From: Microbacterium pumilum
GTDB taxonomy: Bacteria > Actinomycetota > Actinomycetes > Actinomycetales > Microbacteriaceae
NCBI RefSeq assembly: GCF_039530225.1
Contig: NZ_BAAAOH010000001.1
Span: 1,550,001-1,614,000, forward strand
Direction of reading: 5' to 3'
Length of the DNA stretch: 64,000 nucleotides
Below the pieces are notes generated by a model that made no database searches, was not told where the DNA came from, and saw only the letters and a program-made list of their open reading frames with translations. The first letter of the stretch is position 1; every line of letters begins with the position of its first letter. Made by a program: the position numbers and the translations under genes. Of the stretch, positions 1 to 64,000 are shown piece after piece.

Positions 1-1145
1 ATGTCCATGTACAGCGTGTGGACGGATGCCGGCACTCCGCCGGATCGCAGCAGATCGACGATCGCGCCCACGATCTCGGGATCGCGCCAGCGGTGCCGCA
101 GGGTCTCGATGAGGTCCGCGGGCACTCCGCCGTCCTGCAGGCGTGCGAGATAGCTCTCGGGAACGGCGGGCATGAACATCGAGATGTCCACGAGGAGGCG
201 CACGTGCGGGTCGTCGAACTCGACGATCCGATCGATCGCGGGACCGGCCTGAGGCGAGCCGGGAATCTGCGAACCCTGGATCTCCTCGAACAGCGTCAGA
301 CCCGTCTCGTGCAGGACGGGCAGCACGCGCTCGAGCAGCGGGGGGCCGGCCTGCCCGATGGGCAGGCGCAGGCCGCGCGCGCCGAGCTGATGGGCGATCT
401 CGATCTGCGGCAGGAGGAATGCGAGCCGCTCGCCGTCCGTGCGGCGAGTGCCCTGCGGCGACCAGTCATCCATGCTCGCGCCCAGGATGCTGACGCGTCC
501 GCCCGCTGCGGCCAGGCGCGCACCGAATGCCGCGGCATCCGCCTCGCTTCGCCCGGGGAACGATCGCCACAGCTGTCCCGGCTCCGCTTCGATCTCGACC
601 GCCAGGCCGTCTTCGACGATGCCGACGGCGATGTCGACGGCATCACGGTCGCCCGCGATCATGTCCGGTGTCCAGTTGAAGGCGCTCGCGGTGAGCACCC
701 AGCCCGCGGGAAGCGAACCGTCGCTCGTCGTCGGCGCGGCATCCCTCGTCACCGCGGCCGGCACGTGCGGCGCGTCGGGCACGAGCGACCGCTCGGCGCG
801 GAACGGCAGGGTGAGCGGGCCGTCCGGCCCTACCTGCAGGTAGGGGATCCGCAGCCCGAACTCGACCGCGACGTCGTGGGTTCCGAGGTTCACCCGGTGC
901 GGCCACGCGAGTGTGATGCGATCCTGCTGGAACCACCAGCCGTCTTCCTCGCCGAGCTCACCAGGCGCCACGGGCCTGCCGTCGAGCAGCACCGCGACGT
1001 CCTCGGCGAGGACGCCGTCGATCGTCACTGACGGGTCCTGCAGAGAGGTCATGGGCAGGGACCTGATCCACGGCAGGGAGACGCGCACGGCGGCCCCGTC
1101 CGGCGTGGTGATGAGGGAATCGTCGCGCAGCAACGGCAGCGTCAT
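1..1145 (-). CDS. C-glycoside deglycosidase-like protein, beta- and alpha-type parts fused (partial)
   Basis: Starts at ATG 1145 behind a GAGGATG ribosome site and runs off the left edge; 381 codons are visible. Residues about 1-125 resemble the small beta subunit (DUF6379) of C-deglycosylation enzymes: WWF near residue 70 and LRIPYLQ at 98-104 are family-like. Residues about 145-381 look like a sugar-phosphate-isomerase/AP-endonuclease-2 TIM barrel, the alpha-subunit fold, with candidate metal ligands E288 (FEEIQ) and D320 (LVDIS). In characterised DgpBC and CarBC systems these are separate chains that split the C-C bond of a 3-keto C-glycoside. The CarA-like oxidase at 12700-14289 would supply that substrate. 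The family call is from memory of motifs, and the missing C-terminus limits it. Confidence 0.6.
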   Translation of the reverse strand, partial: MTLPLLRDDSLITTPDGAAVRVSLPWIRSLPMTSLQDPSVTIDGVLAEDVAVLLDGRPVAPGELGEEDGWWFQQDRITLAWPHRVNLGTHDVAVEFGLRIPYLQVGPDGPLTLPFRAERSLVPDAPHVPAAVTRDAAPTTSDGSLPAGWVLTASAFNWTPDMIAGDRDAVDIAVGIVEDGLAVEIEAEPGQLWRSFPGRSEADAAAFGARLAAAGGRVSILGASMDDWSPQGTRRTDGERLAFLLPQIEIAHQLGARGLRLPIGQAGPPLLERVLPVLHETGLTLFEEIQGSQIPGSPQAGPAIDRIVEFDDPHVRLLVDISMFMPAVPESYLARLQDGGVPADLIETLRHRWRDPEIVGAIVDLLRSGGVPASVHTLYMD

Positions 1146-1203
1146 GGGCACATCCTCGTGTCGTCGACCGCAGCAGATACGGCTTAAGACGAGAATCTAC
1201 ACG

Positions 1204-1223
1204 CTTTAGTCGATAAACGAAAG
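1204..1223. promoter_or_regulatory. Palindromic operator candidate upstream of the deglycosidase-like gene
   Basis: Imperfect palindrome of form CTTTnGTnnATnnACnAAAG in the 83-bp gap between the ROK repressor gene and the deglycosidase-like gene, 59-78 bp before the latter's start. On the minus strand a TAGATT -10-like hexamer follows it. A close relative with longer spacing lies at the transporter promoter (11036-11058). Binding by the adjacent ROK regulator is inference. Confidence 0.45.
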
Positions 1224-1228
1224 AAGTG

Positions 1229-2494
1229 CTAGACCGTGCCGTGCACGCCCTCGATCGTGGGCCGGCCATCCGCGAACCATCGCGGGAAGGTGACGTCGAA
1301 GAGCTGTTCGCGCACCATTTCGGCGCCGCCGCGCAGCGGCTCTCGCAGGTCGCTCTGCGACTGCACGATGTTCAGGTCCCGTGTCGCGAGGGGAAGGGAG
1401 AGTTCGTAGACCCGCTGGCGCACCTCGGCGAGGAAGACCTCGCCGGCTCCCACGACCGCTCCGCCGATCACGATGACGCCGGGGTTGAACATGTTCACGA
1501 GCGCCGCGATCGACTCCCCGACCACGCGCGCGCACCGCTGGATCAGCGAGATCGCGAGGGCGTCGCCGTTCTCGGCCGCGCGAGCGATCGCCTCGGGAGT
1601 GATGGGCTCGCCCTCGCGCGTCTGCTGAGCGAGAGCACCGGAGGCGCCATCGGCGACGGCGACTTCCGCGTCGCGCACCAGAGCCCATCCACCGGCCACG
1701 GCCTCGAGGCAGCCGACCTTGCCGCACCGGCAGAGCGCATCCGACCCCGCGACGCGCACGTGACCGATGTCGCCGGCCGCTCCGTTCGCCCCGCGATGGA
1801 TGCGGCCCTGCGAGAGCAGCCCTGCGCCGATTCCCGAACCCACCTTGCAGTAGATCAGGTCGAGGTGCTCGTCGCGCCGACGTGAGCGTTCGTTCAGCGC
1901 GAGCAGGTTGACGTCGTTGTCGACCCAGACCGGCGCGGCGTAGCGCTCCTCGAACCGGCGACGGATGTCGAACCCGTTCCAGCCCGGCATGATCGGCGGC
2001 GCGACCGGGCGGCCTGAGGCGAAGTCGACGGGCCCGGGGATGCCGACGGAGATGCCCCACACGGGCACGTCCGGCGTCCGTGCGAGCACGTCGTCGATCA
2101 TCGCGAGCGCGGTGTCGAGCGTCTCGGCCGGCCCGCGAGAGATGTCCCACGCGCGGTGGGTCTGCTCGAGGATGTCGCCCTCGAGCATCGCGACACCGAC
2201 GTGGATATGCAGGGCTCCGAGGGCGCACACGATGATGCGGCCGCGGCCGCTGCGGAAGCGCAGGGTACGGGGAGCCCGACCGCCGGAGGACGGGCCGAAC
2301 TCGCCGTCCTCGAGGTAGCCCATCTCGATCGCCTGGTCGACGCGCTGCGTCACGACCCCTCGTCCGAGCCCCGTGACGCGCCCGATCTCCGGTCGAGTGG
2401 ATGCGTCACCCGCGCGCACCATGTTCACGATCCGCAGCAGGCTCGTCACTTCGTCGGTCTGAGCGCCGAAGCGCAGTGTGGACTCCTTGGCCAT
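1229..2494 (-). CDS. ROK-family transcriptional repressor
   Basis: A 421-residue protein with an N-terminal winged helix-turn-helix (about residues 10-75) followed by a ROK sugar-sensing domain. The ROK zinc motif CRCGKVGCLE is intact and is followed by the usual glycine-rich GGAVVGAG segment. Such proteins (NagC/XylR type) repress sugar catabolic genes until a sugar or sugar derivative binds. It lies between the deglycosidase-like gene (84 bp downstream on the same strand) and the divergent oxidoreductase at 2606, so it is the likely local regulator of the whole catabolic island. The HTH argues against a ROK glucokinase. Confidence 0.88.
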   Translation of the reverse strand: MAKESTLRFGAQTDEVTSLLRIVNMVRAGDASTRPEIGRVTGLGRGVVTQRVDQAIEMGYLEDGEFGPSSGGRAPRTLRFRSGRGRIIVCALGALHIHVGVAMLEGDILEQTHRAWDISRGPAETLDTALAMIDDVLARTPDVPVWGISVGIPGPVDFASGRPVAPPIMPGWNGFDIRRRFEERYAAPVWVDNDVNLLALNERSRRRDEHLDLIYCKVGSGIGAGLLSQGRIHRGANGAAGDIGHVRVAGSDALCRCGKVGCLEAVAGGWALVRDAEVAVADGASGALAQQTREGEPITPEAIARAAENGDALAISLIQRCARVVGESIAALVNMFNPGVIVIGGAVVGAGEVFLAEVRQRVYELSLPLATRDLNIVQSQSDLREPLRGGAEMVREQLFDVTFPRWFADGRPTIEGVHGTV

Positions 2495-2521
2495 GGTCGA
2501 TTTTCACACAAGACCGGCATC

Positions 2522-2549
2522 CTTTGGGCAATCTGACGACGCGTATAGT
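2522..2549 (+). promoter_or_regulatory. Predicted promoter of the catabolic run
   Basis: CTTTGG (2522-2527), 16-bp spacer, TATAGT (2544-2549), in the 111-bp divergent gap between the ROK gene and the Gfo/Idh/MocA gene. It would start the plus-strand transcript that carries the first degradation genes. Predicted by eye from hexamers only. Confidence 0.4.
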
Positions 2550-2605
2550 CATATTTCTCACAACTTAGGTACGCTTCACGCATAACGGTCCACGAGGGAG
2601 TCAGG

Positions 2606-3649
2606 ATGTCTCACGGTGTCGGCATCATCGGCGCGGGTCCTGGCGTCGCGGCGCTGCATGCGCCGACCATCGCCCGGCTGGGCGGCGCGTTCCAGGTCGT
2701 CCACGTCTCTGACTCCGGCAGTGGGCGCGCCGAGACCATCGCGCTGCGCACGGGTGCCCGATGGTCGTCAGGCATCGACGATTTGCTCGCGGATCGCGAG
2801 GTCGACGTCGTCGTCGTGTGCAGCCCACCGGCGGAGCACGCCCGACACGTCCTCGCCGCGGTCGCGGCCGGCAAGCGCGCGATCTTCTGCGAGAAGCCGA
2901 TCGCAACGACCGAGGCCGATGCGATCGCGGTGATCGAGGCGTGCCGTGCGGCGCGCGTCCCGCTCATCGTCGGCACCAACCATCTGTTCGACGGGGCCTG
3001 GGGCAGGGCACGACACCACTTGACCGCGACGGGCGGACCGGTTCGGGCGATCGCCGTGACGATGGTGCTCCCCCCGAACGGCCGCTATCACCAGGTCGTC
3101 ACCGAGCTCGCTTCGGTGGCGGCGCCCGCGCGCGACGGCGGTCCCGACCTGGGCGAGCCGGCGGTCGCCGCTTCCGTCGTTCGTCAGCTTCTCACCGGAC
3201 TCGCGGTGCACGATCTGCCGCTTCTTCGCGACCTCGCCCCCGATTTCGAGCGCGTCGTCTACGCCCGCGCAGTCGCGCCGATCGGCTACGCGGTCGGGTA
3301 CGAGGCGTCTGGTGTGCCGATACGTCTCGCGACCGTCATGGTGCCCGACGGGCCGGACGCGCTGTGGCGGCTCGAGATCACCACGGATGACGAGAGGATC
3401 GACGTGTCGTTTCCACCGGCTTTCGTGCATGCCGGCAGCGCCTCGGTGCAGGTTCGCTACGCGGATGACCGACTGATCGTCTATCCGCAGGAACCCGACA
3501 ACGGCTACGTCGCCGAGTGGCGCGCGCTCGTTCATGCCATGCGCGGAGAGGTCGAGATCGAATACGACGAGCTGCTCGCCGACGCGCGGTATGCGCTGAG
3601 CCTCGCTGACGCCGCTTCGGCCGTGATCCTCGAGGGTGGACGGCGATGA
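2606..3649 (+). CDS. Gfo/Idh/MocA-family NAD(P)-dependent oxidoreductase
   Basis: A 347-residue protein with an N-terminal Rossmann fold (GIIGAGPGV, residues 6-14) and the family hallmark EKPIAT (about residues 96-101), followed by an alpha/beta substrate domain. Family members oxidise or reduce hydroxyls on sugars and inositols with a nicotinamide cofactor. In gut C-glycoside degradation a member of this family (DgpA) oxidises the sugar at C3, so a matching role, or release and recycling of the 3-keto sugar, is plausible here. It follows a GGGAG ribosome site and its stop overlaps the next start (ATGA), so the two genes are translationally coupled. Confidence 0.85.
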   Translation: MSHGVGIIGAGPGVAALHAPTIARLGGAFQVVHVSDSGSGRAETIALRTGARWSSGIDDLLADREVDVVVVCSPPAEHARHVLAAVAAGKRAIFCEKPIATTEADAIAVIEACRAARVPLIVGTNHLFDGAWGRARHHLTATGGPVRAIAVTMVLPPNGRYHQVVTELASVAAPARDGGPDLGEPAVAASVVRQLLTGLAVHDLPLLRDLAPDFERVVYARAVAPIGYAVGYEASGVPIRLATVMVPDGPDALWRLEITTDDERIDVSFPPAFVHAGSASVQVRYADDRLIVYPQEPDNGYVAEWRALVHAMRGEVEIEYDELLADARYALSLADAASAVILEGGRR

Positions 3650-4425
3650 GCGAGTATGTGCCGGTGGTGACAGCCTCGTACGCCTACCGCGTCGCCGTCG
3701 CCGAACTGCCGCTGCGGACGCGGCTGTCGGATGACCCCGCGGGAGCTGTGGTGGTCGTCGACGGTGGCTCGGAGTGGTGCGACAAGGTGAGCGATTCGCT
3801 GGCCGCGGGGGCTCGTGCGATCATCGTCGCTCGGCCGTCCACGGCGTCGGCAGACGAGCTCGCCGCGCTCGTCGCCCGGGCGGGTGATCGCGCGATCGTG
3901 CTCGAACGACCTTTCCTGCGTCCGGATGCGGTGACGGATGCCGTCACCGCTCGCCGCGCCGCGGACGCGCAGGCGCGGGCCCGTCTCGTCGCAGCCGACT
4001 GCGCCGCGGCCTCGAACGACTTCGCAGCCGCGCTGCGGGACTCGATCGGATGGCTCCGCGGACTCTCGGGCGGCGCCCTGGTGCTCCGCACCGGCGGCAA
4101 CGGGGTCGGCCTGTTCGACTCGCGAGAGGCCGACGGCGTGCCCGCAGTCCTCACCGCCGTGCGCGCCGGCGGGACGAGTCGCCTCCGCATCCGCGCCCTC
4201 GGCGAGGCGGTCTCGGAGGTCGACGTCTCCATCGCGCGCGCCCTCGTCACCACCTCGACCGCCGGCGGCCGATCGACGGCGCCGGAGCGGTTCGAAACGC
4301 CCCAGCGCCTCGCGCTGCGGCGTGCAATCGACGCGATGACCGCCGACGCGCAGATCGAAGATGTCGCCGAGTTCGCAGCCGATTCCACGCTCGCAGCCGC
4401 GGTCATCGCACCTCGCGGGGCATAA
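3646..4425 (+). CDS. Hypothetical protein coupled to the Gfo/Idh/MocA oxidoreductase
   Basis: A 259-residue protein that I do not recognise. The first half is alpha/beta-like, with hydrophobic strands such as AVVVVD and AIIVAR separated by helices, and could be a small Rossmann-like fold. A long alanine/arginine-rich helix follows near residues 105-135, then a strand-rich region around a GGALVLRTGGNG segment. There is no signal peptide, membrane segment or obvious catalytic motif. The start overlaps the previous stop by ATGA, so it is probably made in step with the oxidoreductase and may be its partner subunit. It is a good candidate for an undescribed component of the pathway. Confidence 0.7.
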   Translation: MSEYVPVVTASYAYRVAVAELPLRTRLSDDPAGAVVVVDGGSEWCDKVSDSLAAGARAIIVARPSTASADELAALVARAGDRAIVLERPFLRPDAVTDAVTARRAADAQARARLVAADCAAASNDFAAALRDSIGWLRGLSGGALVLRTGGNGVGLFDSREADGVPAVLTAVRAGGTSRLRIRALGEAVSEVDVSIARALVTTSTAGGRSTAPERFETPQRLALRRAIDAMTADAQIEDVAEFAADSTLAAAVIAPRGA

Positions 4426-4533
4426 ACGTGACTGATCCATCGGATCGTCAACTAGGGATTCCTGGATATGTCGGTGTTGGGCGAAAGTTGATCTCGGGAA
4501 CACCCCACACGCTTCATCTGGAAAGGATCGAAG

Positions 4534-5553
4534 ATGATCAAGCTTCTCTCCCACCTCTCGTACGTGGCCATCACGACGCCCGATGTCGAGGCGTCCGTGA
4601 CGTTCTACGAGGAGCAGGTCGGCCTGACCGTCGTGGATCGCATCGACGGCGCCGTCTACCTCCGCTGCTGGGGTGATTACTACGCCTACTCGCTCGTCAT
4701 CCTGCCCGGCGATGAGCCGTCACTTGCGACGATGGCCTGGCGCACGTCCAGCGCCGAAGCGCTCGATGAGGCTGCGAAGCGCATCGAAGCGTCCGGTGTG
4801 CAGGGCGAGTGGGTCGAAGATGTCCACAAGATCGGCCGGGCCTACCGCTTCACGGGCCCGTTCGGACACTCGATGACGCTGCACTGGGACGTCACGCGCC
4901 ACGACGCACCAGGACATGTCGCGTCGATCTACCCTGACCGGCCGGAGAAGCGCAGCAAGATCGCCGGCGCCCCTCGCCAGCTCGACCACGTCACGGTCGC
5001 GGCCGGCGATGTCGACGCGTTCGTGCAGTGGTACGTCGACGTGCTCGGCTTCCGGTTCATGGCGCGCACCGTGCTGGACGAGGCCCCGATCTCGGTGTTC
5101 TCCGTGCTGACGACCAACGAGAAGTCGCACGACCTCGGTGTCGTCCTCGACGGCTCGAGCCGCGCGGGGCGCATCAACCACTACGCGTTCTGGGTCGACA
5201 CCCGCGAAGAGCTGCTCATCGCCGCCGACACCCTCATGGAGAACGGCACTCCGATTGAGTACGGGCCGAACATCCACGGAATCGGCGAACAGACGTTCCT
5301 CTACTACCGCGAGCCGTCCAGCCTGCGCATCGAGCTGAACACGGGCGGGTACCGCAACTACGTGCCGGACTGGGTGGCCAACACCTGGAAGCCGTCGCAG
5401 GGCTCGAACAACTTCTATCGCAACAGTGCCATGCCGATGTCGATGACGGAGTCGTTCCCGCCGGCTGACGGGCCGAGCGCGACCGAGGAGGGCGTGCCGG
5501 ATGAGATCAAGGACGCGCTTCTCAACCCGTACGCCCAGCACGGCCGGGGCTGA
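4534..5553 (+). CDS. Two-domain extradiol (catechol 2,3-type) dioxygenase
   Basis: A 339-residue type I extradiol ring-cleavage dioxygenase of two VOC modules. The metal ligands fit BphC spacing: H152 (QLDHV), H216 (NHYAF) and E267 (RIELNTGG). H199, H248 and Y257 match the usual second-shell positions. The enzyme uses Fe(II) and O2 to cut a catechol ring next to the diol. It starts at ATG 4534 behind an AAAGGATC ribosome site, after a 108-bp gap that may hold its own promoter. Residues after about 300 form a polar tail. In context it opens the ring made by the flavin monooxygenase at 7752; the exact catechol is unknown. Confidence 0.9.
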   Translation: MIKLLSHLSYVAITTPDVEASVTFYEEQVGLTVVDRIDGAVYLRCWGDYYAYSLVILPGDEPSLATMAWRTSSAEALDEAAKRIEASGVQGEWVEDVHKIGRAYRFTGPFGHSMTLHWDVTRHDAPGHVASIYPDRPEKRSKIAGAPRQLDHVTVAAGDVDAFVQWYVDVLGFRFMARTVLDEAPISVFSVLTTNEKSHDLGVVLDGSSRAGRINHYAFWVDTREELLIAADTLMENGTPIEYGPNIHGIGEQTFLYYREPSSLRIELNTGGYRNYVPDWVANTWKPSQGSNNFYRNSAMPMSMTESFPPADGPSATEEGVPDEIKDALLNPYAQHGRG

Positions 5554-5637
5554 AGCCTGGTGAGTGCGGGGTGGGCCGGATGATGCAGCCCGGCTCGCCC
5601 CGATCTCACCGACACCACGATCCTCGGAGGAGAATCC

Positions 5638-6609
5638 ATGACGACGATGTCTCTCGATCCCCAGACCCCCTTCGCCCTCGCGCGCTACCGCGAGGGCGCT
5701 GGGACGCGTCTCGGGCTCGTGGTGCGCGACCGCATCCGTCCGCTCGACGCTGACGAGCTGGGTGCCGCGGGTTTGAACGCCTTTCTCGCCGCACCGGACT
5801 GGGATCGCCTGGCTGGTCTGGTTGACGACGCAGGTGAGTGGATGCCGCTCGCCGATGTCACGCTGACGGCTCCCGTCGAGCCGCGGCAGGTGCTGCAGGC
5901 AGGCGCCAACTATCGTGAGCATGTCATCGAGCTGGTGGCGGCGGGACTCACGAACAACAGCGACCGTACGCCCGAAGAAGCCCGCGAGTTCGCGGCCAAG
6001 ATGATGGACGACCGCGCCGCCAACGGTGAGCCGTACTTCTTCATCGGCCTGCCCGCGTGCGTCGTGGGCGATGACGTCTCACTCGTGCTGCCCGGGTACA
6101 GCGACGTGCACGACTGGGAGCTCGAGCTCGCCATCGTCATCGGCCGCGACGCGTTCCGCGTCTCGCGCGAGGACGCGCTCGATCACGTCGCCGGCTACAC
6201 GATCGTCAACGACATCACGACCCGCGATCTTGTGTTCCGCAAGGACATGAAGGAGATCGGCACGGACTGGTACCGCTCCAAGAACGCGCCCGGGTTCCTG
6301 CCGACCGGCCCCTTCCTCGTGCCGGCCCCGTTCGTGGACGCGGGCGACCTGACGGTGCAGCTCGACCTGAACGGTCAGGTGATGCAGAACGGCTCGACGA
6401 GCGACCTGCTGTTCGACATCCCTTCTCTTATCTCTGGTGCGAGCCAGACGATGCCGCTGCTCGCCGGCGACCTCCTGCTGACCGGGAGCCCTCCGGGCAA
6501 CGGCCAGCACTGGAAGCGGTTCCTTCGCGACGCCGATGTGATGACCGGCACGATCCAGGGCCTCGGCACCCAGGTCGTCCGCTGCGTCGCGGAGGTGCCG
6601 ACAGCATGA
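5638..6609 (+). CDS. Fumarylacetoacetate hydrolase-family protein (first copy)
   Basis: A 323-residue FAH-fold enzyme. The metal-binding ExE is E161/E163 (HDWELELAI) and the third ligand is D192 (VNDIT). The family includes hydrolases, hydratases, decarboxylases and isomerases that act on products of aromatic ring cleavage. A strong GGAGGAG site precedes ATG 5638. It follows the dioxygenase by 84 bp, so hydrolysis, hydration or decarboxylation of the ring-fission product is the likely job. A second, quite different FAH protein lies at 9895, which suggests two successive steps rather than a redundant copy. Confidence 0.88.
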   Translation: MTTMSLDPQTPFALARYREGAGTRLGLVVRDRIRPLDADELGAAGLNAFLAAPDWDRLAGLVDDAGEWMPLADVTLTAPVEPRQVLQAGANYREHVIELVAAGLTNNSDRTPEEAREFAAKMMDDRAANGEPYFFIGLPACVVGDDVSLVLPGYSDVHDWELELAIVIGRDAFRVSREDALDHVAGYTIVNDITTRDLVFRKDMKEIGTDWYRSKNAPGFLPTGPFLVPAPFVDAGDLTVQLDLNGQVMQNGSTSDLLFDIPSLISGASQTMPLLAGDLLLTGSPPGNGQHWKRFLRDADVMTGTIQGLGTQVVRCVAEVPTA

Positions 6610-6642
6610 GTCCCCACCGTCCAGGTCCCGAAATCCTCGCTT

Positions 6643-6697
6643 CATGTCCCGATTTCCCTCGCTTCGGCCGGGCCATACCGAGCGAAAGCGGGACATG
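6643..6697. repeat. Intergenic inverted repeat between FAH and cyclase genes
   Basis: Perfect 9-bp arms CATGTCCCG (6643-6651) and CGGGACATG (6689-6697), extended by further imperfect pairing (TTTCCCTCG against CGAGCGAAA) around a GC-rich loop. A partial direct copy of the left arm precedes it at about 6625-6641. There is no U-tract, so an mRNA-processing or attenuation hairpin, or a small dispersed repeat, is likelier than a simple terminator. Confidence 0.6.
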
Positions 6698-6721
6698 GCC
6701 GGCGAGGGAGAGGGATGCGCC

Positions 6722-7720
6722 ATGACCAGCCCCTCCGAGAACCCCGCGGACCTCGACCGCTCCGACCCTGAGGGCGAGATCGGCGCGCGGGCTGAGGCGT
6801 TCCGCAACTGGGGGCGCTGGGGCGATGACGACGTGCTCGGCACGCTCAACTTCATCGACGCGGCGAAGCGGGTGGATGCCGCATCCCTCGTCCGCGACGG
6901 TCGTGTCGTGTCGCTCTCGCAGTCGTTCGACACCAACGGTCCTCAGAAGGGCTGGCGCCGTCGCACCAACCCGGTGCACACGATGACCGATACCGGCGTC
7001 GATGCGGAGCGCGGCAATCAGGGCTTTCCGCACGGCATCGGCGGGGCGGATGACGTCATCTCGATGCCGCTGCAGTGCTCGACGCAATGGGACGGCCTCG
7101 GCCACATCTTCGACCACGGGATGGCCTGGAACGGACGCCGCGCGGGCGACGTCGTGACGAGCGAGGGCGACCTCGTGACGGGCATCGAGCACGCGGCATC
7201 CGTCATCGTCTCCCGTGGGGTGCTGCTCGACGTCGGCCGCCACCTGCAGCCGGAGACCGGCGAGCTCGAAGACGGCTACGCGATCACCGTCGCCGACCTC
7301 GAGGCGACGATCGCCGCCCAGGGCCCGACGAGCGCGGTGAGGCGCGGTGACATCGTGCTCGTGCGCACGGGGCAGCTCGCCCGCGCGCGCCGCAACGGGT
7401 GGGGCGACTACGCCGGCGGTCCTGCGCCCGGCCTGAGTCTCACCACAGCCGCGTGGCTGCACCGCACCGAGATCGCGGCGATCGCCACTGACACGTGGGG
7501 GTTCGAGGTCCGCCCGAACGAGTTCGACGCGCCCGCCTTCCAGCCGCTGCACCAGGTCGTCATCCCGAATCTCGGACTCACGATCGGCGAGATGTGGGAC
7601 CTCGACGAGCTGGCGGCGGTCTGCGCGGGCCTCGAGCGTTACGAGTTCCTGCTCTCTGCCGCACCCCTGCCGATCACGGGAGCGGTCGGCTCGCCGATCA
7701 ACCCCGTCGCCATCCTCTGA
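6722..7720 (+). CDS. Cyclase-family (kynurenine formamidase-like fold) hydrolase
   Basis: A 332-residue protein of the cyclase family (PF04199), the fold of bacterial kynurenine formamidase and isatin hydrolase. It has the QCSTQWDGLGH segment that long members carry in place of the short-form HxGTHxD metal motif. I chose ATG 6722, behind GGGAG; an in-frame ATG at 6695 lies inside the preceding hairpin and is less likely. Family members hydrolyse amides or lactone-like bonds in ring-degradation products. It lies between the first FAH gene and the flavin monooxygenase in the same direction, so a lactone or acyl intermediate is a reasonable substrate guess. Confidence 0.82.
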   Translation: MTSPSENPADLDRSDPEGEIGARAEAFRNWGRWGDDDVLGTLNFIDAAKRVDAASLVRDGRVVSLSQSFDTNGPQKGWRRRTNPVHTMTDTGVDAERGNQGFPHGIGGADDVISMPLQCSTQWDGLGHIFDHGMAWNGRRAGDVVTSEGDLVTGIEHAASVIVSRGVLLDVGRHLQPETGELEDGYAITVADLEATIAAQGPTSAVRRGDIVLVRTGQLARARRNGWGDYAGGPAPGLSLTTAAWLHRTEIAAIATDTWGFEVRPNEFDAPAFQPLHQVVIPNLGLTIGEMWDLDELAAVCAGLERYEFLLSAAPLPITGAVGSPINPVAIL

Positions 7721-7751
7721 CTACCCGAACCCAGAACAGGGAGGTTCTGAC

Positions 7752-8885
7752 ATGACCGCAGTGAAGAAGGTCGCGATCGCCGGCAGCGGCGTCGCGGCGC
7801 TCGCCACCGCCATCCAGCTCGCCAAGGCCGGCGTCGAAGTGGACGTGTTCGAGGCGAAACCCGAACCCAGCACGCTCGGCTCCGGCATCTCGCTGCAGGG
7901 GAACGCGCTGCGGGTGTTCGACACGCTCGGCGCGTGGGAAGACATCCGCGCGGCCGGCTACCCGTTCGAGGGCCTCAACCTTCGCGCGCCGGGACCGGGG
8001 GCTCCCATCGTCGCCGAGTTGCCGGACGTCAAAACCGGCGGGCCGGACTACCCGGCCGCGATGGGGATGCCGCGTCCCGAGCTCGCGCGCATCCTGCTCG
8101 AGCACGCCGCCGCTGCCGGTGCGAACATCCGGTTCGGCGCGAAGGTGACGTGGCTCGTGCAAGGAGACGATCACGTCGAGGTGTTCGTCAATGAACAGTC
8201 GGCCGGTGTGTACGACCTGCTCGTCGGCGCGGACGGCCTCAACTCGACCGTGCGCGACATCATCGGCATCGACGTGAAGCCGCAACCGACCGGCATGGGC
8301 ATCTGGCGCTCATTCGTCTCACGCCCGACCGAAGTCGTCCGCAGCGAGCTGTACTACGGCGGCCCGGTCTACATCGCCGGCTACACGCCCACGGGCGAGA
8401 ACTCGATGTACGCGTTCCTCGTCGAGAAGGCCGAGGACCGGTTCGGCACACCCGACGACGTAGCCACCCAGATCATGCTCGACGAGTCTCGCGCCTACGA
8501 GGGGCCGTGGAACTCGATCCGGTCCGACCTCGAGGGCGGCGCACACGCCAACTACACCTGGTTCACGTCGCACATCGTTCCTGCGCCGTGGAACCGCGAC
8601 CGTGTCGTCGTGATCGGTGATGCCGCGCACAGCTGCCCCCCGACGATCGCGCAGGGTGCGGCCCAGGCGCTCGAGGACGCGCTCGTGCTCACCGAGCTGC
8701 TGGTCGATCGCGGCGAGCTCGACCAGGACCTCTGGGACGCCTTCCACGCTCGGCGCCTCCCTCGCGCGACGCGGATCGTCGAGGCATCCGTGCAGCTCGG
8801 CCAGTGGCAGCTCGACGGCGTTCGCGACGCGGATGTCGCCGGCCTCATGTTCGGGGTCGCCCACCAGATGTCGGAGCCCGCATGA
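7752..8885 (+). CDS. FAD-dependent aromatic monooxygenase (class A)
   Basis: A 377-residue flavoprotein hydroxylase of the PHBH/UbiH type. It shows the N-terminal FAD motif GSGVAA (11-16), a central VGADGLNS motif that contacts NADPH and FAD, and the GDAAHSCPP motif (G289-D290) that binds the flavin ribityl chain. It should add a hydroxyl to an aromatic ring with NAD(P)H and O2, making the catechol or hydroquinone that the dioxygenase cleaves. An AGGGAGG site precedes ATG 7752. Its stop overlaps the next start (ATGA at 8882), so it is coupled to the amidohydrolase. Confidence 0.92.
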   Translation: MTAVKKVAIAGSGVAALATAIQLAKAGVEVDVFEAKPEPSTLGSGISLQGNALRVFDTLGAWEDIRAAGYPFEGLNLRAPGPGAPIVAELPDVKTGGPDYPAAMGMPRPELARILLEHAAAAGANIRFGAKVTWLVQGDDHVEVFVNEQSAGVYDLLVGADGLNSTVRDIIGIDVKPQPTGMGIWRSFVSRPTEVVRSELYYGGPVYIAGYTPTGENSMYAFLVEKAEDRFGTPDDVATQIMLDESRAYEGPWNSIRSDLEGGAHANYTWFTSHIVPAPWNRDRVVVIGDAAHSCPPTIAQGAAQALEDALVLTELLVDRGELDQDLWDAFHARRLPRATRIVEASVQLGQWQLDGVRDADVAGLMFGVAHQMSEPA

Positions 8886-9898
8886 GCGACCTCACCATCA
8901 CCGACGTCCACGCGCACATCCTGCTGCCCGGACTCCACGCAGAGGTCGAGCGACGGGCGCCTGACGGCGTCCGCGATGCGGCCGCGCTCGAGCTGAAGCG
9001 CAACGGCGGCGAGAGCCTGGCCGTGTCGGGACCCATGGTCGGAGCACGGGTGCCGAAGCTGACCGACGTCGGAGTGCGGCTCGCGGCGATGGATGCGCAG
9101 GGCATCGACCGGCAGTGGGTGAGCGCGTCGCCGAACCACTTCTACCCCTGGGCGCCCGAGGGACTCGCGGTGTGGATCGCAAGCGAGGCGAACCGGCTGG
9201 TCGCCGACCATGTCGCGCAGGCGCCCGATCGCCTCACCGGCCTCGGCCTGGTGCCGCTGCAGCACCCCAGCCGCATGCTCGAGAGCCTCGACGACGCCGT
9301 GCTCGGTCGCGGCCTCGCGGGCGTGGAAATCTCTTCGTTCGCCGGGGATGTCGAGCTCTCGGACGAGCGGCTCGAGCCGTTCTGGGCGCGCGCCGCCGAG
9401 CTCGGGGCCGTCGTCTTCCTGCACCCGTTCGGCTGCAGCCTCGACGAGAGGCTCGATCGGTTCTACCTCTCGAACACCGTGGGGCAGCCGGCCGAGAACG
9501 CCGTGGCGCTCTCGCACGTGATCTTCTCGGGCGTGCTCGACCGGCATTCGGGACTCAAGATCCTCGCCGCCCACGGCGGAGGGTACCTGCCGTTCGCCAT
9601 CGGCCGCTCCGACCGCGCCTGGCGCGTGCGCCCCGAGGCGCAGCGCTGCGAGCACGAGCCGTCGAGCTACCTCCGCAGGCTCTGGTTCGACACCGTCGTG
9701 CACGACCCAGCGGGGCTTCGGCACCTCGTCGAGGTCGCCGGAGGCTCGCGGGTGCTGCTCGGCAGCGACTTCCCCTTCGACATGGGCCTCGATGATCCGG
9801 TCACGGAGATCCGCTCCGCGGGCCTGCCCGAGGAGATCACGCGCCGCATCCTTGGCGTGAACGCCGAAGCGCTGCTCGAGACGCTGGTGAAGGCGTGA
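8882..9898 (+). CDS. Amidohydrolase of the ACMSD / gamma-resorcylate decarboxylase type
   Basis: A 338-residue amidohydrolase-2 protein. Metal and active-site residues are visible: HxH at H10/H12, H181 (FLHPFG), H231 (AHGGGY) and D296 (GSDFPFD). Close families decarboxylate aminocarboxymuconate semialdehyde or hydroxybenzoates without a redox cofactor. ATG 8882 overlaps the monooxygenase stop and is preferred over an upstream in-frame ATG inside that gene. Its own stop overlaps the next gene's GTG (9895). In this pathway it probably removes a carboxyl group from the aromatic acid or from a ring-cleavage product. Confidence 0.88.
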   Translation: MSDLTITDVHAHILLPGLHAEVERRAPDGVRDAAALELKRNGGESLAVSGPMVGARVPKLTDVGVRLAAMDAQGIDRQWVSASPNHFYPWAPEGLAVWIASEANRLVADHVAQAPDRLTGLGLVPLQHPSRMLESLDDAVLGRGLAGVEISSFAGDVELSDERLEPFWARAAELGAVVFLHPFGCSLDERLDRFYLSNTVGQPAENAVALSHVIFSGVLDRHSGLKILAAHGGGYLPFAIGRSDRAWRVRPEAQRCEHEPSSYLRRLWFDTVVHDPAGLRHLVEVAGGSRVLLGSDFPFDMGLDDPVTEIRSAGLPEEITRRILGVNAEALLETLVKA

Positions 9899-10869
9899 AG
9901 ATCGCCCGCTGGGACGACGCGACCGGCGCGATCGGCGAGGGGTTCATCATCGACGATTGCGTGGTCCCGTTTCCGGACGGCCTGACGGTAGCGGACGTGC
10001 TCGAGGGAGGGCTGGATGCTGCGCACGACGCGTTCGGTCGCGCTCGAGAAACTGAGGGCACCCCGGTCGCCGACGTGCGGCTGCGCGCGCCGCTGGTCCC
10101 CGCGGCCATCCGCGACTTCGTCGCGTTCGAGGAGCACGTCGAGGGCGTGAGCGCCTCGGTGGACGGCAAGAGCGAGGTCGTGCCGGAGTGGTATCAGGCT
10201 CCGACCTTCTACTTCACGAACCCGCACACGGTGCTCGGCCCGGACGAGCCGGTCTCTCCGCCGGTCACGGAGCGACTGGACTTCGAGCTCGAGATCGCCG
10301 CTGTGGTCGGCGGTGTGGCTGGCTCCGACGGCGCGAACCTCACGCCGGCGGATGCGGCATCCCACATCTTCGGCTACACGATCATGAACGACTGGTCGGC
10401 CCGCGACATCCAGTCCCGCGAGATGAAGGTGCGGCTCGGTCCGGCGAAGGGCAAGGACTTCGGAACGAGCCTGGGCCCGTGGATCGTCACGGCGGACGAG
10501 CTCGCCGGCTTCATCGACGCCGACGGGTTTCTCGCCGTGCGCGCAGAGGTGCGCATCAACGGCGACCTGATCGGTGAGGACCTCGTGTCGAACATGGGCT
10601 GGCCGTTCCCCGAACTGGTCGCGTATGCGTCTCGCAACTCACGAGTCGTGCCCGGCGACGTCCTCGGATCCGGCACGGTCGGCAACGGCGGCTGCCTCGG
10701 CGAGCTGTGGGGACGTGCCGGGTCGCTGACGCCGCGGCCCCTCCGCGAGGGTGATGAGGTTCGAATGACCGTCGAGGGCATCGGCGAATTGGCGGCCCGA
10801 GTGGGCGCGCCAGTGGTCGCACCCGACCTTCCGCCGGCGCGCCAGCGCACCCGGGCGCGGACCCGCTGA
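9895..10869 (+). CDS. Fumarylacetoacetate hydrolase-family protein (second copy)
   Basis: A 324-residue FAH-fold enzyme closer to true fumarylacetoacetases and ureidoglycolate lyase-like proteins than the copy at 5638. Metal ligands are E131/E133 (LDFELEI) and D166 (MNDWSARD), followed by the KGKDFGTSLGPW signature. The GTG start overlaps the amidohydrolase stop, so translation is coupled. The last 15 or so residues are arginine- and proline-rich and look like read-through tail. It probably cleaves a C-C bond in a late diketo-acid intermediate. The next gene is 305 bp away, beyond a repeat element, so this gene likely ends the transcript. Confidence 0.88.
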   Translation: MKIARWDDATGAIGEGFIIDDCVVPFPDGLTVADVLEGGLDAAHDAFGRARETEGTPVADVRLRAPLVPAAIRDFVAFEEHVEGVSASVDGKSEVVPEWYQAPTFYFTNPHTVLGPDEPVSPPVTERLDFELEIAAVVGGVAGSDGANLTPADAASHIFGYTIMNDWSARDIQSREMKVRLGPAKGKDFGTSLGPWIVTADELAGFIDADGFLAVRAEVRINGDLIGEDLVSNMGWPFPELVAYASRNSRVVPGDVLGSGTVGNGGCLGELWGRAGSLTPRPLREGDEVRMTVEGIGELAARVGAPVVAPDLPPARQRTRARTR

Positions 10870-10874
10870 TGCCC

Positions 10875-11003
10875 CGCCGGTCGCTGAGCCCCCGCCGGTC
10901 GCTGAGCCCCCGCCGGTCGCTGAGCCTCCCCGTCGGTCGCTGAGCGTGTCGAAGCGTCCGGCGCCCGCGCATCGGGCCCTTCGACAGGCTCAGGGACCGA
11001 TGC
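10875..11003. repeat. REP-like inverted repeat with three to four tandem 18-bp heads
   Basis: Three near-identical units of CGCCGGTCGCTGAGCCCC and a fourth diverged unit lead into GGTCGCTGAGCGTGTCGAAG, which pairs with CTTCGACAGGCTCAGGGACC downstream. It is the first of three related elements in the window (others at 15131 and 32605). It lies between the second FAH gene and the transporter and could serve as a transcription terminator. No open frame here is credible. Confidence 0.8.
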
Positions 11004-11035
11004 TCGGCGCGTCGCTGACCGACGCACTTTCCTTT

Positions 11036-11070
11036 CTTTAGTTGTTTTCCGACGAAAGTATGACTAGAAT
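11036..11070 (+). promoter_or_regulatory. Transporter promoter with overlapping palindrome
   Basis: TTGTTT (11042-11047), 17-bp spacer and TAGAAT (11065-11070) form the best sigma-A-like promoter seen in the window. A palindrome with arms CTTTAGTTG and CGACGAAAG (11036-11058, one mismatch) covers the -35. Its outer halves match the site at 1204-1223, suggesting shared control by the ROK repressor. Confidence 0.55.
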
Positions 11071-11174
11071 CGACATGACGTCGGGGCCCCTCGCGGGGCC
11101 CGTCGCTCGGGTCTCCGCGGTCCCGAGTGCACACCCCGTCGCGTCGACGACCCGATCGTTCGGGTAGAACCGTT

Positions 11175-12668
11175 ATGCCGCTCTCTGTGTGGAGACTTCG
11201 TCTCCTGATGATCTCGCTGTTCACCGTGTCGTTCCTCGGCGCGCTCGACCACACGGTGGTCGCCACTTCGCTCGCCACGATCGCCGGTGATCTCGGCGCC
11301 GTGCAGCAGATGAGCTGGGTCATCGTCTCGTACACCCTCGCGAGCACCGTCGTGCTGCCGGTGCTCGGCAAGCTCGCCGACCTCACCGGCGCTCGTCTCA
11401 TCTTCCTCGCGAGTCTCGTTCTGTTCCTCATCGCGTCGCTGCTCTGCGGATTCGCGCAGGACATGACCCAGCTCGCTCTGGCCCGCATCGCGCAGGGCGT
11501 CGGGTCGGCTGGTCTCCACCTCATGCCGCAGACGATCATCGGCGAGGTGACCTCGCCGCGCCAGCGCCCCCGGGTGCTCTCGATCATCGGGGCGGCCTTC
11601 CCCGTCGCCATTCTCATCGGGCCCCTCGCCGGCGGACTCATCACCGATGCGTGGGGCTGGCGCTGGGTCTTCTGGATCAATATCCCGGTCGGGCTGGTCG
11701 CGCTCGCCCTGGCGGTCGTCGCCGTGCCTCACATCGCAGGCCGCTCGGGTCGGAGGTTCGACATCGCGGGCGCGATCTCGCTCGGGGTCACCGTCACCTC
11801 CCTCGTCCTCGCCGCCGGCTGGGCGAGCGGCGGTGCATCCGCAAGCGGGAGCGCGGTGATCGTCGCAGCCCTGGTCGCCATCCTGGGTCTCGCAGCGTTC
11901 ATCGCCATCGAGCTCCGGGTCGACGAGCCGCTCGTACCGCTCCGGCACTTCGCGAACCGCACCGTCCTGATCACGATCGTCCTGTCCACCGTGATCGGCG
12001 TCGGACTGTTCTCCGTGGTCTCGTACGTGCCGACCTACATCCAGATGGCGTACCGCACTTCGGCGACGGTGTCGGGTCTCGTGCCCATCGCGACCGTGTT
12101 CGGAATGCTCGTGAGCACACTCCTGACCGGCTGGCTCTCCAGCAGGTCGGGGCGCTACCGAGTGTTTCCGATCTTCGGCACCGCCACGGCCGCGGTCGGT
12201 CTGCTCGTCATGGCGCTCCTTCCCGCCGGGATGCCGCTTTGGGTGCCCATGGTCGCCATGGCCCTCGTCGGCATCGGCACGGGCTCCTTCATGAACATCA
12301 TCGTCGCCGTCGCGCAGAGCGCTGCCGCGCGCACCGACACGGGCAGCGTCACCGCGACCCTCAGCCTGGTGCGTCAGGTCGGGTCGACGACCGCGACCGC
12401 GGTCGTCGGTGGACTCATCGGTGCCGGGGTGACGGCGGGCCTTCCCGCCGCGCTCGCGACGTTGACTCCGCAAGCCGTGCGCGAAGCGCCGGACGCCGTC
12501 CAGCTGCAGGTTGCCGACCTCTATTCGAGCGTCCTGGCGCCGATCTTCGTCGGCCTCGCGATCGTCTATGCCCTTGGAGTGGTGGCCGCTGTCCTGCTGC
12601 CGGACGGGCGGCTCTCGGACGAATTCGAACAGCACACCCGCGATGCCGCCGAAGCGGCCATCGCCTGA
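11175..12668 (+). CDS. DHA2-family MFS transporter (14-helix type)
   Basis: A 497-residue major facilitator protein. The first helix carries the LDHTVVATSLATIAGD motif typical of DHA2 drug:H+ antiporters, the loop after helix 2 carries motif A (GKLADLTGAR), and a motif C-like GPLAGGLI follows. Hydrophobic segments fit 14 helices. I use ATG 11175; a GTG 48 bp upstream would add a basic 16-residue leader without family support. Given its own promoter with the shared palindrome and its place between ring-degradation and CarA-like genes, it may move the glycoside or its aglycone, although most relatives are exporters. Confidence 0.9.
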   Translation: MPLSVWRLRLLMISLFTVSFLGALDHTVVATSLATIAGDLGAVQQMSWVIVSYTLASTVVLPVLGKLADLTGARLIFLASLVLFLIASLLCGFAQDMTQLALARIAQGVGSAGLHLMPQTIIGEVTSPRQRPRVLSIIGAAFPVAILIGPLAGGLITDAWGWRWVFWINIPVGLVALALAVVAVPHIAGRSGRRFDIAGAISLGVTVTSLVLAAGWASGGASASGSAVIVAALVAILGLAAFIAIELRVDEPLVPLRHFANRTVLITIVLSTVIGVGLFSVVSYVPTYIQMAYRTSATVSGLVPIATVFGMLVSTLLTGWLSSRSGRYRVFPIFGTATAAVGLLVMALLPAGMPLWVPMVAMALVGIGTGSFMNIIVAVAQSAAARTDTGSVTATLSLVRQVGSTTATAVVGGLIGAGVTAGLPAALATLTPQAVREAPDAVQLQVADLYSSVLAPIFVGLAIVYALGVVAAVLLPDGRLSDEFEQHTRDAAEAAIA

Positions 12669-12699
12669 TTCCCGCACCCGCACTCGAAGAGGAGACGCC

Positions 12700-14289
12700 A
12701 TGTCGCAGCATCCCATCATCGCCATCGTCGGCAGCGGCCCGATCGGCTCCGCCTACGCCCGTCTGCTCGTGGAGGAGGTCCCCGACGCACGCGTCGTGAT
12801 GTTCGAAGCGGGCCCGCAGGTGACGCCCGTGCCCGGAGCGAGCGTGCGCAACATCATCGACCCCGATGAGAAGGAGCGCGCCCGCGAGATGTCTCAGGGT
12901 CCCCAGGCCGGTGCCCTGCGCGAGTCCCTCGGCATTCCGGCCGGAGTCGTGGTCGAGGGCATGTTCACCGCACGACAGGGCACTCACCTGATCGACTTCG
13001 GGGGTGAGGGTTCAGGACACGCCCCCACGTTCGCGGCCGCGGCCGCCTCCACCAACGTCGGGGGCATGGGTGCCCACTGGACGTGCGCCACGCCATCGCC
13101 GTCCTTCAGCGAGAAGATCCCGTTCATCCCGGATGACGAGTGGGACGAACTGCTCGAAACGGCCAAGAGTCTGCTGCACGTGCAGGATGCGGCATTCGCC
13201 GACTCTGCGGTGGGGGAGGGCATCCGCGCGCTGCTGGCGGAGGAGTTCGCCGGTGAGCTGCCCGACGGATACGGCGTGAGCACGCTCCCTGTCGCCGGAG
13301 ACCCGCAGCCCGATGGCTCCATGCGCTGGGCGGGCGCGGACGTGGTGCTCGGCCCGCTCGTCGACCCGTCCTCGCCGCTCAGCGAGAGATTCGAGCTGCA
13401 CGACCTGTCGCTTGTGCGCCGAGTCGAGGTGGCCGACGGTCGGGCGACGGGCGTGACAGTCCAGGATCTGCGCACCCACGAGACGCGCTTCGTGCCCGCC
13501 GACGTCGTGGTCGTCGCGGCGGACGCGTTCCGCACGCCGCAGCTGCTGTGGGCGTCCGGCATCCGTCCCCGCGCGCTCGGGCACTACCTCACCGAGCACC
13601 CCGTCGTGATCACGACCGTCGCCGTCGACGCCGACAAGATCGGCCGCTTCGCGACGGAGGAGGACCTCGACGCCGAGATCGCACGTCGCTCCGTGAACCC
13701 CGCCGATCCGGTCGCGGCGGTCAACCGCATCCCGTTCTCCGAGCCCGGCCATCCGTTCTCGCTGCAGGTGATGTACGCCGAGAACCCGCCGTTCCAGCTG
13801 GATCCTTCGCACCCGGCCTCGGGCAACCGATGGGGCTACGTGAACATGGGCTATGGCATGCGCAAGCGGCCGCGCTTCGAGGACGGCGTCACCTTCGACG
13901 ACGCGGAGCCGGACTACCGCGGCTTCCCGAACATGACGATCCAGTACGAGCTGACGGATGCCGAGAACGCCGAGAGCGCGGCGGCTACCGAGCGGCTGCG
14001 GCGCGCGGGCGGGGCCATCGGCACATTCATCGCGGAGCCACGACTGCTGCCCAACGGGTCGAGCCTGCACTATATGGGCACGACGCGGATCGGAGAGAGC
14101 GACGACGGCACCTCCGTCGCCGACCCCTGGTCGCGCGTGTGGGGAGTGGGCAGTCTGTTCGTCGGCGGCAACGGAGTGATCCCGACCGCGAACACGATGA
14201 ACCCGACGCTGATGAGCATCGCGGTCGCCGTCCGTGGGGCGCGCAAGGCGGCAGCGGAGCTCGCGCAGCTCGCGACGGCGGCGCGGTGA
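12700..14289 (+). CDS. GMC-family FAD oxidoreductase, pyranose-oxidase / CarA (C-glycoside 3-oxidase)-like
   Basis: A 529-residue flavoprotein with an N-terminal FAD site GSGPIGS and the pyranose-oxidase-like segment GGMGAHWTCATP. H126 there corresponds in position to the histidine that carries FAD in pyranose 2-oxidase. The C-terminal GMC domain shows the catalytic pair H457 (LHYMG) and N501 (TMNPTL). Microbacterium CarA proteins of this family oxidise the 3-OH of C-linked glucose, the step before C-C cleavage. The start follows GAAGAGGAG. Whether the substrate is a C-glycoside or a free sugar cannot be told from sequence; the deglycosidase-like gene at the left edge favours a C-glycoside. 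Confidence 0.85.
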   Translation: MSQHPIIAIVGSGPIGSAYARLLVEEVPDARVVMFEAGPQVTPVPGASVRNIIDPDEKERAREMSQGPQAGALRESLGIPAGVVVEGMFTARQGTHLIDFGGEGSGHAPTFAAAAASTNVGGMGAHWTCATPSPSFSEKIPFIPDDEWDELLETAKSLLHVQDAAFADSAVGEGIRALLAEEFAGELPDGYGVSTLPVAGDPQPDGSMRWAGADVVLGPLVDPSSPLSERFELHDLSLVRRVEVADGRATGVTVQDLRTHETRFVPADVVVVAADAFRTPQLLWASGIRPRALGHYLTEHPVVITTVAVDADKIGRFATEEDLDAEIARRSVNPADPVAAVNRIPFSEPGHPFSLQVMYAENPPFQLDPSHPASGNRWGYVNMGYGMRKRPRFEDGVTFDDAEPDYRGFPNMTIQYELTDAENAESAAATERLRRAGGAIGTFIAEPRLLPNGSSLHYMGTTRIGESDDGTSVADPWSRVWGVGSLFVGGNGVIPTANTMNPTLMSIAVAVRGARKAAAELAQLATAAR

Positions 14290-14314
14290 GCCGCTGACGC
14301 GCGAGGATGGGGAG

Positions 14315-15115
14315 ATGACCGACGCCCGGGACCCGCTGCCCGATCTCAGCCCCGGCGCGCTCTTCTCGTGCGCCGGGCAGGTGGCGATCGTCACCGGTGC
14401 GGGCACGGGAATCGGGCGCGTGTCCGCCGCGGCGCTCGGCGCGGCGGGAGCGCGAGTGGTGCTGGCCGGGCTCTCCGAATCCGAGCCGCAGGTGGCCGCA
14501 GACGAGCTCGTCGCGCGAGGCGCGGATGCTGTCGGGTTCGATTGCGATGTGACGGATGCCGGGCAGCTGGCCGAGCTCATCGAGACGACTGTCGCGCGGT
14601 GGGGCCGGATCGATACGGTGGTCGCCAATGCCGGCGCGGCGCTGGATCGGCCGGGCGCCGAGGATGCCCTCGAACGGATGGACCGGATGTACGCGCTGCA
14701 CGTGCGCGCCGTGGCGGGTCTCGCGGAACGGACGCTCCCGGTGATGGCGGATGGCGGTGGGGGAGCGTTCCTGGTCATGTCGAGCCTGTCCGGTCTCCGC
14801 GGCAACCGCGTGCTCTCGGGCTACGGCGTGACGAAGGCCGCGAACGCTCAGCTCGTGCGGAACATCGCGGTGCAATGGGGTGGTCGCGGCATCCGGGCCA
14901 ACGCGATCTCGCCCGGCGTGATCGCGACCGACTTCGCGCGACCGATCACCGCGGATGCCGCCGCGGCGGAAGCGCGCCTCGCGAAGACTCCGCTCGGTCG
15001 GTTCGGGACCCCGGAAGAGGTCGCAGGCGCCGTCGTGTGGCTCGCCTCGCCCGTGGGGGCGTTCGTGAGCGGCCAGAACATCGTCATCGACGGCGGCACG
15101 CTCATCTCCGACTGA
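14315..15115 (+). CDS. Short-chain dehydrogenase/reductase
   Basis: A 266-residue classical SDR: cofactor motif TGAGTGIG (27-34), NAG (VVANAGA), catalytic Tyr170 and Lys174 in the YxxxK motif, and the C-terminal PGVIATDF and SGQNIVIDGG segments. It lies 25 bp after the CarA-like gene with a GGATGGGGAG ribosome site, so the two are co-transcribed. It may reduce or oxidise a keto sugar such as 3-keto-glucose released after deglycosylation, or an aglycone alcohol. Family membership is certain; the substrate is a guess. Confidence 0.88.
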   Translation: MTDARDPLPDLSPGALFSCAGQVAIVTGAGTGIGRVSAAALGAAGARVVLAGLSESEPQVAADELVARGADAVGFDCDVTDAGQLAELIETTVARWGRIDTVVANAGAALDRPGAEDALERMDRMYALHVRAVAGLAERTLPVMADGGGGAFLVMSSLSGLRGNRVLSGYGVTKAANAQLVRNIAVQWGGRGIRANAISPGVIATDFARPITADAAAAEARLAKTPLGRFGTPEEVAGAVVWLASPVGAFVSGQNIVIDGGTLISD

Positions 15116-15130
15116 CGGCCCCTTTCCAGC

Positions 15131-15416
15131 CGTTCGCTGGGCGCCAGCCCGTCGCTGGGCGCCGGCCCGTCGCTGGGCGCCGGCCCGTCGCTGGGCGCCG
15201 GCCCGTCGCTGGGCGCCGGCCGGTCGCTGGGCGCCGGCCGGTCGCTGGGCGCCCGCCGGTCGCTGAGCGCCAGCCGTTCGCTGGGCGCCCGCCGGTCGCT
15301 GGGCGCCCGCCGGTCGCTGGGCGCCGGCCGGTCGCTGAGCTTGTCGAAGCGTCCGGCGATCGCATCGGCCCTTCGGCAGGCAGGGGCCGATGCTCTCCCG
15401 CTCAGGGACCGACGCG
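15131..15416. repeat. Array of eleven 18-bp tandem units heading a degenerate REP-like element
   Basis: Eleven consecutive 18-bp units of form C[CG]GTCGCTGGGCGCC[GAC]GC run from 15131 to 15328, then a twelfth passes into GGTCGCTGAGCTTGTCGAAGCG. The distal arm is broken, with the CTTCGGCAGG and CTCAGGGACC parts separated by an extra 22 bp or so. The array lies between two convergent genes (SDR and a minus-strand gene). The 18-bp period keeps frames open on both strands, giving spurious hexapeptide-repeat reading frames. No gene is present in this 301-bp gap. Confidence 0.9.
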
Positions 15417-16412
15417 CTACACCACCCGCACGATGAACGACAGGCCGCCGACGACCTCGCCCTTCTCGTCGAGGTGGACCACGTCGAACGCGTGAAGGCG
15501 CCCGGGCTCGTCATCCGGCGACACGGCGAAGGTGACGGCCCCGTAGCGCTGCTTCTCGCTCTCGAGCCGTCCGCCCACTTCGGCGGCGAAGCCGGCAGTG
15601 TCCCGCAACCGGGTGATGCCGAGCGCGACAGGCACTTCGGCGGCGAGCGTGGGACGCTGCAGGGTCTCGCGCGCCGTGAGCAGGCGCACGCCGAGGTCGG
15701 CGAGAGGCACCTTCGCGCCGAGACCGCCCTCGCAGCCGCCCATCTTGGCGAGCTGACGGGCATCCATCTCGAACGTCCGCTCCACGGTACGCAGCACCGC
15801 GCGACCCGCGGCCTCACGCGTGCCCACCAGGAACCGGAACGACATCTTCTGCCCCTGTGCCACCTCGAGCACCTGGATGTTGCGCTGGGCGACGTGCCGA
15901 TCGCCCACGACGTCGAAGACCGTCGGATCGACGTAGCTGTCCAGCGGAGCGATCAGCGAGACCCGGGCGACGACGCAGCGGTGCCCCGAGTCGGACGCCT
16001 GCGGCGTCCACGGCAGATACACGTCCGCGGTCGAGTACGCCTGGACCGTCACGTAGTCCCCGCCGACCGAGAAAGCGGTCGCCGGGGTGATCCCGGTGGA
16101 GGGATCGGCGACGAACGCGTCCACATACGCGTCGACGGCGGGGATGCCGCCACCGTTGGTCACCGTCACTTTGACCTGGTTCACTTCGAGCGGGACGGCC
16201 TCTCCGCCGACCGCACCGCCGGGCTTGACGATCGAGATGTCGGGGCTCGTCCAGAACGCGAGGGTCGAGGGAAGCGGTTCCGTTCCGTCGTCGGCCGGAT
16301 TCGTCCGGATGTAGAGGCGGGTCACACCGTCGAACGGCTTGTCGTTGCCGTGTCCGGGTTCGCCGTTCGGGTTGTGTCCCGGTTCGCCGGGCTTGGGGTC
16401 GTCAGGCATCAC
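15417..16412 (-). CDS. Hypothetical protein beside the phospholipase C-like gene
   Basis: A 331-residue protein with a polar, glycine/proline-rich N-terminus (GEPGHNPNGEPGH) and no signal peptide. Residues about 55-160 are strand-rich and look like a CARDB/Ig-like domain (NQVKVTVTNGGG...DAYVDAFV); the rest is mixed. I recognise no catalytic motif. It starts 10 bp after the phospholipase-like gene ends, so the two are one operon and probably act together, perhaps as a companion binding or accessory protein. An alternative start one codon downstream (second Met) is equally possible. Confidence 0.7.
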   Translation of the reverse strand: MMPDDPKPGEPGHNPNGEPGHGNDKPFDGVTRLYIRTNPADDGTEPLPSTLAFWTSPDISIVKPGGAVGGEAVPLEVNQVKVTVTNGGGIPAVDAYVDAFVADPSTGITPATAFSVGGDYVTVQAYSTADVYLPWTPQASDSGHRCVVARVSLIAPLDSYVDPTVFDVVGDRHVAQRNIQVLEVAQGQKMSFRFLVGTREAAGRAVLRTVERTFEMDARQLAKMGGCEGGLGAKVPLADLGVRLLTARETLQRPTLAAEVPVALGITRLRDTAGFAAEVGGRLESEKQRYGAVTFAVSPDDEPGRLHAFDVVHLDEKGEVVGGLSFIVRVV

Positions 16413-16422
16413 GTCACCTCAC

Positions 16423-18261
16423 TCAGATGTAGTCGACGTCGACGGGATTCACGACGTCGATGTCGGGCTGCTTCGGCTGCCACGTCTTCCAGCCGTAGCC
16501 GCGGTCGGCATCGAGGTTGAAGTTCGGCAGATCGTCGATGTGCTCGCTGATCAGCCGTGCGCTGAAGGCGGGGATGCTGCCGAACTGGAATCCGCCCCAC
16601 GTGGACTGATCGGTCCAGTGGGTGAAGTCCGGGCCGGTGCCGTACGGTGCCTTCGCGGTGTACAGGTCCTCGATCTGCGAGTCCCACGCGTGGAATCCGC
16701 TGAGGATGACATCCGGATTCTGCCCCCAGAACGTGAGCGGAGCCGACTCGGTGCCATCGAACTCGCGCGGCGTTCCGGGGTAGACGAGGTGGTGCTCGGT
16801 CGGGCCGAACAGGCCGTGCGACTCCTGCTTCAGCGGGTAGTTGCCGAACGACGGAGGCGGTCCACCCGTGAGGTGGGCGCTCGCCGTGTTGATGAAGGCG
16901 GTGCCGAACGGCACGCGTGCGAAGTCCCGGGGCTCCGGCGAGAGGTACGCACCGAGCACGAGCGCGAACCGGCCCTCCTCGTAGATCTGCCAGACGAGCT
17001 TCTGGATCTGGTAGATCAGCCACTTCACGAGTCCCAGCGCCTCCGTCACGGGAAGGGTCAGGATGTCGATCGCGTGCGTGATCGTCCAGGTGATCGTGTA
17101 GGCGAGAGCCTCGACGAGCCACTCGATGAAGGCGAGGATCGCCGCGAAGATGTCGAGGATGCTGAACCCGCCCCCTCCGCCGCCACCGCCACCGCCACCA
17201 CCGCCGCCGATCGTGGGGAACCCGCTCACGAAGTCGGTGAACAGGGTCGCCGTCGCCGATCCTGGCGGAGGAACGGGAGTGGGCTTCTGGGCGGAGCCGA
17301 TCGTCGTCGCACGCTCGAACCACATCAGCCAGAGGCGGTAGGTCGTGTCGAAGTCCGTGCCGTTCAGCGCGGTCGGCACGTTCGAGCCGGAGTAGACCTG
17401 GGCGACGGCGTTGACGAGCAGATCCTGGAGCTTGCCCGGCATCTGGCCGCCCGAGAACTCGCACAGCCGGTAGTAGTAGCTGCCCGAGATCGCGTCCGCG
17501 AGGTACGTGTCGTCCGACCCGATGTGCAGGCACTTCTTGCGCTTGCTCGAGTCGGGGATGGTCTTGCGCGCGTACGCGTCGATCCAGTTCTCGATGAGGT
17601 GATGGCGATGCCAATGCGAACGGTAAGGGCCGCCCACGATCGAGTTGACGAAGGGATGGCCCGCGACGTCGCCGCCGATGTGGCTCGCGTAGCCGAGCGC
17701 GTAGCGCATCAGGTCGTCATCGCCCTGCGCCATCTTCCACATCGTCGAGGCGAACTCGCCGGTCTTTCGGTAGTGCCACGTATCGAACCAGTACCACTCG
17801 TTCTCGGGCTTGCCCTGCTGCAGCTTCGGGTAGAAGCCGTAGAACAGGTCGATGTTCTTCGTGACGAGCGCGGCGAGCTGCGCCTCGAAGGCCTTCACGA
17901 GCAGGTTGCCGGTGTCGCCGATCTGCGTGAACAGGCCCTCGAACAGCGCCTGGTCGACCGCCGTGATCGCGTCGTCGATGGCGTCTTCGACCGGCTCGAT
18001 CACGGTCTCGTAGAACTCGATGAGCGGCTCCATGGCGTCGTAGACGCCGAACAGGAAGTTGGCGAACTCGTCGAGAGGAGTCCCGTACTCCTTGAGCGAG
18101 AACACCAGGAAGTCGGGTCCCTGCGCTCCGAACCCCGCATAGGGGCTGCAGGGATCCTTCTGGAGGAGGTCCGCGAGCTCTCTGCCGCGATCGCCCCCCA
18201 GCTCTCGCAGGTACATGGGTAGAGCGGCGATGTTCTGAAGGTGGACGATGGGTCCGGGCAT
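16423..18261 (-). CDS. Zinc-dependent phospholipase C-like protein with 14-glycine linker
   Basis: A 612-residue protein. Residues 1-230 resemble the zinc-dependent phospholipase C family: GPIVHLQNIA with H7, GPD at D50, H163 (WHYRK), then H194/D198/H202 in ASHIGGDVAGHPF and the H216-H221/E224 cluster (HWHRHHLIE), which would bind three zinc ions. After about residue 345 comes a run of 14 glycines, then a long amphipathic/hydrophobic stretch (FSILDIFAAILAF onward), then a C-terminal domain of unknown type. No export signal is evident, which is odd for a phospholipase; the substrate may be intracellular or export may be non-classical. Operon with 15417-16412. Confidence 0.72.
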   Translation of the reverse strand: MPGPIVHLQNIAALPMYLRELGGDRGRELADLLQKDPCSPYAGFGAQGPDFLVFSLKEYGTPLDEFANFLFGVYDAMEPLIEFYETVIEPVEDAIDDAITAVDQALFEGLFTQIGDTGNLLVKAFEAQLAALVTKNIDLFYGFYPKLQQGKPENEWYWFDTWHYRKTGEFASTMWKMAQGDDDLMRYALGYASHIGGDVAGHPFVNSIVGGPYRSHWHRHHLIENWIDAYARKTIPDSSKRKKCLHIGSDDTYLADAISGSYYYRLCEFSGGQMPGKLQDLLVNAVAQVYSGSNVPTALNGTDFDTTYRLWLMWFERATTIGSAQKPTPVPPPGSATATLFTDFVSGFPTIGGGGGGGGGGGGGGFSILDIFAAILAFIEWLVEALAYTITWTITHAIDILTLPVTEALGLVKWLIYQIQKLVWQIYEEGRFALVLGAYLSPEPRDFARVPFGTAFINTASAHLTGGPPPSFGNYPLKQESHGLFGPTEHHLVYPGTPREFDGTESAPLTFWGQNPDVILSGFHAWDSQIEDLYTAKAPYGTGPDFTHWTDQSTWGGFQFGSIPAFSARLISEHIDDLPNFNLDADRGYGWKTWQPKQPDIDVVNPVDVDYI

Positions 18262-18427
18262 GACGGCAAACCCCCCTGGCTAGCCGCGCCGTTGCCTACA
18301 CAGCGGCGTGTATCGTTCCCCCGCCGCGCACTCTTCCACTCGCGGGTTCATCGCGCAAGAGGGGCAACGATGAGGCGCCTCGGATTCGGTCGGTCCGTGA
18401 CCGCGGGCGTCGATTCAACGGGTCGGG

Positions 18428-18988
18428 TCACACCCCGAATCCGTTGATGATCGCGATGCAGGGTCCGATCACCACGATCCAGGTGGCGGCAGCGACGATG
18501 AGCGCACCCGTCGCGAAACGCCGCCATCGCCGGGACAGCATGAGCAGCGCTGCTCCGATGGTGAACAGGATGAACGGCCAGAGAGCGCCGAAGAAGCTCG
18601 GGATGATGCCCGCGGTCAGAAAGAACAGGATGACGGCGAGCACCTGCAACCCGCATCCCGTCGCCACGCCGGGGCCGACACCGGGCCGGCTGTCCTTCTC
18701 CTCGGGCGGCTGCTGCTCGAACGGCGACTGCCCCTGCGGCGGTGCAGGAGGGACCGGCGGGTAGGCCATGGCAGACGGGGTGGCCACCGGGGGTTCGCCG
18801 GGCGGAGTCTCGTCGGGCGATGACTCGGCGGGCGGGGGTTCGGTCGGTACTGACGGTTCCCCGGGCGAAGCGGTCTGCTCGGGCGCCGCGGCTTCCGGGG
18901 CTTCAGGTCCTGCGGGCGGCGGCGGTTCCTCGTGCTCGGATCCCTCCGGGTGCGGTTGCTCGGGCGGTTCGTCAGGCGGTCTGTCCAC
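18428..18988 (-). CDS. Proline-rich membrane protein
   Basis: About 186 residues from GTG 18988, chosen because AGAGAGGATGG lies just upstream and the start overlaps the end of the Lgt-like gene by 17 bp. The first 110 residues are disordered and rich in Pro, Glu and Ala. The last 75 contain three hydrophobic helices (VLAVILFFLTAGIIP, FFGALWPFILFTIG, TGALIVAAATWIVV). It resembles small actinobacterial membrane proteins with proline-rich cytoplasmic tails. It is last in the minus-strand operon with the radical SAM and Lgt-like genes. Function unknown. Confidence 0.6.
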   Translation of the reverse strand: MDRPPDEPPEQPHPEGSEHEEPPPPAGPEAPEAAAPEQTASPGEPSVPTEPPPAESSPDETPPGEPPVATPSAMAYPPVPPAPPQGQSPFEQQPPEEKDSRPGVGPGVATGCGLQVLAVILFFLTAGIIPSFFGALWPFILFTIGAALLMLSRRWRRFATGALIVAAATWIVVIGPCIAIINGFGV

Positions 18989-19778
18989 GGGCCACCATCC
19001 TCTCTGGGGTGCGATGGAATGCCCCACGTGACGCAATCACCGCGATGCGCGCGAGGACGAGGGGGATCGTGACGAGCAGGAACAGCTGCGGACGAGTCAA
19101 CCCCAGCCACGCGACGTCGTTCCCTCGCACGAACTCGACGAAGAACCGGAAGATCGCGTAGGCGGCGACATAGAGGGTCAGCGTCTCACCGGCGGCGATC
19201 GGCCGATGGCGCAGCCACAACCACAGCACCGCGAACGCCGCGACGTGGAATGCGATCTCGTAGAGAAAGCTCGGGTGCAGCGGCACGCCGACCGGGGCGC
19301 CCACGCGGGCCGCGGCATCCGGATCGAGGACGATGCCCCACGACGCGCCGGTCGGCGTCCCGGGCTTCTCGGTGAAGAAGCACCCGAAGCGCCCGATCGC
19401 GAGAGCGACGGCCACGGCCGGCGCGAACAGGTCGCCGGTGCGGTGGGGGTAGCGCACGATGCGCTTGGCGACGTGGACGCCGATCCACGCGCCGACGAGC
19501 CCGCTCAGCATCGACGCGTTGCCGTAGGCGAGCTGCTGGACCAGATCGAGGTTCCTGCTGGGGTCGAGGTGCTGAGCCCAGGTGCCGAGTCGCGCGGCGA
19601 TCGCTGCGCCGACGAGCGCGCCGAGCACGAGGTAGGGGATCCGCGGGTCACTCACCCCACGTCGGCGTGACTCCGCCAGGAAGACGAGGCCGGCTGCTGC
19701 CATGCCCAGCGCGACGAACGCGGAGTGGGTGTCGATCGGCGGCCCCCATCCGAGCAGGTCCGGCAGCGTCGGGAACAT
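18972..19778 (-). CDS. Lgt-like (prolipoprotein diacylglyceryl transferase family) membrane enzyme
   Basis: A 268-residue membrane protein with about seven hydrophobic helices. It carries the Lgt signatures AIGRFGCFFTEKPGTPTG, LHPSFLYE and FFVEFVRGND. True Lgt moves a diacylglyceryl group from phosphatidylglycerol onto lipoprotein cysteines. This protein is shorter than the housekeeping actinobacterial Lgt, which usually has a long C-terminal tail and lies near tryptophan genes, so this is probably a paralogue with a related lipid substrate. It starts 3 bp after the small membrane protein gene and shares an operon with the radical SAM gene, an unusual context for Lgt. Confidence 0.78.
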   Translation of the reverse strand: MFPTLPDLLGWGPPIDTHSAFVALGMAAAGLVFLAESRRRGVSDPRIPYLVLGALVGAAIAARLGTWAQHLDPSRNLDLVQQLAYGNASMLSGLVGAWIGVHVAKRIVRYPHRTGDLFAPAVAVALAIGRFGCFFTEKPGTPTGASWGIVLDPDAAARVGAPVGVPLHPSFLYEIAFHVAAFAVLWLWLRHRPIAAGETLTLYVAAYAIFRFFVEFVRGNDVAWLGLTRPQLFLLVTIPLVLARIAVIASRGAFHRTPERMVARGQTA

Positions 19779-19781
19779 GCC

Positions 19782-20099
19782 TCATCCCCACCGCGTCAGC
19801 CAGAACATGACCCAGAAGGGCGTCGCGACCGCGGCGAGCACGGCGAGCACCGAGAGATAGACCAGCACCAGGCGGGTGTCGCCGATCTTGCAGCGCGAGC
19901 GGAGCAGTCCTGCCCGGCGTGCCTTGGCATAGCCCGCGATCGCGATCGACGCGAACGCGAGCAGGGCGATCGGACCGAGCACGCACGTGATGGCGGCGAT
20001 CGTCGCGAAGACGCACAGCCGAAGCGGATCGAACGGCGCGACCGGATCCCCCACGGTCTCGTCGTAACGATTCAGACCGTCGAACTCCGACGCGCTCAC
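19782..20099 (-). CDS. Small membrane protein between radical SAM and Lgt-like genes
   Basis: 105 residues from GTG 20099, which overlaps the radical SAM stop (GTGA), so translation is coupled. After about 28 polar residues come two to three hydrophobic helices (LCVFATIAAITCVLGPIALLAF, LVLVYLSVLAVLAAVATPFWVMFW) joined by a short basic loop. It resembles DUF4190-type small membrane proteins in layout, but I cannot assign a family. It probably anchors or assists the neighbouring enzymes at the membrane. Confidence 0.65.
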   Translation of the reverse strand: MSASEFDGLNRYDETVGDPVAPFDPLRLCVFATIAAITCVLGPIALLAFASIAIAGYAKARRAGLLRSRCKIGDTRLVLVYLSVLAVLAAVATPFWVMFWLTRWG

Positions 20100-21688
20100 G
20101 ATACCGAGACCGGGATCTGGCGTCGCCCGCCCGTCGCGGTCGACAGTTTCGTCCGCGCGAGCGGCGCCCATGCCTGCACCGCGCAGAAGGGCGCGCACTG
20201 GTGCGCGTCGGTGGTCGCGTTCACGGTCGCCACGTGCACGCAGCACTGCGTGAGGCGCTCCTCGATCATCGTGTTGATGTCCATGAACGGCTTCACCGTC
20301 ACCCGCAGCACGCGCTCACCGAGCATCGCGCGAAGCCGTTTGTGCTGGCCGGGCAGCGCGGACGTCGCGAGGGCGGTGAGCGTCCCGATGCCGAGATCGC
20401 AGTTCTGGCAGATGTCGCGCCAGATCGACGTCATCGACGGATGCGACAGCGAGGACTGCTCGCTCAGCAGATCGAGCAGCGATCCCTTGACCGCTTCTTT
20501 GAGTGCCTGGTTGACCGAGCTGTCGGCGATGCGATTCGCGAGGAGGTCCGGCTCGAGATCGAGGAACTCCTTGATCTTGTCGTGTCCGATCAGGGCGGTC
20601 AGCGACTTCCAGCTGCCCGAGTCGTCGCGCAGCAGGTAGCCGACAGAGCAGCAGTGCGGATGACTGCACGGGAGCGCCGTGAGGTCGCGCCACGTGACTT
20701 CGCCGTCGGTCTGCCCTTCCAGTCGTGCCAGCACTCCGGTGTGGGTCAGCCGGTCGTCCGGGTCGATGCCTGCCGATCGGCCCGAGCCGAACACCGGCTG
20801 CACGGTGACGCCGCCGACGTACGGCGTGTTCATCGCACGGCGGATGACCGCGCCGATCTCGCCGTCGTTGACGCCCAGCGCCGCCGTCATGGTGAGTGTC
20901 GTGAACACGCCGGCGGCCGAGAGCCGCTCGAGCGCGCGCTCTTTGAATCTGCGGATGTCGGCACCACGGTGATAGGCGGATGCCTCGGCGCTCTCCCCGT
21001 CGTACTGCAGATAGATCTCGACCCGCTCGCGATGACGTTTGAGCGTCTCGACGAACGCGTCGTCCTGCGCGATGCGCAGCCCGTTCGAATTGATCAGGAT
21101 GCGAACGATGGGCCGCGCGACGAGGTGATCGAGCAGCTGCTCGAGCCACGGATAGAGCGTCGGCTCGCCGCCGCTCAGCATCAGCACGTCGATCCGATCG
21201 TTCTCGCGGGCGAGACGCGCATCGACCGACGCGAGCACCTCCGCGAGGGGAGCGATCGCGCTGGCCGCCGGGCTCGACTCGGCGAAGCACGTGGGGCATC
21301 GCAGATTGCAATGGTCGGTGAGGTCCTCGAGCAGGATGCAGGTGTGCTGCGTCTGCATCTGCGGCAGGCCGTCTTCGTACGCGGATGGGACCGGCTTGAA
21401 GTTGCCGAGCGTGTCGGGGCCGTGCACCTTCGTGGGCGCCGTCCACTGCTCGAGATAGGTCAGGATGTCGGCGGACTCGTCGTAGAGCGTGCTGATGAGG
21501 CCATGCTCGGGGCATCCGCGTTCGAGCCACACCCGCTCGTCCCGCACCGCCAGCCAGCCTGAGAGACGAGCGACATCGGCGAGCGGCCGCTCGGGATCCT
21601 CGTCGTGGCACCGGGGGCAGAACGCATTGACGTACCGGTGGATCCGGTAGTCACGAAGGGGCATGCCGGAACCGGCTGTCGGGCTCAC
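20096..21688 (-). CDS. Radical SAM protein resembling tetraether synthase (Tes/MJ0619 type)
   Basis: A 530-residue radical SAM enzyme. An N-terminal rubredoxin- or zinc-ribbon-like site has C24/C27 (CPRC) and C59/H62. The radical SAM cluster is C127-x3-C131-x2-C134 (HCNLRCPTCFAE), with the SAM motif GGEP at 173-176. Further cysteines (LPCSHPHCC, ICQNC, HQCAPFC) could bind extra Fe-S clusters. This layout matches the MJ0619/MA_1486 family, whose archaeal members join lipid tails C-C to make membrane-spanning tetraethers. In bacteria the substrate is not known to me; the adjacent Lgt-like gene points to a lipid. First gene of the operon 18428-21688. Confidence 0.72.
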   Translation of the reverse strand: MSPTAGSGMPLRDYRIHRYVNAFCPRCHDEDPERPLADVARLSGWLAVRDERVWLERGCPEHGLISTLYDESADILTYLEQWTAPTKVHGPDTLGNFKPVPSAYEDGLPQMQTQHTCILLEDLTDHCNLRCPTCFAESSPAASAIAPLAEVLASVDARLARENDRIDVLMLSGGEPTLYPWLEQLLDHLVARPIVRILINSNGLRIAQDDAFVETLKRHRERVEIYLQYDGESAEASAYHRGADIRRFKERALERLSAAGVFTTLTMTAALGVNDGEIGAVIRRAMNTPYVGGVTVQPVFGSGRSAGIDPDDRLTHTGVLARLEGQTDGEVTWRDLTALPCSHPHCCSVGYLLRDDSGSWKSLTALIGHDKIKEFLDLEPDLLANRIADSSVNQALKEAVKGSLLDLLSEQSSLSHPSMTSIWRDICQNCDLGIGTLTALATSALPGQHKRLRAMLGERVLRVTVKPFMDINTMIEERLTQCCVHVATVNATTDAHQCAPFCAVQAWAPLARTKLSTATGGRRQIPVSVS

Positions 21689-21814
21689 TTCGACTCGCTC
21701 GCTCGCTCAGGACGTCGTCGCATGCGCTCACCATATCGGGGCACGCCGAGCCGCGCCGCAACCCATCGGGGTGCCGCTTGCGATGTGGCGTGCAGCGAGC
21801 GAGAGGAGCTGCGG

Positions 21815-22150
21815 TCAGAACTCTTCGACGCGCGCGAGGTACGAGATCTCGTCGGAGGCGAGCGGAGTGTCGCCGCTCGGATTCAGTGCGGCCACCCGCT
21901 TTCGCAGTTCGGCCAGCGTCGCGCCGTCCAGCAGTTCGACGCCCTGCCCCTGGTGCACTTCAGCGTTCATCGTGGCGTGCCATCCCACGATCAGCCGAAC
22001 ACTGCCGACCCGTCCATGCTCGGCGATGTACGGCACGTCGACGAGGTCGACGCGCTGTTCGTTCGCCAAGGCCGCACCGTAGCCGAGCACCGCATTCGCG
22101 ATGTCGTCGCCGGTGAGATATGCCCCAGAACTGTTCGTGAGCAGTTTCAT
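21815..22150 (-). CDS. Hypothetical protein, 111 residues
   Basis: A small acidic protein starting at ATG 22150 behind GAAGGGGG. It has alternating strands and helices (VDLVDVPYIAEHG, VRLIVGWHATMNAEV) and ends with a helical segment. No signal peptide, membrane helix or known motif is visible. It is transcribed alone; 126 bp separate it from the radical SAM gene start downstream, and 95 bp from the GAF-ANTAR gene upstream. I do not recognise the family. Confidence 0.6.
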   Translation of the reverse strand: MKLLTNSSGAYLTGDDIANAVLGYGAALANEQRVDLVDVPYIAEHGRVGSVRLIVGWHATMNAEVHQGQGVELLDGATLAELRKRVAALNPSGDTPLASDEISYLARVEEF

Positions 22151-22245
22151 CCGGGACCCCCTTCACTCGCCATCGATAGCGCCGTACCGGGGTCTCGGGC
22201 ACGTGACGAGTCTACGCCCGGATGCGGGCGGAACCGGGGAATCCG

Positions 22246-22971
22246 CTAGGCGGGGCTCGCGAGCGTCAACTCGCGGCGGACGAGGCGCGCAGCGACATCG
22301 CTCAGCGGCATCTGGTGGCTGCGAGCGTATGCGCGGATGAGGTCGAAGGCTTCATCGATCGGCACGTTGTTGGTGAACGCGACGACGCCTTTGGCCTGCT
22401 CGATCACCACGCGGGTCCGCAGGGCCAGCTGCAGCTGCTCGGACAGCACCTCCGACTCGCGCAGCGATCGTTCATGAAGGATGCCGATGGTCGCGACATC
22501 GGCGAATGCCCGCGCCGCCGTGGCATCGAGGTCGGTCATCGTGCCGGGCTCGGATCGGAGCAGGTTGAGGGTACCGATCGTCTCGTCTCGCAGCCGTAGT
22601 GGGATGGCGTCGACCGACGCGAACCCCTGGCCGAGAGCGCTGTCACGGAACGCCGCCCACTCAGCGGGGGCGTCGACAACCGAAGGCACCGACACTGCTC
22701 TTCCCGTCCGGTACGACTCGATGCACGGGCCGGCTTGGGCGGCGAGCTGCATGATCTCGACGAGCCGGCTCGCCTCGCTCGTGGAGACGACGAGCTCAAG
22801 GTCGCCGTGTCCGTCGGCGAGCAGGATTCCGGCCGCCGTCGTGCTCAAGAGGTCGCGGCATGCATCGACGAGCGACTGGAGGAGTTCCACGATGTCGTAG
22901 TCGTCGACAAGGGTGTCGGCGAGCATGGCGAAGGTCTGCAGCAGGCGCGCATCTCGCGTGGTCTCGGTCAT
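22246..22971 (-). CDS. GAF-ANTAR domain regulator (second of pair)
   Basis: A 241-residue protein with an N-terminal GAF sensor domain (about residues 10-165) and a C-terminal ANTAR RNA-binding domain. The latter shows the family pattern RTVIEQAKGV-like segment (RVVIEQAKGVVAF) and a second helix IDEAFDLIRAYARSH. ANTAR proteins bind paired hairpins in mRNA leaders and prevent termination when their sensor is activated. Its start overlaps the stop of the upstream GAF-ANTAR gene (ATGA at 22968-22971), so the two are made together and could form a heterodimer. No ANTAR target hairpin pair was identified in the window. Confidence 0.9.
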   Translation of the reverse strand: MTETTRDARLLQTFAMLADTLVDDYDIVELLQSLVDACRDLLSTTAAGILLADGHGDLELVVSTSEASRLVEIMQLAAQAGPCIESYRTGRAVSVPSVVDAPAEWAAFRDSALGQGFASVDAIPLRLRDETIGTLNLLRSEPGTMTDLDATAARAFADVATIGILHERSLRESEVLSEQLQLALRTRVVIEQAKGVVAFTNNVPIDEAFDLIRAYARSHQMPLSDVAARLVRRELTLASPA

Positions 22972-23681
22972 GACACCACCTCTATCCCGCCGTTGTCGCG
23001 ATGGAAGGCGAGCCGTCCGTCGACGATCTCCGCCGCGACGTCCATCATGGGCTGATTCGTCGCGAACGCGTGTCCTTGGATGATGAGGAGCGCGTCATCC
23101 GCCGACATGCCGAGCTGCGCCAGGACGATGCCGGTCGCCTGGTGGATCGTGCGTCGGGACCGCGGGTTGACATCGAGGCTGTCGGCCACAGCGGGGGAGC
23201 CGAGCGCCCCGCGGAGCACCTGCCGGCCGATGACCTCTGCGAGCGTCGCGGCGCGTCGGTTGTCGCTGGCGTCCAGAGCGACGGGATCCGCGGAGTACAG
23301 GTCCACGGCGCCGAGCCGAAGCGGGCCGACGATGAGCGGGAACGCGAACACGGAGCTGACCGGCTCGTCTCGAACAGCTGCGGCGAATGCGGGCCACCGC
23401 TCAGGACCCGCGCTCTGGAACGCGGACTCTGCAACCGGCTTGGCCAGCCGCATTGCCTCCCAGCACGGTCCCTCTCCGAGGTCGAACTGCACCTCATCGA
23501 GTCGCGCCGCGAGCGCGTCCGTCGCCGAGATCGTCTCGCTGCCGAGAGTCTCGCCGAGCGTCGAGACGGCAGCCCCCGTCACAGGAAGGAATTCCACGAA
23601 GGGCTCGCTGAACCGCTCGGGCCAGTCGGCGGCGCGCTCGAGCGCTTCCACTGCTGCCAGGAATTCATCGACCATGTTCAT
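22968..23681 (-). CDS. GAF-ANTAR domain regulator (first of pair)
   Basis: 237 residues from ATG 23681, chosen because GGGA precedes it; a second Met follows two codons later and any longer frame is unconserved in style. A GAF domain covers about residues 20-165, including the GEGPCWEAMR segment, and an ANTAR domain covers the C-terminus (RTIHQATGIVLAQLGMSADDALLIIQ). The same architecture as the next gene suggests duplication, but the two sequences have diverged clearly. The ligand is unknown; relatives respond to stress or nitrogen compounds. Confidence 0.9.
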   Translation of the reverse strand: MNMVDEFLAAVEALERAADWPERFSEPFVEFLPVTGAAVSTLGETLGSETISATDALAARLDEVQFDLGEGPCWEAMRLAKPVAESAFQSAGPERWPAFAAAVRDEPVSSVFAFPLIVGPLRLGAVDLYSADPVALDASDNRRAATLAEVIGRQVLRGALGSPAVADSLDVNPRSRRTIHQATGIVLAQLGMSADDALLIIQGHAFATNQPMMDVAAEIVDGRLAFHRDNGGIEVVS

Positions 23682-23901
23682 ATCTCCCAACTCAACGGTA
23701 GACCCCTGGGCGCGGCATGCAAGAGCACGCCGGTCGCGGTTCGGCCGCGGGATCGTCGTTCGCCCCAGCAGGCGACGATGATGCCGAACGGGATGGGGGC
23801 ACAATGGCAGGGCAGGCGCTTTTGCCCGGTCGATTTCGAACCGTCTTGTTCACGGATTCTCGTCGGCGGGCCCATGGCGCCCGCGGATGGAAGGGGCCCA
23901 G

Positions 23902-24252
23902 ATGGGCAAATTCACGTACGACGGCATCGTCAAAGTCGATTTCGAGGATCGGCTGCTCGCGCACCTGCAGCTCGTGATCGGCGCGAAGATGCGCCGTGGC
24001 GAGTCGTTCCACTTCACCTGGAAGGACGACACGAGCATCGGCGACGGTCGCACGACCGTCTGGATCCACCCGAGGGTGTCGCTCGTCTACAAGTTCTACG
24101 GGAGTCGCAAGCCGTCGATCAACCGGGCGTGGGTCGATGCGCTGCTCTACACCGCGAACACCCCTGTCGGACTCTACGTCGTGCCCGAGCCGGCGGAGTA
24201 CGAGCACGCGAACGGCCATGCGGCAGGGGAGGACGGGCATGAAGCGCATTGA
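23902..24252 (+). CDS. DUF7882-type small protein (paralogue 1)
   Basis: 116 residues from ATG 23902 behind AAGGGG. Pattern: MGKFTYDG start, LLAHLQLVIGAKMRRGESF, a WKDD segment, WIHPRVSL, and RAWVDALLYTAN. The same order of motifs occurs in the proteins at 34424 and 34760, so three paralogues lie in one window. Such proteins are common in Microbacteriaceae and are often mislabelled 'ATP-dependent DNA ligase'; no ligase motif is present. The fold looks like a compact beta sheet with two helices. Function unknown. It overlaps the next gene by 14 bp. Confidence 0.75.
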   Translation: MGKFTYDGIVKVDFEDRLLAHLQLVIGAKMRRGESFHFTWKDDTSIGDGRTTVWIHPRVSLVYKFYGSRKPSINRAWVDALLYTANTPVGLYVVPEPAEYEHANGHAAGEDGHEAH

Positions 24253-24499
24253 CGTGGTCTACGACGGCCACGTCTACAGCGTCGGCCAAAGAGATCTCGA
24301 CGAGCTTCGGGATCTCATCGCCGAAGGTCATGCCGCTGGGGGCATGTGGCTGCTGGTCAACGAGGGTGAGGGGACTCGGAGGGACGCCTATCTCTGGATA
24401 GCCCCAGGGACCTCCATCGCGTTGGTGCCGATTCCGGGCGACGCCGACAGCGCGCCCGTCGACGAAGGACCGCTGGGCACGTATCCGTCGACCACCTGA
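24239..24499 (+). CDS. Small conserved protein coupled to DUF7882 gene
   Basis: 86 residues from ATG 24239, which overlaps the end of the DUF7882 gene and has GGGGAGGAC upstream. The sequence starts KRIDVVYDGHVYSVGQRD, then a helix LDELRDLIAEGHAAGG and strands (MWLLVNEG, AYLWIAPGTSIALVPI). It looks like a small alpha/beta domain without membrane segments. The overlap implies translational coupling and perhaps joint function with the DUF7882 protein. I cannot name a family. Confidence 0.65.
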   Translation: MKRIDVVYDGHVYSVGQRDLDELRDLIAEGHAAGGMWLLVNEGEGTRRDAYLWIAPGTSIALVPIPGDADSAPVDEGPLGTYPSTT

Positions 24500-24576
24500 G
24501 CAAGCACCGGTAGCCGCGCTCGTGGCGCCCGTCAAGCCCCTGTCCTCGAGGTCGGCGGGTCCGGATCCTGGCAGGT

Positions 24577-24804
24577 ATGACGGCCGCGGAACGATCCTTC
24601 GACCCGCGACACGCACGCGCGGAGGCCTGGTGGCCGTATGTCACCCTCGGGGCTCGTGCCATCATCATGCGGCATCCTGAGCGCGCCCTCTCCCCGCAGG
24701 TGCTGCAGGAGATCCACCGAGCCACGGGCGTGGCGCTCGAGCCGGGCACACTGCTGGACGAGGACGACCGGCGCTTCGTGCAGTCCCAGACCGACGTCGA
24801 CTGA
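24577..24804 (+). CDS. Small hypothetical protein, 75 residues
   Basis: Starts at ATG 24577 with a weak GGCAGG site. The sequence is acidic and helical (SPQVLQEIHRATGVALEPG), contains WWPY near residue 18, and lacks membrane or metal motifs. It is followed 94 bp later by the PadR regulator and could be an independent gene. Codon usage fits the neighbours. No family recognised, so the call rests on start signal and composition only. Confidence 0.45.
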   Translation: MTAAERSFDPRHARAEAWWPYVTLGARAIIMRHPERALSPQVLQEIHRATGVALEPGTLLDEDDRRFVQSQTDVD

Positions 24805-24856
24805 GCACGGGAGTCTCGGCAGCCGCCCTTGAGTGCGCCGCGCTGTTCGTATACCT

Positions 24857-24872
24857 TGTACCTCTAGGTACA
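24857..24872. promoter_or_regulatory. Palindromic operator of the PadR regulator
   Basis: Perfect inverted repeat TGTACCT-CT-AGGTACA, with an extra half-site-like ATACCT just upstream (24851-24856), 27 bp before the padR start and next to its AGGAG ribosome site. Position and shape fit an autoregulatory PadR operator. Confidence 0.6.
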
Positions 24873-24898
24873 TAGCACTGGCAGGTATAGGAGCGGGC

Positions 24899-25264
24899 AT
24901 GCGGATCGGCAAAGACCTCGTCGCTGCGGCGGCGACGCCCATGGTGCTCGGCATCCTCGCGGAGGGCGAGTCCTACGGTTATGCGATCCTGCAGCGGGTC
25001 AGCGAACTCTCGGACGGCGAGCTGGAGTGGAGCGATGGCATGCTCTACCCGCTGCTGCACCGACTCGAGCGGCTCGGCCACGTGGAGTCGGCGTGGGGCG
25101 CATCACCGTCGGGACGGCCGCGCAAGCACTATCGGCTGAGCACGGCCGGCATGACGGTGTTCCGCGAGCAGCGTCGGCAGTGGGATGTCGTCAGCCGCGC
25201 ACTCCAGAAGGTGTGGTCGGACCGACCAGGCTCTGGCGCGCCATTCGCTCTGGGGGTGGTCTGA
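24899..25264 (+). CDS. PadR-family transcriptional regulator
   Basis: 121 residues from ATG 24899 behind AGGAG. It shows the PadR winged-helix pattern: helix ATPMVLGILAEGESYGYAIL, recognition region DGMLYPLLHRLERLGHVES, wing GRPRKHYRLSTAG, and a short dimerising helix. A perfect palindrome lies in its promoter. It is followed 1 bp later by a membrane protein with a permease-prefix domain. PadR plus such a protein is a common actinobacterial pair in which PadR represses its own operon. Confidence 0.92.
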   Translation: MRIGKDLVAAAATPMVLGILAEGESYGYAILQRVSELSDGELEWSDGMLYPLLHRLERLGHVESAWGASPSGRPRKHYRLSTAGMTVFREQRRQWDVVSRALQKVWSDRPGSGAPFALGVV

Positions 25265-25265
25265 C

Positions 25266-26609
25266 GTGGACGGTCCGGTGGAGGAGCAGATCGCAGCGTG
25301 GCGAGAGTTCGTCACCGCCCGCGCGGTGATGGCCGGTGACGCCGTGGAGCTCGAGGCCCACCTGCGCGACCAGATCGACGGCCTCGAGGCATCCGGTCTC
25401 TCCGGCGACGAGGCTTTCCTCGTCGCCGTCAAGCGGATGGGCCGGCTCGACGAACTGTCGCGCGAGTTCGCCCGCGAGCACTCCGATCGGCTCTGGAAGC
25501 AGCTCGTTGTGGGTGGAGCGACCGCGACGGAGCGTCCCTCGACCGGACTCGCCCTCGCCGTGGCGCTGGCCGTCGGTGCCGGGCTCGCAGCGCAGCTGCC
25601 GAGAGTCTTCGGCCTGACCTACAGCACCGCGCCGGAGGTCTTCGTGAGCAACCTGCCGGTGCTGGTGCTGCCGTTCCTGGCGGCGTTCCTGATGGTGCGG
25701 CGCTCGGCGCGGATCGGCACGATCCTCGCCGTCGCGGTGCCGTTCGTCGCGGCCGCCCTCATCCTCAACCTCTACCCGTTCGCGACGGATGGCGCCACGT
25801 TCGTGCTGGCGTCGGTCCACGCGGCTGTGGCCCTGTGGATCGTGGTCGGAATCGCGTACGTCAACGGAGATTGGCGGTCCGACCGAGCCCGGATGGATTT
25901 CATCCGATTCACGGGGGAATGGTTCGTGTACTTCGTGCTTCTCGGCCTCGGCGGTGGAGTGCTCATCGCCCTCACGGTCGGGCTCTTCAGCGCGATCGGC
26001 ATGGATGTCACGCGCTTCGTCGAGGAATGGATGCTGCCGTGCGGCATCGGCGGCGCCGTCGTGATCGCGGGCTGGCTCGTGGAGGCGAAACAGAGCGTCA
26101 TAGAGAACATCGCGCCGGTGCTCACGAAGGTCTTCACTCCGCTGTTCACCATCCTGCTCCTCGCGCTCGCGGTGGCCGGGCTGATCCAGGGAAACCTCGT
26201 CGACTCGGACCGCGACCTGCTCATCCTGTTCGACGTGACGCTCATCGTCGTGCTCGCGCTGCTGCTCTACTCGCTGTCTGCCCGCGAGCCCGCCGCGGCA
26301 CCTGGTTGGTTCGATCGGCTCCAACTGGTGATGGTGGTCGCCGCCCTCGTCATCGACGTGCTGCTGCTCATCGCGATGATCGGTCGTATCGGAACATACG
26401 GCGCGAGCCCCAACAAGCTCGCCTCGCTCGGGCTCAACCTCATCCTGCTGGTGAACCTCGCCGGCGCGGCGTGGCTCCAATTCGGGTTCGTGCGCGGCCG
26501 GGTCGCCTACGGCCGCCTTGAGCGGTGGCAGACCTCCTACGTCCCGGTGTACCTGGTGTGGGCTGTGGTCGTGGTCGTCGTGTTCCCCCCGCTGTTCGGC
26601 TTCGTGTAG
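25266..26609 (+). CDS. Permease-prefix-domain membrane protein
   Basis: 447 residues from GTG 25266, the first in-frame start after the padR stop. The N-terminal 90 residues form a soluble helical permease prefix domain (EEQIAAWREFVTARAV..., LEAHLRDQIDGLEASGLSGDEAFLVAVKRMG). About ten hydrophobic helices follow, with a short soluble loop near the AKQSVIENIAP segment. There is no ATPase motif. It belongs to the class of membrane proteins paired with PadR regulators; transport or membrane-stress roles are proposed in general, but no substrate can be inferred. Confidence 0.8.
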   Translation: MDGPVEEQIAAWREFVTARAVMAGDAVELEAHLRDQIDGLEASGLSGDEAFLVAVKRMGRLDELSREFAREHSDRLWKQLVVGGATATERPSTGLALAVALAVGAGLAAQLPRVFGLTYSTAPEVFVSNLPVLVLPFLAAFLMVRRSARIGTILAVAVPFVAAALILNLYPFATDGATFVLASVHAAVALWIVVGIAYVNGDWRSDRARMDFIRFTGEWFVYFVLLGLGGGVLIALTVGLFSAIGMDVTRFVEEWMLPCGIGGAVVIAGWLVEAKQSVIENIAPVLTKVFTPLFTILLLALAVAGLIQGNLVDSDRDLLILFDVTLIVVLALLLYSLSAREPAAAPGWFDRLQLVMVVAALVIDVLLLIAMIGRIGTYGASPNKLASLGLNLILLVNLAGAAWLQFGFVRGRVAYGRLERWQTSYVPVYLVWAVVVVVVFPPLFGFV

Positions 26610-26684
26610 CCGGCAGGCGCACTCGCGAGGGCGCCGGATGCCGCCGCAAGGGGCAGACTGGAAGGTGATCATCCGAGGAGAGAA

Positions 26685-27953
26685 GTGGACACCACCATCC
26701 CGGCGGCCTCGCCGCTCGTCGACATCCGTGCCGGCTTCCCGCTGCTCAGTGCGCATCCCGAGCGGGTGTACCTCGACTCGGCGGCCACGTCGCAGCGGCC
26801 CCAAGCCGTCATCGATGCCGAGACAGCCTTCATCCGCGACTCCTACGCCGCCGTGCACCGCGGATCGAGCATCGCGACCGGCGACGCGACGACCGCGTTC
26901 GAGGCTGCACGCGAGACCGTCGCGACATTCGTGGGCGCCGCACCCGCCGAGATCGTGTGGACCGAGAACGCCACAGACGCGCTCAACGTCGTCGCCCTCG
27001 GCATGTCGGACGCCTCGCTGGGGCTGGGTGGCGACCGGTTCGCCCTGGAGGCCGGCGACGAGATCCTGATCACCGAGGCGGAGCACCACGCCAACCTCAT
27101 CCCGTGGCAGCGTCTTGTCGCGCGTACGGGTGCGACGCTGCGATGGGTTCCCGTCGACGAGCACGGCGAATGGTCGATCGACGACCTCGCCGCCGCAGTG
27201 GGTTCGCGCACCCGCGTCGTCGCCTTCGCCCACGTGTCGAACGTCACGGGCAGCATCGCTCCGGTCGCGGATGTCGCCGCGATCGCTCGCAGGGCGGGCG
27301 CGCTGACCGTGCTCGACGCCTGCCAGTCGGTGCCGCACCAGTCCATCGACTTCCACGCGCTCGGCGTCGATTTCGCGGCGTTCTCGTCGCACAAGATGCT
27401 GGGGCCGACCGGCATCGGCGCGCTGTGGGGACGCACCGAACTGCTGGATGAACTGCCGCCTGCGCGCACCGGCGGGTCGACCATCACGACGGTCACGATG
27501 GAGAAGACCGAGTTCCTGCCCGCGCCCCAGCGATTCGAGGCTGGGACGCAGCCCGTGAGCCAGGCGGTCGGCTTCGCGGCGGCAGCGGACTTCCTGACCG
27601 AGCTCGGCCACGATGCGATCCTCGAGCACGAAGAGCGGATGACGGAGCTGCTGGTCGACGCGGTCGTCTCGACACCCGGCGTCACGCTCGTCGGCCCGCG
27701 GCCAGGCAGGCGCAGGGCGTCGCTCGCGAGCTTCATCGTCGACGGCGTGCACGCGCATGACGTCGGGCAGTTCCTCGACGATCGCGGCATCACGGTGCGC
27801 ACCGGGCATCACTGCGCTCAGCCGTTGCACCGTCGACTCGGAGTGGCGGCCACCGCACGCGCCAGCGCCTACGTGTACACGACCGCGGACGACGTCGAGC
27901 AGCTGCGGCTCGCCCTCGCCGAGGTCCGCGCCTTCTTCGGAGCGGACCGATGA
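26685..27953 (+). CDS. sufS: SufS-type cysteine desulfurase
   Basis: 422 residues from GTG 26685 behind GAGGAG. A class V aminotransferase-fold enzyme with PLP lysine K237 (SSHKMLGPTG) and catalytic cysteine C377 in RTGHHCAQPLHRRLG, as in SufS. HHANLIPW and the SSHK region are typical. It takes sulfur from cysteine and passes it as a persulfide to the scaffold. It overlaps the next gene, a SufU-like protein, by ATGA, giving a two-gene sulfur-transfer unit. No sufBCD genes are present here, so this may be an extra pair or the main sufSU split from the operon. Confidence 0.93.
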   Translation: MDTTIPAASPLVDIRAGFPLLSAHPERVYLDSAATSQRPQAVIDAETAFIRDSYAAVHRGSSIATGDATTAFEAARETVATFVGAAPAEIVWTENATDALNVVALGMSDASLGLGGDRFALEAGDEILITEAEHHANLIPWQRLVARTGATLRWVPVDEHGEWSIDDLAAAVGSRTRVVAFAHVSNVTGSIAPVADVAAIARRAGALTVLDACQSVPHQSIDFHALGVDFAAFSSHKMLGPTGIGALWGRTELLDELPPARTGGSTITTVTMEKTEFLPAPQRFEAGTQPVSQAVGFAAAADFLTELGHDAILEHEERMTELLVDAVVSTPGVTLVGPRPGRRRASLASFIVDGVHAHDVGQFLDDRGITVRTGHHCAQPLHRRLGVAATARASAYVYTTADDVEQLRLALAEVRAFFGADR

Positions 27954-28411
27954 GCGATCTCGAGAACCTCTATCGCGAAGTGCTCCTCGACCACTCGCGA
28001 CGCCCGGAAGGGCGAGGCGACATCAGCGGCTTCGCCGTCACCCACCATGAGCTCAACCCCTCGTGCGGAGACGAGATCACACTCGGGATGTCGCTCGCCG
28101 CCGACGGCACGATCGACGCGATCGGGTGGGAGGGGCAGGGATGCAGCATCTCCACCGCGTCGGCGTCGATCATGACCGGGCTTCTGGAGGGCGAGCACAC
28201 CGAGACCGCGCGCGAGATGATCGGCGAGTTCCGGGCCATGCTCCGTTCGCCGGGCGCCGAGCCGCCGGAGCGTCTCGGCGACGCCGCGGCGTTCCAGGGC
28301 GTCGCGCGCTACGTCATGCGCGTCAAGTGCGCGATGCTCGCGTGGGTCGCCGCCGAGGCGTGCCTGCTGCAGCTCGGTGCGGCGGACGAACCGCAGTCGA
28401 GCCAGGCCTAG
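27950..28411 (+). CDS. sufU: SufU-type sulfur-transfer protein
   Basis: 153 residues with the SufU zinc ligands C39, D41, C65 and C127 (NPSCGDE, GQGCSIS, RVKCAML), matching Bacillus SufU C41/D43/C66/C128. SufU accepts persulfide from SufS by zinc-ligand exchange. Translation is coupled to sufS by an ATGA overlap. The gene ends 4 bp before the convergent dps gene. Confidence 0.93.
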   Translation: MSDLENLYREVLLDHSRRPEGRGDISGFAVTHHELNPSCGDEITLGMSLAADGTIDAIGWEGQGCSISTASASIMTGLLEGEHTETAREMIGEFRAMLRSPGAEPPERLGDAAAFQGVARYVMRVKCAMLAWVAAEACLLQLGAADEPQSSQA

Positions 28412-28415
28412 CGCG

Positions 28416-28976
28416 TCAGCGTTTGGCGGCCGGCTTGCGGTTCTCGGCCGAGACCATCCAGGCGAACTGCTCGAGACGCTCCAGGATCGCGTGCAGGATG
28501 TCGGCGCTCGTCGGGTCTTCGTCATCCACCTCGTCGTGAACGTCGCGGCACGTGCCGATGACCGCCTCGAGACGCTCGGTGGTGAGGTCGATGACCTCGG
28601 CGGTGTCGATCTCGCCCTGCGGGAATTCGGGCAGGGTCGTCGTCTCGGCGACCGTGTCGCTGCGCCCGTCGGGCAGCGCGTGCAGCGCCCGCATCCGCTC
28701 GGCGATCGTGTCGCTGAACTCGCGCGCGGCATCGATGATCTCGTCGAGCTGCCGGTGCGTGTCGCGGAAGTTCTTGCCGACGACGTTCCAGTGCGCCTGC
28801 TTGCCCTGCGATCCGAGTTCGATGAGGTCGACGAGCACGTTCTGGAGCTTCTCACTCAGTTGCTGCGAGGCGGTGAAGCCGCTCTCGGAGTTCTGCTCCT
28901 TGGTGAGCTCGGCACCGCTTCGGGCAGGGCGTCGCTTGTTGCGGGCAGGGGTCTGGGTCTTCGTGGCAGTCGCCAT
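28416..28976 (-). CDS. dps: Dps-family ferritin-like DNA-protection protein
   Basis: 186 residues from ATG 28976 behind GAGGAG. The Dps ferroxidase ligands H62, H74, D89 and E93 have the exact spacing of Listeria Dps (12, 15 and 4 residues). A 30-residue basic N-terminal tail (ATKTQTPARNKRRPARS) is rich in Lys/Arg and could bind DNA, as in mycobacterial and Deinococcus Dps; a short AKR tail ends the protein. It stores iron and protects DNA from peroxide. It is transcribed alone, convergent with sufU. Confidence 0.92.
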   Translation of the reverse strand: MATATKTQTPARNKRRPARSGAELTKEQNSESGFTASQQLSEKLQNVLVDLIELGSQGKQAHWNVVGKNFRDTHRQLDEIIDAAREFSDTIAERMRALHALPDGRSDTVAETTTLPEFPQGEIDTAEVIDLTTERLEAVIGTCRDVHDEVDDEDPTSADILHAILERLEQFAWMVSAENRKPAAKR

Positions 28977-29058
28977 CGTCGGGTCTCCTCTGATCGGCTT
29001 CGAGCGTAGGACGTGTCCTCTCCGGTGATCAGGGGATTGCCGCTGCTGTGCCCGCGTG

Positions 29059-30915
29059 CTATTCGGAAGCCTCGAGCGCGCGAATGAGCGACTGCGCGTC
29101 GTAGGGGCCGACGTGGCGGCGACCGTTGATGTAGAACGTCGGCACGGCCGTGATGTCCATGGCCTCGGCATCGAGCATGTCGTCGCGGACGCGACCGGTC
29201 ACGTCGGGCGAGCGCAGGTCCTCCTCGAAGCGCGGCATGTCGAGCCCGAGCTCGGACGCACGACGCATGATGTCGGACGGCAGCTGCCGCTCCTGATCGG
29301 CGAAGAGGCTCTTGCCGAACGCGGCGAAGGCGTTCTGACGCCCGGCGGCCTCGGCGGCTTCGGCTGCGGCGAGAGCATTCGGGTGGTAGCTCGTGAGCGG
29401 CGCGTGGCGCCAGACGTAGCGCAGCCGGTCGCCCAGCTGCTCTCGGACCTCGTCGATCGAGCCTGACGCCCGCGAGCAGAACGAGCACTGGAAGTCGCCG
29501 TACTCCACGATGGTGAGCGGCGCATCGACCGGGCCCGAGATGTGGTCCCGTTTCGCATCGACCGGACGCACCAGCAGTTTGAGGCTCTCGTCCGGCGGGC
29601 GAACCGCATCCGAGATTCGGAAGATCACGGTCGCCAGCACGAACGCGATGACGGATGCCGACAGCACACCCACCCGCGCGTCGTTGCGCATCGACGGCTC
29701 GACGGCCAGTTCGACGATGAAGAGCGAGATCGTGAACCCGATGCCGCACAGCGCGGCCCCGCCTGCGACGCGATCGAGCGAGAGCCCGGCGCCGAACGTG
29801 CCGATCCGCGTGAGCTTCATGAAGGCCGCCGCGCCGAACACGCCGATGAACTTGCCGACCACGAGCGCCGCGACGATGCCCCAGGTCAGCGGCGAGACCA
29901 TCGCCCGTGCCAGGATCTCGGGACTCAGCTCGACCCCGGCGTTGGCGAGGGCGAAGAGAGGCAGGATGACGAAGGCGACGTAGGGCGCGTACGCGGCCTG
30001 CAGCCGCTCGTTGATCGAGATCGATTCGCGCAGGCTGTTCGCCGCGGCTCGCGCGTACTGGGTGTTGGGGGACTGCTGGAAGGTGCGGGCGAGCTCCAGC
30101 GCCTGTTCGACCGCGCGGCGGTCGGGCCGGTACACCGGTATCAGCAGCGCGACGGCGACCCCGGCGAGCGTGGGGTGCACGCCCGAGGCGAAGAACGCGA
30201 GCCACACGATGATCGCCAGGGTCACGTAGATCGGCCCGCGACCGCTCCGGAGGTACCGCGTGAAGTAGATGCCCGCGAGGCCCACCGCCGCGACGATGAG
30301 CGGCAGCGGGTTGAAGTCCTCGGTGTAGACGACGGCGATGATGCTCAGCGCGCCGATGTCGTCGACGACCGCCAGGGCGAGGAGGAACACCCGCAGCCGC
30401 CCGGGCGCCTTGGGGCCGACGAGGGCGAGTGCGCCGACGAGGAACGCGGTGTCGGTGGAGATGACGACGCCCCACGCCCCTGCCGCGCCCGAGTCGAGAT
30501 TGAACGCGACGAAGACGAGGGCCGGGATCACAAGCCCCGCGATCGCCGCGAACACCGGCACGACGGCTCGCGACCAGCTCGTCAGCTCGCCGATGGCGAA
30601 CTCGCGACGCACCTCGAGCCCTACGGTGAAGAAGAAGATCGCCATCAGCGCCTCATTCACGAGGGCGTGGAGCGTGAACTCGAGCTGGAAGTCCTCGATC
30701 CCGATGACGAGGTGCGTCTCCCAGAAGCCGTGGTAGGACGCACTCGAGACGTTGACCCAGACGATCGCTGCGATCGTCGCGAGCACGAGTGCGAGTGCGG
30801 CCATCCGCGCGGTGCCCACATTGCGGATGCGGTCGGCGATCGATCGGCGTGGGCGCTCCGCCGGCCGCTCCGGGTCCGGCGAGCGCTCGATGAGCGTGAG
30901 GGTGAGGTGCGTCAT
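29059..30915 (-). CDS. nhaA: NhaA Na+/H+ antiporter fused to a DsbA/thioredoxin-like domain
   Basis: 618 residues. Residues about 35-435 are NhaA, with the key pair D185/D186 in LAVVDDIGALS and FFFTVGLEVRREF near the N-terminus. Residues about 450-618 form a DsbA-like thioredoxin domain with active site C477-S-F-C480 and a cis-proline loop TAVPTF. The fusion is known in actinobacteria, but the role of the redox domain is unclear; it could couple antiport to redox state or act on the membrane face. It starts at ATG 30915 behind GAGGAGACGG and is divergent from the SLC13 transporter. Confidence 0.93.
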   Translation of the reverse strand: MTHLTLTLIERSPDPERPAERPRRSIADRIRNVGTARMAALALVLATIAAIVWVNVSSASYHGFWETHLVIGIEDFQLEFTLHALVNEALMAIFFFTVGLEVRREFAIGELTSWSRAVVPVFAAIAGLVIPALVFVAFNLDSGAAGAWGVVISTDTAFLVGALALVGPKAPGRLRVFLLALAVVDDIGALSIIAVVYTEDFNPLPLIVAAVGLAGIYFTRYLRSGRGPIYVTLAIIVWLAFFASGVHPTLAGVAVALLIPVYRPDRRAVEQALELARTFQQSPNTQYARAAANSLRESISINERLQAAYAPYVAFVILPLFALANAGVELSPEILARAMVSPLTWGIVAALVVGKFIGVFGAAAFMKLTRIGTFGAGLSLDRVAGGAALCGIGFTISLFIVELAVEPSMRNDARVGVLSASVIAFVLATVIFRISDAVRPPDESLKLLVRPVDAKRDHISGPVDAPLTIVEYGDFQCSFCSRASGSIDEVREQLGDRLRYVWRHAPLTSYHPNALAAAEAAEAAGRQNAFAAFGKSLFADQERQLPSDIMRRASELGLDMPRFEEDLRSPDVTGRVRDDMLDAEAMDITAVPTFYINGRRHVGPYDAQSLIRALEASE

Positions 30916-31008
30916 CCGTCTCCTCGGGTGTCAGGGGCGGGGTCCCGACTCCTTCGTCAGTCTCAGTATGGAGCGCGCACCGGGGGCGTGGGCGCTGAGG
31001 GGCGAGAC

Positions 31009-31014
31009 TACGCT
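31009..31014 (+). promoter_or_regulatory. Leaderless-type -10 element for the SLC13 gene
   Basis: TACGCT ends 7 nt before GTG 31022, fitting a -10 whose transcript begins at the start codon. It favours GTG 31022 over the in-frame ATG at 30969. Confidence 0.45.
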
Positions 31015-31021
31015 GAGCCGC

Positions 31022-32584
31022 GTGGATCCCGTGGTCGCGACGCTCGTCATCCTGGGGCTCGCGATCGTCGCGTTCGCGAGCAATCGCCTGCCGCTCGGAG
31101 TCGTCTCGATCGGCGTCTCGCTCGCGCTCTTCTTCACCGGTGTGCTCAGCCTCGCGCAGGCGCTCGCGGGCTTCGGCGATCCCACCGTCCTGTTCATCGC
31201 ATCCCTCTTCGTGGTGAGCGAATCCCTCGATGCCACGGGGGTCACCGCGTGGGCCGGGCAGAAGGTCATCGCGCGCGCCGGCACGAAGCGTCTGTCGCTG
31301 CTGATCGTCATCTGCGTGCTCGTGGCCGCCACCACGGCGCTCATCAGCATCAACGGCGCGGTCGCCGCGCTGCTGCCTCTCGTCGTCGTGGTCGCGGCGC
31401 GCGCCGGGATCAAGACCTCGCAGCTGCTCATGCCGCTGGCGTTCGCCGCATCCGCCGGATCGCTGCTGCTGCTCACCGGAACGCCGGTCAACATCATCGT
31501 GTCGGAGTTCGCGGCCGAGAACGGCGGACGCGCCTTCGGCTACCTCGAGTTCGCACTCGTCGGCGTGCCGCTGGTGATCGTCACGGTCGCCTTCATCGCG
31601 CTCTTCGGACGCCGACTGCTCCCCGAGCGCAACGGCGGGCAGATGCCGCTCGACCTCGTGCGACACGCGCGGCTGCTGCGGCAGCAGTACTCCCTCACCC
31701 TCGACACCGGGGTGATCATGAGCCCGCAGAACGGAGTGACGGAGGTCGTCATCCCACCTCGCTCGCCGCTCATCGGCACGAAGGTCTACTCCGGCATGGC
31801 GACGCCCGATGGCGAACTCGTGATCCTGGCCGCGCGGCGCGGTGATGACGAGCTCAAGGGGCGGGATGTCGTCATCCAAGCGGGCGACGCACTGCTCCTC
31901 CAGGGGTCATGGGATGAGCTGACCCGTCACGCCGAGTCGGCGGGTGTGCTCGTGGTCGACTCCCCGGCGCGGCTCCGCCGATCGGTTCCGCTCGGGCGAG
32001 GAGCGAAGCGCGCCATCATCGTCCTCGCCGCGATGGTCGCACTGCTCGCGACGGGCGTCGTCCCGCCCGCCGTCGCGGGTCTGCTGGCAGCGGTCGCACT
32101 CGTCCTCACCCGAACGGTGTCGCCCGCCCAGGCGTACCGGTCGATCTCGTGGACCACGGTTGTGCTGATCGCCGGAATGATCCCGCTGTCGACCGCCTTC
32201 ATCGAGACCGGCACGGCGGATCTCGTCGCCGGATGGCTGCTGGCGATCATCGGCGATTCGAGCCCGTATGTCGCGCTCGCCGTCCTGTTCGTGCTGACAC
32301 TCGTGCTCGGCCAGGTCATCAGCAACACCGCGACGGTGCTGATCCTCGCCCCCGTCGCGGTGTCACTGGCCATCGCGATGGACGTGTCGGTGCAGCCTTT
32401 CATGATGGGGCTGACCGTCATCGCGGCTGCCGCGTTCCTCACGCCCATCGCGACTCCCGCGAACCTCATGGTGATGGAGCCGGGCGGCTACAGGTTCGGC
32501 GACTACTGGAAGCTCGGACTGCCGCTGTCGGTGATCTTCCTGCTCTTCGCGGTGTTCTACGTGCCGCTGGTCTGGCCGTTCTGA
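31022..32584 (+). CDS. SLC13-family anion permease with TrkA-C domain
   Basis: 520 residues from GTG 31022. Two halves of hydrophobic helices flank a cytoplasmic TrkA-C (RCK-C) domain at about residues 235-305, which includes RSPLIGTKVYSGM and GDALLLQG. The two re-entrant SNT-type motifs of the family are visible as TGTPVNIIVSE and ISNTATVLILAP. Members import sulfate, dicarboxylates or phosphate with Na+; those with TrkA-C domains are often sulfate- or cysteine-linked. There is no adjacent metabolic gene to fix the substrate. Confidence 0.87.
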   Translation: MDPVVATLVILGLAIVAFASNRLPLGVVSIGVSLALFFTGVLSLAQALAGFGDPTVLFIASLFVVSESLDATGVTAWAGQKVIARAGTKRLSLLIVICVLVAATTALISINGAVAALLPLVVVVAARAGIKTSQLLMPLAFAASAGSLLLLTGTPVNIIVSEFAAENGGRAFGYLEFALVGVPLVIVTVAFIALFGRRLLPERNGGQMPLDLVRHARLLRQQYSLTLDTGVIMSPQNGVTEVVIPPRSPLIGTKVYSGMATPDGELVILAARRGDDELKGRDVVIQAGDALLLQGSWDELTRHAESAGVLVVDSPARLRRSVPLGRGAKRAIIVLAAMVALLATGVVPPAVAGLLAAVALVLTRTVSPAQAYRSISWTTVVLIAGMIPLSTAFIETGTADLVAGWLLAIIGDSSPYVALAVLFVLTLVLGQVISNTATVLILAPVAVSLAIAMDVSVQPFMMGLTVIAAAAFLTPIATPANLMVMEPGGYRFGDYWKLGLPLSVIFLLFAVFYVPLVWPF

Positions 32585-32604
32585 GCGACGCCGGTGTCGG
32601 CGCA

Positions 32605-32678
32605 CCGGTCGCTGAGCCTGTCGAAGCGCGCCCGGCGACGCGCATCGGACCCTTCGACGGGCTCAGGGACCGATGCGC
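32605..32678. repeat. REP-like inverted repeat (single-head copy)
   Basis: CCGGTCGCTGAGCCTGTCGAAG pairs with CCTTCGACGGGCTCAGGGACCG across a short GC-rich loop, with GATGCGCG flanks. This is the compact form of the elements at 10875 and 15131, here with one head unit. It lies between convergent genes and could terminate both transcripts. Confidence 0.8.
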
Positions 32679-32699
32679 GCCCGCGTGATGTCCCGTCGG

Positions 32700-33767
32700 T
32701 CAGGCGGCGGACCAGCCGTTGTCACTCGCGAGGACGACGCCGTTCACGTTGACGCCGTCATCGCTCAGCAGGAACGTGATGGATGCCGCGAGGGCCTCGG
32801 CCTCTGCCGCGTCGGGCAGGATCGACATCCCGAACTGGATGCGCTCTGCGCCGAGAGGCGAGCCGAAGGTCGCCTCGATGTTCGTGATGGTGGGGCCGGG
32901 CGCGACCGCATTGACGCGGATGCCGCTCGGGCCGTACATGAAGGCGCTGGACTTCGTGAGTCCGACGACGGCGTGCTTCGATGCCGTGTACGCCGCACCG
33001 GCCGCCGAGCCGCGCAGCGCAGCTTCGGACGCCGTGTTGACGATCGAGCCGCCGCCCTGAGCGAGCATCGCGGGGATGACGGCACGGGTGAGCTTCATCG
33101 TGCCCGTCACGTTGACGCGCATGACGCGCTCCCAGACGGCATCCGAGAGGTCACCGACGGGCGTCATGTCGTCCATGATCCCGGCGATGTTGGCGAGCGC
33201 GTCGATCGTGTCGCCGGCGGCCGCCACGATGCGGGCGACACCGGCATCGTCGGTGATGTCGGCGGTCAGCGAGACAATGTCGGCGCCCGAGTGATCGGCG
33301 ACGAACTCGTCCAAACGGTCCTGGCTGACGTCCACCGCGATCACGCGTCCGCCTTCGCGGGCGACGCGGGATGCCGTCGCCCGGCCGATGCCGGACCCGG
33401 CACCGGTCACGATGACCGTCTTGCCCGTGAAGCGGCCGGCGTTGATCCGCTCGGTCCATTCGCGCAGCTGCACGGTCGGCGTGGCATCCGCTTCGAGGTC
33501 GTCGGCGGCGGCGACCTCGACGATGAGCGTTCCGTCGGGAACTTCGCCCGCTGCCGCACGGCTGACGAGGTCGTCGAGCATCTCCTGGGTGAACGCGCCC
33601 CGGCTCATCTTGACGAGTCGCTTTATGGCGAGGCGCCGGACGGGCTTGAACACGTCGGGCGACTGGCCGCCCTGGGCGAGCATGTCGGTGAGGATCGCGC
33701 TGCCCGTCGGGTCTGCGAGCCAGTCGGCGATCGAGGTGTCGCCCGTAAGCGGCTTGGTGGTTGCCAT
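32700..33767 (-). CDS. SDR oxidoreductase with 110-residue N-terminal extension
   Basis: 355 residues. The SDR core begins near residue 115 with VTGAGSGIGRA and has the catalytic YTASK motif and the PGPTITNIEATF segment. The first 110 residues are not part of classical SDRs: a helical LADPTGSAILTDMLAQGG segment and a MSRGAFTQEMLDDLVSRA segment occur there. Similar extensions are found on some actinobacterial SDRs whose role is unknown. It is divergent from a TetR gene with a palindrome between them, so its inducer is probably its substrate. Confidence 0.88.
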   Translation of the reverse strand: MATTKPLTGDTSIADWLADPTGSAILTDMLAQGGQSPDVFKPVRRLAIKRLVKMSRGAFTQEMLDDLVSRAAAGEVPDGTLIVEVAAADDLEADATPTVQLREWTERINAGRFTGKTVIVTGAGSGIGRATASRVAREGGRVIAVDVSQDRLDEFVADHSGADIVSLTADITDDAGVARIVAAAGDTIDALANIAGIMDDMTPVGDLSDAVWERVMRVNVTGTMKLTRAVIPAMLAQGGGSIVNTASEAALRGSAAGAAYTASKHAVVGLTKSSAFMYGPSGIRVNAVAPGPTITNIEATFGSPLGAERIQFGMSILPDAAEAEALAASITFLLSDDGVNVNGVVLASDNGWSAA

Positions 33768-33783
33768 GTGTGATTCCCTTTCT

Positions 33784-33803
33784 ACCGGACAACTATGTCC
33801 GGT
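33784..33803. promoter_or_regulatory. TetR operator between divergent SDR and TetR genes
   Basis: Perfect inverted repeat ACCGGACA-ACTA-TGTCCGGT in the 50-bp gap. It overlaps the upstream side of the TetR -10 and lies just before the SDR gene, so one bound dimer would block both promoters. Confidence 0.8.
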
Positions 33804-33805
33804 AC

Positions 33806-33811
33806 TAGGCT
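33806..33811 (+). promoter_or_regulatory. Leaderless-type -10 element for the TetR gene
   Basis: TAGGCT ends 6 nt before GTG 33818, placing transcription start at or next to the start codon, immediately beside the operator. Confidence 0.5.
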
Positions 33812-33817
33812 ACACCC

Positions 33818-34402
33818 GTGCCGTCCCCCACGAAAGCGACTCCCACGAAAGCGACTCCCAAGCGCAACCGCGGTCCGGCCGCCGGGCCGGACAATCGGCG
33901 CGCTCTCATCGCCGCCGCGCGGGAGGTCTACGCCGAATCCGGTCTGACCGTGCCCTTCAGCGCGGTCGCGAAGCGTGCGGGGGTCGGGCAGGGGAGTCTC
34001 TATCGTCACTTTCCCGACCGCACGGCGCTCGCGGTCGCCGTCTTCGAGGAGAACGTCGGCGACCTCGAGGAGTATGCGTCCGCGGAAGGTCGGACGATCG
34101 ACGATCTGCTCGGTCGCGTCGTCGATCAGGCGATCGTCTCGACCGCCTTCATCGAGCTCATCACCGCGGACCTGCACGACCCGCGTGTGGTTCCGCTCGG
34201 ACTGCGCTTCAACGGCGTCGTGAGCCGACTCGTCGACCGGGAGCGGGCAGCCGGACACATCGGCGAGCATGTCGAGCCGGAGGATGTCGCACTGGCGACG
34301 GGCATGCTCGCGACTGAGCTCGCCCGAGCGGATCCCGCACAGCGGGCGGAGGTCGCGAGGCGCGCGCGGAGGCTCTTCGCCGCCGCGTTCGCGCCTCGCT
34401 GA
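33818..34402 (+). CDS. TetR-family repressor
   Basis: 194 residues from GTG 33818. The N-terminal HTH is clear: RRALIAAAREVYAESG, FSAVAKRAGVGQGSLYRHFPDRTAL. The C-terminal ligand domain is of the type often named tetR C-terminal domain 25-like in actinobacteria. A short ATPTKAT repeat precedes the HTH. Divergence from the SDR and the palindrome in the gap point to local control of that enzyme. Confidence 0.92.
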   Translation: MPSPTKATPTKATPKRNRGPAAGPDNRRALIAAAREVYAESGLTVPFSAVAKRAGVGQGSLYRHFPDRTALAVAVFEENVGDLEEYASAEGRTIDDLLGRVVDQAIVSTAFIELITADLHDPRVVPLGLRFNGVVSRLVDRERAAGHIGEHVEPEDVALATGMLATELARADPAQRAEVARRARRLFAAAFAPR

Positions 34403-34411
34403 CGCGGGACG

Positions 34412-34417
34412 TATGCT
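34412..34417 (+). promoter_or_regulatory. Leaderless-type -10 element for DUF7882 paralogue 2
   Basis: TATGCT ends 6 nt before ATG 34424, inside the 21-bp gap after the TetR gene. Confidence 0.45.
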
Positions 34418-34423
34418 CCTCCC

Positions 34424-34741
34424 ATGGGCAGGTTCATCTATGACACGGCGGGGAACTCCGTCGACATCGACGACAGGACGCTCGCCCACCTCCGCATCGT
34501 CGTGATGAACAAATTACGTCGCTCGGAGTCGTTCATGTTCGACGTCGAGATCGGCGACGGCAGTGGGCGTCGCAGCTTCTGGATCCATGAGTCGGTGCCG
34601 CTGCAGTTCCATTTCTTCGGAAGCCGACCGCCTCGGATCAACCGGGTCTGGATCGAAGAGCTCATGCAGGCGGCGAGCAGCCCGAATGGGCTCAGCATCA
34701 CGCCCGAGCCCACCGAAGACAGCGCGCCCGCGCCGGAGTGA
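34424..34741 (+). CDS. DUF7882-type small protein (paralogue 2)
   Basis: 105 residues. It aligns along its whole length with paralogue 1: MGRFIYDT start, RTLAHLRIVVMNKLRRSESF, FWIHESVPLQFHFFGSRPPRINRVWIEELM. The SRxPxINR-W motif and LRR-ESF motif are shared by copies 1 and 2. It converges on paralogue 3 with 18 bp between them. No enzymatic motif is visible. Small size, lack of secretion signal and repeated occurrence suggest a structural or regulatory role. Confidence 0.75.
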   Translation: MGRFIYDTAGNSVDIDDRTLAHLRIVVMNKLRRSESFMFDVEIGDGSGRRSFWIHESVPLQFHFFGSRPPRINRVWIEELMQAASSPNGLSITPEPTEDSAPAPE

Positions 34742-34759
34742 GTCCGACTGCTGCGAAGG

Positions 34760-35206
34760 TCACTCGTCGTCGCTTCCGCCCGCCATGTCGGACCCTGCGA
34801 CGCTGAGCTTGTCGATCTCGAGGTGCTCGACCTCGACCGTGCCGAGGGTGACGCCGTCCGCGTTCGCCACGGCGAGGCCCTCCGTCGCGACGGGCACCGG
34901 ACCGGTGTCGAAGTGCTCGGCCACAAGCAGGATGCCGCCCGACGAGTTCGCCGAGCTCGCGAGTTCCTCGATCCACTCCCTGCTGAGTTCGGCCGGCTCG
35001 GGATCATCGAAGACGAACCGCAACGGGATCGACGGATGCAGCCACAGCGTGCTGCGCCCGCGCGGCTGATCCTCCGGATGCCGCCACGACACGGTGAAGC
35101 TCTCGTTGCGCCTCAGCTTCGTCGCGATGACGACTTTCAGGTGCGCGAGAGCTCGATCTTCGATATGGATCGGCGTCGCGGATCCGCCGTAGTAGATGGT
35201 TCCCAC
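34760..35206 (-). CDS. DUF7882-type protein with extra C-terminal segment (paralogue 3)
   Basis: 148 residues from GTG 35206. Residues 1-95 match the other two copies (MGTIYYGG, RALAHLKVVIATKLRRNESFTVSW, LWLHPSIPLRFVFDD, REWIEELASSAN). About 50 further residues, acidic and serine/glycine-rich, are unique to this copy and end SDDE. Convergence with paralogue 2 suggests an inverted local duplication followed by divergence. Function unknown. Confidence 0.75.
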   Translation of the reverse strand: MGTIYYGGSATPIHIEDRALAHLKVVIATKLRRNESFTVSWRHPEDQPRGRSTLWLHPSIPLRFVFDDPEPAELSREWIEELASSANSSGGILLVAEHFDTGPVPVATEGLAVANADGVTLGTVEVEHLEIDKLSVAGSDMAGGSDDE

Positions 35207-35212
35207 GGAGCC

Positions 35213-35218
35213 ACCCTA
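35213..35218 (-). promoter_or_regulatory. Leaderless-type -10 element for DUF7882 paralogue 3
   Basis: Read on the minus strand, TAGGGT ends 6 nt before GTG 35206; no ribosome site is visible between them. Confidence 0.45.
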
Positions 35219-35276
35219 AGCCTCATGCGACGCGACGGACGTGCGTCCGCGAACTCGCACTCGTCGACCATGGTCG

Positions 35277-35912
35277 TCAGCGAGTCGCACGGGCGAGATT
35301 GGCCTCGAGCTCGTCCTTCGTCTGAGGCACGACATACGCCGGCTGTTCGCGCTCGACCCGCCAGCTCTCGGCGAGCGAGCCGATGTCCACGGTGTCGAAG
35401 CCGAAGGCGTCGTACAGTGACGCCACCCACGCGACGGCATCGGGGTGATCGCTCGCCGTCGCCAGCGCGCGGCGGCCGGGCGTGCCCGCGGGCTTGCCGT
35501 CGGTGAGGATGGTGCTGGATTCGATGTGGTTGAAGGCCTTGACGACCTTCGCGGTGGGCAGGTGCTCCTGGAGGAGGCCCGTCACGGTCGCCGTCTTCTC
35601 GTCGAGTGCGGCGATGTGTCCATCGCGTTCCCAGTAGTAGTTGTCGGTGTCGAGCACGATCTTGCCTGCGAGCGGTTCGACCGGGATGTCCTTATAGGCC
35701 TTGAGCGGCACGGTCACGATGACCACCTCGCCGGCTGTCGCGGCATCCATCGCCGTTTCCGCGGTAGCGAGCGGTCCGAGCTCGGCGACGAGCGTCTCGA
35801 GGCTTGCAGGCCCACGCGAGTTGCTGATCACGACCTCGTAGCCGCGGTCGACGAGCCCGCGCGCGAGGGCGGATCCGATGTGTCCTGCTCCGATGATTCC
35901 GACTCGAGTCAT
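35277..35912 (-). CDS. NADPH-dependent F420 reductase-like oxidoreductase
   Basis: 211 residues with an N-terminal dinucleotide motif GIIGAGHIGSALA and the NADP-specificity segment ISNSRGP. The KAFNHIESSTI segment and GRRALATASD follow the pattern of F420H2:NADP oxidoreductase-like (NADP-oxidoreductase coenzyme F420-dependent) proteins. The family includes both true F420 enzymes and proteins that bind only NADP. No other F420 gene lies nearby. The 43-bp gap separates it from the aminotransferase gene upstream on the same strand, but a metabolic link is not evident. Confidence 0.85.
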   Translation of the reverse strand: MTRVGIIGAGHIGSALARGLVDRGYEVVISNSRGPASLETLVAELGPLATAETAMDAATAGEVVIVTVPLKAYKDIPVEPLAGKIVLDTDNYYWERDGHIAALDEKTATVTGLLQEHLPTAKVVKAFNHIESSTILTDGKPAGTPGRRALATASDHPDAVAWVASLYDAFGFDTVDIGSLAESWRVEREQPAYVVPQTKDELEANLARATR

Positions 35913-35955
35913 GTCGGGTCCAACGCCGTCGTCGGCGGCTCATTCCCGGCGCGGG

Positions 35956-37392
35956 TCAGAGGCGCGTCCACGCCTCGGTGAGGACGCCGCGCAGGATCTG
36001 CTCGACCTCGTCGAACTCGGCCGGCCCGATCGTCAGCGGCGGCGCCAGCTGGATCACCGGGTCGCCCCGGTCGTCGGCCCGGCAGTAGAGCCCGGCGTCG
36101 AAGAGGGCCTTGGACAGGAAGCCGCGCAACAGGCGCTCGGACTCGTCGTCGTCGAACGTCTCCTTCGTCGCCTTGTCCTTGACGAGCTCGATGCCGAAGA
36201 AGTAGCCGTCGCCGCGCACGTCTCCGACTATCGGCAGATCGGTGAGCTTCTCGAGTGTCGAGCGCAGGATCGGCGAGTTCTCGCGCACGTGTGCGAGCAG
36301 GCCCTCCTCTTCGAAGATGTCGAGGTTCTCGAGCGCGACCGCCGCCGACACCGGGTGACCGGCGAACGTGTAGCCGTGCGGGAACGACACGTTCCCGTGT
36401 GCGAACGGCTCGTGGATCCTGTCGCTGACGATCGTGCCGCCGAGCGGTGAGTAGCCGCTGGTCACCCCCTTGGCGAACGTGATCATGTCGGGCTGATACG
36501 CGTACGCGTCGCACGCGAAGTACTCGCCGATGCGTCCGAACGCGCAGATGACCTCATCCGAGACGAGCAGCACGTCGTACTTGTCGCAGATCTCGCGCAC
36601 GCGCTGGAAATACCCGGGCGGCGGGGGGAAGCATCCGCCCGAGTTCTGCACGGGTTCGAGGAACACCGCGGCTACCGTGTCGGGTCCTTCGAAGTTGATC
36701 ATCTCTTCGATGCGGTCGGCCGCCCAGATCCCGAACTCCTCGCGTGCATCGGTCGTCGAGCCTGCAGAGACGAACCCCATCTCGCCGGCGCGGTAGTAGT
36801 TGGTGTTCGGCACCCGGAACCCGCCGGGGGTGACCGGCTCGAACATCGACTTCATCCCCGGCAGGCCCGTGATCGCGAGTGCGCCGTGCGGCGTGCCGTG
36901 ATACGCGATGAAGCGCGAGATCACCTTGTGCTTGTGGGGCTTGCCCTGCAGCTTCCAGTAGTGCTTCGCGAGCTTGAACGCGGTCTCGACGGCCTCGCCG
37001 CCGCCCGTCGAGAAGAAGACGTGGTTGAGGTCGCCGGGGGCGCACTCGGCGAGCCGAGCGCCGAGCTCGATGGCGGCGGGATGCGCGTACGACCAGATGG
37101 GGAAGAACGCGAGCTGCTCGGCCTGGCGCGCAGCCGCGTCGGCGAGGCGCTTGCGACCATGGCCGGCATTGACGACGAACAGCCCGGACAGTCCGTCGAT
37201 GTACTGCTTGCCCGCCGAGTCCCAGATGTGGTGCCCTTCGCCGCGCACGATGATCGGGACTCCCGGGCCCTCGGTCATGACCGACTGCCGCGCGAAATGC
37301 AGCCAGAGGTGGTCCTTGGCCATCTGCTGCAGCTCCGCTTCACTCCTCGCGGGGCGGTCGGTGCGGGCGTGGCGATCGGTCGTCGTCGACAT
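35956..37392 (-). CDS. Class III omega-aminotransferase
   Basis: 478 residues from ATG 37392 behind GGAAGG. A PLP enzyme of the beta-alanine:pyruvate/putrescine aminotransferase group: FFSTGGGEAVETA, FLEPVQNSGG, SDEVICAFGRIGE, and the PLP lysine in TFAKGVTSGY. It moves an amino group from an omega-amine to a keto acid such as pyruvate. The local neighbours do not show which amine. Length and motifs are full, and the start avoids a 20-residue arginine-rich leader found at an upstream in-frame Met. Confidence 0.9.
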   Translation of the reverse strand: MSTTTDRHARTDRPARSEAELQQMAKDHLWLHFARQSVMTEGPGVPIIVRGEGHHIWDSAGKQYIDGLSGLFVVNAGHGRKRLADAAARQAEQLAFFPIWSYAHPAAIELGARLAECAPGDLNHVFFSTGGGEAVETAFKLAKHYWKLQGKPHKHKVISRFIAYHGTPHGALAITGLPGMKSMFEPVTPGGFRVPNTNYYRAGEMGFVSAGSTTDAREEFGIWAADRIEEMINFEGPDTVAAVFLEPVQNSGGCFPPPPGYFQRVREICDKYDVLLVSDEVICAFGRIGEYFACDAYAYQPDMITFAKGVTSGYSPLGGTIVSDRIHEPFAHGNVSFPHGYTFAGHPVSAAVALENLDIFEEEGLLAHVRENSPILRSTLEKLTDLPIVGDVRGDGYFFGIELVKDKATKETFDDDESERLLRGFLSKALFDAGLYCRADDRGDPVIQLAPPLTIGPAEFDEVEQILRGVLTEAWTRL

Positions 37393-37508
37393 GGGGGTGC
37401 CTTCCGTCGGGCGTCGATCCCGACGATACCCGCGGGCGACCGACCGGGCCACGACGGTTCGTCCGGTTCGTCACGCGTTTTCGGCGGACCGTCCGCGGCC
37501 GACTGCGC

Positions 37509-37808
37509 TCAGCTGTAGCCGGGGGTCGGACCGGTCGGATGTCCGGGCGGTGCCTCAGGGGGTGCGGGTGTTCCGGGGACCGGATCCGAGGGTCGGGTCG
37601 GCGCCGCAGGTCCCGCGGGCGCGGGCTCCGGCACCGGCGGAAACGACGGCTCGGGAGGATTCGGGAAGGTCGGCTCGTCCGGCGTCGGAACGGTCGGCTC
37701 GTCCGGGCTCGGTGCCGGCGGTTCGGTCGGCGCGGGAGTCGGGGTCTCGCGGGCTGCCGGCCCGTCGGGCTCGGCCGGCCTGTCCGGCACGCTGCGGGGA
37801 TCGCTCAT
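37509..37808 (-). CDS. Small proline-rich protein
   Basis: 99 residues from ATG 37808, preceded by a near-perfect AGGAGGT ribosome site 5 bp upstream, which argues that this low-complexity frame is a real gene. About one residue in three is proline, arranged as P/E-rich PxEP steps (EPTVPTPDEPTFPNPPEPSFPP). There is no signal peptide or membrane segment; the protein should be extended and disordered. It lies between the aminotransferase and GH3 genes. Role unknown. Confidence 0.6.
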   Translation of the reverse strand: MSDPRSVPDRPAEPDGPAARETPTPAPTEPPAPSPDEPTVPTPDEPTFPNPPEPSFPPVPEPAPAGPAAPTRPSDPVPGTPAPPEAPPGHPTGPTPGYS

Positions 37809-37924
37809 GGAATACCTCCTGGCAGCCAGCCTGCGCCCGAGCCGCGGCATCCGTCGCCCCCGTTGACCCCCGCCGATCGTCGGTGTACGCGCCACCGGGA
37901 GCACGGGACCGCCGGGTGAACCCT

Positions 37925-40210
37925 TCAGCCGATCCGGGCCGTCGCGCGTCGCGCATCTGCGGGCGAGACGACGTGCAGATCGCCGATGATCTCGAGGCTC
38001 GCCGTCGTCTCGCGTTCGGCGCACGACGGGCCCACCCACAGCTCGATCGCCCCGGGCTCGATGATGCGCACGCCGGTCCGATCCGTGAACGAGAGCCTGG
38101 CCAACGGCACGTCGAACCTCACCACGGCCTGCCCGCCGGGTTCGAGTGCGACGCGCTGATATGCGGCCAGCACGGCGACCGGACGGGTGACGCTCGCGAA
38201 CACGTCGCGCGCATAGAGCTGGACGAGATCCACACCGGCCCGTTCGCCGGTGTTGCGAACGCGCACGGACGCCGTGAACGAGCCGTCGGCGAACGTGGTC
38301 GGGTCGACCAGCAGGTCGTCGCGCACGAACGTCGTGTACGACAGTCCATGCCCGAAGGGCAGTGCCGGGGTGTTGTCGGCGCTCGTGATCTCGGACGGCG
38401 CGCCCAGGATCGGATGCAGGTACGAGTAGGGCTGCGCGCCCGCCGATCGCGGGAGCGAGACGGGGAGATGGCCCGAAGGCGTGATGCGACCGGAAAGGAC
38501 GGATGCGATGGCGGTGCCTCCCTCCTCGCCGGGGAAGAACGCCTGGGCGACGGCTGCCGGCGCCGACGCGCCATCCAGAGCCCATCCGATGGCGTACGGC
38601 CGACCCGAGATCACCACGAGCACGACGGGCGTGCCCGTGGCGACGACCGCCTCGACGAGACGGCGTTGGATGCCGGGAAGTTCGAGGTCGTCGATGTCGT
38701 TGCCCTCGCCGACCGTGCCGCGGCCGAAGAGGCCGGCGCGATCGCCCACCACGACGATGGCGACATCCGCCGCGTGCGCGGCTGCGACGGCTGCCGGGAT
38801 CTCCGAGGCGTCGTCGTCCTCGACATCGCAACCGCGGATGGCGTCGATCAACGCACCGGGGAGCTCGCCGCGCAGCGCCTCGAGCACGGACGGGATCTCG
38901 AAGCCGAGCGGCGTGCCGGGGTGGTGTGCGAGCACGTGGTTCGCGAAGGAGTAGCAGCCCATGAGCGCCTCGGCGGATGCGGCGTTGGGCCCGATCACGG
39001 CGACGCGACGTCCGGTCGACTCACCGAGGGGGAGGATCCCGTCATTCGTGAGCAGCACGATCGACTCCTCGGCGAGCCGGCGCGCGCTCGCGCGGTGCGC
39101 CGGGGAGTCGAGGTCGATGGTCGTGGGCGGGTCGTCGAAGCTCTCGTCGAGCAGCCCGAGCTCCTCCTTCTGCGCGAGTACGCGCCGCACCGCCACATCG
39201 ACGACCGACTCATCGACACGGCCGTCGCGGACGGCGCCGGCGAGGGGCGCAAGGAATGCGTCGCCCGTGGGAAGCTCCACGTCGATCCCGGCGGCGAGCG
39301 CCTGCGCCGCCGCCTCGCCGAGGTCGGCTGCGACGGCATGCATGGTGTGCAGGAAGGCCACCGAGAAGTAGTCCGAAACCACCGTGCCGTCGAACCCCCA
39401 CTCATCGCGCAGCAGTGCGGTGAGGTACTCGGGCGTCGCCGCGACAGGGACGCCGTCGATCTCGGCGTAAGAGTTCATGACAGACCGCGCCCCGCCCTCG
39501 CGAAGCGCCATCTCGAACGGCGGGAGGAAGACATCCGCGAGCTCGCGCGCACCGGCGTGCACCGGCGCGTGGTTGCGCCCCGCCTGCGAGCCCGAGTATC
39601 CGACGAAGTGCTTCAACGTGGCGTGGACCCCGCTGCGCTGCAGCCCCTGCACGTAGGCCGTGCCGACGGTGGCGACGACGTACGGGTCCTCCGAGATGCA
39701 CTCGTCGACTCGACCCCAGCGCGGATCGCGGACCACGTCGAGCACGGGGGCGAGACCCTGGTGGATGCCGAGCGTCCGCATCGACTCGCCGATGAGCGCG
39801 CCCATCTCCTCCACCGCCTCGGGGTCGAACGCCGCTCCCCAGGCGAGGGGAGTCGGGAAGGTCGCGGCCTTCCAGGTGGCGAGGCCCGTCAGGCACTCCT
39901 CGTGGACGATCGCCGGGATGCCCAGCCGGGTCTCCGTTCGCAGCCGCCGCTGCTCGCCCCACAGCCAGTCGGCGCGCTCGATCGGGTCGACCGGACGCGT
40001 GCCGTATACACGGGTCAGGTGCCCGAGGCCGTGCACGGTCGCATCCTCGTACTGCGTCGTCGTCACGAACTCCCCGGCCATCGGGGCGACGAGGTCATCG
40101 CCCTGATCGACCCAGTAGCCGACGAGCTGCGCCAGCTTCTCCTCGAGGGTCATGTCCGCCACGAGAGCGCGCACCCGCTCGGACGCGGACGCGGTGATCG
40201 TGTCGCTCAT
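37925..40210 (-). CDS. Glycoside hydrolase family 3 beta-glycosidase
   Basis: 761 residues with the GH3 N-terminal barrel (KHF at 200-202, catalytic nucleophile D280 in TVVSDYFSV), the GH3 C-terminal sandwich (VAVIGPNAA, VVVGDRAGLFGRG) and a fibronectin-III-like end (VRNTGERAGVDLVQLYARD). No signal peptide, so it is intracellular. It should release terminal glucose or xylose from short oligosaccharides brought in by the adjacent ABC importer. Its start overlaps the permease stop (ATGA at 40207-40210). Proximity to xylose genes favours xylo-oligosaccharides. Confidence 0.93.
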   Translation of the reverse strand: MSDTITASASERVRALVADMTLEEKLAQLVGYWVDQGDDLVAPMAGEFVTTTQYEDATVHGLGHLTRVYGTRPVDPIERADWLWGEQRRLRTETRLGIPAIVHEECLTGLATWKAATFPTPLAWGAAFDPEAVEEMGALIGESMRTLGIHQGLAPVLDVVRDPRWGRVDECISEDPYVVATVGTAYVQGLQRSGVHATLKHFVGYSGSQAGRNHAPVHAGARELADVFLPPFEMALREGGARSVMNSYAEIDGVPVAATPEYLTALLRDEWGFDGTVVSDYFSVAFLHTMHAVAADLGEAAAQALAAGIDVELPTGDAFLAPLAGAVRDGRVDESVVDVAVRRVLAQKEELGLLDESFDDPPTTIDLDSPAHRASARRLAEESIVLLTNDGILPLGESTGRRVAVIGPNAASAEALMGCYSFANHVLAHHPGTPLGFEIPSVLEALRGELPGALIDAIRGCDVEDDDASEIPAAVAAAHAADVAIVVVGDRAGLFGRGTVGEGNDIDDLELPGIQRRLVEAVVATGTPVVLVVISGRPYAIGWALDGASAPAAVAQAFFPGEEGGTAIASVLSGRITPSGHLPVSLPRSAGAQPYSYLHPILGAPSEITSADNTPALPFGHGLSYTTFVRDDLLVDPTTFADGSFTASVRVRNTGERAGVDLVQLYARDVFASVTRPVAVLAAYQRVALEPGGQAVVRFDVPLARLSFTDRTGVRIIEPGAIELWVGPSCAERETTASLEIIGDLHVVSPADARRATARIG

Positions 40211-41079
40211 CCCTTGACCGCTCCCGTGAGCCCGCCGACGATGCGACGCTCGAACAGGCTGAAGAACACGAGCGCGGGGATCATCGAGAGCGACGTGAAC
40301 GCCAGCACCTTCGCCGTGTCGACGGAGTACTGCGAGGCGAACGCCTGGGTGCCCAGCGGCAGCGTGTACGTGCCCTCATTGCTGAGCAGGAAGAGCGGAA
40401 GGATGTAGCTGTTCCAGCTCGCGATGAACGCCAGGATGCCGACCGTGATCACCGCGGGAAGCGACAGCGGCAGCACCATCCGCCAGAAGAAGCCCAGCCG
40501 ACTGCAGCCGTCGATCGATGCCGCCTCCTGCAGCTCGTTCGGGATCGCGGCGAGGAACGGCACCAGGATGATGATCGTCACCGGGAGCGCGAACGCGATC
40601 TGCGGGATGATCACGCCCACGAGCGAGTTCGCGATCCCCAGGTTGCGCACCAGGATGTACAGCGGCGTGATCGCCACCGTCATGGGGAACATGAGACCGG
40701 CCGTGAAGAGCGCATAGACGGCCCCGCGGCCCCGGAACGAGTAGCGCGACAGCGCGTATGCGGCCATCAGGCCCAGGGCCACGACGAGGACCGTCGTGGC
40801 GACGGCCGTGATGGTCGAGTTGAGCACCTGCGTCCAGAAGATGGGGCTCGTGAGCACGTCGGCGTAGTTCTCCCAGTGCCAGACCGAGGGCAGCCCGGAC
40901 GGGTCGACCGTGATCTCGGAGTTGGAGCGGAAGCCGCCGATGATGATGTACGCCACCGGGGCGAGCATCAGGCCGATGAGCACCAGCGCGACGAAGTAGA
41001 TGAGGAACGTGCCGGTGCGCTTCTGCCCAGGCGAGTAGCGCTCTCGGGGAGCCGGCAATGCGACGAGTGCGGTGGCCAT
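40207..41079 (-). CDS. Carbohydrate ABC transporter permease (MalG type)
   Basis: 290 residues, six hydrophobic helices, and the EAA coupling loop EAASIDGCSRLGFFWRMVLPL near residue 195 that docks with the ATPase. It follows the other permease with a one-base overlap (TGATG) and precedes the GH3 gene with ATGA overlap. No ATPase gene is present, so a shared MsiK-like ATPase encoded elsewhere probably energises the system, as is common in actinobacteria. Confidence 0.93.
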   Translation of the reverse strand: MATALVALPAPRERYSPGQKRTGTFLIYFVALVLIGLMLAPVAYIIIGGFRSNSEITVDPSGLPSVWHWENYADVLTSPIFWTQVLNSTITAVATTVLVVALGLMAAYALSRYSFRGRGAVYALFTAGLMFPMTVAITPLYILVRNLGIANSLVGVIIPQIAFALPVTIIILVPFLAAIPNELQEAASIDGCSRLGFFWRMVLPLSLPAVITVGILAFIASWNSYILPLFLLSNEGTYTLPLGTQAFASQYSVDTAKVLAFTSLSMIPALVFFSLFERRIVGGLTGAVKG

Positions 41080-42122
41080 CAGGACTTTCCTCCTGTGATC
41101 GCTCCGGCGGTATCACGCCGCAGCACGAAGCGCTGATAGAGCAGGGCGATGGTGAGTGAGATGAGGAACAGCACGACGGCGACGGCGCTGCCGTAGCCGT
41201 AGCTGCCGGCGTTTCGTCCGTTCGAGACCATGTAGGTGGCCATCGTCGACGTGCCGGCGGTCGATGAGACGTACTGTCCCCAGATGATCCACACCAGGTC
41301 GAACAGCTGAAGCGACCCGATGATCGAGAGGAACGCCCAGATGCGGATCGTGGAACCCATGAGCGGGAGCACGATGTATCGCTGGATCTGCCAGTACGAC
41401 GCGCCGTCGATCGCAGCCGCCTCCGAGAGCTCGTCGGGGATGCCCTGAAGACCCGCGAGGAACAGGATGACGGCGAAGCCGATGTACTTCCAGGTGATGA
41501 TGACCATCAGCGTCCAGATGGCGATCGAAGGGTCTGAGAGCCAGTCGGAGGTCAGCGCGCCGAGGCCGAACCTTCGGAGCAGTCCGTTGAGGGCGCCCTC
41601 CGACTGGAGCATGAGGCTCCAGCCGATGCCGACGACCACCTCGGAGATCACGTAGGGAACGAAGATCAGGATGCGGATCGCGGACTGGAACCGGAGCTTG
41701 CGGTTCAGCAGCAGCGCCAGTCCGATGGCGATCGGGCCCTGGAGCACCAGCGACATCAAGGCGATGAACAGGTTGTGGCCGAGGGCTTCGTGGAAGGCGG
41801 GGTCGGTGAGGATCGTGACGTAGTTTCGCAGCCCGACGAACTTCGTGGGGGGACCGAAGCCCGACCAGCTGAAGAAGCCGTAGTACGCCGCGAGCGCGAC
41901 CGGGAAGATCACGAAGGCGACGAAGACGACGAGCGCCGGCCCGATGAGGACGAGCAGCTCGAGGCGTGCAGCCCACCCGATGCCCCGGCGCCGCGGCCGC
42001 CCGGCCGAGGGCCGGACGGCGGGCGGGAACTCGGACGGGGGCTGCGTCTGCACGCCCCCGTCCGAGCCGGGCATGCCGGGCGCGTTCGCGGTGGTCAGCG
42101 ATGTCTCGCGCGCGGTAGCCAT
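41079..42122 (-). CDS. Carbohydrate ABC transporter permease (MalF type)
   Basis: 347 residues from ATG 42122, 11 bp after the binding-protein gene. A 50-residue polar, proline-rich N-terminus precedes six hydrophobic helices; the EAA loop is EAAAIDGASYWQIQRYIVLPL. It forms the membrane channel with the MalG-type partner. Longer upstream frames read into the binding-protein gene and are rejected. Confidence 0.93.
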   Translation of the reverse strand: MATARETSLTTANAPGMPGSDGGVQTQPPSEFPPAVRPSAGRPRRRGIGWAARLELLVLIGPALVVFVAFVIFPVALAAYYGFFSWSGFGPPTKFVGLRNYVTILTDPAFHEALGHNLFIALMSLVLQGPIAIGLALLLNRKLRFQSAIRILIFVPYVISEVVVGIGWSLMLQSEGALNGLLRRFGLGALTSDWLSDPSIAIWTLMVIITWKYIGFAVILFLAGLQGIPDELSEAAAIDGASYWQIQRYIVLPLMGSTIRIWAFLSIIGSLQLFDLVWIIWGQYVSSTAGTSTMATYMVSNGRNAGSYGYGSAVAVVLFLISLTIALLYQRFVLRRDTAGAITGGKS

Positions 42123-42133
42123 GGGTGGTCGCC

Positions 42134-43423
42134 TCAGGACTTCGCTGCGGCGTCGTTGACGGCGTCGACGATGTCCTGCGCCGAACCCTTGCCGGCGAAC
42201 ATGTCGACCACGGCGACATTGAGCGCGTTGCCGATGTTCTGGCCGTACAGCGTGTCGAGCCAGAGCTCCACGTACGGTGCCTTGTTGTAGGCCTCGAGGA
42301 TGTTCGTGAGTGCAGGGTCGGTGACGACGCTCTGCGCCTCCTGCGACGCGGGGAGCGTCTGGAACGCCGTGGCGTACGCCTCCTGGTTCTCCTTCTCGAC
42401 GATGAAGTTCAGGAAATCGACGCACTCCTTGGGCGCGTTCACCCAGCACGAGTAGCCGTCGACGCCGCCCATCATGGCGCCGGGCTCGCCGTCACCGCCC
42501 GAGACCTCAGGGAACGGGAACCACGCCAGGTCGGCGAGCGGCTTCGTGTCGGGCGTCAGCGACGCGATCACACCCGGGTCCCACGCGCCCATGAGCTCCA
42601 TGGCCGCCTTGTGGTTGGCCACCAGGCCGGCCGACGAGCCGGCGCCCTGCTGAGCGGATGTCGTCAGGAAGCCTTCGTTGAACGGGTCGGTGTCGAGGAA
42701 GTCCTGCAGATTCTCACCGGCCGTGAGCCAGCACGGGTCGTCGAACGAGCGGCTCTTCGCCGCGTCATCCAGCACATCCTTCGAGCACGCCCGCAGGGCG
42801 AAGTTGTAGTACCAGTGCGCGGCGGGCCACGCGTCCTTTGCGCCGACCGCGATGGGTGCGACGCCGCTGGCGCTCAGCTTCGCGTTCGCGTCGACCAGCT
42901 CGTCGATCGTCGTCGGGTTCGCCGTGATGCCCGCGGCCTCGAACAGATCGCTCGAGTAGAACAGGCCCGACGGCAGGATCGAGAGGGGAACGCCGTAGTT
43001 CTTGCCGTCGATCTCGAACGCCGAGAGCGAGCCGCCGACCGCTGACGCGGTGGCATCGCTGAGGCCGCTGGAGATGTCCATGACCTGGCCCGCCTCGACG
43101 ATGTCTGCGAGCTTGCCACCACCGCGAGCCATGAAGATGTCTGGTCCCTCGTTGGAGTTGAGCGACGTCTGGAGCTTGCCGTCCATCTCCTCGTTCTGAA
43201 TCGCCTGGACCTTGATGGTGACGTCGGGGTTCGCCTTCTCGAATGCCGCGACGGTGTCGTCCCAGTACTTCTTGCCGTCGCCGGTGGTCGAGTTGTGCCA
43301 GAAGGTCATCGAGACCTTGCCGTCCTGGTTCGAGTCTCCCGAGCCCCCGCCGCTGCAGCCGCTGAGCGCGAGCGCGCCCATCGCCACGACGGCGGTCCCC
43401 AGGAGGATCCTCTTCGCGTTCAT
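42134..43423 (-). CDS. ABC transporter sugar-binding lipoprotein
   Basis: 429 residues from ATG 43423. An N-terminal lipoprotein signal ends with LSGC (Cys23), so Lgt and signal peptidase II should anchor it outside the membrane. The rest is a family 1 solute-binding protein (KVSMTFWHNSTTGDG, GPDIFMARGGGK). It captures the oligosaccharide for the permeases. It heads the operon binding protein-permease-permease-GH3, divergent from the LacI gene, with LacI operators in its promoter region. Confidence 0.93.
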   Translation of the reverse strand: MNAKRILLGTAVVAMGALALSGCSGGGSGDSNQDGKVSMTFWHNSTTGDGKKYWDDTVAAFEKANPDVTIKVQAIQNEEMDGKLQTSLNSNEGPDIFMARGGGKLADIVEAGQVMDISSGLSDATASAVGGSLSAFEIDGKNYGVPLSILPSGLFYSSDLFEAAGITANPTTIDELVDANAKLSASGVAPIAVGAKDAWPAAHWYYNFALRACSKDVLDDAAKSRSFDDPCWLTAGENLQDFLDTDPFNEGFLTTSAQQGAGSSAGLVANHKAAMELMGAWDPGVIASLTPDTKPLADLAWFPFPEVSGGDGEPGAMMGGVDGYSCWVNAPKECVDFLNFIVEKENQEAYATAFQTLPASQEAQSVVTDPALTNILEAYNKAPYVELWLDTLYGQNIGNALNVAVVDMFAGKGSAQDIVDAVNDAAAKS

Positions 43424-43576
43424 GTGATTCCCGTTCTCTTCATTGAGGGGCGTTTCCGTCATCGAGACGCCCGGTTTGCCGTGACTGCTCCGGGCGCTCG
43501 TTCCGACGACTCGCGGTGGCGCGGCGTCTCGACATCCCGGAATTGCCAAAAGTTTTACAGGACAACAAACCCATGT

Positions 43577-43603
43577 CAAACGTTTTCAATAACGTTTTCG
43601 AAC
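43577..43603. promoter_or_regulatory. Paired LacI-type operators
   Basis: Two AACGTT-centred sites, AAACGTTTTC (43578-43587) and TAACGTTTTCGAA (43590-43602), lie about 13 bp apart in the divergent gap between the sugar-binding protein gene and lacI. LacI-family proteins bind such central-CG palindromes, so this is the likely site for both autoregulation and control of the transporter operon. Confidence 0.7.
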
Positions 43604-43619
43604 TGTTATGGTGGCACAC

Positions 43620-44627
43620 ATGAGCACCAGGCCCACCATCCGCGACGTCGCCGCGGCTGCGGGCGTGTCCGTCGCGACGGTGTCGAAGGCGGTCAACTCC
43701 CGGTACGGCGTCGCACCGGCGACGGTGGACCATGTGATGCGAATCGTGCGAGAGCTCGGCTACGAGTCGAGCCTCATCGCGAGCAGCATGCGGTCACGCC
43801 GAACGGGCGTGATCGGGGTGCTGGTGGCCGATTTCGAGCCCTTCAGTGCCGAGATCCTCAAGGGCGTGAGCGCCGGGCTGCGGGAGCATCCGTTCGAGCT
43901 CCTCGCCTACAGCGGTTCTGGCCATGCCGAAAGCGAGGGGTGGGAGCGCCGATCGCTCAGCCGGCTCAGCGGGACGCTCATCGACGGCGTGATCCTCGTG
44001 ACCCCGACTGTGGTCAACATCACTGCGGACGTGCCGATCGTCGCGATCGATCCGCACACCGGTCCCGCCGACCTTCCGACGGTCGAATCCGACAGCTTCG
44101 GCGGCGCCCGTGCGGCAGTCGGCTTCCTCACCGAGCTCGGGCACACGCGCATCGGCTTCATCGCGGGACGCCCCGACCTGCGCTCCTCCATCGCCCGCGA
44201 GGCCGGCTATCGGAGTGCCCTCGCCGACGCGGGGATCGCCGTCGACAGTTCGCTCATCGGTGTCGGCCGCTACGCGCAGGACACGGCGCGGGAGGCGGCG
44301 ACCGCGCTGCTCTCGCGGCCCGATCGCCCGACCGCGATCTTCGCCGCCAACGACCTGTCAGCCATCGCGATCATCGAGGTCGCGAATCTCCTCGGGCTCG
44401 AGGTGCCGCGAGACCTGTCCGTCGTCGGATTCGACGACATCCCCGAGGCATCCCAGCTCACGCCCGCCCTCACCACCGTCCGTCAGCAGATGCAGTCGCT
44501 CGGGGCGGTGGCCGCCGGGCTCCTGATGTCGCTCATGGCCGACGAGCATCCCGCCGCCCAGCACCTGCGGCTGCCGACGAAGCTCATCGCGCGCGGCACG
44601 ACCGGCCCACCCCCACGTTCGGACTGA
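43620..44627 (+). CDS. LacI-family repressor of the sugar transporter operon
   Basis: 335 residues from ATG 43620. The HTH is textbook ([21 protein letters not shown]) with the hinge helix [11 protein letters not shown], followed by a periplasmic-binding-protein-like sensor domain ([11 protein letters not shown] ... [22 protein letters not shown]). An in-frame ATG at 43608 is possible but sits in a TGTTAT -10-like element. Divergent from the binding-protein gene with operators between them; ligand is probably the imported oligosaccharide or its product. Confidence 0.93.
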
Positions 44628-44636
44628 CAGCTCCGG

Positions 44637-45818
44637 TCAGGAGGCCCTGGGCGCTCCGGGTGCTCCGGGTGCGAGCGGGTCACGCAGCAGGTCGGCGAAT
44701 GCCGCCTCCGCGGCGCCGATCAGCAGGCGATCCTCCGCGAGAACGGCGACGCGGATGGAGAGATCCTCACAGGTGGACGGCATCGCGGTGTCGCTCACGG
44801 CCGTCAGCAGCAGGTCGAGGTCCTCGGCCGCGAGGGCGGCCAGGTATCCGCCCAGCACCACCACGGAAGGGTTCAGGACGTTCACGGCGTTCGCGAGCGC
44901 TGTGGTGAGGATGCGCCGCTGGCGGGCGACCTCGGCACGCACCTCCGGCGCCGTCGAGGCCGCCAGTGCCGCCGCGAGTGTCGGCTCATCGGCGCTGCGG
45001 AGGCGGAGCACGGACAGCAGTCGGGCCCGGCTGACCTCGTCTTCGAGTACGCCGCCGTCCACCGTGCGATCCGTGTCGGCGGCGATGCCGGGGCGATTCT
45101 GGCCGAACTCACCCGCGTATCCCGCCGCGCCGGTGACGGGCGACCCGTTCACGACGAGTCCGCCGCCGATACCGCTCGCGCCGCCGTTCAGGTAGACGAT
45201 GTGGTCCTCACCGCGTGCCGCTCCGAAGAGGTGCTCGGCGGCGACACCCATGCTGGCGTCGTTGCCGACGACGACGGGAAGGCCGGACGCCGTCGACACC
45301 AGATCGCGGAGCGCGACATCCCGCCACATCAGGTGTGGCGCGTCGCGGACCAGACCGTCCGATGCGCGGACGAGGCCGGGCACCGCGATCCCGACGCCGA
45401 CGACGCGGTGGCCGACCAGGGCCTCCGCCTTCCACAGGCCGATCTGCTCGGCGACGAGCGCCGCCGTCTCGTCGGGCGTGAGCAGGTGGTCCACCTCGAG
45501 CCGCACGCGGACCGGGATGCGACGGCCGAGGCCGACGGCCGCCATGGTGAGGGCATCGACCTCGGGATTGACCGCGATCGCGACCACCCGGGGATGCGCC
45601 GCGACAACGGGCGACGGCCGGCCGACGCGGCCGACCGGGTCCGGCGCGCGCTCTTCGACGAGGCCGCCTTCGACGAGGGCGCCGATGAGGTCCGCGATGG
45701 TCGAGCGGTTCAGCCCGGTGGCCTCGGTGAGGGCGGCGCGCGAGAGGGGACCGTCGACGTGCACGAGCCGCAGCACACGGCTCAGGTTGGCCTGACGGAT
45801 GCCGACGGAGTCGTTCAC
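44637..45818 (-). CDS. xylR: XylR-like ROK-family repressor
   Basis: 393 residues from GTG 45818. N-terminal winged HTH ([36 protein letters not shown]) and a ROK domain ([33 protein letters not shown]). The usual zinc cysteines CxCGxxGCxE are missing; the corresponding region reads EFGQNRPG, so this repressor binds no structural zinc. It is divergent from xylA with palindromes in the gap, which fits xylose-responsive control. The symbol rests on context more than on sequence. Confidence 0.82.
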
Positions 45819-45825
45819 GACACTT

Positions 45826-45831
45826 ACTGTA
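45826..45831 (-). promoter_or_regulatory. Leaderless-type -10 element for xylR
   Basis: On the minus strand TACAGT ends 7 nt before GTG 45818. Confidence 0.45.
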
Positions 45832-45844
45832 CGAGTGGACCCAG

Positions 45845-45943
45845 GTTTGTTGCGCCAAACGACGAATTCTGACGTCCGTGTCGATGGAGCACGACGCGAC
45901 AGTGGACCCGTTCGTGCTTTTGGTATAGGTTGTCAATCACAAC
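45845..45943. promoter_or_regulatory. xylR-xylA intergenic control region
   Basis: Two inverted repeats: GTTTG-TTGCGC-CAAAC at 45845-45860 (xylR side) and GTTGT-CAATC-ACAAC at 45929-45943 (xylA side). A xylA promoter candidate is GTGGAC (45902-45907), 16-bp spacer, TATAGG (45924-45929), so the second repeat covers the likely transcription start. Both suit binding by the ROK repressor. Confidence 0.5.
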
Positions 45944-45969
45944 AATTAGTTTCTGCGCGAAGGAGCGTC

Positions 45970-47160
45970 ATGCCCACCCCCACTCCCGCCGACAAGTTCT
46001 CCTTCGGCCTCTGGACCGTCGGCTACAACGGCACCGATCCGTTCGGAGGACCCACCCGTCATCCGCTCGACGTCGTGCACGCGGTCGAGAAGCTCGCCGA
46101 GCTCGGCGCTTACGGCCTCACGTTCCACGACGACGACCTGTTCGCGTTCGGCTCCACCGATGCCGAGCGGCAGAACCAGATCGATCGCCTCAAGGGCGCG
46201 CTGGCGGACACCGGACTCATCATCCCGATGGTGACCACCAACCTCTTCTCGGCCCCCGTCTTCAAGGACGGCGGCTTCACCTCGAACGACCGCGATGTGC
46301 GGCGCTTCGCGCTGCGCAAGGTCTTCCGTCAGCTCGACCTCGGCGCGGAGCTCGGTGCCCAGACGTTCGTCATGTGGGGCGGCCGCGAGGGCGCCGAGTA
46401 CGACGCCGCGAAGGACATCCGCCAGGCGCTCGAGCGCTACCGCGAGGCCGTGAACCTGCTCGGGGACTACGTGACCGACAAGGGCTACGACATCCGCTTC
46501 GCAATCGAGCCGAAGCCCAACGAGCCGCGTGGCGACATCCTGCTGCCGACGCTCGGGCACGCGCTCGCGTTCATCGACTCGCTCGAGCGGCCGGAGCTCG
46601 TGGGCCTGAACCCCGAGGTGGGTCATGAGCAGATGGCCGGCCTGAACTTCGCCGCCGGCATCGCCCAGGCGCTGTACCACGGCAAGCTCTTCCACATCGA
46701 CCTCAACGGCCAGCGCGGGATCAAGTACGACCAGGACCTGGTGTTCGGTCACGGCGATCTGCACAATGCCTTCGCCCTCGTCGATCTGCTCGAAAACGGC
46801 GGTCCCGGCGGTGTCCCGGCCTACGACGGCCCCCGTCACTTCGACTACAAGCCCTCCCGCACCGAGGACGAGACCGGCGTGTGGGACTCCGCCGCCGCGA
46901 ACATGAGCACGTACCTGCTGCTGAAGGAGCGTGCCGCGGCCTTCCGCGCCGACCCCGAGGTGCAGGAGGCGCTCGCCGCTTCGCGTGTGCCCGAGCTCTC
47001 GGTGCCGACGCTGAACCCCGGCGAGACCTACGACGAGTTCCTCGCCGACCGCTCGGCCTACGAGGACTTCGACCCGAGTGTGTACCTCGGCGGCAAGGGC
47101 TTCGGATTCGTCCGCCTGCAGCAGCTCGCGACCGAGCACCTGCTCGGCGCCCGCGGCTGA
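45970..47160 (+). CDS. xylA: Xylose isomerase
   Basis: 396 residues from ATG 45970 behind GAAGGAG. An actinobacterial (class I) xylose isomerase of typical length. Catalytic H53 and D56 (TFHDDD), the [10 protein letters not shown] segment with metal ligand Glu and the catalytic lysine, the [12 protein letters not shown] ligands and the later DLN / KYDQDL / HFDYKPSR ligands are intact. It converts D-xylose to D-xylulose (also glucose to fructose). First gene of xylAB, divergent from the ROK repressor. Confidence 0.97.
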
Positions 47161-47176
47161 CCCACCCACACCCATC

Positions 47177-47238
47177 CGGTTACGGATGCGACACGCCGCG
47201 TCGCGCGGCCCGCGCGCGGCGTGTCGCGTCCGTAACCG
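47177..47238. repeat. Long hairpin between xylA and xylB
   Basis: Two 24-bp arms (47177-47200 and 47215-47238) are complementary at 23 positions, separated by a 14-bp GC-rich loop. There is no U-tract after it, and the xylB start follows 25 bp later, so it more likely protects the xylA message or reduces read-through into xylB than ends transcription outright. Confidence 0.85.
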
Positions 47239-47263
47239 AGGGGGTTGAGAGAGGACCGGAGCG

Positions 47264-48592
47264 ATGGCGCTCGTGATAGGAGTCGACTCGTCGACACAGT
47301 CCTGCAAGGTCGTTGTGACGGATGCCGCAACCGGTGCCGTCGTTCGGTCCGGCCGGGCATCCCACCCCGACGGAACCGAGGTGGATCCCGCCGCATGGTG
47401 GGTGGCCCTGCAGTCCGCGCTCGCGGATGCTTCGACGGGGCTCAGCACACGTGGCGGCGGCCTCGAAGATGTGGCGGCCTGGGGGATCGGCGGCCAGCAG
47501 CACGGCATGGTCGTCCTCGATGCGGAGGGACGCGTCATCCGCCCTGCACTGCTGTGGAACGACACGCGCTCGGCGGGCGCGGGCGCCGACCTGATCGCGG
47601 AGTTCGGCGCCGACGCGCTGGCGCAGCGGACGGGGCTCGTGCCGGTGGCATCCTTCACGATCACGAAGCTGCGGTGGCTGCGCGACCACGAGCCCGACAA
47701 CGCAGCCCGCGTGGCGGCCGTCGCGCTGCCGCATGACTGGCTCACGTGGCGGCTGCGCGGCTTCGGCCCCGCAGCCGAGTCGCCGCGCGGTCCGGTGCTC
47801 GACGAGCTCGTCACAGATCGGTCGGATGCCTCGGGCACCGGCTACTGGAACCCCGCGACCGGCGGCTACGATCGGGAGCTGCTCATTGCGGCCCTCGGTC
47901 ACGACGCCGTGCTGCCGCGTGTGCTCGGCCCCTACGAGTGGGTCGAGGACGAGGCGGGCCGCAGGGTCGGATCCGGCGCGGGGGACAACGCCGGCGCGGC
48001 CCTCGGACTCGATGCGCAGCCCGGCGATGTGGTGGTGTCGATCGGCACGAGCGGCACGGTCTTCGCGGTCAGCGAGGAGCGCACGATCGACCCCTCGGGT
48101 ACGGTGGCGGGCTTCGCCGACTGCACCGGGCGCTTCCTTCCGCTGGTCGCGACCCTCAACGCCGCGCGGGTCCTGGATGCCGTCGCGCGACTGCTCGGAG
48201 TCGACCACACCGAACTGAGCCGCCTCGCCCTCGACGCCGAGCCCGGCGCGGGTGGGCTGACGCTGGTGCCGTACTTCGAGGGGGAGCGGACCCCCAACCT
48301 GCCGGATGCCACCGCCTCCCTCACCGGCATGACGCTCACCTCGACGACGCGCGAGAACGTCGCGCGCGCCGCTGTGGAGGGCATGCTGTCGGGGCTCGGC
48401 GCGGGGCTCGAGGCGCTTCGTGCGCTCGGGGTGCCGCTCGAGCGGGCGCTCCTCATCGGCGGCGGAGCGCAGTCCGAGGCGGTGCGGATGATCGCCCCGC
48501 AGGTGTTCGGCATACCCGTCGAGGTACCCGAGCCCGGCGAGTACGTCGCGCTCGGCGCAGCGCGACAGGCGGGGATCGTCGCCTCGGCCTGA
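47264..48592 (+). CDS. xylB: Xylulokinase
   Basis: 442 residues, slightly shorter than E. coli XylB (484). FGGY-kinase motifs: [12 protein letters not shown] phosphate loop, [13 protein letters not shown] with substrate residues, [10 protein letters not shown], the [13 protein letters not shown]-binding loop, and [18 protein letters not shown]. It phosphorylates D-xylulose to xylulose 5-phosphate for the pentose phosphate pathway. A GAGAGGA site precedes the start. Same transcript as xylA but separated by the long hairpin. Confidence 0.95.
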
Positions 48593-48751
48593 GCGGGGCA
48601 AATCCTGCCGGATGCGAAGCGTGACGCCGTATCCCCGACCCGGCCACGAGTTCAGGCGCTTCGCCGACATCAGGCCGATGGCGGCGCGAATCAGCCTGAT
48701 GCCGGCAGTTCGCCGAGCCCGATCTCACAGATTGTTCGTAGGCGGATTACG

Positions 48752-48757
48752 TACGGT
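48752..48757 (+). promoter_or_regulatory. Leaderless-type -10 element for the alarmone synthetase
   Basis: TACGGT ends 7 nt before ATG 48765, supporting this start over a longer in-frame leader. Confidence 0.4.
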
Positions 48758-48764
48758 GGGCTGC

Positions 48765-49457
48765 ATGGCGTCTTCGCTCGATGAGCAGCAGTTCACCATC
48801 TCGCCGTCGGAACTGCGCAGCGCGCGTGACGAACTGCAGCGATTCCTGCTGGAGTATCGATTCGGCATGCAGGAGATCGAGACGAAGATCGGCATCCTGC
48901 GCGACGAGTTCCTCCACAACCACGACTACAACCCGATCGAGCACGTCTCGAGCCGTGTGAAATCGCCCGACAGCCTCGTCGACAAGGTCGTGCGCAAGGG
49001 AATCGATGCCGGGTTCGACTCGATCAGGGCGAACATCACCGATATCGCCGGCGTCCGCGTCACGTGCAGCTTCGTGCCCGACACCTACCGCCTGTTCGAT
49101 CTGCTCACCGCGCAGGATGACGTCACCGTCCTTGCGGTGAAGGACTACGTCGCCCAGCCCAAGGAGAACGGCTACAAGAGCCTGCACGCCATCGTCGAGG
49201 TGCCGGTGTTCCTCTCGACCGGCCGCGTGCAGGTGCCGGTCGAGGTGCAGTTCCGCACGATCGCGATGGACTTCTGGGCGAGTCTCGAGCACAAGATCTA
49301 CTACAAGTACGACAGGCAGGTTCCGGCACGCCTGCTCGACGAGCTTCGGGATGCCGCGCACACCGCTGCCGAGCTCGACACCCACATGGAGCTTCTGCAC
49401 CGCGAACTGCACGGGCCGTCGACATCCACCGACTCGCGGGCGCAGCTCTCGGTCTGA
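48765..49457 (+). CDS. Small alarmone synthetase (RelQ/YjbM-type GTP pyrophosphokinase)
   Basis: 230 residues, the size of single-domain RelQ-type enzymes. The synthetase motifs are present: SRVKSPDSLVDKVVRKG, ITDIAGVRVTCSF, KDYVAQPKENGYKSLH and VEVQFRT. There is no HD hydrolase, TGS or ACT domain. It transfers pyrophosphate from ATP to GDP or GTP to make (p)ppGpp, a stress signal. It stands alone after xylB and before a tandem repeat region. Confidence 0.92.
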   Translation: MASSLDEQQFTISPSELRSARDELQRFLLEYRFGMQEIETKIGILRDEFLHNHDYNPIEHVSSRVKSPDSLVDKVVRKGIDAGFDSIRANITDIAGVRVTCSFVPDTYRLFDLLTAQDDVTVLAVKDYVAQPKENGYKSLHAIVEVPVFLSTGRVQVPVEVQFRTIAMDFWASLEHKIYYKYDRQVPARLLDELRDAAHTAAELDTHMELLHRELHGPSTSTDSRAQLSV

Positions 49458-49520
49458 GACGCGGCGAATCCCCCGAGCCGCGCCGACTCAGCAGTTCGCG
49501 CGGGACGCGGACCGGATGCA

Positions 49521-49735
49521 GTGTTCCTGGACCGGCGGGTCAAGGGCAGCCACTCGTGACTGGGGGGCGGTCCGGGTTTCGCAGGTTTTGGGTGCCTGGA
49601 TCCTGTGTTTCCTGGACCGGCGGGTCAAGCGCAGCCACTCGTGGACACCGTCCGGTCCGGGTTTCGCAGGTTCGGGGTGCAGGGATGCTGTGTTTCCTGG
49701 ACCGGCCGGTCAGGGGCAGCCACTCGCTGACTCGC
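49521..49735. repeat. 85-bp tandem repeat, about 2.5 copies
   Basis: The segment TTCCTGGACCGGCGGGTCA recurs at intervals of exactly 85 bp (CCTGG at 49526, 49611 and 49696). Each unit then has a CAGCCACTCG block and, in the first two, GGTCCGGGTTTCGCAGGTT. Copies differ at scattered positions and the third is cut short. With flanks it fills the 310-bp gap between the alarmone synthetase and the next gene. No protein-coding frame in it is credible. Confidence 0.88.
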
Positions 49736-49755
49736 GGCCGGGCCTGCCGGGGCGC

Positions 49756-49761
49756 CAGAAT
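49756..49761 (+). promoter_or_regulatory. Leaderless-type -10 element for the coiled-coil protein
   Basis: CAGAAT ends 6 nt before GTG 49768, at the right edge of the 85-bp repeat block. Confidence 0.35.
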
Positions 49762-49767
49762 GGGCTG

Positions 49768-50616
49768 GTGGCCTCCGCCGACGACGCGACCGACGCACTG
49801 GATGCGCTCGCGGTCGAGCTGTATGCGCTGCCACCCGACGAGTTCACGGCAGCCCGCAACGCCCGTGCGACGGCGGATCGTGCGCTCGCCGGCCGGTTGA
49901 AGGCGCTCCGCAAGCCGACGGCCGCGGCGTGGGCGGTCAACCTTCTCGCCCGCGAGGGCCAGCTGCGCGACGCTCTCGACCTCGCTGCCGCCCTGCGAGA
50001 GGCGCAGGACGACCTCGACGCGGCCGAGCTCTCGCGTCTCAGCCGCCAGCGCCGTGCGCTGGTCTCGGCGCTCGCGACTCAGGCGGTGCAGCTCGCCAAA
50101 GATCGCGGGGTCGTGGTGAGCGCGGTGGCGCGGGAGGACGTCGAGAAGACGATCAATGCGGCGGTGATGGATGCGGCCGCCGCCGCCGCGGTCATGACCG
50201 CGCGGCTCACCCGCCCGCTCGAGGCCACCGGCTTCGACGCCGTCGACGTGACCGATGCCGTCGGCGGCAGCCTGCCGGGAGTGCTGGACGCCCCGGCGCC
50301 GACCCGCGACGACCTCGCCGAGCGCCGGGCGCGCAAGGCCGCCGAACGAGCCGCACGCGAGGCCGAGCGTGCGGCGGGTGAGGCCGCACGGGAGCTCGGC
50401 AAGCTCGACGAGAAGCTCGCGAAGGCGCGCGAGCGCACGGACCTGCTGCGCGAGCGCATCGACGGGCTGCGGGCCGACCTGGAACGGCTCGAGGGCGATG
50501 CCGAGAAGGCAGGGCGAGAGACCGATCGGCTGGAGGCGGAGCAGGCGGATGCCGCATCCCGCTCCCGCGCGGCGGCGAAGCACGCCGACGCCGCACGATC
50601 CGCGCTGGGCCGGTGA
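49768..50616 (+). CDS. Coiled-coil hypothetical protein
   Basis: About 282 residues from GTG 49768. The N-terminal 75 residues are helical (LYALPPDEFTAARNARATADRALAGRLK, PTAAAWAVNLLARE), a pattern seen in conserved actinobacterial proteins of unknown function. Residues about 175-282 form a long heptad coiled coil rich in Ala, Arg and Glu. There is no signal peptide or membrane helix. Possibly a structural or DNA/RNA-associated protein; no function can be given. Confidence 0.65.
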   Translation: MASADDATDALDALAVELYALPPDEFTAARNARATADRALAGRLKALRKPTAAAWAVNLLAREGQLRDALDLAAALREAQDDLDAAELSRLSRQRRALVSALATQAVQLAKDRGVVVSAVAREDVEKTINAAVMDAAAAAAVMTARLTRPLEATGFDAVDVTDAVGGSLPGVLDAPAPTRDDLAERRARKAAERAAREAERAAGEAARELGKLDEKLAKARERTDLLRERIDGLRADLERLEGDAEKAGRETDRLEAEQADAASRSRAAAKHADAARSALGR

Positions 50617-50651
50617 TGAATTGAACGGGCGAGGGCACTCCTGGCCATCGC

Positions 50652-50657
50652 TATGGT
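50652..50657 (+). promoter_or_regulatory. Leaderless-type -10 element for the antiporter gene
   Basis: TATGGT ends 6 nt before GTG 50664. Confidence 0.45.
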
Positions 50658-50663
50658 GAGTGC

Positions 50664-51866
50664 GTGGACCAGCTCGAGCCGACGCTGCTGATCGTTCCGC
50701 TCCTCGCCGTTCTCGCGCCGCTGCTGGCGCGCGGGCTCGGGCGCTGGGTGCGGGTGCCGATCGTGGTGTTCGAGCTCCTGCTCGGCATCATCCTCGGCCC
50801 GAGCATCCTCGGCTGGGCACAGCCCGACGAGTTCATCGCAACGCTTTCGCAGTACGGGCTCGCCATGCTCTTCTTCATGGCCGGCTCGGAGATCGAGTTC
50901 GCCGTGTTCCGGGGCAGGACGGGACGCAACGCCGTCGTCGGCTGGATCTTGAGTCTGGTCGCCGGTGTCGCAGTGGGCTGGCTGCTCGCGCCCGGCGAGG
51001 GCGCAGTGATCATCGGCGTAGCCCTGTGTTCGACGGCGCTCGGCACGATCCTGCCGATCCTGCGCGACGCCGGCGAGCTTCGCACGCCGTTCGGCCGCGC
51101 CACCGGCGCAGTCGGAGCCGTCGGCGAATTCGGGCCGCTCATCGCGATCTCGATCTTCCTCGGCGGCCGCGACCCCGACATCTCGACGATCGTGCTGATC
51201 CTGTACGGCGCGATCGCGGCGCTGGCCATCTGGCTGGCGTTCAAGCTGCCCCGAGGAGCGATGCACCGGTTCGTCAATGCGACCCTTCATACCTCGGGCC
51301 AGTTCGCGATCCGCGTGGTCCTCCTCATCCTCGCCGCGCTCATCGCCGTCAGCATCGTGCTCGACCTCGACATGCTGCTCGGCGCGTTCACCGCCGGCGT
51401 GGTGTGGCGGCTCATCATGCGCGACGCGGACGAAGCCGATCGGAAGGCGGTCGAGAGCAAGGTCGAGGCGGTCGCGTTCGGGTTCCTCGTGCCGGTCTTC
51501 TTCGTCTACACCGGCGTGACCTTCAACCTCGAGGCACTGCTCGAGCAGCCGGTCCTCTTCCTGCTGCTGCCCGTGGTCCTCGTCCTGCTCCTGGTGGTGC
51601 GGGGCCTTCCCTCCATGCTCGCGGCACCCGAGGGCGCGACCCGGCCCGAGAGGGTGTCGCTCGCGCTCCTCGGCGCGACGGCGCTGCCGATCATCGTCGC
51701 CGTGACGGCGATCGGGGTCGACGAGAAGATCCTCTCGACTGCGAACGCGGCACTGCTCGTCGGTGGCGGCATGCTCTCGGTGCTGCTGTTCCCGCTCCTC
51801 GCGATGACCATCCGCGGAGAGCGGAAGGCCCTTCTGCGCGAACCGGTCGAGGACGATCAGGCGTGA
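50664..51866 (+). CDS. CPA2-type cation:proton antiporter
   Basis: 400 residues with about twelve hydrophobic helices. The KefB/NapA-like pattern is visible: PIVVFELLLGIILGPSILG, GLAMLFFMAGSEIEF and the discontinuous-helix region ALCSTALGTILPILRDAG / GAVGEFGPLI. There is no NAD-binding RCK domain. It probably exchanges K+ or Na+ for protons to hold pH and ion balance. Its stop overlaps the next gene (GTGA). Confidence 0.88.
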   Translation: MDQLEPTLLIVPLLAVLAPLLARGLGRWVRVPIVVFELLLGIILGPSILGWAQPDEFIATLSQYGLAMLFFMAGSEIEFAVFRGRTGRNAVVGWILSLVAGVAVGWLLAPGEGAVIIGVALCSTALGTILPILRDAGELRTPFGRATGAVGAVGEFGPLIAISIFLGGRDPDISTIVLILYGAIAALAIWLAFKLPRGAMHRFVNATLHTSGQFAIRVVLLILAALIAVSIVLDLDMLLGAFTAGVVWRLIMRDADEADRKAVESKVEAVAFGFLVPVFFVYTGVTFNLEALLEQPVLFLLLPVVLVLLLVVRGLPSMLAAPEGATRPERVSLALLGATALPIIVAVTAIGVDEKILSTANAALLVGGGMLSVLLFPLLAMTIRGERKALLREPVEDDQA

Positions 51867-52348
51867 CGCTCGCCGGGCTTCTCGCCGACGCCCGCGCCGC
51901 GCTCGCCGGAGCGCCGCGCGAGCCGCTCGGCGAGCTCCGCGAGCCGCGACGGGTGCTCGGTATCGCACGTGCGTCGCGGATCATCCCGGTCGGCGAGGCC
52001 TGGCATCTCGGCGTGCTGCTCGTGGGCGACGACGCCGTGTTCGCGACCGGTGACATCGTGCGTGCGCGCCAGGACGCACCGCGAGGCTACACCGCGCAAT
52101 CGCAGCGAGCACGCGCGGAGCTCGCGGCCGCCCTACGTCGCGGCGGCTTCGCCGAGGGACAGCCCGTGCACATCGGGTGGCGGATGCTCGACCTCGATGC
52201 CGTGGAACGGGGTGAGGCATCCGGCCCGCTCGCCCTGCGCAACGGTGTCCCGAGCGTCCGCTGGAGCGCCTCCGGCGCGTACGTGCCGCTGGACGGCTAC
52301 CTCACGGAGCGCATCGCCCTGCTGCGCGACCCGCCGGCCGGCGCGTAG
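51863..52348 (+). CDS. Hypothetical protein coupled to the antiporter
   Basis: 161 residues from GTG 51863, overlapping the antiporter stop. Segments LGIARASRIIPVGEAWHLGVLLVGDDAVFATGDIVRA and GYTAQSQRARAELAAALRRGGF suggest one alpha/beta domain. It is soluble, with no export signal. A short regulatory or accessory role for the antiporter is possible because translation is coupled, but no known motif supports it. Confidence 0.65.
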   Translation: MTLAGLLADARAALAGAPREPLGELREPRRVLGIARASRIIPVGEAWHLGVLLVGDDAVFATGDIVRARQDAPRGYTAQSQRARAELAAALRRGGFAEGQPVHIGWRMLDLDAVERGEASGPLALRNGVPSVRWSASGAYVPLDGYLTERIALLRDPPAGA

Positions 52349-52357
52349 CAGGATGAC

Positions 52358-53113
52358 TCAGTCGGCGGCCGGTCCGAACGCACGCGCGAACGCCCGCAGC
52401 AGCCGGGCCGGCTCGGTGACGGATGCCGCGAGCACCCTTGCGGCGATCGCGTCGTAGTCGTTCGCGGCGAAGTACCCGTCGTCTCGGTACACCGCCATGC
52501 GCTCGGTGAAGGCGGCTCCGGTGGGCTCGGGATGGAACTGCGTCGCGTAGAGGCGGTCACCGATGCGATAGGCCTGCACCGGGCACGCGTCGTTCCTCGC
52601 CAGCAGGGTGGCGTCCGGAGGCGGCTCACCCGCTCCCTCCTTGTGCGCCGTGAGGGCTGAGAAACGCGTCGCGAGCCCTCCGAAGAGCGGGTCGGACTGG
52701 CCGTCGGGGCTCAACTCGACCGTCACCGGGCCGGTGTTCTCCGGGTACGCACGGCTGACCTCGCCGCCGAGCATGCGGGTGACGATGCCGATGCCGTAGC
52801 ACGTGAAGATCGCCGCGGGCCCGGTCGAGCCCGACGACGGCGCCGCAGCCGCAGCGATGCGTTCGAGATCGGACTCGAGCCTGCGCTGCACCTCGGTCTT
52901 CGTCGACTCCGGATCCGAGACGTTGAAGGGGCTGCCGCCGATCAGGAATCCGCTGTACCGGTCGAACACGTCGTCCGGCAGCGGCTCGCGCACGAGGTCG
53001 AGCTGGGCCACCTGGTCCTCGGCGAGCTTCATGGCGTGGCGGAACGACTCGTACTCGGCCGCGGCCGCTCCTTTCTGCGGACGAACGCAGACGTAGAGCA
53101 GCGGCGCGGACAT
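52358..53113 (-). CDS. Class I glutamine amidotransferase-like protein
   Basis: 251 residues with the triad-like C105 (FTCYGIG), H194 and E196 (TQFHPEPT) of class I glutamine amidotransferases, plus the oxyanion-type LIGGSPFN segment. Stand-alone proteins of this type include gamma-glutamyl hydrolases and GMP-synthase-like amidotransferases of unknown acceptor. It is transcribed alone, convergent with the antiporter operon. Confidence 0.85.
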   Translation of the reverse strand: MSAPLLYVCVRPQKGAAAAEYESFRHAMKLAEDQVAQLDLVREPLPDDVFDRYSGFLIGGSPFNVSDPESTKTEVQRRLESDLERIAAAAAPSSGSTGPAAIFTCYGIGIVTRMLGGEVSRAYPENTGPVTVELSPDGQSDPLFGGLATRFSALTAHKEGAGEPPPDATLLARNDACPVQAYRIGDRLYATQFHPEPTGAAFTERMAVYRDDGYFAANDYDAIAARVLAASVTEPARLLRAFARAFGPAAD

Positions 53114-53119
53114 GGCGCG

Positions 53120-53125
53120 AGTCTA
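53120..53125 (-). promoter_or_regulatory. Leaderless-type -10 element for the amidotransferase gene
   Basis: On the minus strand TAGACT ends 6 nt before ATG 53113. Confidence 0.45.
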
Positions 53126-53237
53126 GGCGGGCTCCTCGGACGGCGCGAGCGTGTTCGACACGTGACGAGACCTCCGGCCGCGGGCGGCGCGGGCGCGGCA
53201 TCCGCTCGGCGAGGGGCGCTGCATCCGCTTGGCAGAC

Positions 53238-53294
53238 ATGTATCAGCGGGCACTATCGCTTCTCTGCTCAGTGTGGACACAATTGGCGCTATGA
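53238..53294 (+). CDS. Possible 18-residue leader peptide upstream of the sigma factor
   Basis: An 18-codon frame (MYQRALSLL...) starts at ATG 53238 and its stop overlaps the sigma factor start (ATGA at 53291-53294). If translated, it would couple entry into the sigma gene. The first 15 bases, ATGTATCAGCGGGCA, recur with two changes just after the CHAT gene (58787). No clear ribosome site precedes it, so this may be chance. Confidence 0.3.
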   Translation: MYQRALSLLCSVWTQLAL

Positions 53295-53908
53295 CGCATG
53301 CGGGCGGTGAGGCCACCGTCGACTCCGTCGAGCCCGCACGCTGGGAACGCGCCGCGGCGCTCTTCGTGCGCTGGCGCGAAGGCGAGTCCCGCGCCATGGA
53401 TGAGCTCGTGCGCCTCATGACGCCGCCGCTCTGGCACATCGTGCGGGCCTATGGGCTCGACGCGGCGCTCGCGCAGGATGTCGTGCAGACGACGTGGCTG
53501 ACGCTTGTGCGCCGGCACGAGTCGATCCTCGATCCGCAGGCGGTGTCGGGATGGCTCACGATGTGCGCACGCCGAGAGGCGTGGCGCGTCGGAAAGCTGC
53601 ATCGCCGGGCAGACGCGACTGATGTCGAGACGCTCGAGCCGCACCTGCCGGTGCAGGAATCCGCCGAGCAGACCGCCGCCACGGATGACGAGTCGCACCG
53701 CCTATGGGTGGCGGTGGGCACGCTCAACGAACGATGCCAGCGCCTGCTGCGGATCGTCGCGTTCGAGGAACGACCCGACTATGCGCGCATCGCGGAGGAT
53801 CTCGCGATGCCGATCGGGTCCATCGGGCCGACGCGCCAGCGCTGTCTCGCAAAGCTTCGCGCCGTACTCGAGGGCGCCGGATGGGGGAGTGATGACGATG
53901 GAGACTGA
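53291..53908 (+). CDS. ECF-like RNA polymerase sigma factor
   Basis: 205 residues from ATG 53291. Region 2 is visible at about residues 35-95 (SRAMDELVRLMTPPLWHIVRAYGLD..., DVVQTTWLTLVRR) and region 4 at about 140-200 (RCQRLLRIVAFEERPDYARIAEDLAMPIGSIGPTRQRCLAKLRAVL). It directs RNA polymerase to a small set of promoters, probably including its own. No zinc-type anti-sigma is encoded next to it. It heads the operon with an unknown protein, a subtilase and a CHAT protein, whose proteolysis could in turn control the sigma factor. Confidence 0.9.
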   Translation: MTHAGGEATVDSVEPARWERAAALFVRWREGESRAMDELVRLMTPPLWHIVRAYGLDAALAQDVVQTTWLTLVRRHESILDPQAVSGWLTMCARREAWRVGKLHRRADATDVETLEPHLPVQESAEQTAATDDESHRLWVAVGTLNERCQRLLRIVAFEERPDYARIAEDLAMPIGSIGPTRQRCLAKLRAVLEGAGWGSDDDGD

Positions 53909-54368
53909 GGACTTCGGCGCCGATGCGGCGCTGTTCGCGCGACTTCGCGCGGTGTGGGAGGAGGTCGATCCGGCACCGGCCGACCTCGTCGACCGGATGG
54001 TGGCCGCGGTCGCCGTCGAAGACCTCTCACGCGAGTACGCGATCCTGACGCTGGTGGAAGGATCGACGCTCACCGCTGTGCGCGGTGAGACCGATACGGC
54101 GACGCTGCAGTTCAGCGACGGCGAGACGAGCGTGCTCCTGCACGTGACGACCGCGGAGGGTGGGTCGCATCGGGTCGATGGGTGGGTGGATGCCGAGGCT
54201 CTCGCCATCCGCCTCATTCAGGGTGACCGCGATTGGTCGGCCGAGGCAGGGGCGCACGGGCGCTTCGCGTTCGAGGCCGTGCCCTCGGGCGTCTCGAGGA
54301 TGCGCATCGTCGTGCGCGGCGTGGATGGCGAGCTGCGTGAATTCCAGACTCCGCAGTTCGAGGTGTGA
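53892..54368 (+). CDS. Small protein between sigma factor and subtilase
   Basis: 158 residues from ATG 53892 (GGGGGAG upstream), overlapping the sigma factor end by 17 bp. The first 50 residues are acidic and helical (DAALFARLRAVWEEVDPAPADLVDRMVAAVAVEDL), like the sigma-binding end of some anti-sigma factors. The rest is strand-rich (LTLVEGS..., MRIVVRGVDGELREFQTPQFEV), like a small beta-sandwich. No membrane helix or zinc motif. A cytosolic anti-sigma or a protease substrate linking sigma to the proteases is the natural guess; unproven. Confidence 0.75.
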   Translation: MTMETEDFGADAALFARLRAVWEEVDPAPADLVDRMVAAVAVEDLSREYAILTLVEGSTLTAVRGETDTATLQFSDGETSVLLHVTTAEGGSHRVDGWVDAEALAIRLIQGDRDWSAEAGAHGRFAFEAVPSGVSRMRIVVRGVDGELREFQTPQFEV

Positions 54369-54428
54369 GAAGCGATCGGGCGTTGCGATCCTGTGGCGCG
54401 CTGGGTCCTGAGACGAAAGGCATGATCC

Positions 54429-56228
54429 GTGGCCGAAGAGCAGACATGGCGCGACCGAGAAGCGGCAGACGAATTCCGAGGGGTCGTGCTCGACCCGTCG
54501 CGGGATCCTGTCCCGGGTCTGCGCGCGTACACGACGGTCTACGCCCCCGGGCACCTGCTGATCTCCGGCGGCACAGACGATGCCGCGAGTGCGCTCAGAT
54601 CCGCGGGCGCCGAGCTCGGCTGGGATATCGAGTTCGAAACGGTCGGCAACCCTCAGCGAAACGGCGCTCCGCTCACCCGGGCGCGCATCATCCAGCTGCC
54701 GAGACCCGATCGTGACGACGAGCCGGTGCCCGTCGTCGATGCATGGCGCCTCCTGCAGCTGGCACGCAGAAAGGCACTGTTGGCCGACGTCGTCGGTCCG
54801 ATCGACGTGATCCGGCCCGCGAGGCCGAGACCGCGCGATGCAGCGGCACCGATCGGCGACCGACCGGACGTGGTCGCGGCACCCGTTGCCGACCGCCCCG
54901 AGGACGTCGCGATCGACGAGGACTCCGCGGCGAGGATCGCCAGCGCACGACGGGACATCGCGCTCGCCGCATCCGCGTCCGTCGATCGAATCAACCTCGG
55001 ACCGAAAAGGGAGGACCCGAGGTACCTGCGTCGGGAGGGCGATGCTCCTGCTCTTCGCGGGGTCGGGCTCGACCATGTGCTGACCGTCGATCCGATCGGG
55101 CTCAACCCGCACGGCCGCACCAATCCCCACGGCAGGACCAATCCTCACGGGCGTACCAATCCCTCCGGCACGGAGGGCTACGGATACCCCGGAACCGGGG
55201 GGCTCGAGATCGTGTCGTACGTCGGGCCCGCACCGGTGCGCACGCTGGGGTTGGCGGACAACGGCCGGCGCCCCGTGGTCGCGATCGTCGACACGGGATG
55301 CGGCATCCACGATCCCTGGCTTCCGGCGGAGACGGGGACGGACGACATCGTGCGTCGGCGCCTCGCGTCCCCCTCGGGTGTGGGCGTGGTCGGCATCGAG
55401 GACCCCAACACCGATCCCGAGGTCTACGGCGATCAGGCGGGGCCACGCGACGGCTTCCTCGACGATGCGGCCGGTCACGGCACATTCGTCGCGGGCATCA
55501 TCCGGCAGGTCTGCCCGGAGGCGGATCTCATCTCGGTCCGTGTGGCGGACAGCAACGGCAGCGTGCTCGAGAGCGAGCTGATCGTCGCCGTCGAGGAGCT
55601 GGCGGACTGGGTCGAAGGCGTCGGGGGCAACGCGCCCCAGCACCTCGACGTGCTGAACCTGTCGCTCGGCTACTACCACGAGACGCCCGAGGACGGCCGA
55701 TACAGCACGCGTCTGCACGAGGCGCTCTCGCGCCTGCGCGCCAAGGGATGCGTCGTCGTGTGCTCCGCGGGGAATGACGCCACCGACCGACCCACCTTCC
55801 CCGCCGCGCTGTGGCAGTGGGACGGCTCGGAGCTGAACCTCGATGAGCCCGATGGACTCGCCAGACACCTCGCCGTCGGAGCCCTGAATCCGCAGCGCAC
55901 GTCGGTGGCGCTGTACAGCAACATCGGAAAATGGGTCGGGTATTTCGCCCCGGGGACCTCGGTGCTGAGTTCCTTCCCTTCGCTCACCGGAGGCGTGCAG
56001 GCCGGGTCTCGGTTCGACCTCTACGGGCGCTGCCGCCAGGGCATCGATCCGGACGACTACACGGGCGGGTATGCCATCTGGAGCGGAACGTCCTTCGCCG
56101 CGCCGTTCGTCGCCGGCACGATCGCCAACGCGCTGGCGCCCTCCCTGATGGCCGCCGCGCCGAACCTGGTCGACCCGCTCGTGACCGCGCTCGCTGCAGT
56201 GGAGAGTATCGACCTCTCCAGGAACTGA
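54429..56228 (+). CDS. Cytosolic S8 (subtilisin-like) serine protease
   Basis: 599 residues from GTG 54429. The catalytic domain (about residues 280-590) has the full triad: D288 (VAIVDTG), H350 (GHGTFVAG), oxyanion N449 (SAGND) and S555 (SGTSFAAPFVAG). The first 200 residues are an unknown domain without signal peptide, so the enzyme should act inside the cell. Residues 226-244 hold three NPHGRT repeats just before the catalytic domain, a possible flexible or cleavable linker. 60-bp gaps separate it from both neighbours. The N-domain may bind the CHAT protein or the small protein. Confidence 0.9.
   Translation: MAEEQTWRDREAADEFRGVVLDPSRDPVPGLRAYTTVYAPGHLLISGGTDDAASALRSAGAELGWDIEFETVGNPQRNGAPLTRARIIQLPRPDRDDEPVPVVDAWRLLQLARRKALLADVVGPIDVIRPARPRPRDAAAPIGDRPDVVAAPVADRPEDVAIDEDSAARIASARRDIALAASASVDRINLGPKREDPRYLRREGDAPALRGVGLDHVLTVDPIGLNPHGRTNPHGRTNPHGRTNPSGTEGYGYPGTGGLEIVSYVGPAPVRTLGLADNGRRPVVAIVDTGCGIHDPWLPAETGTDDIVRRRLASPSGVGVVGIEDPNTDPEVYGDQAGPRDGFLDDAAGHGTFVAGIIRQVCPEADLISVRVADSNGSVLESELIVAVEELADWVEGVGGNAPQHLDVLNLSLGYYHETPEDGRYSTRLHEALSRLRAKGCVVVCSAGNDATDRPTFPAALWQWDGSELNLDEPDGLARHLAVGALNPQRTSVALYSNIGKWVGYFAPGTSVLSSFPSLTGGVQAGSRFDLYGRCRQGIDPDDYTGGYAIWSGTSFAAPFVAGTIANALAPSLMAAAPNLVDPLVTALAAVESIDLSRN
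55104..55164 (+). repeat. In-frame 18-bp repeat encoding NPHGRT units
   Basis: Three tandem 18-bp units plus a fourth partial encode NPHGRT three times and NPSGT. Silent third-base differences between units show that the peptide, not the DNA, is conserved. Confidence 0.8.
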
Positions 56229-56288
56229 TCGCGGGAGATCCCCGGCGGCGATCTCGCAGGTGGCCGCCGGGGAGGCCATCATTGCTGA

Positions 56289-58781
56289 ATGGCCAACCGC
56301 GCCGAAGGACTGTATCGCCGAGGCGTCGAGCTCGCCAACCGCGGGCGCTACGCGCAGGCCCAGCGGGCGCTCGCCGCAGCGCAGCGGGTGGCGTCGACGG
56401 CCGGCGATCCCGACCTGCTCGCACGGATCGAGGGCACCACAGCGTATGTGCTGGCGCGACTGGGCGACGTGGACGGCGGCGAACGGCTGTGCCTGGAGGC
56501 GATGGGTCGCGACGGTCTCTCGGCGGCGGCGATCGCTCAGCTCCAGGGCCAGCTCGGCGCGCTCGCACTGGAGAGAGGACTGCTGGATGACGCCGCCACC
56601 TGGCTGAGCAAGAGCATCCACGGGCTCGCGGGCGAACCGGTCAAAGAGGCGAACATGCGCATGAACCGCAGCCTCGTCGACATGCAGCGCGGACGGCTCA
56701 CCGAGGCCATGACCGACCTCGAGCTCGCCGAGGCGGCCTATCTCGAAGCAGGCCTTGTCGCCGAAGCCAATCAGGCGATCCACAATCGGGGATACACCTG
56801 GATGCTCTCGGGAGACCTGGTTCGTGCGCTGCAGATGATGCAGGCGGTGCGCGAGCCGCTCGACGAGGAGTCCGACATGTGGGCGGCCATCAACGAGCTC
56901 GACCATGCCGAGGTGCTGCGCGAGGCAGGACTCGTCACCGAGGCGGAGCGGATCCTCGAGAGCGTGTCGGTCGCCTTCGGCCGCCACCGCGCCCCGCGCG
57001 AGCGGGCCTCCTCCGACTACCACCTCGCGCGGTCGCTCCTCAGTCATGATCCGGTGCGCGCAGCGGTCGTCGCTGCGGCCTCTGCCAGGCGATTCCGGCG
57101 GCTCGGAAGCCACGGCTGGGCCGTGCGCGCCGAGGCCATCCAGCTGCGCGCACGGCTCGCGCTCGGTCGCGACGATCGCGCGGGCCAGTCGACCCAGGCA
57201 CCGGGGCGACTTCCTGCCGCCAGTCAGATCGCGGCTGTGGTCGACGAGCTGCGCGCGACGGGGTTCGCGCCCGAAGCCGATGCGCTTCACCTGACGGACC
57301 TGCTGGCGCGGATGCGGCGGCGGCTCCCGGTGACGGTCTCGCCGATGCAGGTGCGCGAGAGCACCCCCCTCGAGGTGGCGCTGCTGGTTCACGAGGTACG
57401 GGCCGCCGGCGCCGCGTCGCGCGCGCACGAAGGGCAGGTGCGCCGGCACGCCGCGCGAGGTCTCGACCTGCTCGAGCACACGCAGCTGGCCACGGGCAGC
57501 CTCGATCTGCAGGGTTCGTCGGCCATGCGCGGCTCGGGCCTCATCACCGCCGGCCTCTCGTCCGCAGTGCGGTCGAGGCAGCACGATGTCGTCTTCGACT
57601 GGTCCGAGAGGGCCAGGCTGATGAATCAGCAGATCATCCCGGTCCGGCCCTCTCCCGATCCGGCGCTGGCCGCGGACCTCGCCGAGCTTCGGGTCCTTCG
57701 TTCGGCCGAGCCAGACGGCGACTGGCTCGCAGGTCCACGTGCTGTCGTCCTGAGAGACCGCGCGCGCGAGCGACAGTGGTCGGCCACGACCGCGGGTGAG
57801 CTGCGCCGTCGTGCGAGTCTCGAGGAGGTGCGGGCCGCCCTCACGGCCGACGAAGCGCTCGTCTCGTATGTGTTCGACGGGCGGAGACTTGTTGCCCTCG
57901 GCGTCTCACTCACGCGCGTGGAGCTCGTCGACCTCGACTGGCGTGCGGTCCGGTCGGCGTTGGGCGGACTGCGCGCCGAACTCGATGTGTCGGCGGGTTT
58001 GACGACCGGGCCGATGGCCCGGGTGGTGCGCGCGAGCCTCGACGACCGCCTCGCGGCGCTCTCGTCGCTGCTCGTGTCTCCCCTCTGCTCCGTGCTCGAT
58101 GGGGCGGAACGCGTCGTCGTGACGGCCCCCGGAGTGCTCGCAGGACTGCCGTGGACGATGCTGCCGCCGCTCGTGGGGCGTCCCTTGACCCTGGCGTCAT
58201 CCGCGTCGGGATGGATGCGCGATCGACGACGCGGGTGGGCGAGGCCGAACGCGGCGGGTTTCGCGGTGGGGCCGCGTGTGGCGCGAGGAGAAGAGGAAGT
58301 GAGCGTCGCAGCATCCGCGTGGGGCGAGGCGACAGCGCTTCTCGGGGACGCGGCTTCCGTGGCGGCCGTCATCGGCGTGGCTTCGACCGTGGACGTGCTG
58401 CACATCGCGGCGCATGGTCGCCATGCCGTCGACAACCCGCTGTTCTCGGGGCTCGAGCTCGCCGACGGCGCGCTGTTCGGCTATGACATCGACCTGATGG
58501 AGTCTGTGCCTGACACCGTCGTGCTGTCGTCCTGTGAGGTCGGGCGGTCGTCGGTGCGGTGGGGGGAGGAGGCGATCGGCATGGCCCGCATCTGGCTTCA
58601 CGGCGGCGCTCGATGCGTGATCGCAGCGCCGGTGGTCGTCGCGGATGACGCCGCCTGCGAACTGCTCGGCGCCATGCACGAGGGGCTGGCGGCCGGCGCA
58701 GCGCCCGCGATCGCCCTCGCCGAGGCCGTGACACGGACCGGGGTCTCGTCGCCCTTCCAGGCGCACGGCGTCGGATTCTGA
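56289..58781 (+). CDS. TPR-CHAT caspase-like protein
   Basis: 830 residues. Residues about 1-330 are helical TPR-like repeats (GLYRRGVELANRGRYAQAQRALAAAQRVA and similar steps). Residues about 510-830 are a CHAT domain, a caspase-fold protease, with catalytic H709 in HIAAHGRHAVDNPLFSGLEL and C749 in VLSSCEVGRSS. Both residues are intact, so it should be an active cysteine protease. TPR-CHAT proteins act in bacterial immunity and cell death (Csx29, gasdermin-activating proteases). Here the partners are a sigma factor and a subtilase, and no gasdermin or CRISPR gene is seen. Last gene of the operon. Confidence 0.9.
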   Translation: MANRAEGLYRRGVELANRGRYAQAQRALAAAQRVASTAGDPDLLARIEGTTAYVLARLGDVDGGERLCLEAMGRDGLSAAAIAQLQGQLGALALERGLLDDAATWLSKSIHGLAGEPVKEANMRMNRSLVDMQRGRLTEAMTDLELAEAAYLEAGLVAEANQAIHNRGYTWMLSGDLVRALQMMQAVREPLDEESDMWAAINELDHAEVLREAGLVTEAERILESVSVAFGRHRAPRERASSDYHLARSLLSHDPVRAAVVAAASARRFRRLGSHGWAVRAEAIQLRARLALGRDDRAGQSTQAPGRLPAASQIAAVVDELRATGFAPEADALHLTDLLARMRRRLPVTVSPMQVRESTPLEVALLVHEVRAAGAASRAHEGQVRRHAARGLDLLEHTQLATGSLDLQGSSAMRGSGLITAGLSSAVRSRQHDVVFDWSERARLMNQQIIPVRPSPDPALAADLAELRVLRSAEPDGDWLAGPRAVVLRDRARERQWSATTAGELRRRASLEEVRAALTADEALVSYVFDGRRLVALGVSLTRVELVDLDWRAVRSALGGLRAELDVSAGLTTGPMARVVRASLDDRLAALSSLLVSPLCSVLDGAERVVVTAPGVLAGLPWTMLPPLVGRPLTLASSASGWMRDRRRGWARPNAAGFAVGPRVARGEEEVSVAASAWGEATALLGDAASVAAVIGVASTVDVLHIAAHGRHAVDNPLFSGLELADGALFGYDIDLMESVPDTVVLSSCEVGRSSVRWGEEAIGMARIWLHGGARCVIAAPVVVADDAACELLGAMHEGLAAGAAPAIALAEAVTRTGVSSPFQAHGVGF

Positions 58782-58922
58782 GACCGATGTATCAGGGAGC
58801 ATCGCATCCGCTCCTGCATTTCGGAACGTCTTTCGCGGCCCGCGATCGGGGAATCACGGGCACTGGGGGCGACAGGCTCTACGGGGGCGTGATCTGGACA
58901 CGGAGCCTCAGAGACGGAACCA

Positions 58923-58960
58923 CGGGGGATGTCGCCGGTATCGATCGGAGACATCCCCCG
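58923..58960 (+). terminator. Hairpin after the CHAT gene
   Basis: Perfect 11-bp arms CGGGGGATGTC and GACATCCCCCG with a 16-bp loop, 142 bp after the CHAT stop and 28 bp before the convergent LysR-like gene end. No U-tract follows; a likely end for the operon. Confidence 0.6.
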
Positions 58961-58988
58961 AACCGTCCCGCCCCGAATCCAGTCGGAG

Positions 58989-59750
58989 TCAGCGGGACGA
59001 ATTGGCGGTGCGCCCGCGCACGATGCCGACGAACGCCTCGACCGCGGGCGTCGTGCGTCCGGCTGGCCACGCCAGCGCCACGGTCGAGCCGGGCCCGTCG
59101 CGAAGCGGTCGGTGGTCGACATCCTTGCGACGGTGCAGCCGAGCCAGCGACATGGGCACGATCACCACGCCCACACCCGAGGCGACGATCGCGATGGCTT
59201 GCTCAGTGTCCTCGGGTGGGGAGAACGATGCCGCGACACCGCCGGGAACCAGGACGCCGAGCACATCGTCCTGCGGCACGATGACGATCTCGCCGGCCAG
59301 ATCGTCGAGACAGAGGTCGTCGGCGGCCATGAGGTGCGAGTCGACAGGCGCGATGACCACGGGCACTTCGTCGTACAGGGCGATGACGTGGAGGTCGTCT
59401 CTCGAGATGGGCAGCCGAACGAGTGCGGCACTGAGCTCGCCGTCGAGGACGGCGGCGCGCTGGCCGGCGACCGAGATCGGCCGCAGTTCGAGCGCGATGT
59501 CGGGCGTGCGCTCCTGCCACTCGTCGATCCACTTGCCTGGGGTCGCACCGGGGATCGCGCCGAGGATGAAGGGCCCTTCGATCACCGGGCTTTCATCGAG
59601 TGGCTCGACCGCCGGGCGGGCGTCGGACTTCTTGGCCGGCTTCGAGGGCTTCGCCCCCTTCGCGGGCTTGCCGGGGCGCTGGGCGCCGGCATTCCGTCGT
59701 GGACGAGCCGGCCCACCGCGCGAGCCGCGCGCACCCGGGGTCTTGGCCAT
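58989..59750 (-). CDS. LysR-type effector domain without DNA-binding domain
   Basis: 253 residues. Residues about 58-245 match the LysR substrate-binding fold (ILGAIPGATPGKWIDEWQERTPDIALELR, VPVVIAPVDSHLMA, IAIVASGVGVVIVPMSLARL). In place of the winged HTH is a 50-residue basic, proline/alanine/lysine-rich tail (RPRRNAGAQRPGKPAKGAKPSKPAKK). Such proteins occur in Microbacteriaceae; the tail could bind DNA or RNA without specificity. The start is supported by a leaderless-type -10. It may sense a small molecule without acting as a classical regulator. Confidence 0.8.
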   Translation of the reverse strand: MAKTPGARGSRGGPARPRRNAGAQRPGKPAKGAKPSKPAKKSDARPAVEPLDESPVIEGPFILGAIPGATPGKWIDEWQERTPDIALELRPISVAGQRAAVLDGELSAALVRLPISRDDLHVIALYDEVPVVIAPVDSHLMAADDLCLDDLAGEIVIVPQDDVLGVLVPGGVAASFSPPEDTEQAIAIVASGVGVVIVPMSLARLHRRKDVDHRPLRDGPGSTVALAWPAGRTTPAVEAFVGIVRGRTANSSR

Positions 59751-59756
59751 TCCGCC

Positions 59757-59778
59757 AGCGTAGCCCGGGCGATATCGT
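59757..59778. promoter_or_regulatory. Back-to-back leaderless-type -10 elements
   Basis: Minus strand TACGCT (59757-59762) ends 6 nt before ATG 59750; plus strand TATCGT (59773-59778) ends 7 nt before ATG 59786. The two divergent promoters fit in a 35-bp gap. Confidence 0.5.
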
Positions 59779-59785
59779 TCGGAAC

Positions 59786-60184
59786 ATGATCCCGATCCTC
59801 GCCACCGTGTTCGGCTCGCTGGCCGCCCTCCTGCACGTCTACATCTTCGTCATGGAGAGCGTGCAGTGGTCCCAGCCGCGCATCTGGCGGCGATTCGGTG
59901 TGCCCGATCAGGCGACCGCGGACGCGACCAAGCCCATGGCCTACAACCAGGGCTTCTACAACCTCTTCCTCGCGATCGGCGCCATCATCGGAATCGTGCT
60001 GTTCTGGGCGGCAGGCCCCGATACGCCGGTGGATGCCGCGGGGCGAGCGCTCGTCCTGTTCACGCTCGGCTCGATGGTCGCGGCGGCGCTCGTGCTCCTG
60101 ACGACCGGCATGAAGTACCTGCGCCCGGCGCTCATCCAAGGCACCCTGCCGCTCATCGGCTTCGTGCTGTTCCTGTTCGCCTGA
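59786..60184 (+). CDS. DUF1304 small membrane protein
   Basis: 132 residues with four hydrophobic helices: ILATVFGSLAALLHVYIFVME, FYNLFLAIGAIIGIVLFW, ALVLFTLGSMVAAALVLL and the C-terminal PLIGFVLFLFA. The HVYIFxME and NQGFYNLFLA segments are typical of DUF1304 proteins, which are widespread and of unknown role (some are called epimerase by annotation drift). Divergent from the LysR-like gene. Confidence 0.9.
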   Translation: MIPILATVFGSLAALLHVYIFVMESVQWSQPRIWRRFGVPDQATADATKPMAYNQGFYNLFLAIGAIIGIVLFWAAGPDTPVDAAGRALVLFTLGSMVAAALVLLTTGMKYLRPALIQGTLPLIGFVLFLFA

Positions 60185-60278
60185 CCTTTGCGGCACCTCG
60201 TGTCAACCCGGTTCTGCGGCGGTCGCGGCGCACCGTACGGTGGGGGCGACGCGTCACAGCGCGTCGGAGGAGATGATC

Positions 60279-60707
60279 ATGGCCGATCACATCGCGCGGG
60301 TCGAGACCGACATCCGCGCCACACCCGAGCATGTGTGGCACCTGCTCACGCAACCCGGATCCAACCCCGACATCATGTTCGGCGCCGAGGTCGTCAGCGA
60401 CTGGCTGGTCGGCTCGCCGATCCGATGGAAGGGCGAATGGGAGGGCAAGTCCTTCGAGGACAAGGGCGAGATCGTCGAGATAGACCCGCCCTCGCGCCTC
60501 GTCGTCACGCACTTCAGCCCGATGTCGGGCGATGACGACGTTGCGGAGAACTACCATCGGCTGTCGTACGAGCTGGAACGGTCGGATGACGGCACGCACG
60601 TCACGCTCGAGCAGGGCGGCAACAAGACAGCGGATGCCGCGGAGCACTCGTCGGCGAACTGGCAGGCCATGCTCGACGGCCTGAAGAAGGCAGCCGAGAA
60701 CCCCTGA
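60279..60707 (+). CDS. SRPBCC (START/Bet v1-like) protein
   Basis: 142 residues from ATG 60279, 7 bp after GGAGGAG; an ATG two codons earlier is too close to that site. The sequence follows the AHSA1-type SRPBCC pattern: VETDIRATPEHVWHLLT, WKGEWEGKSFEDKGEIVEIDPPSRLVVTHFSP, and a C-terminal helix SSANWQAMLDGLKKAAE. These proteins bind hydrophobic ligands in a deep cavity; the ligand here is unknown. Confidence 0.9.
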   Translation: MADHIARVETDIRATPEHVWHLLTQPGSNPDIMFGAEVVSDWLVGSPIRWKGEWEGKSFEDKGEIVEIDPPSRLVVTHFSPMSGDDDVAENYHRLSYELERSDDGTHVTLEQGGNKTADAAEHSSANWQAMLDGLKKAAENP

Positions 60708-60725
60708 AGGTGGGCAGGAACGCGC

Positions 60726-61133
60726 TCAGGCCGCTAGACGCAGGCCCTTCCGGTCGGTCGCGACACGTTCGCCGTCGCCGATCGTCTCGTCATCGCCGAT
60801 GAGCGAGCCCACTGCGACACGAGCTCCGGTTCCGACGTGCGTGCGCACGCCGATCTTCGCGCCGGCGCCGATCGCGGCTCCGGAGCCGATGTAGGCGTGC
60901 GGCGCGATGTCGGCGTCAGGGCCGATCACGGCATCCCGTTCGACCCACACGCCGCGGCCCACGTGCGCGCCGGCAGCGATCTGAACGCCCGGCTCGACGT
61001 ACGCCCCGGTTTCGACGACGGCGCTCGGGTGCACCTTCGCGCCATGCGCGACGAGTCCGCGACCGTTGGCGTGCTTGCGATAGCGCAGCATCTCACCGCG
61101 GTCGTTCTCGATGTCGACGTAGTTCTTGCCCAC
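60726..61133 (-). CDS. Left-handed beta-helix (hexapeptide repeat) protein
   Basis: 135 residues from GTG 61133, chosen because GGAGGGG lies 5 bp upstream; a longer ATG start is possible. After about 30 residues comes a run of [LIV]GxGx[x] hexapeptide turns (VHPSAVVETGAYVEPGVQIAAGAHVGRGVWV...) up to the end. The fold is shared by acyltransferases and gamma-carbonic anhydrases. No catalytic histidine loop is evident, so it may be a structural or degenerate member. Confidence 0.75.
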   Translation of the reverse strand: MGKNYVDIENDRGEMLRYRKHANGRGLVAHGAKVHPSAVVETGAYVEPGVQIAAGAHVGRGVWVERDAVIGPDADIAPHAYIGSGAAIGAGAKIGVRTHVGTGARVAVGSLIGDDETIGDGERVATDRKGLRLAA

Positions 61134-61357
61134 TGTCCCCTCCGGCGGCGCCCTGATAGTGCCGAGTAAATGAATAACCGTCACGGCGGATGATTCATTC
61201 CCGTGCATGCCTTTCTGCCGCACCGATTATTCGAAGACGACCCGAGATCGGATTGCGCCGGCCGGCGCCTCGGCGCTCTGGCCGACATCCGGACAGATCG
61301 ACCGGGTGGATTAGGCTGACGGAACCCCGGTACGGCAATCCAGAAAAGGCGTTGACG

Positions 61358-63025
61358 GTGCTCGAACGACGTGATGATCGGGCGATCAGTACAGATCGTC
61401 CGGGCCAGGCCTCGGCCTCCGAGACGTTGCCCACGGTGCGCGAAGTGATCGCGCTCGACGCGGTCGCCTCCGGCGTACCCGAGGTGCTGGTGGGCGATGA
61501 CGCGCTCGAGGCGCGCGTGCGGTGGCTGCACGTCTCCGACAGCGCAGGCGTCGCGCGCCTGCTCGACGGCGGTGAGCTGCTCCTGTCGACCGGATCGTCC
61601 TGGCCCTCCGAACCGCCGGCTCTCCGCCGCTTCATCGGCGAACTGGCGGATGCCGGGCTGTCCGGCCTGGTTCTGGAACTCGGGACGCACCACCGTCACG
61701 TTCCCCCGGGTGTCGTCGAGGCAGCCGCGGAACGGGGACTCGCGCTGATCGTGCTCCACCGCGAGGTGAAGTTCGTCACGCTGACCGAGGCCGTGCACAG
61801 CCGGATCATCGCGGGGCAGACCGACGCGCTGCGTTCTCGTGACGAGGTGCGAGAACGATTCACGGCACTCGTGCTCCGCGGCTCGCCCGCCGACTTCATC
61901 GTCCATCAGGTGGCTCAGACTCTCAGCGCGCCCGTCATCCTCGAGAACCTCGCGCACGAAGTCGTGGCGGCCGAAGTCCCGCTGGCACTCGAGGAGGAGC
62001 TCTTCACCGAGTGGGAGCTGCGCTCCCGTTTCGCCCACCGACGCGCGCAGCAGCGCCGCGAGCGCGGCGGAGCCTCGCTGGGCGAGGACGAGTGGCTCGT
62101 CGTTCCGGTCGAAGCCCGTGGCATCCGCTGGGGCAACCTCATCGCGCTTCCGGGGCCCGATCACGCGGCCGGTCGCACCGCCGTTCTCGAGCAGAGCGCC
62201 ATCGCGCTCGCGGTGGGCAGACTCGCAGACGGCGACTCCGACGAGTGGGGACGGATCGGGCGTCAGAGGCTGCTCGACGGCCTGCTCGCGGGCCGCTTCG
62301 CCGGTGCCGGGGGTGCGGCGGCGCGCCTCGAGGCGGCGGGTCTTCCGCTGCGCGGTGCACGGCTGTTCGGCATCGTGGTCTCGGGCGCGCCGGTGTCGGC
62401 GGAGGCTGCCACTGCGGCAGCCCGCGCACTGCGCGGACGCGCGCTCACCGGATCGGCTCCGGACGGCGTCGTCGCACCGGCATCCGCAACTCTGCTGTCG
62501 ATCCCGGCCGACGTGACGTTCGACGACACCGCGGCGCTCGCGTTCGCCCGGTCGCTCGTCCAGGGCACCGGCGAACTCGATCGAGTGGTCGTGTCGGTCG
62601 GGCGGAGTGCGGAGGGGCTCGACGCGGCGCTGGTGTCGCTTCACGAGGCGGTCGACCTCGCGCGAGGCCGTCGTCGCCGCGCCGGGGCGGGGCCGCACCT
62701 GCGCCGCGCCGAGAATCGGCCGCTCGTACAGCTCGTGACCGCGCTGCGCGACGATCACCGGGTGCTCGAGCACGGTGAGCGGATGCTGGCGCCGCTGATC
62801 GTCCACGATCTCGGGCGCGGCGGCGACCTGCTGGACGTGCTCGAGGCGATGCTCGCGCATCCGGGCAACCGGACCGCCGCGGCATCCGCTTCTCATCTCT
62901 CGCGTTCGGTGTTCTACCAGCGCATCGCACTGCTCGAGGAGCTGCTCGGCGTCGATCTCGATGACGGCGAGACGCAGACGGCGCTGCATCTCGCATTGCT
63001 GGTACGGCGCAGCGCCGGGCGCTGA
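61358..63025 (+). CDS. PucR-family transcriptional regulator
   Basis: About 555 residues from GTG 61358; the region before it lacks similarity to the family. The N-terminal PucR domain (TVREVIALDAVASGVPEVLVGDDALEARVRWLHVSDSAGVARLLDGGELLLSTG) is clear, the middle is GGDEF-like/variable, and the C-terminal PucR HTH (ASHLSRSVFYQRIALLEELLGVDL) is intact. Relatives activate purine, amine or amino-acid catabolism. No obvious target operon lies in the window. The 224-bp gap before it contains short inverted repeats but no clear promoter. Confidence 0.88.
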   Translation: MLERRDDRAISTDRPGQASASETLPTVREVIALDAVASGVPEVLVGDDALEARVRWLHVSDSAGVARLLDGGELLLSTGSSWPSEPPALRRFIGELADAGLSGLVLELGTHHRHVPPGVVEAAAERGLALIVLHREVKFVTLTEAVHSRIIAGQTDALRSRDEVRERFTALVLRGSPADFIVHQVAQTLSAPVILENLAHEVVAAEVPLALEEELFTEWELRSRFAHRRAQQRRERGGASLGEDEWLVVPVEARGIRWGNLIALPGPDHAAGRTAVLEQSAIALAVGRLADGDSDEWGRIGRQRLLDGLLAGRFAGAGGAAARLEAAGLPLRGARLFGIVVSGAPVSAEAATAAARALRGRALTGSAPDGVVAPASATLLSIPADVTFDDTAALAFARSLVQGTGELDRVVVSVGRSAEGLDAALVSLHEAVDLARGRRRRAGAGPHLRRAENRPLVQLVTALRDDHRVLEHGERMLAPLIVHDLGRGGDLLDVLEAMLAHPGNRTAAASASHLSRSVFYQRIALLEELLGVDLDDGETQTALHLALLVRRSAGR

Positions 63026-63067
63026 CGGTGGTGGCCCGGGGGACTGACCGGTGTCGGGCTCCGGTGC

Positions 63068-63073
63068 TAGCGT
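63068..63073 (+). promoter_or_regulatory. Leaderless-type -10 element for the AraC-type gene
   Basis: TAGCGT ends 6 nt before ATG 63080. Confidence 0.45.
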
Positions 63074-63079
63074 CGGATC

Positions 63080-63520
63080 ATGACCCCGCAGGAGATCGAG
63101 ACGCTGACGTACCTGCGCCGCGCCCGGGATCTCATCGACCGCGAGTACGCGAAGCCGCTCGATGTCCCCACCATGGCCGCGAAGGCCCTCATGTCGCCGG
63201 CGCATTTCTCTCGCCGGTTCCGCGCCGCGTACGGCGAGACGCCGTACACCTATCTGATGACGCGCCGTATCGAGCGCGCCATGGCCCTGCTGCGCGAAGG
63301 GGCGAGCGTCACCGATGCATGCATGACGGTGGGCTGTACATCGCTCGGGTCGTTCAGCTCGCGATTCGCCGAGATCGTCGGAGAGTCGGCGAGCTCGTAC
63401 CGCAACCGAGAGCATCACGCGGTCAATGCCATGCCGGCCTGTGTGGCGAAGTCGCACACGCGCCCGGCACGCAATGCATCGAGCAGGAATGGAGAAGCGG
63501 TGGCGCGAGAGGCGGCCTAA
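63080..63520 (+). CDS. AraC-family helix-turn-helix protein
   Basis: 146 residues consisting mainly of the two AraC HTH units (MAAKALMSPAHFSRRFRAAYGETPYTYLMTRRIERAMALL and TVGCTSLGSFSSRFAEIVGES). There is no effector-binding N-terminal domain. Followed by a VOC protein 10 bp later; this AraC-VOC pair is a recurring arrangement in actinobacteria, in which the VOC protein may be the sensed or regulated partner. Confidence 0.9.
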   Translation: MTPQEIETLTYLRRARDLIDREYAKPLDVPTMAAKALMSPAHFSRRFRAAYGETPYTYLMTRRIERAMALLREGASVTDACMTVGCTSLGSFSSRFAEIVGESASSYRNREHHAVNAMPACVAKSHTRPARNASSRNGEAVAREAA

Positions 63521-63523
63521 AGT
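63518..63523 (+). promoter_or_regulatory. Leaderless-type -10 element for the VOC gene
   Basis: TAAAGT overlaps the AraC stop codon and ends 7 nt before ATG 63531, so the VOC gene could also be read from its own leaderless transcript. Confidence 0.4.
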
Positions 63524-63530
63524 CGCACTC

Positions 63531-63938
63531 ATGACCATTGCACTCCGTTTCACCAATATCACCGTCAGCGATGTCGACGAGGCGATCGCGTTCTATCGCG
63601 ACGGGCTCGGCCTCGAGGTCACGAACGACGTCGGCTCCGGCGATTACCGCTGGGTCACGCTCGGCAGCGAGTCCCAGCCGGGGCTCGGAATAGTGCTGTC
63701 GGAACCGCATGCGGGTCGTTCCCAGGCGGACGGCGACACCATGCAGGAGCTGCTCGCCAAGGGCGTGCTGCCCATGCTCGTCTTCGTGACGGACGACCTC
63801 GACGCGACCTTCGAGACCGTGCGCGCGTTCGGCGCCGAGGTTCTGCAGGAGCCCATCGACCAGGGCTGGGCGCGCGACTGCGCGTTCCGCGACCCGTCTG
63901 GCAACACCGTCCGCATCTCCCAGGCGGCCAGTCGCTGA
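63531..63938 (+). CDS. VOC/glyoxalase-family protein
   Basis: 135 residues in one VOC module pair (FTNITVSDVDEAIAFYRDGLGLEV ... MLVFVTDDLDATFETVRAFGAEVLQEPIDQGW...CAFRDPSGNTVRI). The DPSGNTVRI end is typical of glyoxalase/bleomycin-resistance-like proteins. Metal ligands are incomplete, as in many stand-alone VOC proteins, so binding or resistance roles are as likely as catalysis. Paired with the AraC-type gene. Confidence 0.9.
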   Translation: MTIALRFTNITVSDVDEAIAFYRDGLGLEVTNDVGSGDYRWVTLGSESQPGLGIVLSEPHAGRSQADGDTMQELLAKGVLPMLVFVTDDLDATFETVRAFGAEVLQEPIDQGWARDCAFRDPSGNTVRISQAASR

Positions 63939-63966
63939 CCCGGGACCTGCTGCTCGGGGCGCCAGT

Positions 63967-64000
63967 TTACGGCGTGAGGTAGACCTTTCGCAGCGTCTCG
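63967..64000 (-). CDS. C-terminal end of a minus-strand gene (partial)
   Basis: Reading the minus strand from the right edge gives ...ETLRKVYLTP followed by a TAA stop at 63967-63969. The length is too short to name the protein. It is listed because the convergent VOC gene ends 28 bp away and the frame has good codon usage. Confidence 0.35.
   Translation of the reverse strand, partial: ETLRKVYLTP

What the first reader, a model, noticed from the sequence alone, without database searches (positions are those of the whole stretch)
53238..58960. Sigma factor - unknown - cytosolic subtilase - TPR-CHAT operon: a candidate two-protease signalling or conflict system
Four genes in one direction encode an ECF-like sigma factor, a 158-residue protein overlapping it, a subtilase with intact triad (D288/H350/S555) but no signal peptide, and a TPR-CHAT caspase-like protein with intact H709/C749. 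Two active intracellular proteases of different classes under a dedicated sigma factor are unlike ordinary housekeeping. Seen: motifs, order, 60-bp gaps, hairpin at the end. Known: CHAT proteases act in Csx29 and gasdermin systems by cutting a partner. Inferred: one protease activates the other or cuts the small protein to free the sigma factor, giving a damage or phage response, possibly ending in growth arrest.
Basis: partly seen in the sequence, partly recalled or inferred. Interest (0 to 1): 0.88.

Follow-up and report, generated by a model that had tools for sequence, protein, structure and literature searches.

The report
Two-protease switch with peptide array
A widespread actinobacterial gene cluster pairs a transcription switch with two proteases; one of them carries a string of identical short peptides whose sequence differs between species, and in Microbacterium the cluster often ends in a predicted small RNA.

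Summary
The four genes are real, in the stated order, with intact catalytic residues. The association is not new: a review gives it as the context of sigma group ECF54 and proposes proteolytic control. Three features were not found in the papers I could search. (1) Before its catalytic domain the subtilase carries a tandem array of identical 5-8-residue units (NPHGRT x3 here; NPFTKT, NPYGST, NPVWDG elsewhere). Neighbouring copies differ at 1098 codons silently and 26 with amino-acid change, so selection keeps them alike, although units differ between species. (2) The promoter-like element before sigma recurs after CHAT in 68 of 102 loci, in Microbacterium before a folded, covarying ~145-nt stretch without Rfam match. 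(3) Some Nocardioides loci have a small gene there, with two remote chagasin-like relatives. Best reading: a self-amplifying sigma switch running a protease pair, the array being a cognate docking or cleavage string, probably for TPR-CHAT. Partner, trigger and outcome are inferred.

The parts
53239..53264 (+). promoter-like element P1 (TGTATCAG - 15 nt - CTC) before the sigma gene
   Evidence: GTATCA in 108 of 130 non-redundant upstream regions; the C, T and C of the second box are kept in 89, 82 and 82% of those aligned; position
53291..53908 (+). ECF-like sigma factor, 205 aa
   Evidence: PF04542 1.1e-7, TIGR02937 4.4e-14
53892..54368 (+). small protein, 158 aa, conserved N-terminal DPxPxxL segment and RxDGW and GRF motifs; weak CarboxypepD_reg likeness
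   Evidence: alignment A1; 6 of 17 members match PF13620 weakly, best 0.0021, the window protein itself not
54429..56228 (+). subtilase, 599 aa, D288/H350/S555, with about 225 residues before the array
   Evidence: PF00082 1.1e-27; triad conserved
55104..55157 (+). tandem array NPHGRT x3 inside the subtilase (residues 226-243)
   Evidence: the unit is encoded nowhere else in the genome (3 of 3 matches)
56289..58781 (+). TPR-CHAT caspase-like protein, 830 aa, H709/C749
   Evidence: PF12770 3.3e-22; residues conserved
58788..58813 (+). promoter-like element P2, same pattern as P1, just after the CHAT stop
   Evidence: 68 of 102 non-redundant loci have GTATCA within 200 nt of the last sense codon of CHAT; two control words 1 of 102 each; position
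58815..58959 (+). predicted small structured RNA
   Evidence: RNA model R1 match 101.9 bits, though the window sequence was in the model; fold z -5.2 for 58818-58962; covariation; no Rfam match
58924..58959 (+). terminator-like hairpin closing the RNA
   Evidence: 11 pairs formed in 99.6% of cells over 22 sequences

Best explanation
An autoregulated ECF54-type sigma switch that controls a pair of intracellular proteases. Shown by sequence: conserved cluster, intact catalytic residues, the same promoter-like element before sigma and after CHAT, an array of identical short peptides between the subtilase's N-terminal region and catalytic domain, and in Microbacterium a structured RNA candidate after the second element. 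Inferred: the small protein, encoded overlapping sigma and found beside it even where no protease genes were recognised nearby, holds or tunes sigma. The array is a multivalent docking or cleavage string for a cognate partner, most likely the operon's own TPR-CHAT protease; binding or cutting there frees the subtilase from its N-terminal region, or brings the two enzymes together. The active proteases remove the brake on sigma, which transcribes its own operon and the RNA: a positive loop. Inhibitor-like proteins near the cluster in some Nocardioides could limit it.
For: Linkage: 121 of 126. Array: of 174 subtilase ORFs scoring 250 bits or more, 163 got a 6- or 7-residue array call (143 non-redundant; two of them with only two copies), 8 have 5- or 8-residue arrays by eye, and only 3 truncated ORFs show none. 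Copies kept identical: amino-acid-changing fraction of differing codons 0.023, against 0.789 expected without selection and 0.61 in the catalytic domain between species at similar silent divergence. Within 90 Microbacterium-like sets, unit distance goes with CHAT-protein residues 5-110 (r 0.142, 1 of 500 permutations) and the catalytic-Cys segment 721-790 (r 0.17, 0 of 500) beyond the rest of that protein and the subtilase catalytic domain. Promoter-like elements. RNA covariation. Sigma and small protein without recognised protease genes in 8 of 34 regions. Inhibitor-like relatives.
Against: No binding, cleavage or expression is shown. The covariation is weak and its permutations ignore phylogeny. 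The cross-genus TPR signal (0.26-0.32) falls to 0.073 within Microbacterium (34 of 1000 permutations as high), where the CHAT domain gives 0.10 and the subtilase catalytic domain 0.193. For unit positions 4-5 alone the catalytic domain (0.185) also beats TPR (0.107), the small protein has a signal too (0.17), and the flank next to the array scores 0.256, as linkage alone would give. If CHAT cut the array, a conserved cut residue might be expected, but position 5 holds R, K, S, D, E, H, A, G and others. The structure jobs never returned. Distant subtilases beside sigma and small protein (L117-L121, L123, L124, L144) show no exact array.
Confidence: 0.35

Rival explanations
1. The published reading: the operon proteases degrade or process the ECF54 sigma factor itself (no anti-sigma factor); the array plays no specific part.
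For: Review PMC8999054 reports this proposal for ECF54 from gene context (passage); linkage confirmed here.
Against: Does not account for an array kept identical by selection, nor for sigma and small protein together without recognised protease genes nearby in 8 of 34 regions.
Confidence: 0.2
2. The array is a spacer or a regular structural element between the N-terminal region and the catalytic domain.
For: It sits between domains, contains proline in nearly all units and varies in copy number (2-11 as called).
Against: A spacer does not need copies identical to one another at positions that vary between species; nonsynonymous fraction 0.023 against 0.61 for the domain itself. Unit length also differs (5, 6, 7 or 8) while staying constant within an array.
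Confidence: 0.2
3. The array is a multi-copy precursor of a short peptide signal, released by the subtilase and sensed by the TPR part of the CHAT protein.
For: Identical 5-8-residue copies, three or more exact ones in 136 of 143, with more constrained ends (N/H-P-aromatic ... T/S/G) and a variable middle; TPR signal across genera and a weak one within Microbacterium. Resemblance to peptide-precursor repeats and to TPR peptide receptors is recalled, not tested.
Against: No signal peptide apparent; no exporter or importer was looked for or noticed in the cluster; units abut without constant processing sites; whole-TPR signal weak within Microbacterium.
Confidence: 0.12
4. A phage-defence or cell-death system in which the protease pair kills or arrests the cell.
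For: Two intracellular proteases; a TPR-CHAT protease acts in CRISPR type III-E (passages); patchy presence (137 of 247 Microbacterium genomes).
Against: No specific PADLOC match; no relative confirmed in viral contigs; the unit does not evolve faster than the catalytic domain.
Confidence: 0.1

Closest known systems
ECF54 sigma group context (review PMC8999054, passages; its refs 7 and 47 not held)
   Same: ECF sigma group with carboxypeptidase, subtilase and CHAT domain proteins in its gene context
   Different: The passages seen mention no array, no RNA, no repeated promoter element and no inhibitor gene; they assume no anti-sigma factor
Csx29-Csx30-CASP-sigma of CRISPR type III-E (PMC10028731, passages)
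   Different: No CRISPR effector match among the four operon proteins; a subtilase with an array instead; small protein of 158 aa against Csx30 with residues numbered to at least 565; no chain named Csx29 among the 60 shown of 86 PDB matches
S8 subtilases such as mycosin, intracellular serine proteases and lanthipeptide leader proteases (CylA, EpiP)
   Same: Catalytic domain and triad; TIGR03921 5.9e-25, PDB 9ekq 2e-13
   Different: Below the mycosin cut-off (88 against 279 bits); no signal peptide apparent; array
EACC2/caspase systems with ECF sigma and TPR genes (PMC8195603, passages)
   Different: Different domains (EACC2, DUF1822); the words subtilase and subtilisin do not occur in the paper

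Membership tests
ECF54 sigma group | ECF-type sigma-70 sequence | tested here: met
   Sigma70_r2 1.1e-7; TIGR02937 4.4e-14 over residues 35-191
ECF54 sigma group | conserved subtilase, CHAT and carboxypeptidase-type neighbours | tested here: met
   121 of 126 hold all four; the carboxypeptidase-type likeness is only weak, 6 of 17 members
ECF54 sigma group | match to the ECF54 group model or its reference sigma | not testable with these tools
   group models and the reclassification paper not held
Csx29/Csx30/CASP-sigma | TPR-CHAT with His-Cys dyad beside an ECF sigma | tested here: met
Csx29/Csx30/CASP-sigma | linked Cas7-11 effector | tested here: inconclusive
   the four operon proteins have no such match; the rest of the window was not scanned against families
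Csx29/Csx30/CASP-sigma | small protein inhibits the sigma and is cut by CHAT | not testable with these tools
   needs biochemistry
Tandem peptide-signal precursor | identical short copies under selection for identity | tested here: met
   1098 synonymous, 26 nonsynonymous codon differences; 0.023 against 0.61 in the control
Tandem peptide-signal precursor | constant processing sites between copies | tested here: not met
   units abut with no constant spacer
Tandem peptide-signal precursor | export of the peptide | not tested
   no signal peptide apparent by eye; no predictor run and no exporter sought
Described RNA family (Rfam 15) | match to a covariance model | tested here: not met
   0 matches up to E 1 in 52800-59300

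The most novel reading that the evidence does not exclude
A bacterial protease carries its own multi-copy peptide ligand: a string of identical, lineage-specific 5-8-residue units embedded in a subtilase, read by the TPR groove of a caspase-like partner. This would be a self-contained intracellular peptide code that licenses a two-protease, sigma-driven switch.
Probability: 0.15. Interest if true: 0.9.

Novelty: new variant of a known kind. Interest (0 to 1): 0.72.

Why it matters
It turns a general published idea (ECF54 sigma factors controlled by proteolysis) into a testable circuit with named parts: promoter-like elements, a probable sigma partner, two proteases, a candidate substrate or ligand string, an RNA candidate and inhibitor-like proteins. 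Repeats held identical by selection within a protein yet different between species point to cognate recognition. If CHAT reads the array, it would give a recognition code between two proteases and a bacterial example of a cascade crossing protease classes.

Tried and rejected
Partner of the array by covariation: the first result (TPR partial r 0.30-0.32 over 71 sets; 0.26 over 123) looked decisive, but the top columns mostly split Microbacterium from the rest, and within 90 Microbacterium-like sets the TPR value fell to 0.073. Only the region test (9 regions) leaves a weak TPR and Cys-segment signal.

Regulon beyond the operon: ATGTATCAG occurs 13 times in the genome against 1 for the reversed control, but the two-part pattern gives 11 against 5. 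Over 18 system-bearing genomes the stricter pattern gives 56 hits against 36 controls, 24 of the 56 lying in or next to the operon by my reading of the positions; elsewhere 32 against 36 is no excess. The 17 genomes without the system give 13 against 17 (sums mine). So I do not claim other targets.

Hyper-variability of the unit: rejected; in each distance band its mean change is about equal to or below that of the catalytic domain.

Array as pure DNA homogenisation: rejected because copies differ silently about as much as genes of different species do.

Array elsewhere in the genome: none. Viral relatives: none confirmed among 13 pattern matches. Rfam: none.

Rows dropped: pair analyses used only period-6 arrays with long CHAT matches (71 of 87 sets; 123 of 130; 90 of those 123); the array tally used subtilase hits of at least 250 bits; the RNA model was built from 22 of the 41 stretches cut, and 27 further stretches, among them Nocardioides ones that encode a protein, had no recognised closing hairpin and were left out.
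Full report
Observation. The window is a 64-kb piece of a 4.45-Mb single-contig genome; its near relatives are Microbacterium. On the + strand lie an ECF-like sigma factor (53291-53908), a 158-residue protein overlapping it by 17 nt (53892-54368), a subtilase (54429-56228) and a TPR-CHAT protein (56289-58781).

Conserved linkage. From one scan of species genomes, 78 loci encode a relative of the subtilase. Over these plus 3 stretches of the own genome, models of the four proteins hit 75 (sigma), 75 (small), 81 (subtilase) and 78 (CHAT) of 81 loci, in most of them in the order sigma-small-subtilase-CHAT by my reading; exceptions are L036, L081, L022 and loci cut by contig ends. In a larger set, 121 of 126 non-redundant array-bearing subtilases have sigma, small protein and CHAT in the same fetched stretch (sigma 123, small 123, CHAT 125); these stretches were found by searching for cluster genes, so the figure measures linkage, not frequency. 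The small-protein model finds a match in 35 of 396 genomes sampled over the phylum, the CHAT model at E 1e-60 or better in 137 of 247 Microbacterium genomes: widespread but dispensable.

What was known. A review says that for sigma group ECF54 the use of proteolytic enzymes without an anti-sigma factor has been proposed, because of conserved neighbours with carboxypeptidase, subtilase and CHAT domains (PMC8999054, passages). The two sources it cites are not held. It was the only paper found with the words ECF54 and sigma factor. A search for papers with at least three of subtilase, tandem repeat, hexapeptide and CHAT domain found none; other searches are. The association is therefore in print; the parts below were not found in these searches of an open-access library.

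The array. Subtilases of this subfamily carry a tandem array between their N-terminal region and catalytic domain. Of 174 ORFs scoring 250 bits or more, 163 got a 6- or 7-residue array call (two with only two copies), 8 have 5- or 8-residue units by eye, and 3, truncated, show none. Of the 143 non-redundant calls, 131 have at least three exact copies of a hexamer, 5 of a heptamer, and 7 are imperfect or short. There are 64 different units: first residue mostly N or H, then P, then mostly F or Y, a variable middle, and mostly T, S or G at the end. More distant pieces also show arrays (ANPAYQ x7 in L112, NPAYQG x3 in L135), whereas the distant subtilases of L117-L121, L123, L124 and L144 show no exact array. 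In the window's genome the unit NPHGRT is encoded only in the array.

Selection. Neighbouring copies differ at 1098 codons silently and at 26 with an amino-acid change, 1850 being the same. Random single changes in these codons would be amino-acid-changing in 79% of cases; observed 2.3%. As a control, catalytic-domain codons between Microbacterium species with about the same silent divergence differ with an amino-acid change in 61% of differing codons (bin 0.4, 1541 of 2500 pairs; the bin below, 162 pairs, gives 49.5%; arrays lie at 0.372). Slippage alone would erase silent differences too. So each protein is selected to keep its copies alike, although between species the unit changes, about as fast as or more slowly than the catalytic domain. 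Recognition by a cognate partner would give this.

Which partner. Across genera, unit distance goes best with the TPR region after allowing for sigma, subtilase and CHAT domain (0.26-0.32); the small protein has a lesser signal (0.17), and for unit positions 4-5 alone the catalytic domain leads (0.185 against 0.107). This is confounded by the genus split: within 90 Microbacterium-like sets TPR gives 0.073, the CHAT domain 0.10 and the subtilase catalytic domain 0.193. Dividing the CHAT protein into nine regions, residues 5-110 (0.142, 1 of 500) and 721-790 around the catalytic Cys (0.17, 0 of 500) stand out; scored as same or different unit, 5-110, 111-220, 221-330 and 721-790 each exceed all 500 permutations. 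The subtilase flank next to the array gives 0.256, as linkage would. I take TPR-CHAT as the likeliest partner, with low confidence. A separate hint: among pairs with sigma distance below 0.2, those with different units (100) have more divergent subtilase and CHAT proteins than those with the same unit (22), for example catalytic domain 0.379 against 0.162, while sigma (0.134, 0.121) and small protein (0.181, 0.156) are about equally close. Subtilase and CHAT behave as a cassette.

Promoters and RNA. GTATCA, with a CTC box at near-fixed spacing, precedes sigma in 108 of 130 non-redundant loci. GTATCA also lies within 200 nt of the last sense codon of CHAT in 68 of 102, at 20-22 nt in 38 of these; the reverse complement and the reversed word occur in 1 each. 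In 17 of 18 system-bearing genomes the pattern TGTATCAGN{15,16}CTC has a hit in or beside the operon by my reading of the positions. In 41 loci the second element is followed by a stretch of 132-163 nt ending in a recognised hairpin. Their mean folding z-score is -3.67, 38 of 41 below -2 (the closing hairpin contributes). On 22 of them the consensus structure has 64 cells with changes on both sides against 25.4 in shuffles, and a covariation score of 0.350 against 0.170; sliding the partners gives 0.074-0.122 (the structure was derived from the same alignment). Rfam has no match. The RNA model finds 45 matches in 92 sources, 37 on the operon strand and 8 on the other (model members included). 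In whole genomes it finds one copy in the own genome, strong matches (E 2e-4 or better) in 7 of 18 genomes with the system, and none that strong in 17 without (two weak ones there). Transcription itself is not shown.

Inhibitor-like gene. In Nocardioides-type loci a small gene often follows CHAT. A model of it hits 14 loci; in 12 it starts 50-183 nt after the CHAT gene, in two others 1.2 and 2.4 kb after; the GTATCA element was recorded before it in 8 of the 14. The two weakest hits, L080 and L061, match the chagasin family of peptidase inhibitors above the curated cut-off (6.5e-15, 4.9e-8), but the element was not recorded there; the members from L064, L069 and L048 do not match it. The inhibitor reading for the whole group is therefore an inference.

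Mechanism. I commit to a self-amplifying sigma switch with two proteases in which the array is the cognate docking or cleavage string, probably for TPR-CHAT. The small protein is the likeliest direct partner of sigma, since both occur together without recognised subtilase or CHAT genes in 8 of 34 fetched regions (L132, L134, L139-L143, L145); some of these end at contig ends, and the few neighbours scanned showed no such protease. Csx29-Csx30-CASP-sigma is a precedent for a TPR-CHAT protease relieving inhibition of an ECF sigma factor (PMC10028731, passages); it works like this model, but membership is not claimed. Trigger and output are unknown to me; phage defence is possible but not favoured.

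Limits. Everything rests on sequence. Structure predictions did not return. Subcellular location was judged by eye. Permutation tests do not correct for phylogeny.

Noticed in passing
58788-58959: Second copy of the sigma promoter-like element and a covarying, Rfam-negative small RNA candidate with G-rich runs right after the CHAT gene; single match in the genome.
   Followed up: partly
L048, L049, L052, L054, L055, L061, L063, L064, L066, L069-L072, L080: Nocardioides-type loci carry a small gene after CHAT; its two most remote relatives (L061, L080) are chagasin-family (I42) peptidase inhibitors by Pfam.
   Followed up: partly
L128, L129: Two array-bearing subtilases with different units (HPLYDG or HPMYDG, and PFTSGG), each near a small-protein and a CHAT gene, stand in one cluster with one sigma gene.
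   Followed up: no
L014:6283-9581: Two subtilases in tandem with different units (NPFTRT, then NPFGKT) before one CHAT gene.
   Followed up: no
L132, L134, L139-L143, L145: Sigma and small protein together without recognised subtilase or CHAT nearby, in more distant actinobacterial genomes; these may be the core of the switch.
   Followed up: partly
L261:946-10807; L262:2636-5425; L260:2621-4798: Candidate promoter-like sites in the own genome lie before a Tc-toxin-A-like gene pair, a tyrosinase-VWA gene and another subtilase gene; counts over genomes do not exceed controls, so not claimed as targets.
   Followed up: partly
L036:7932-13404: Sigma and small protein lie inverted downstream of subtilase and CHAT, yet the cluster stays together.
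   Followed up: no
L081:3421-9530: A Microbacterium copy of the cluster looks decayed, with sigma, CHAT and subtilase reading frames in pieces.
   Followed up: no
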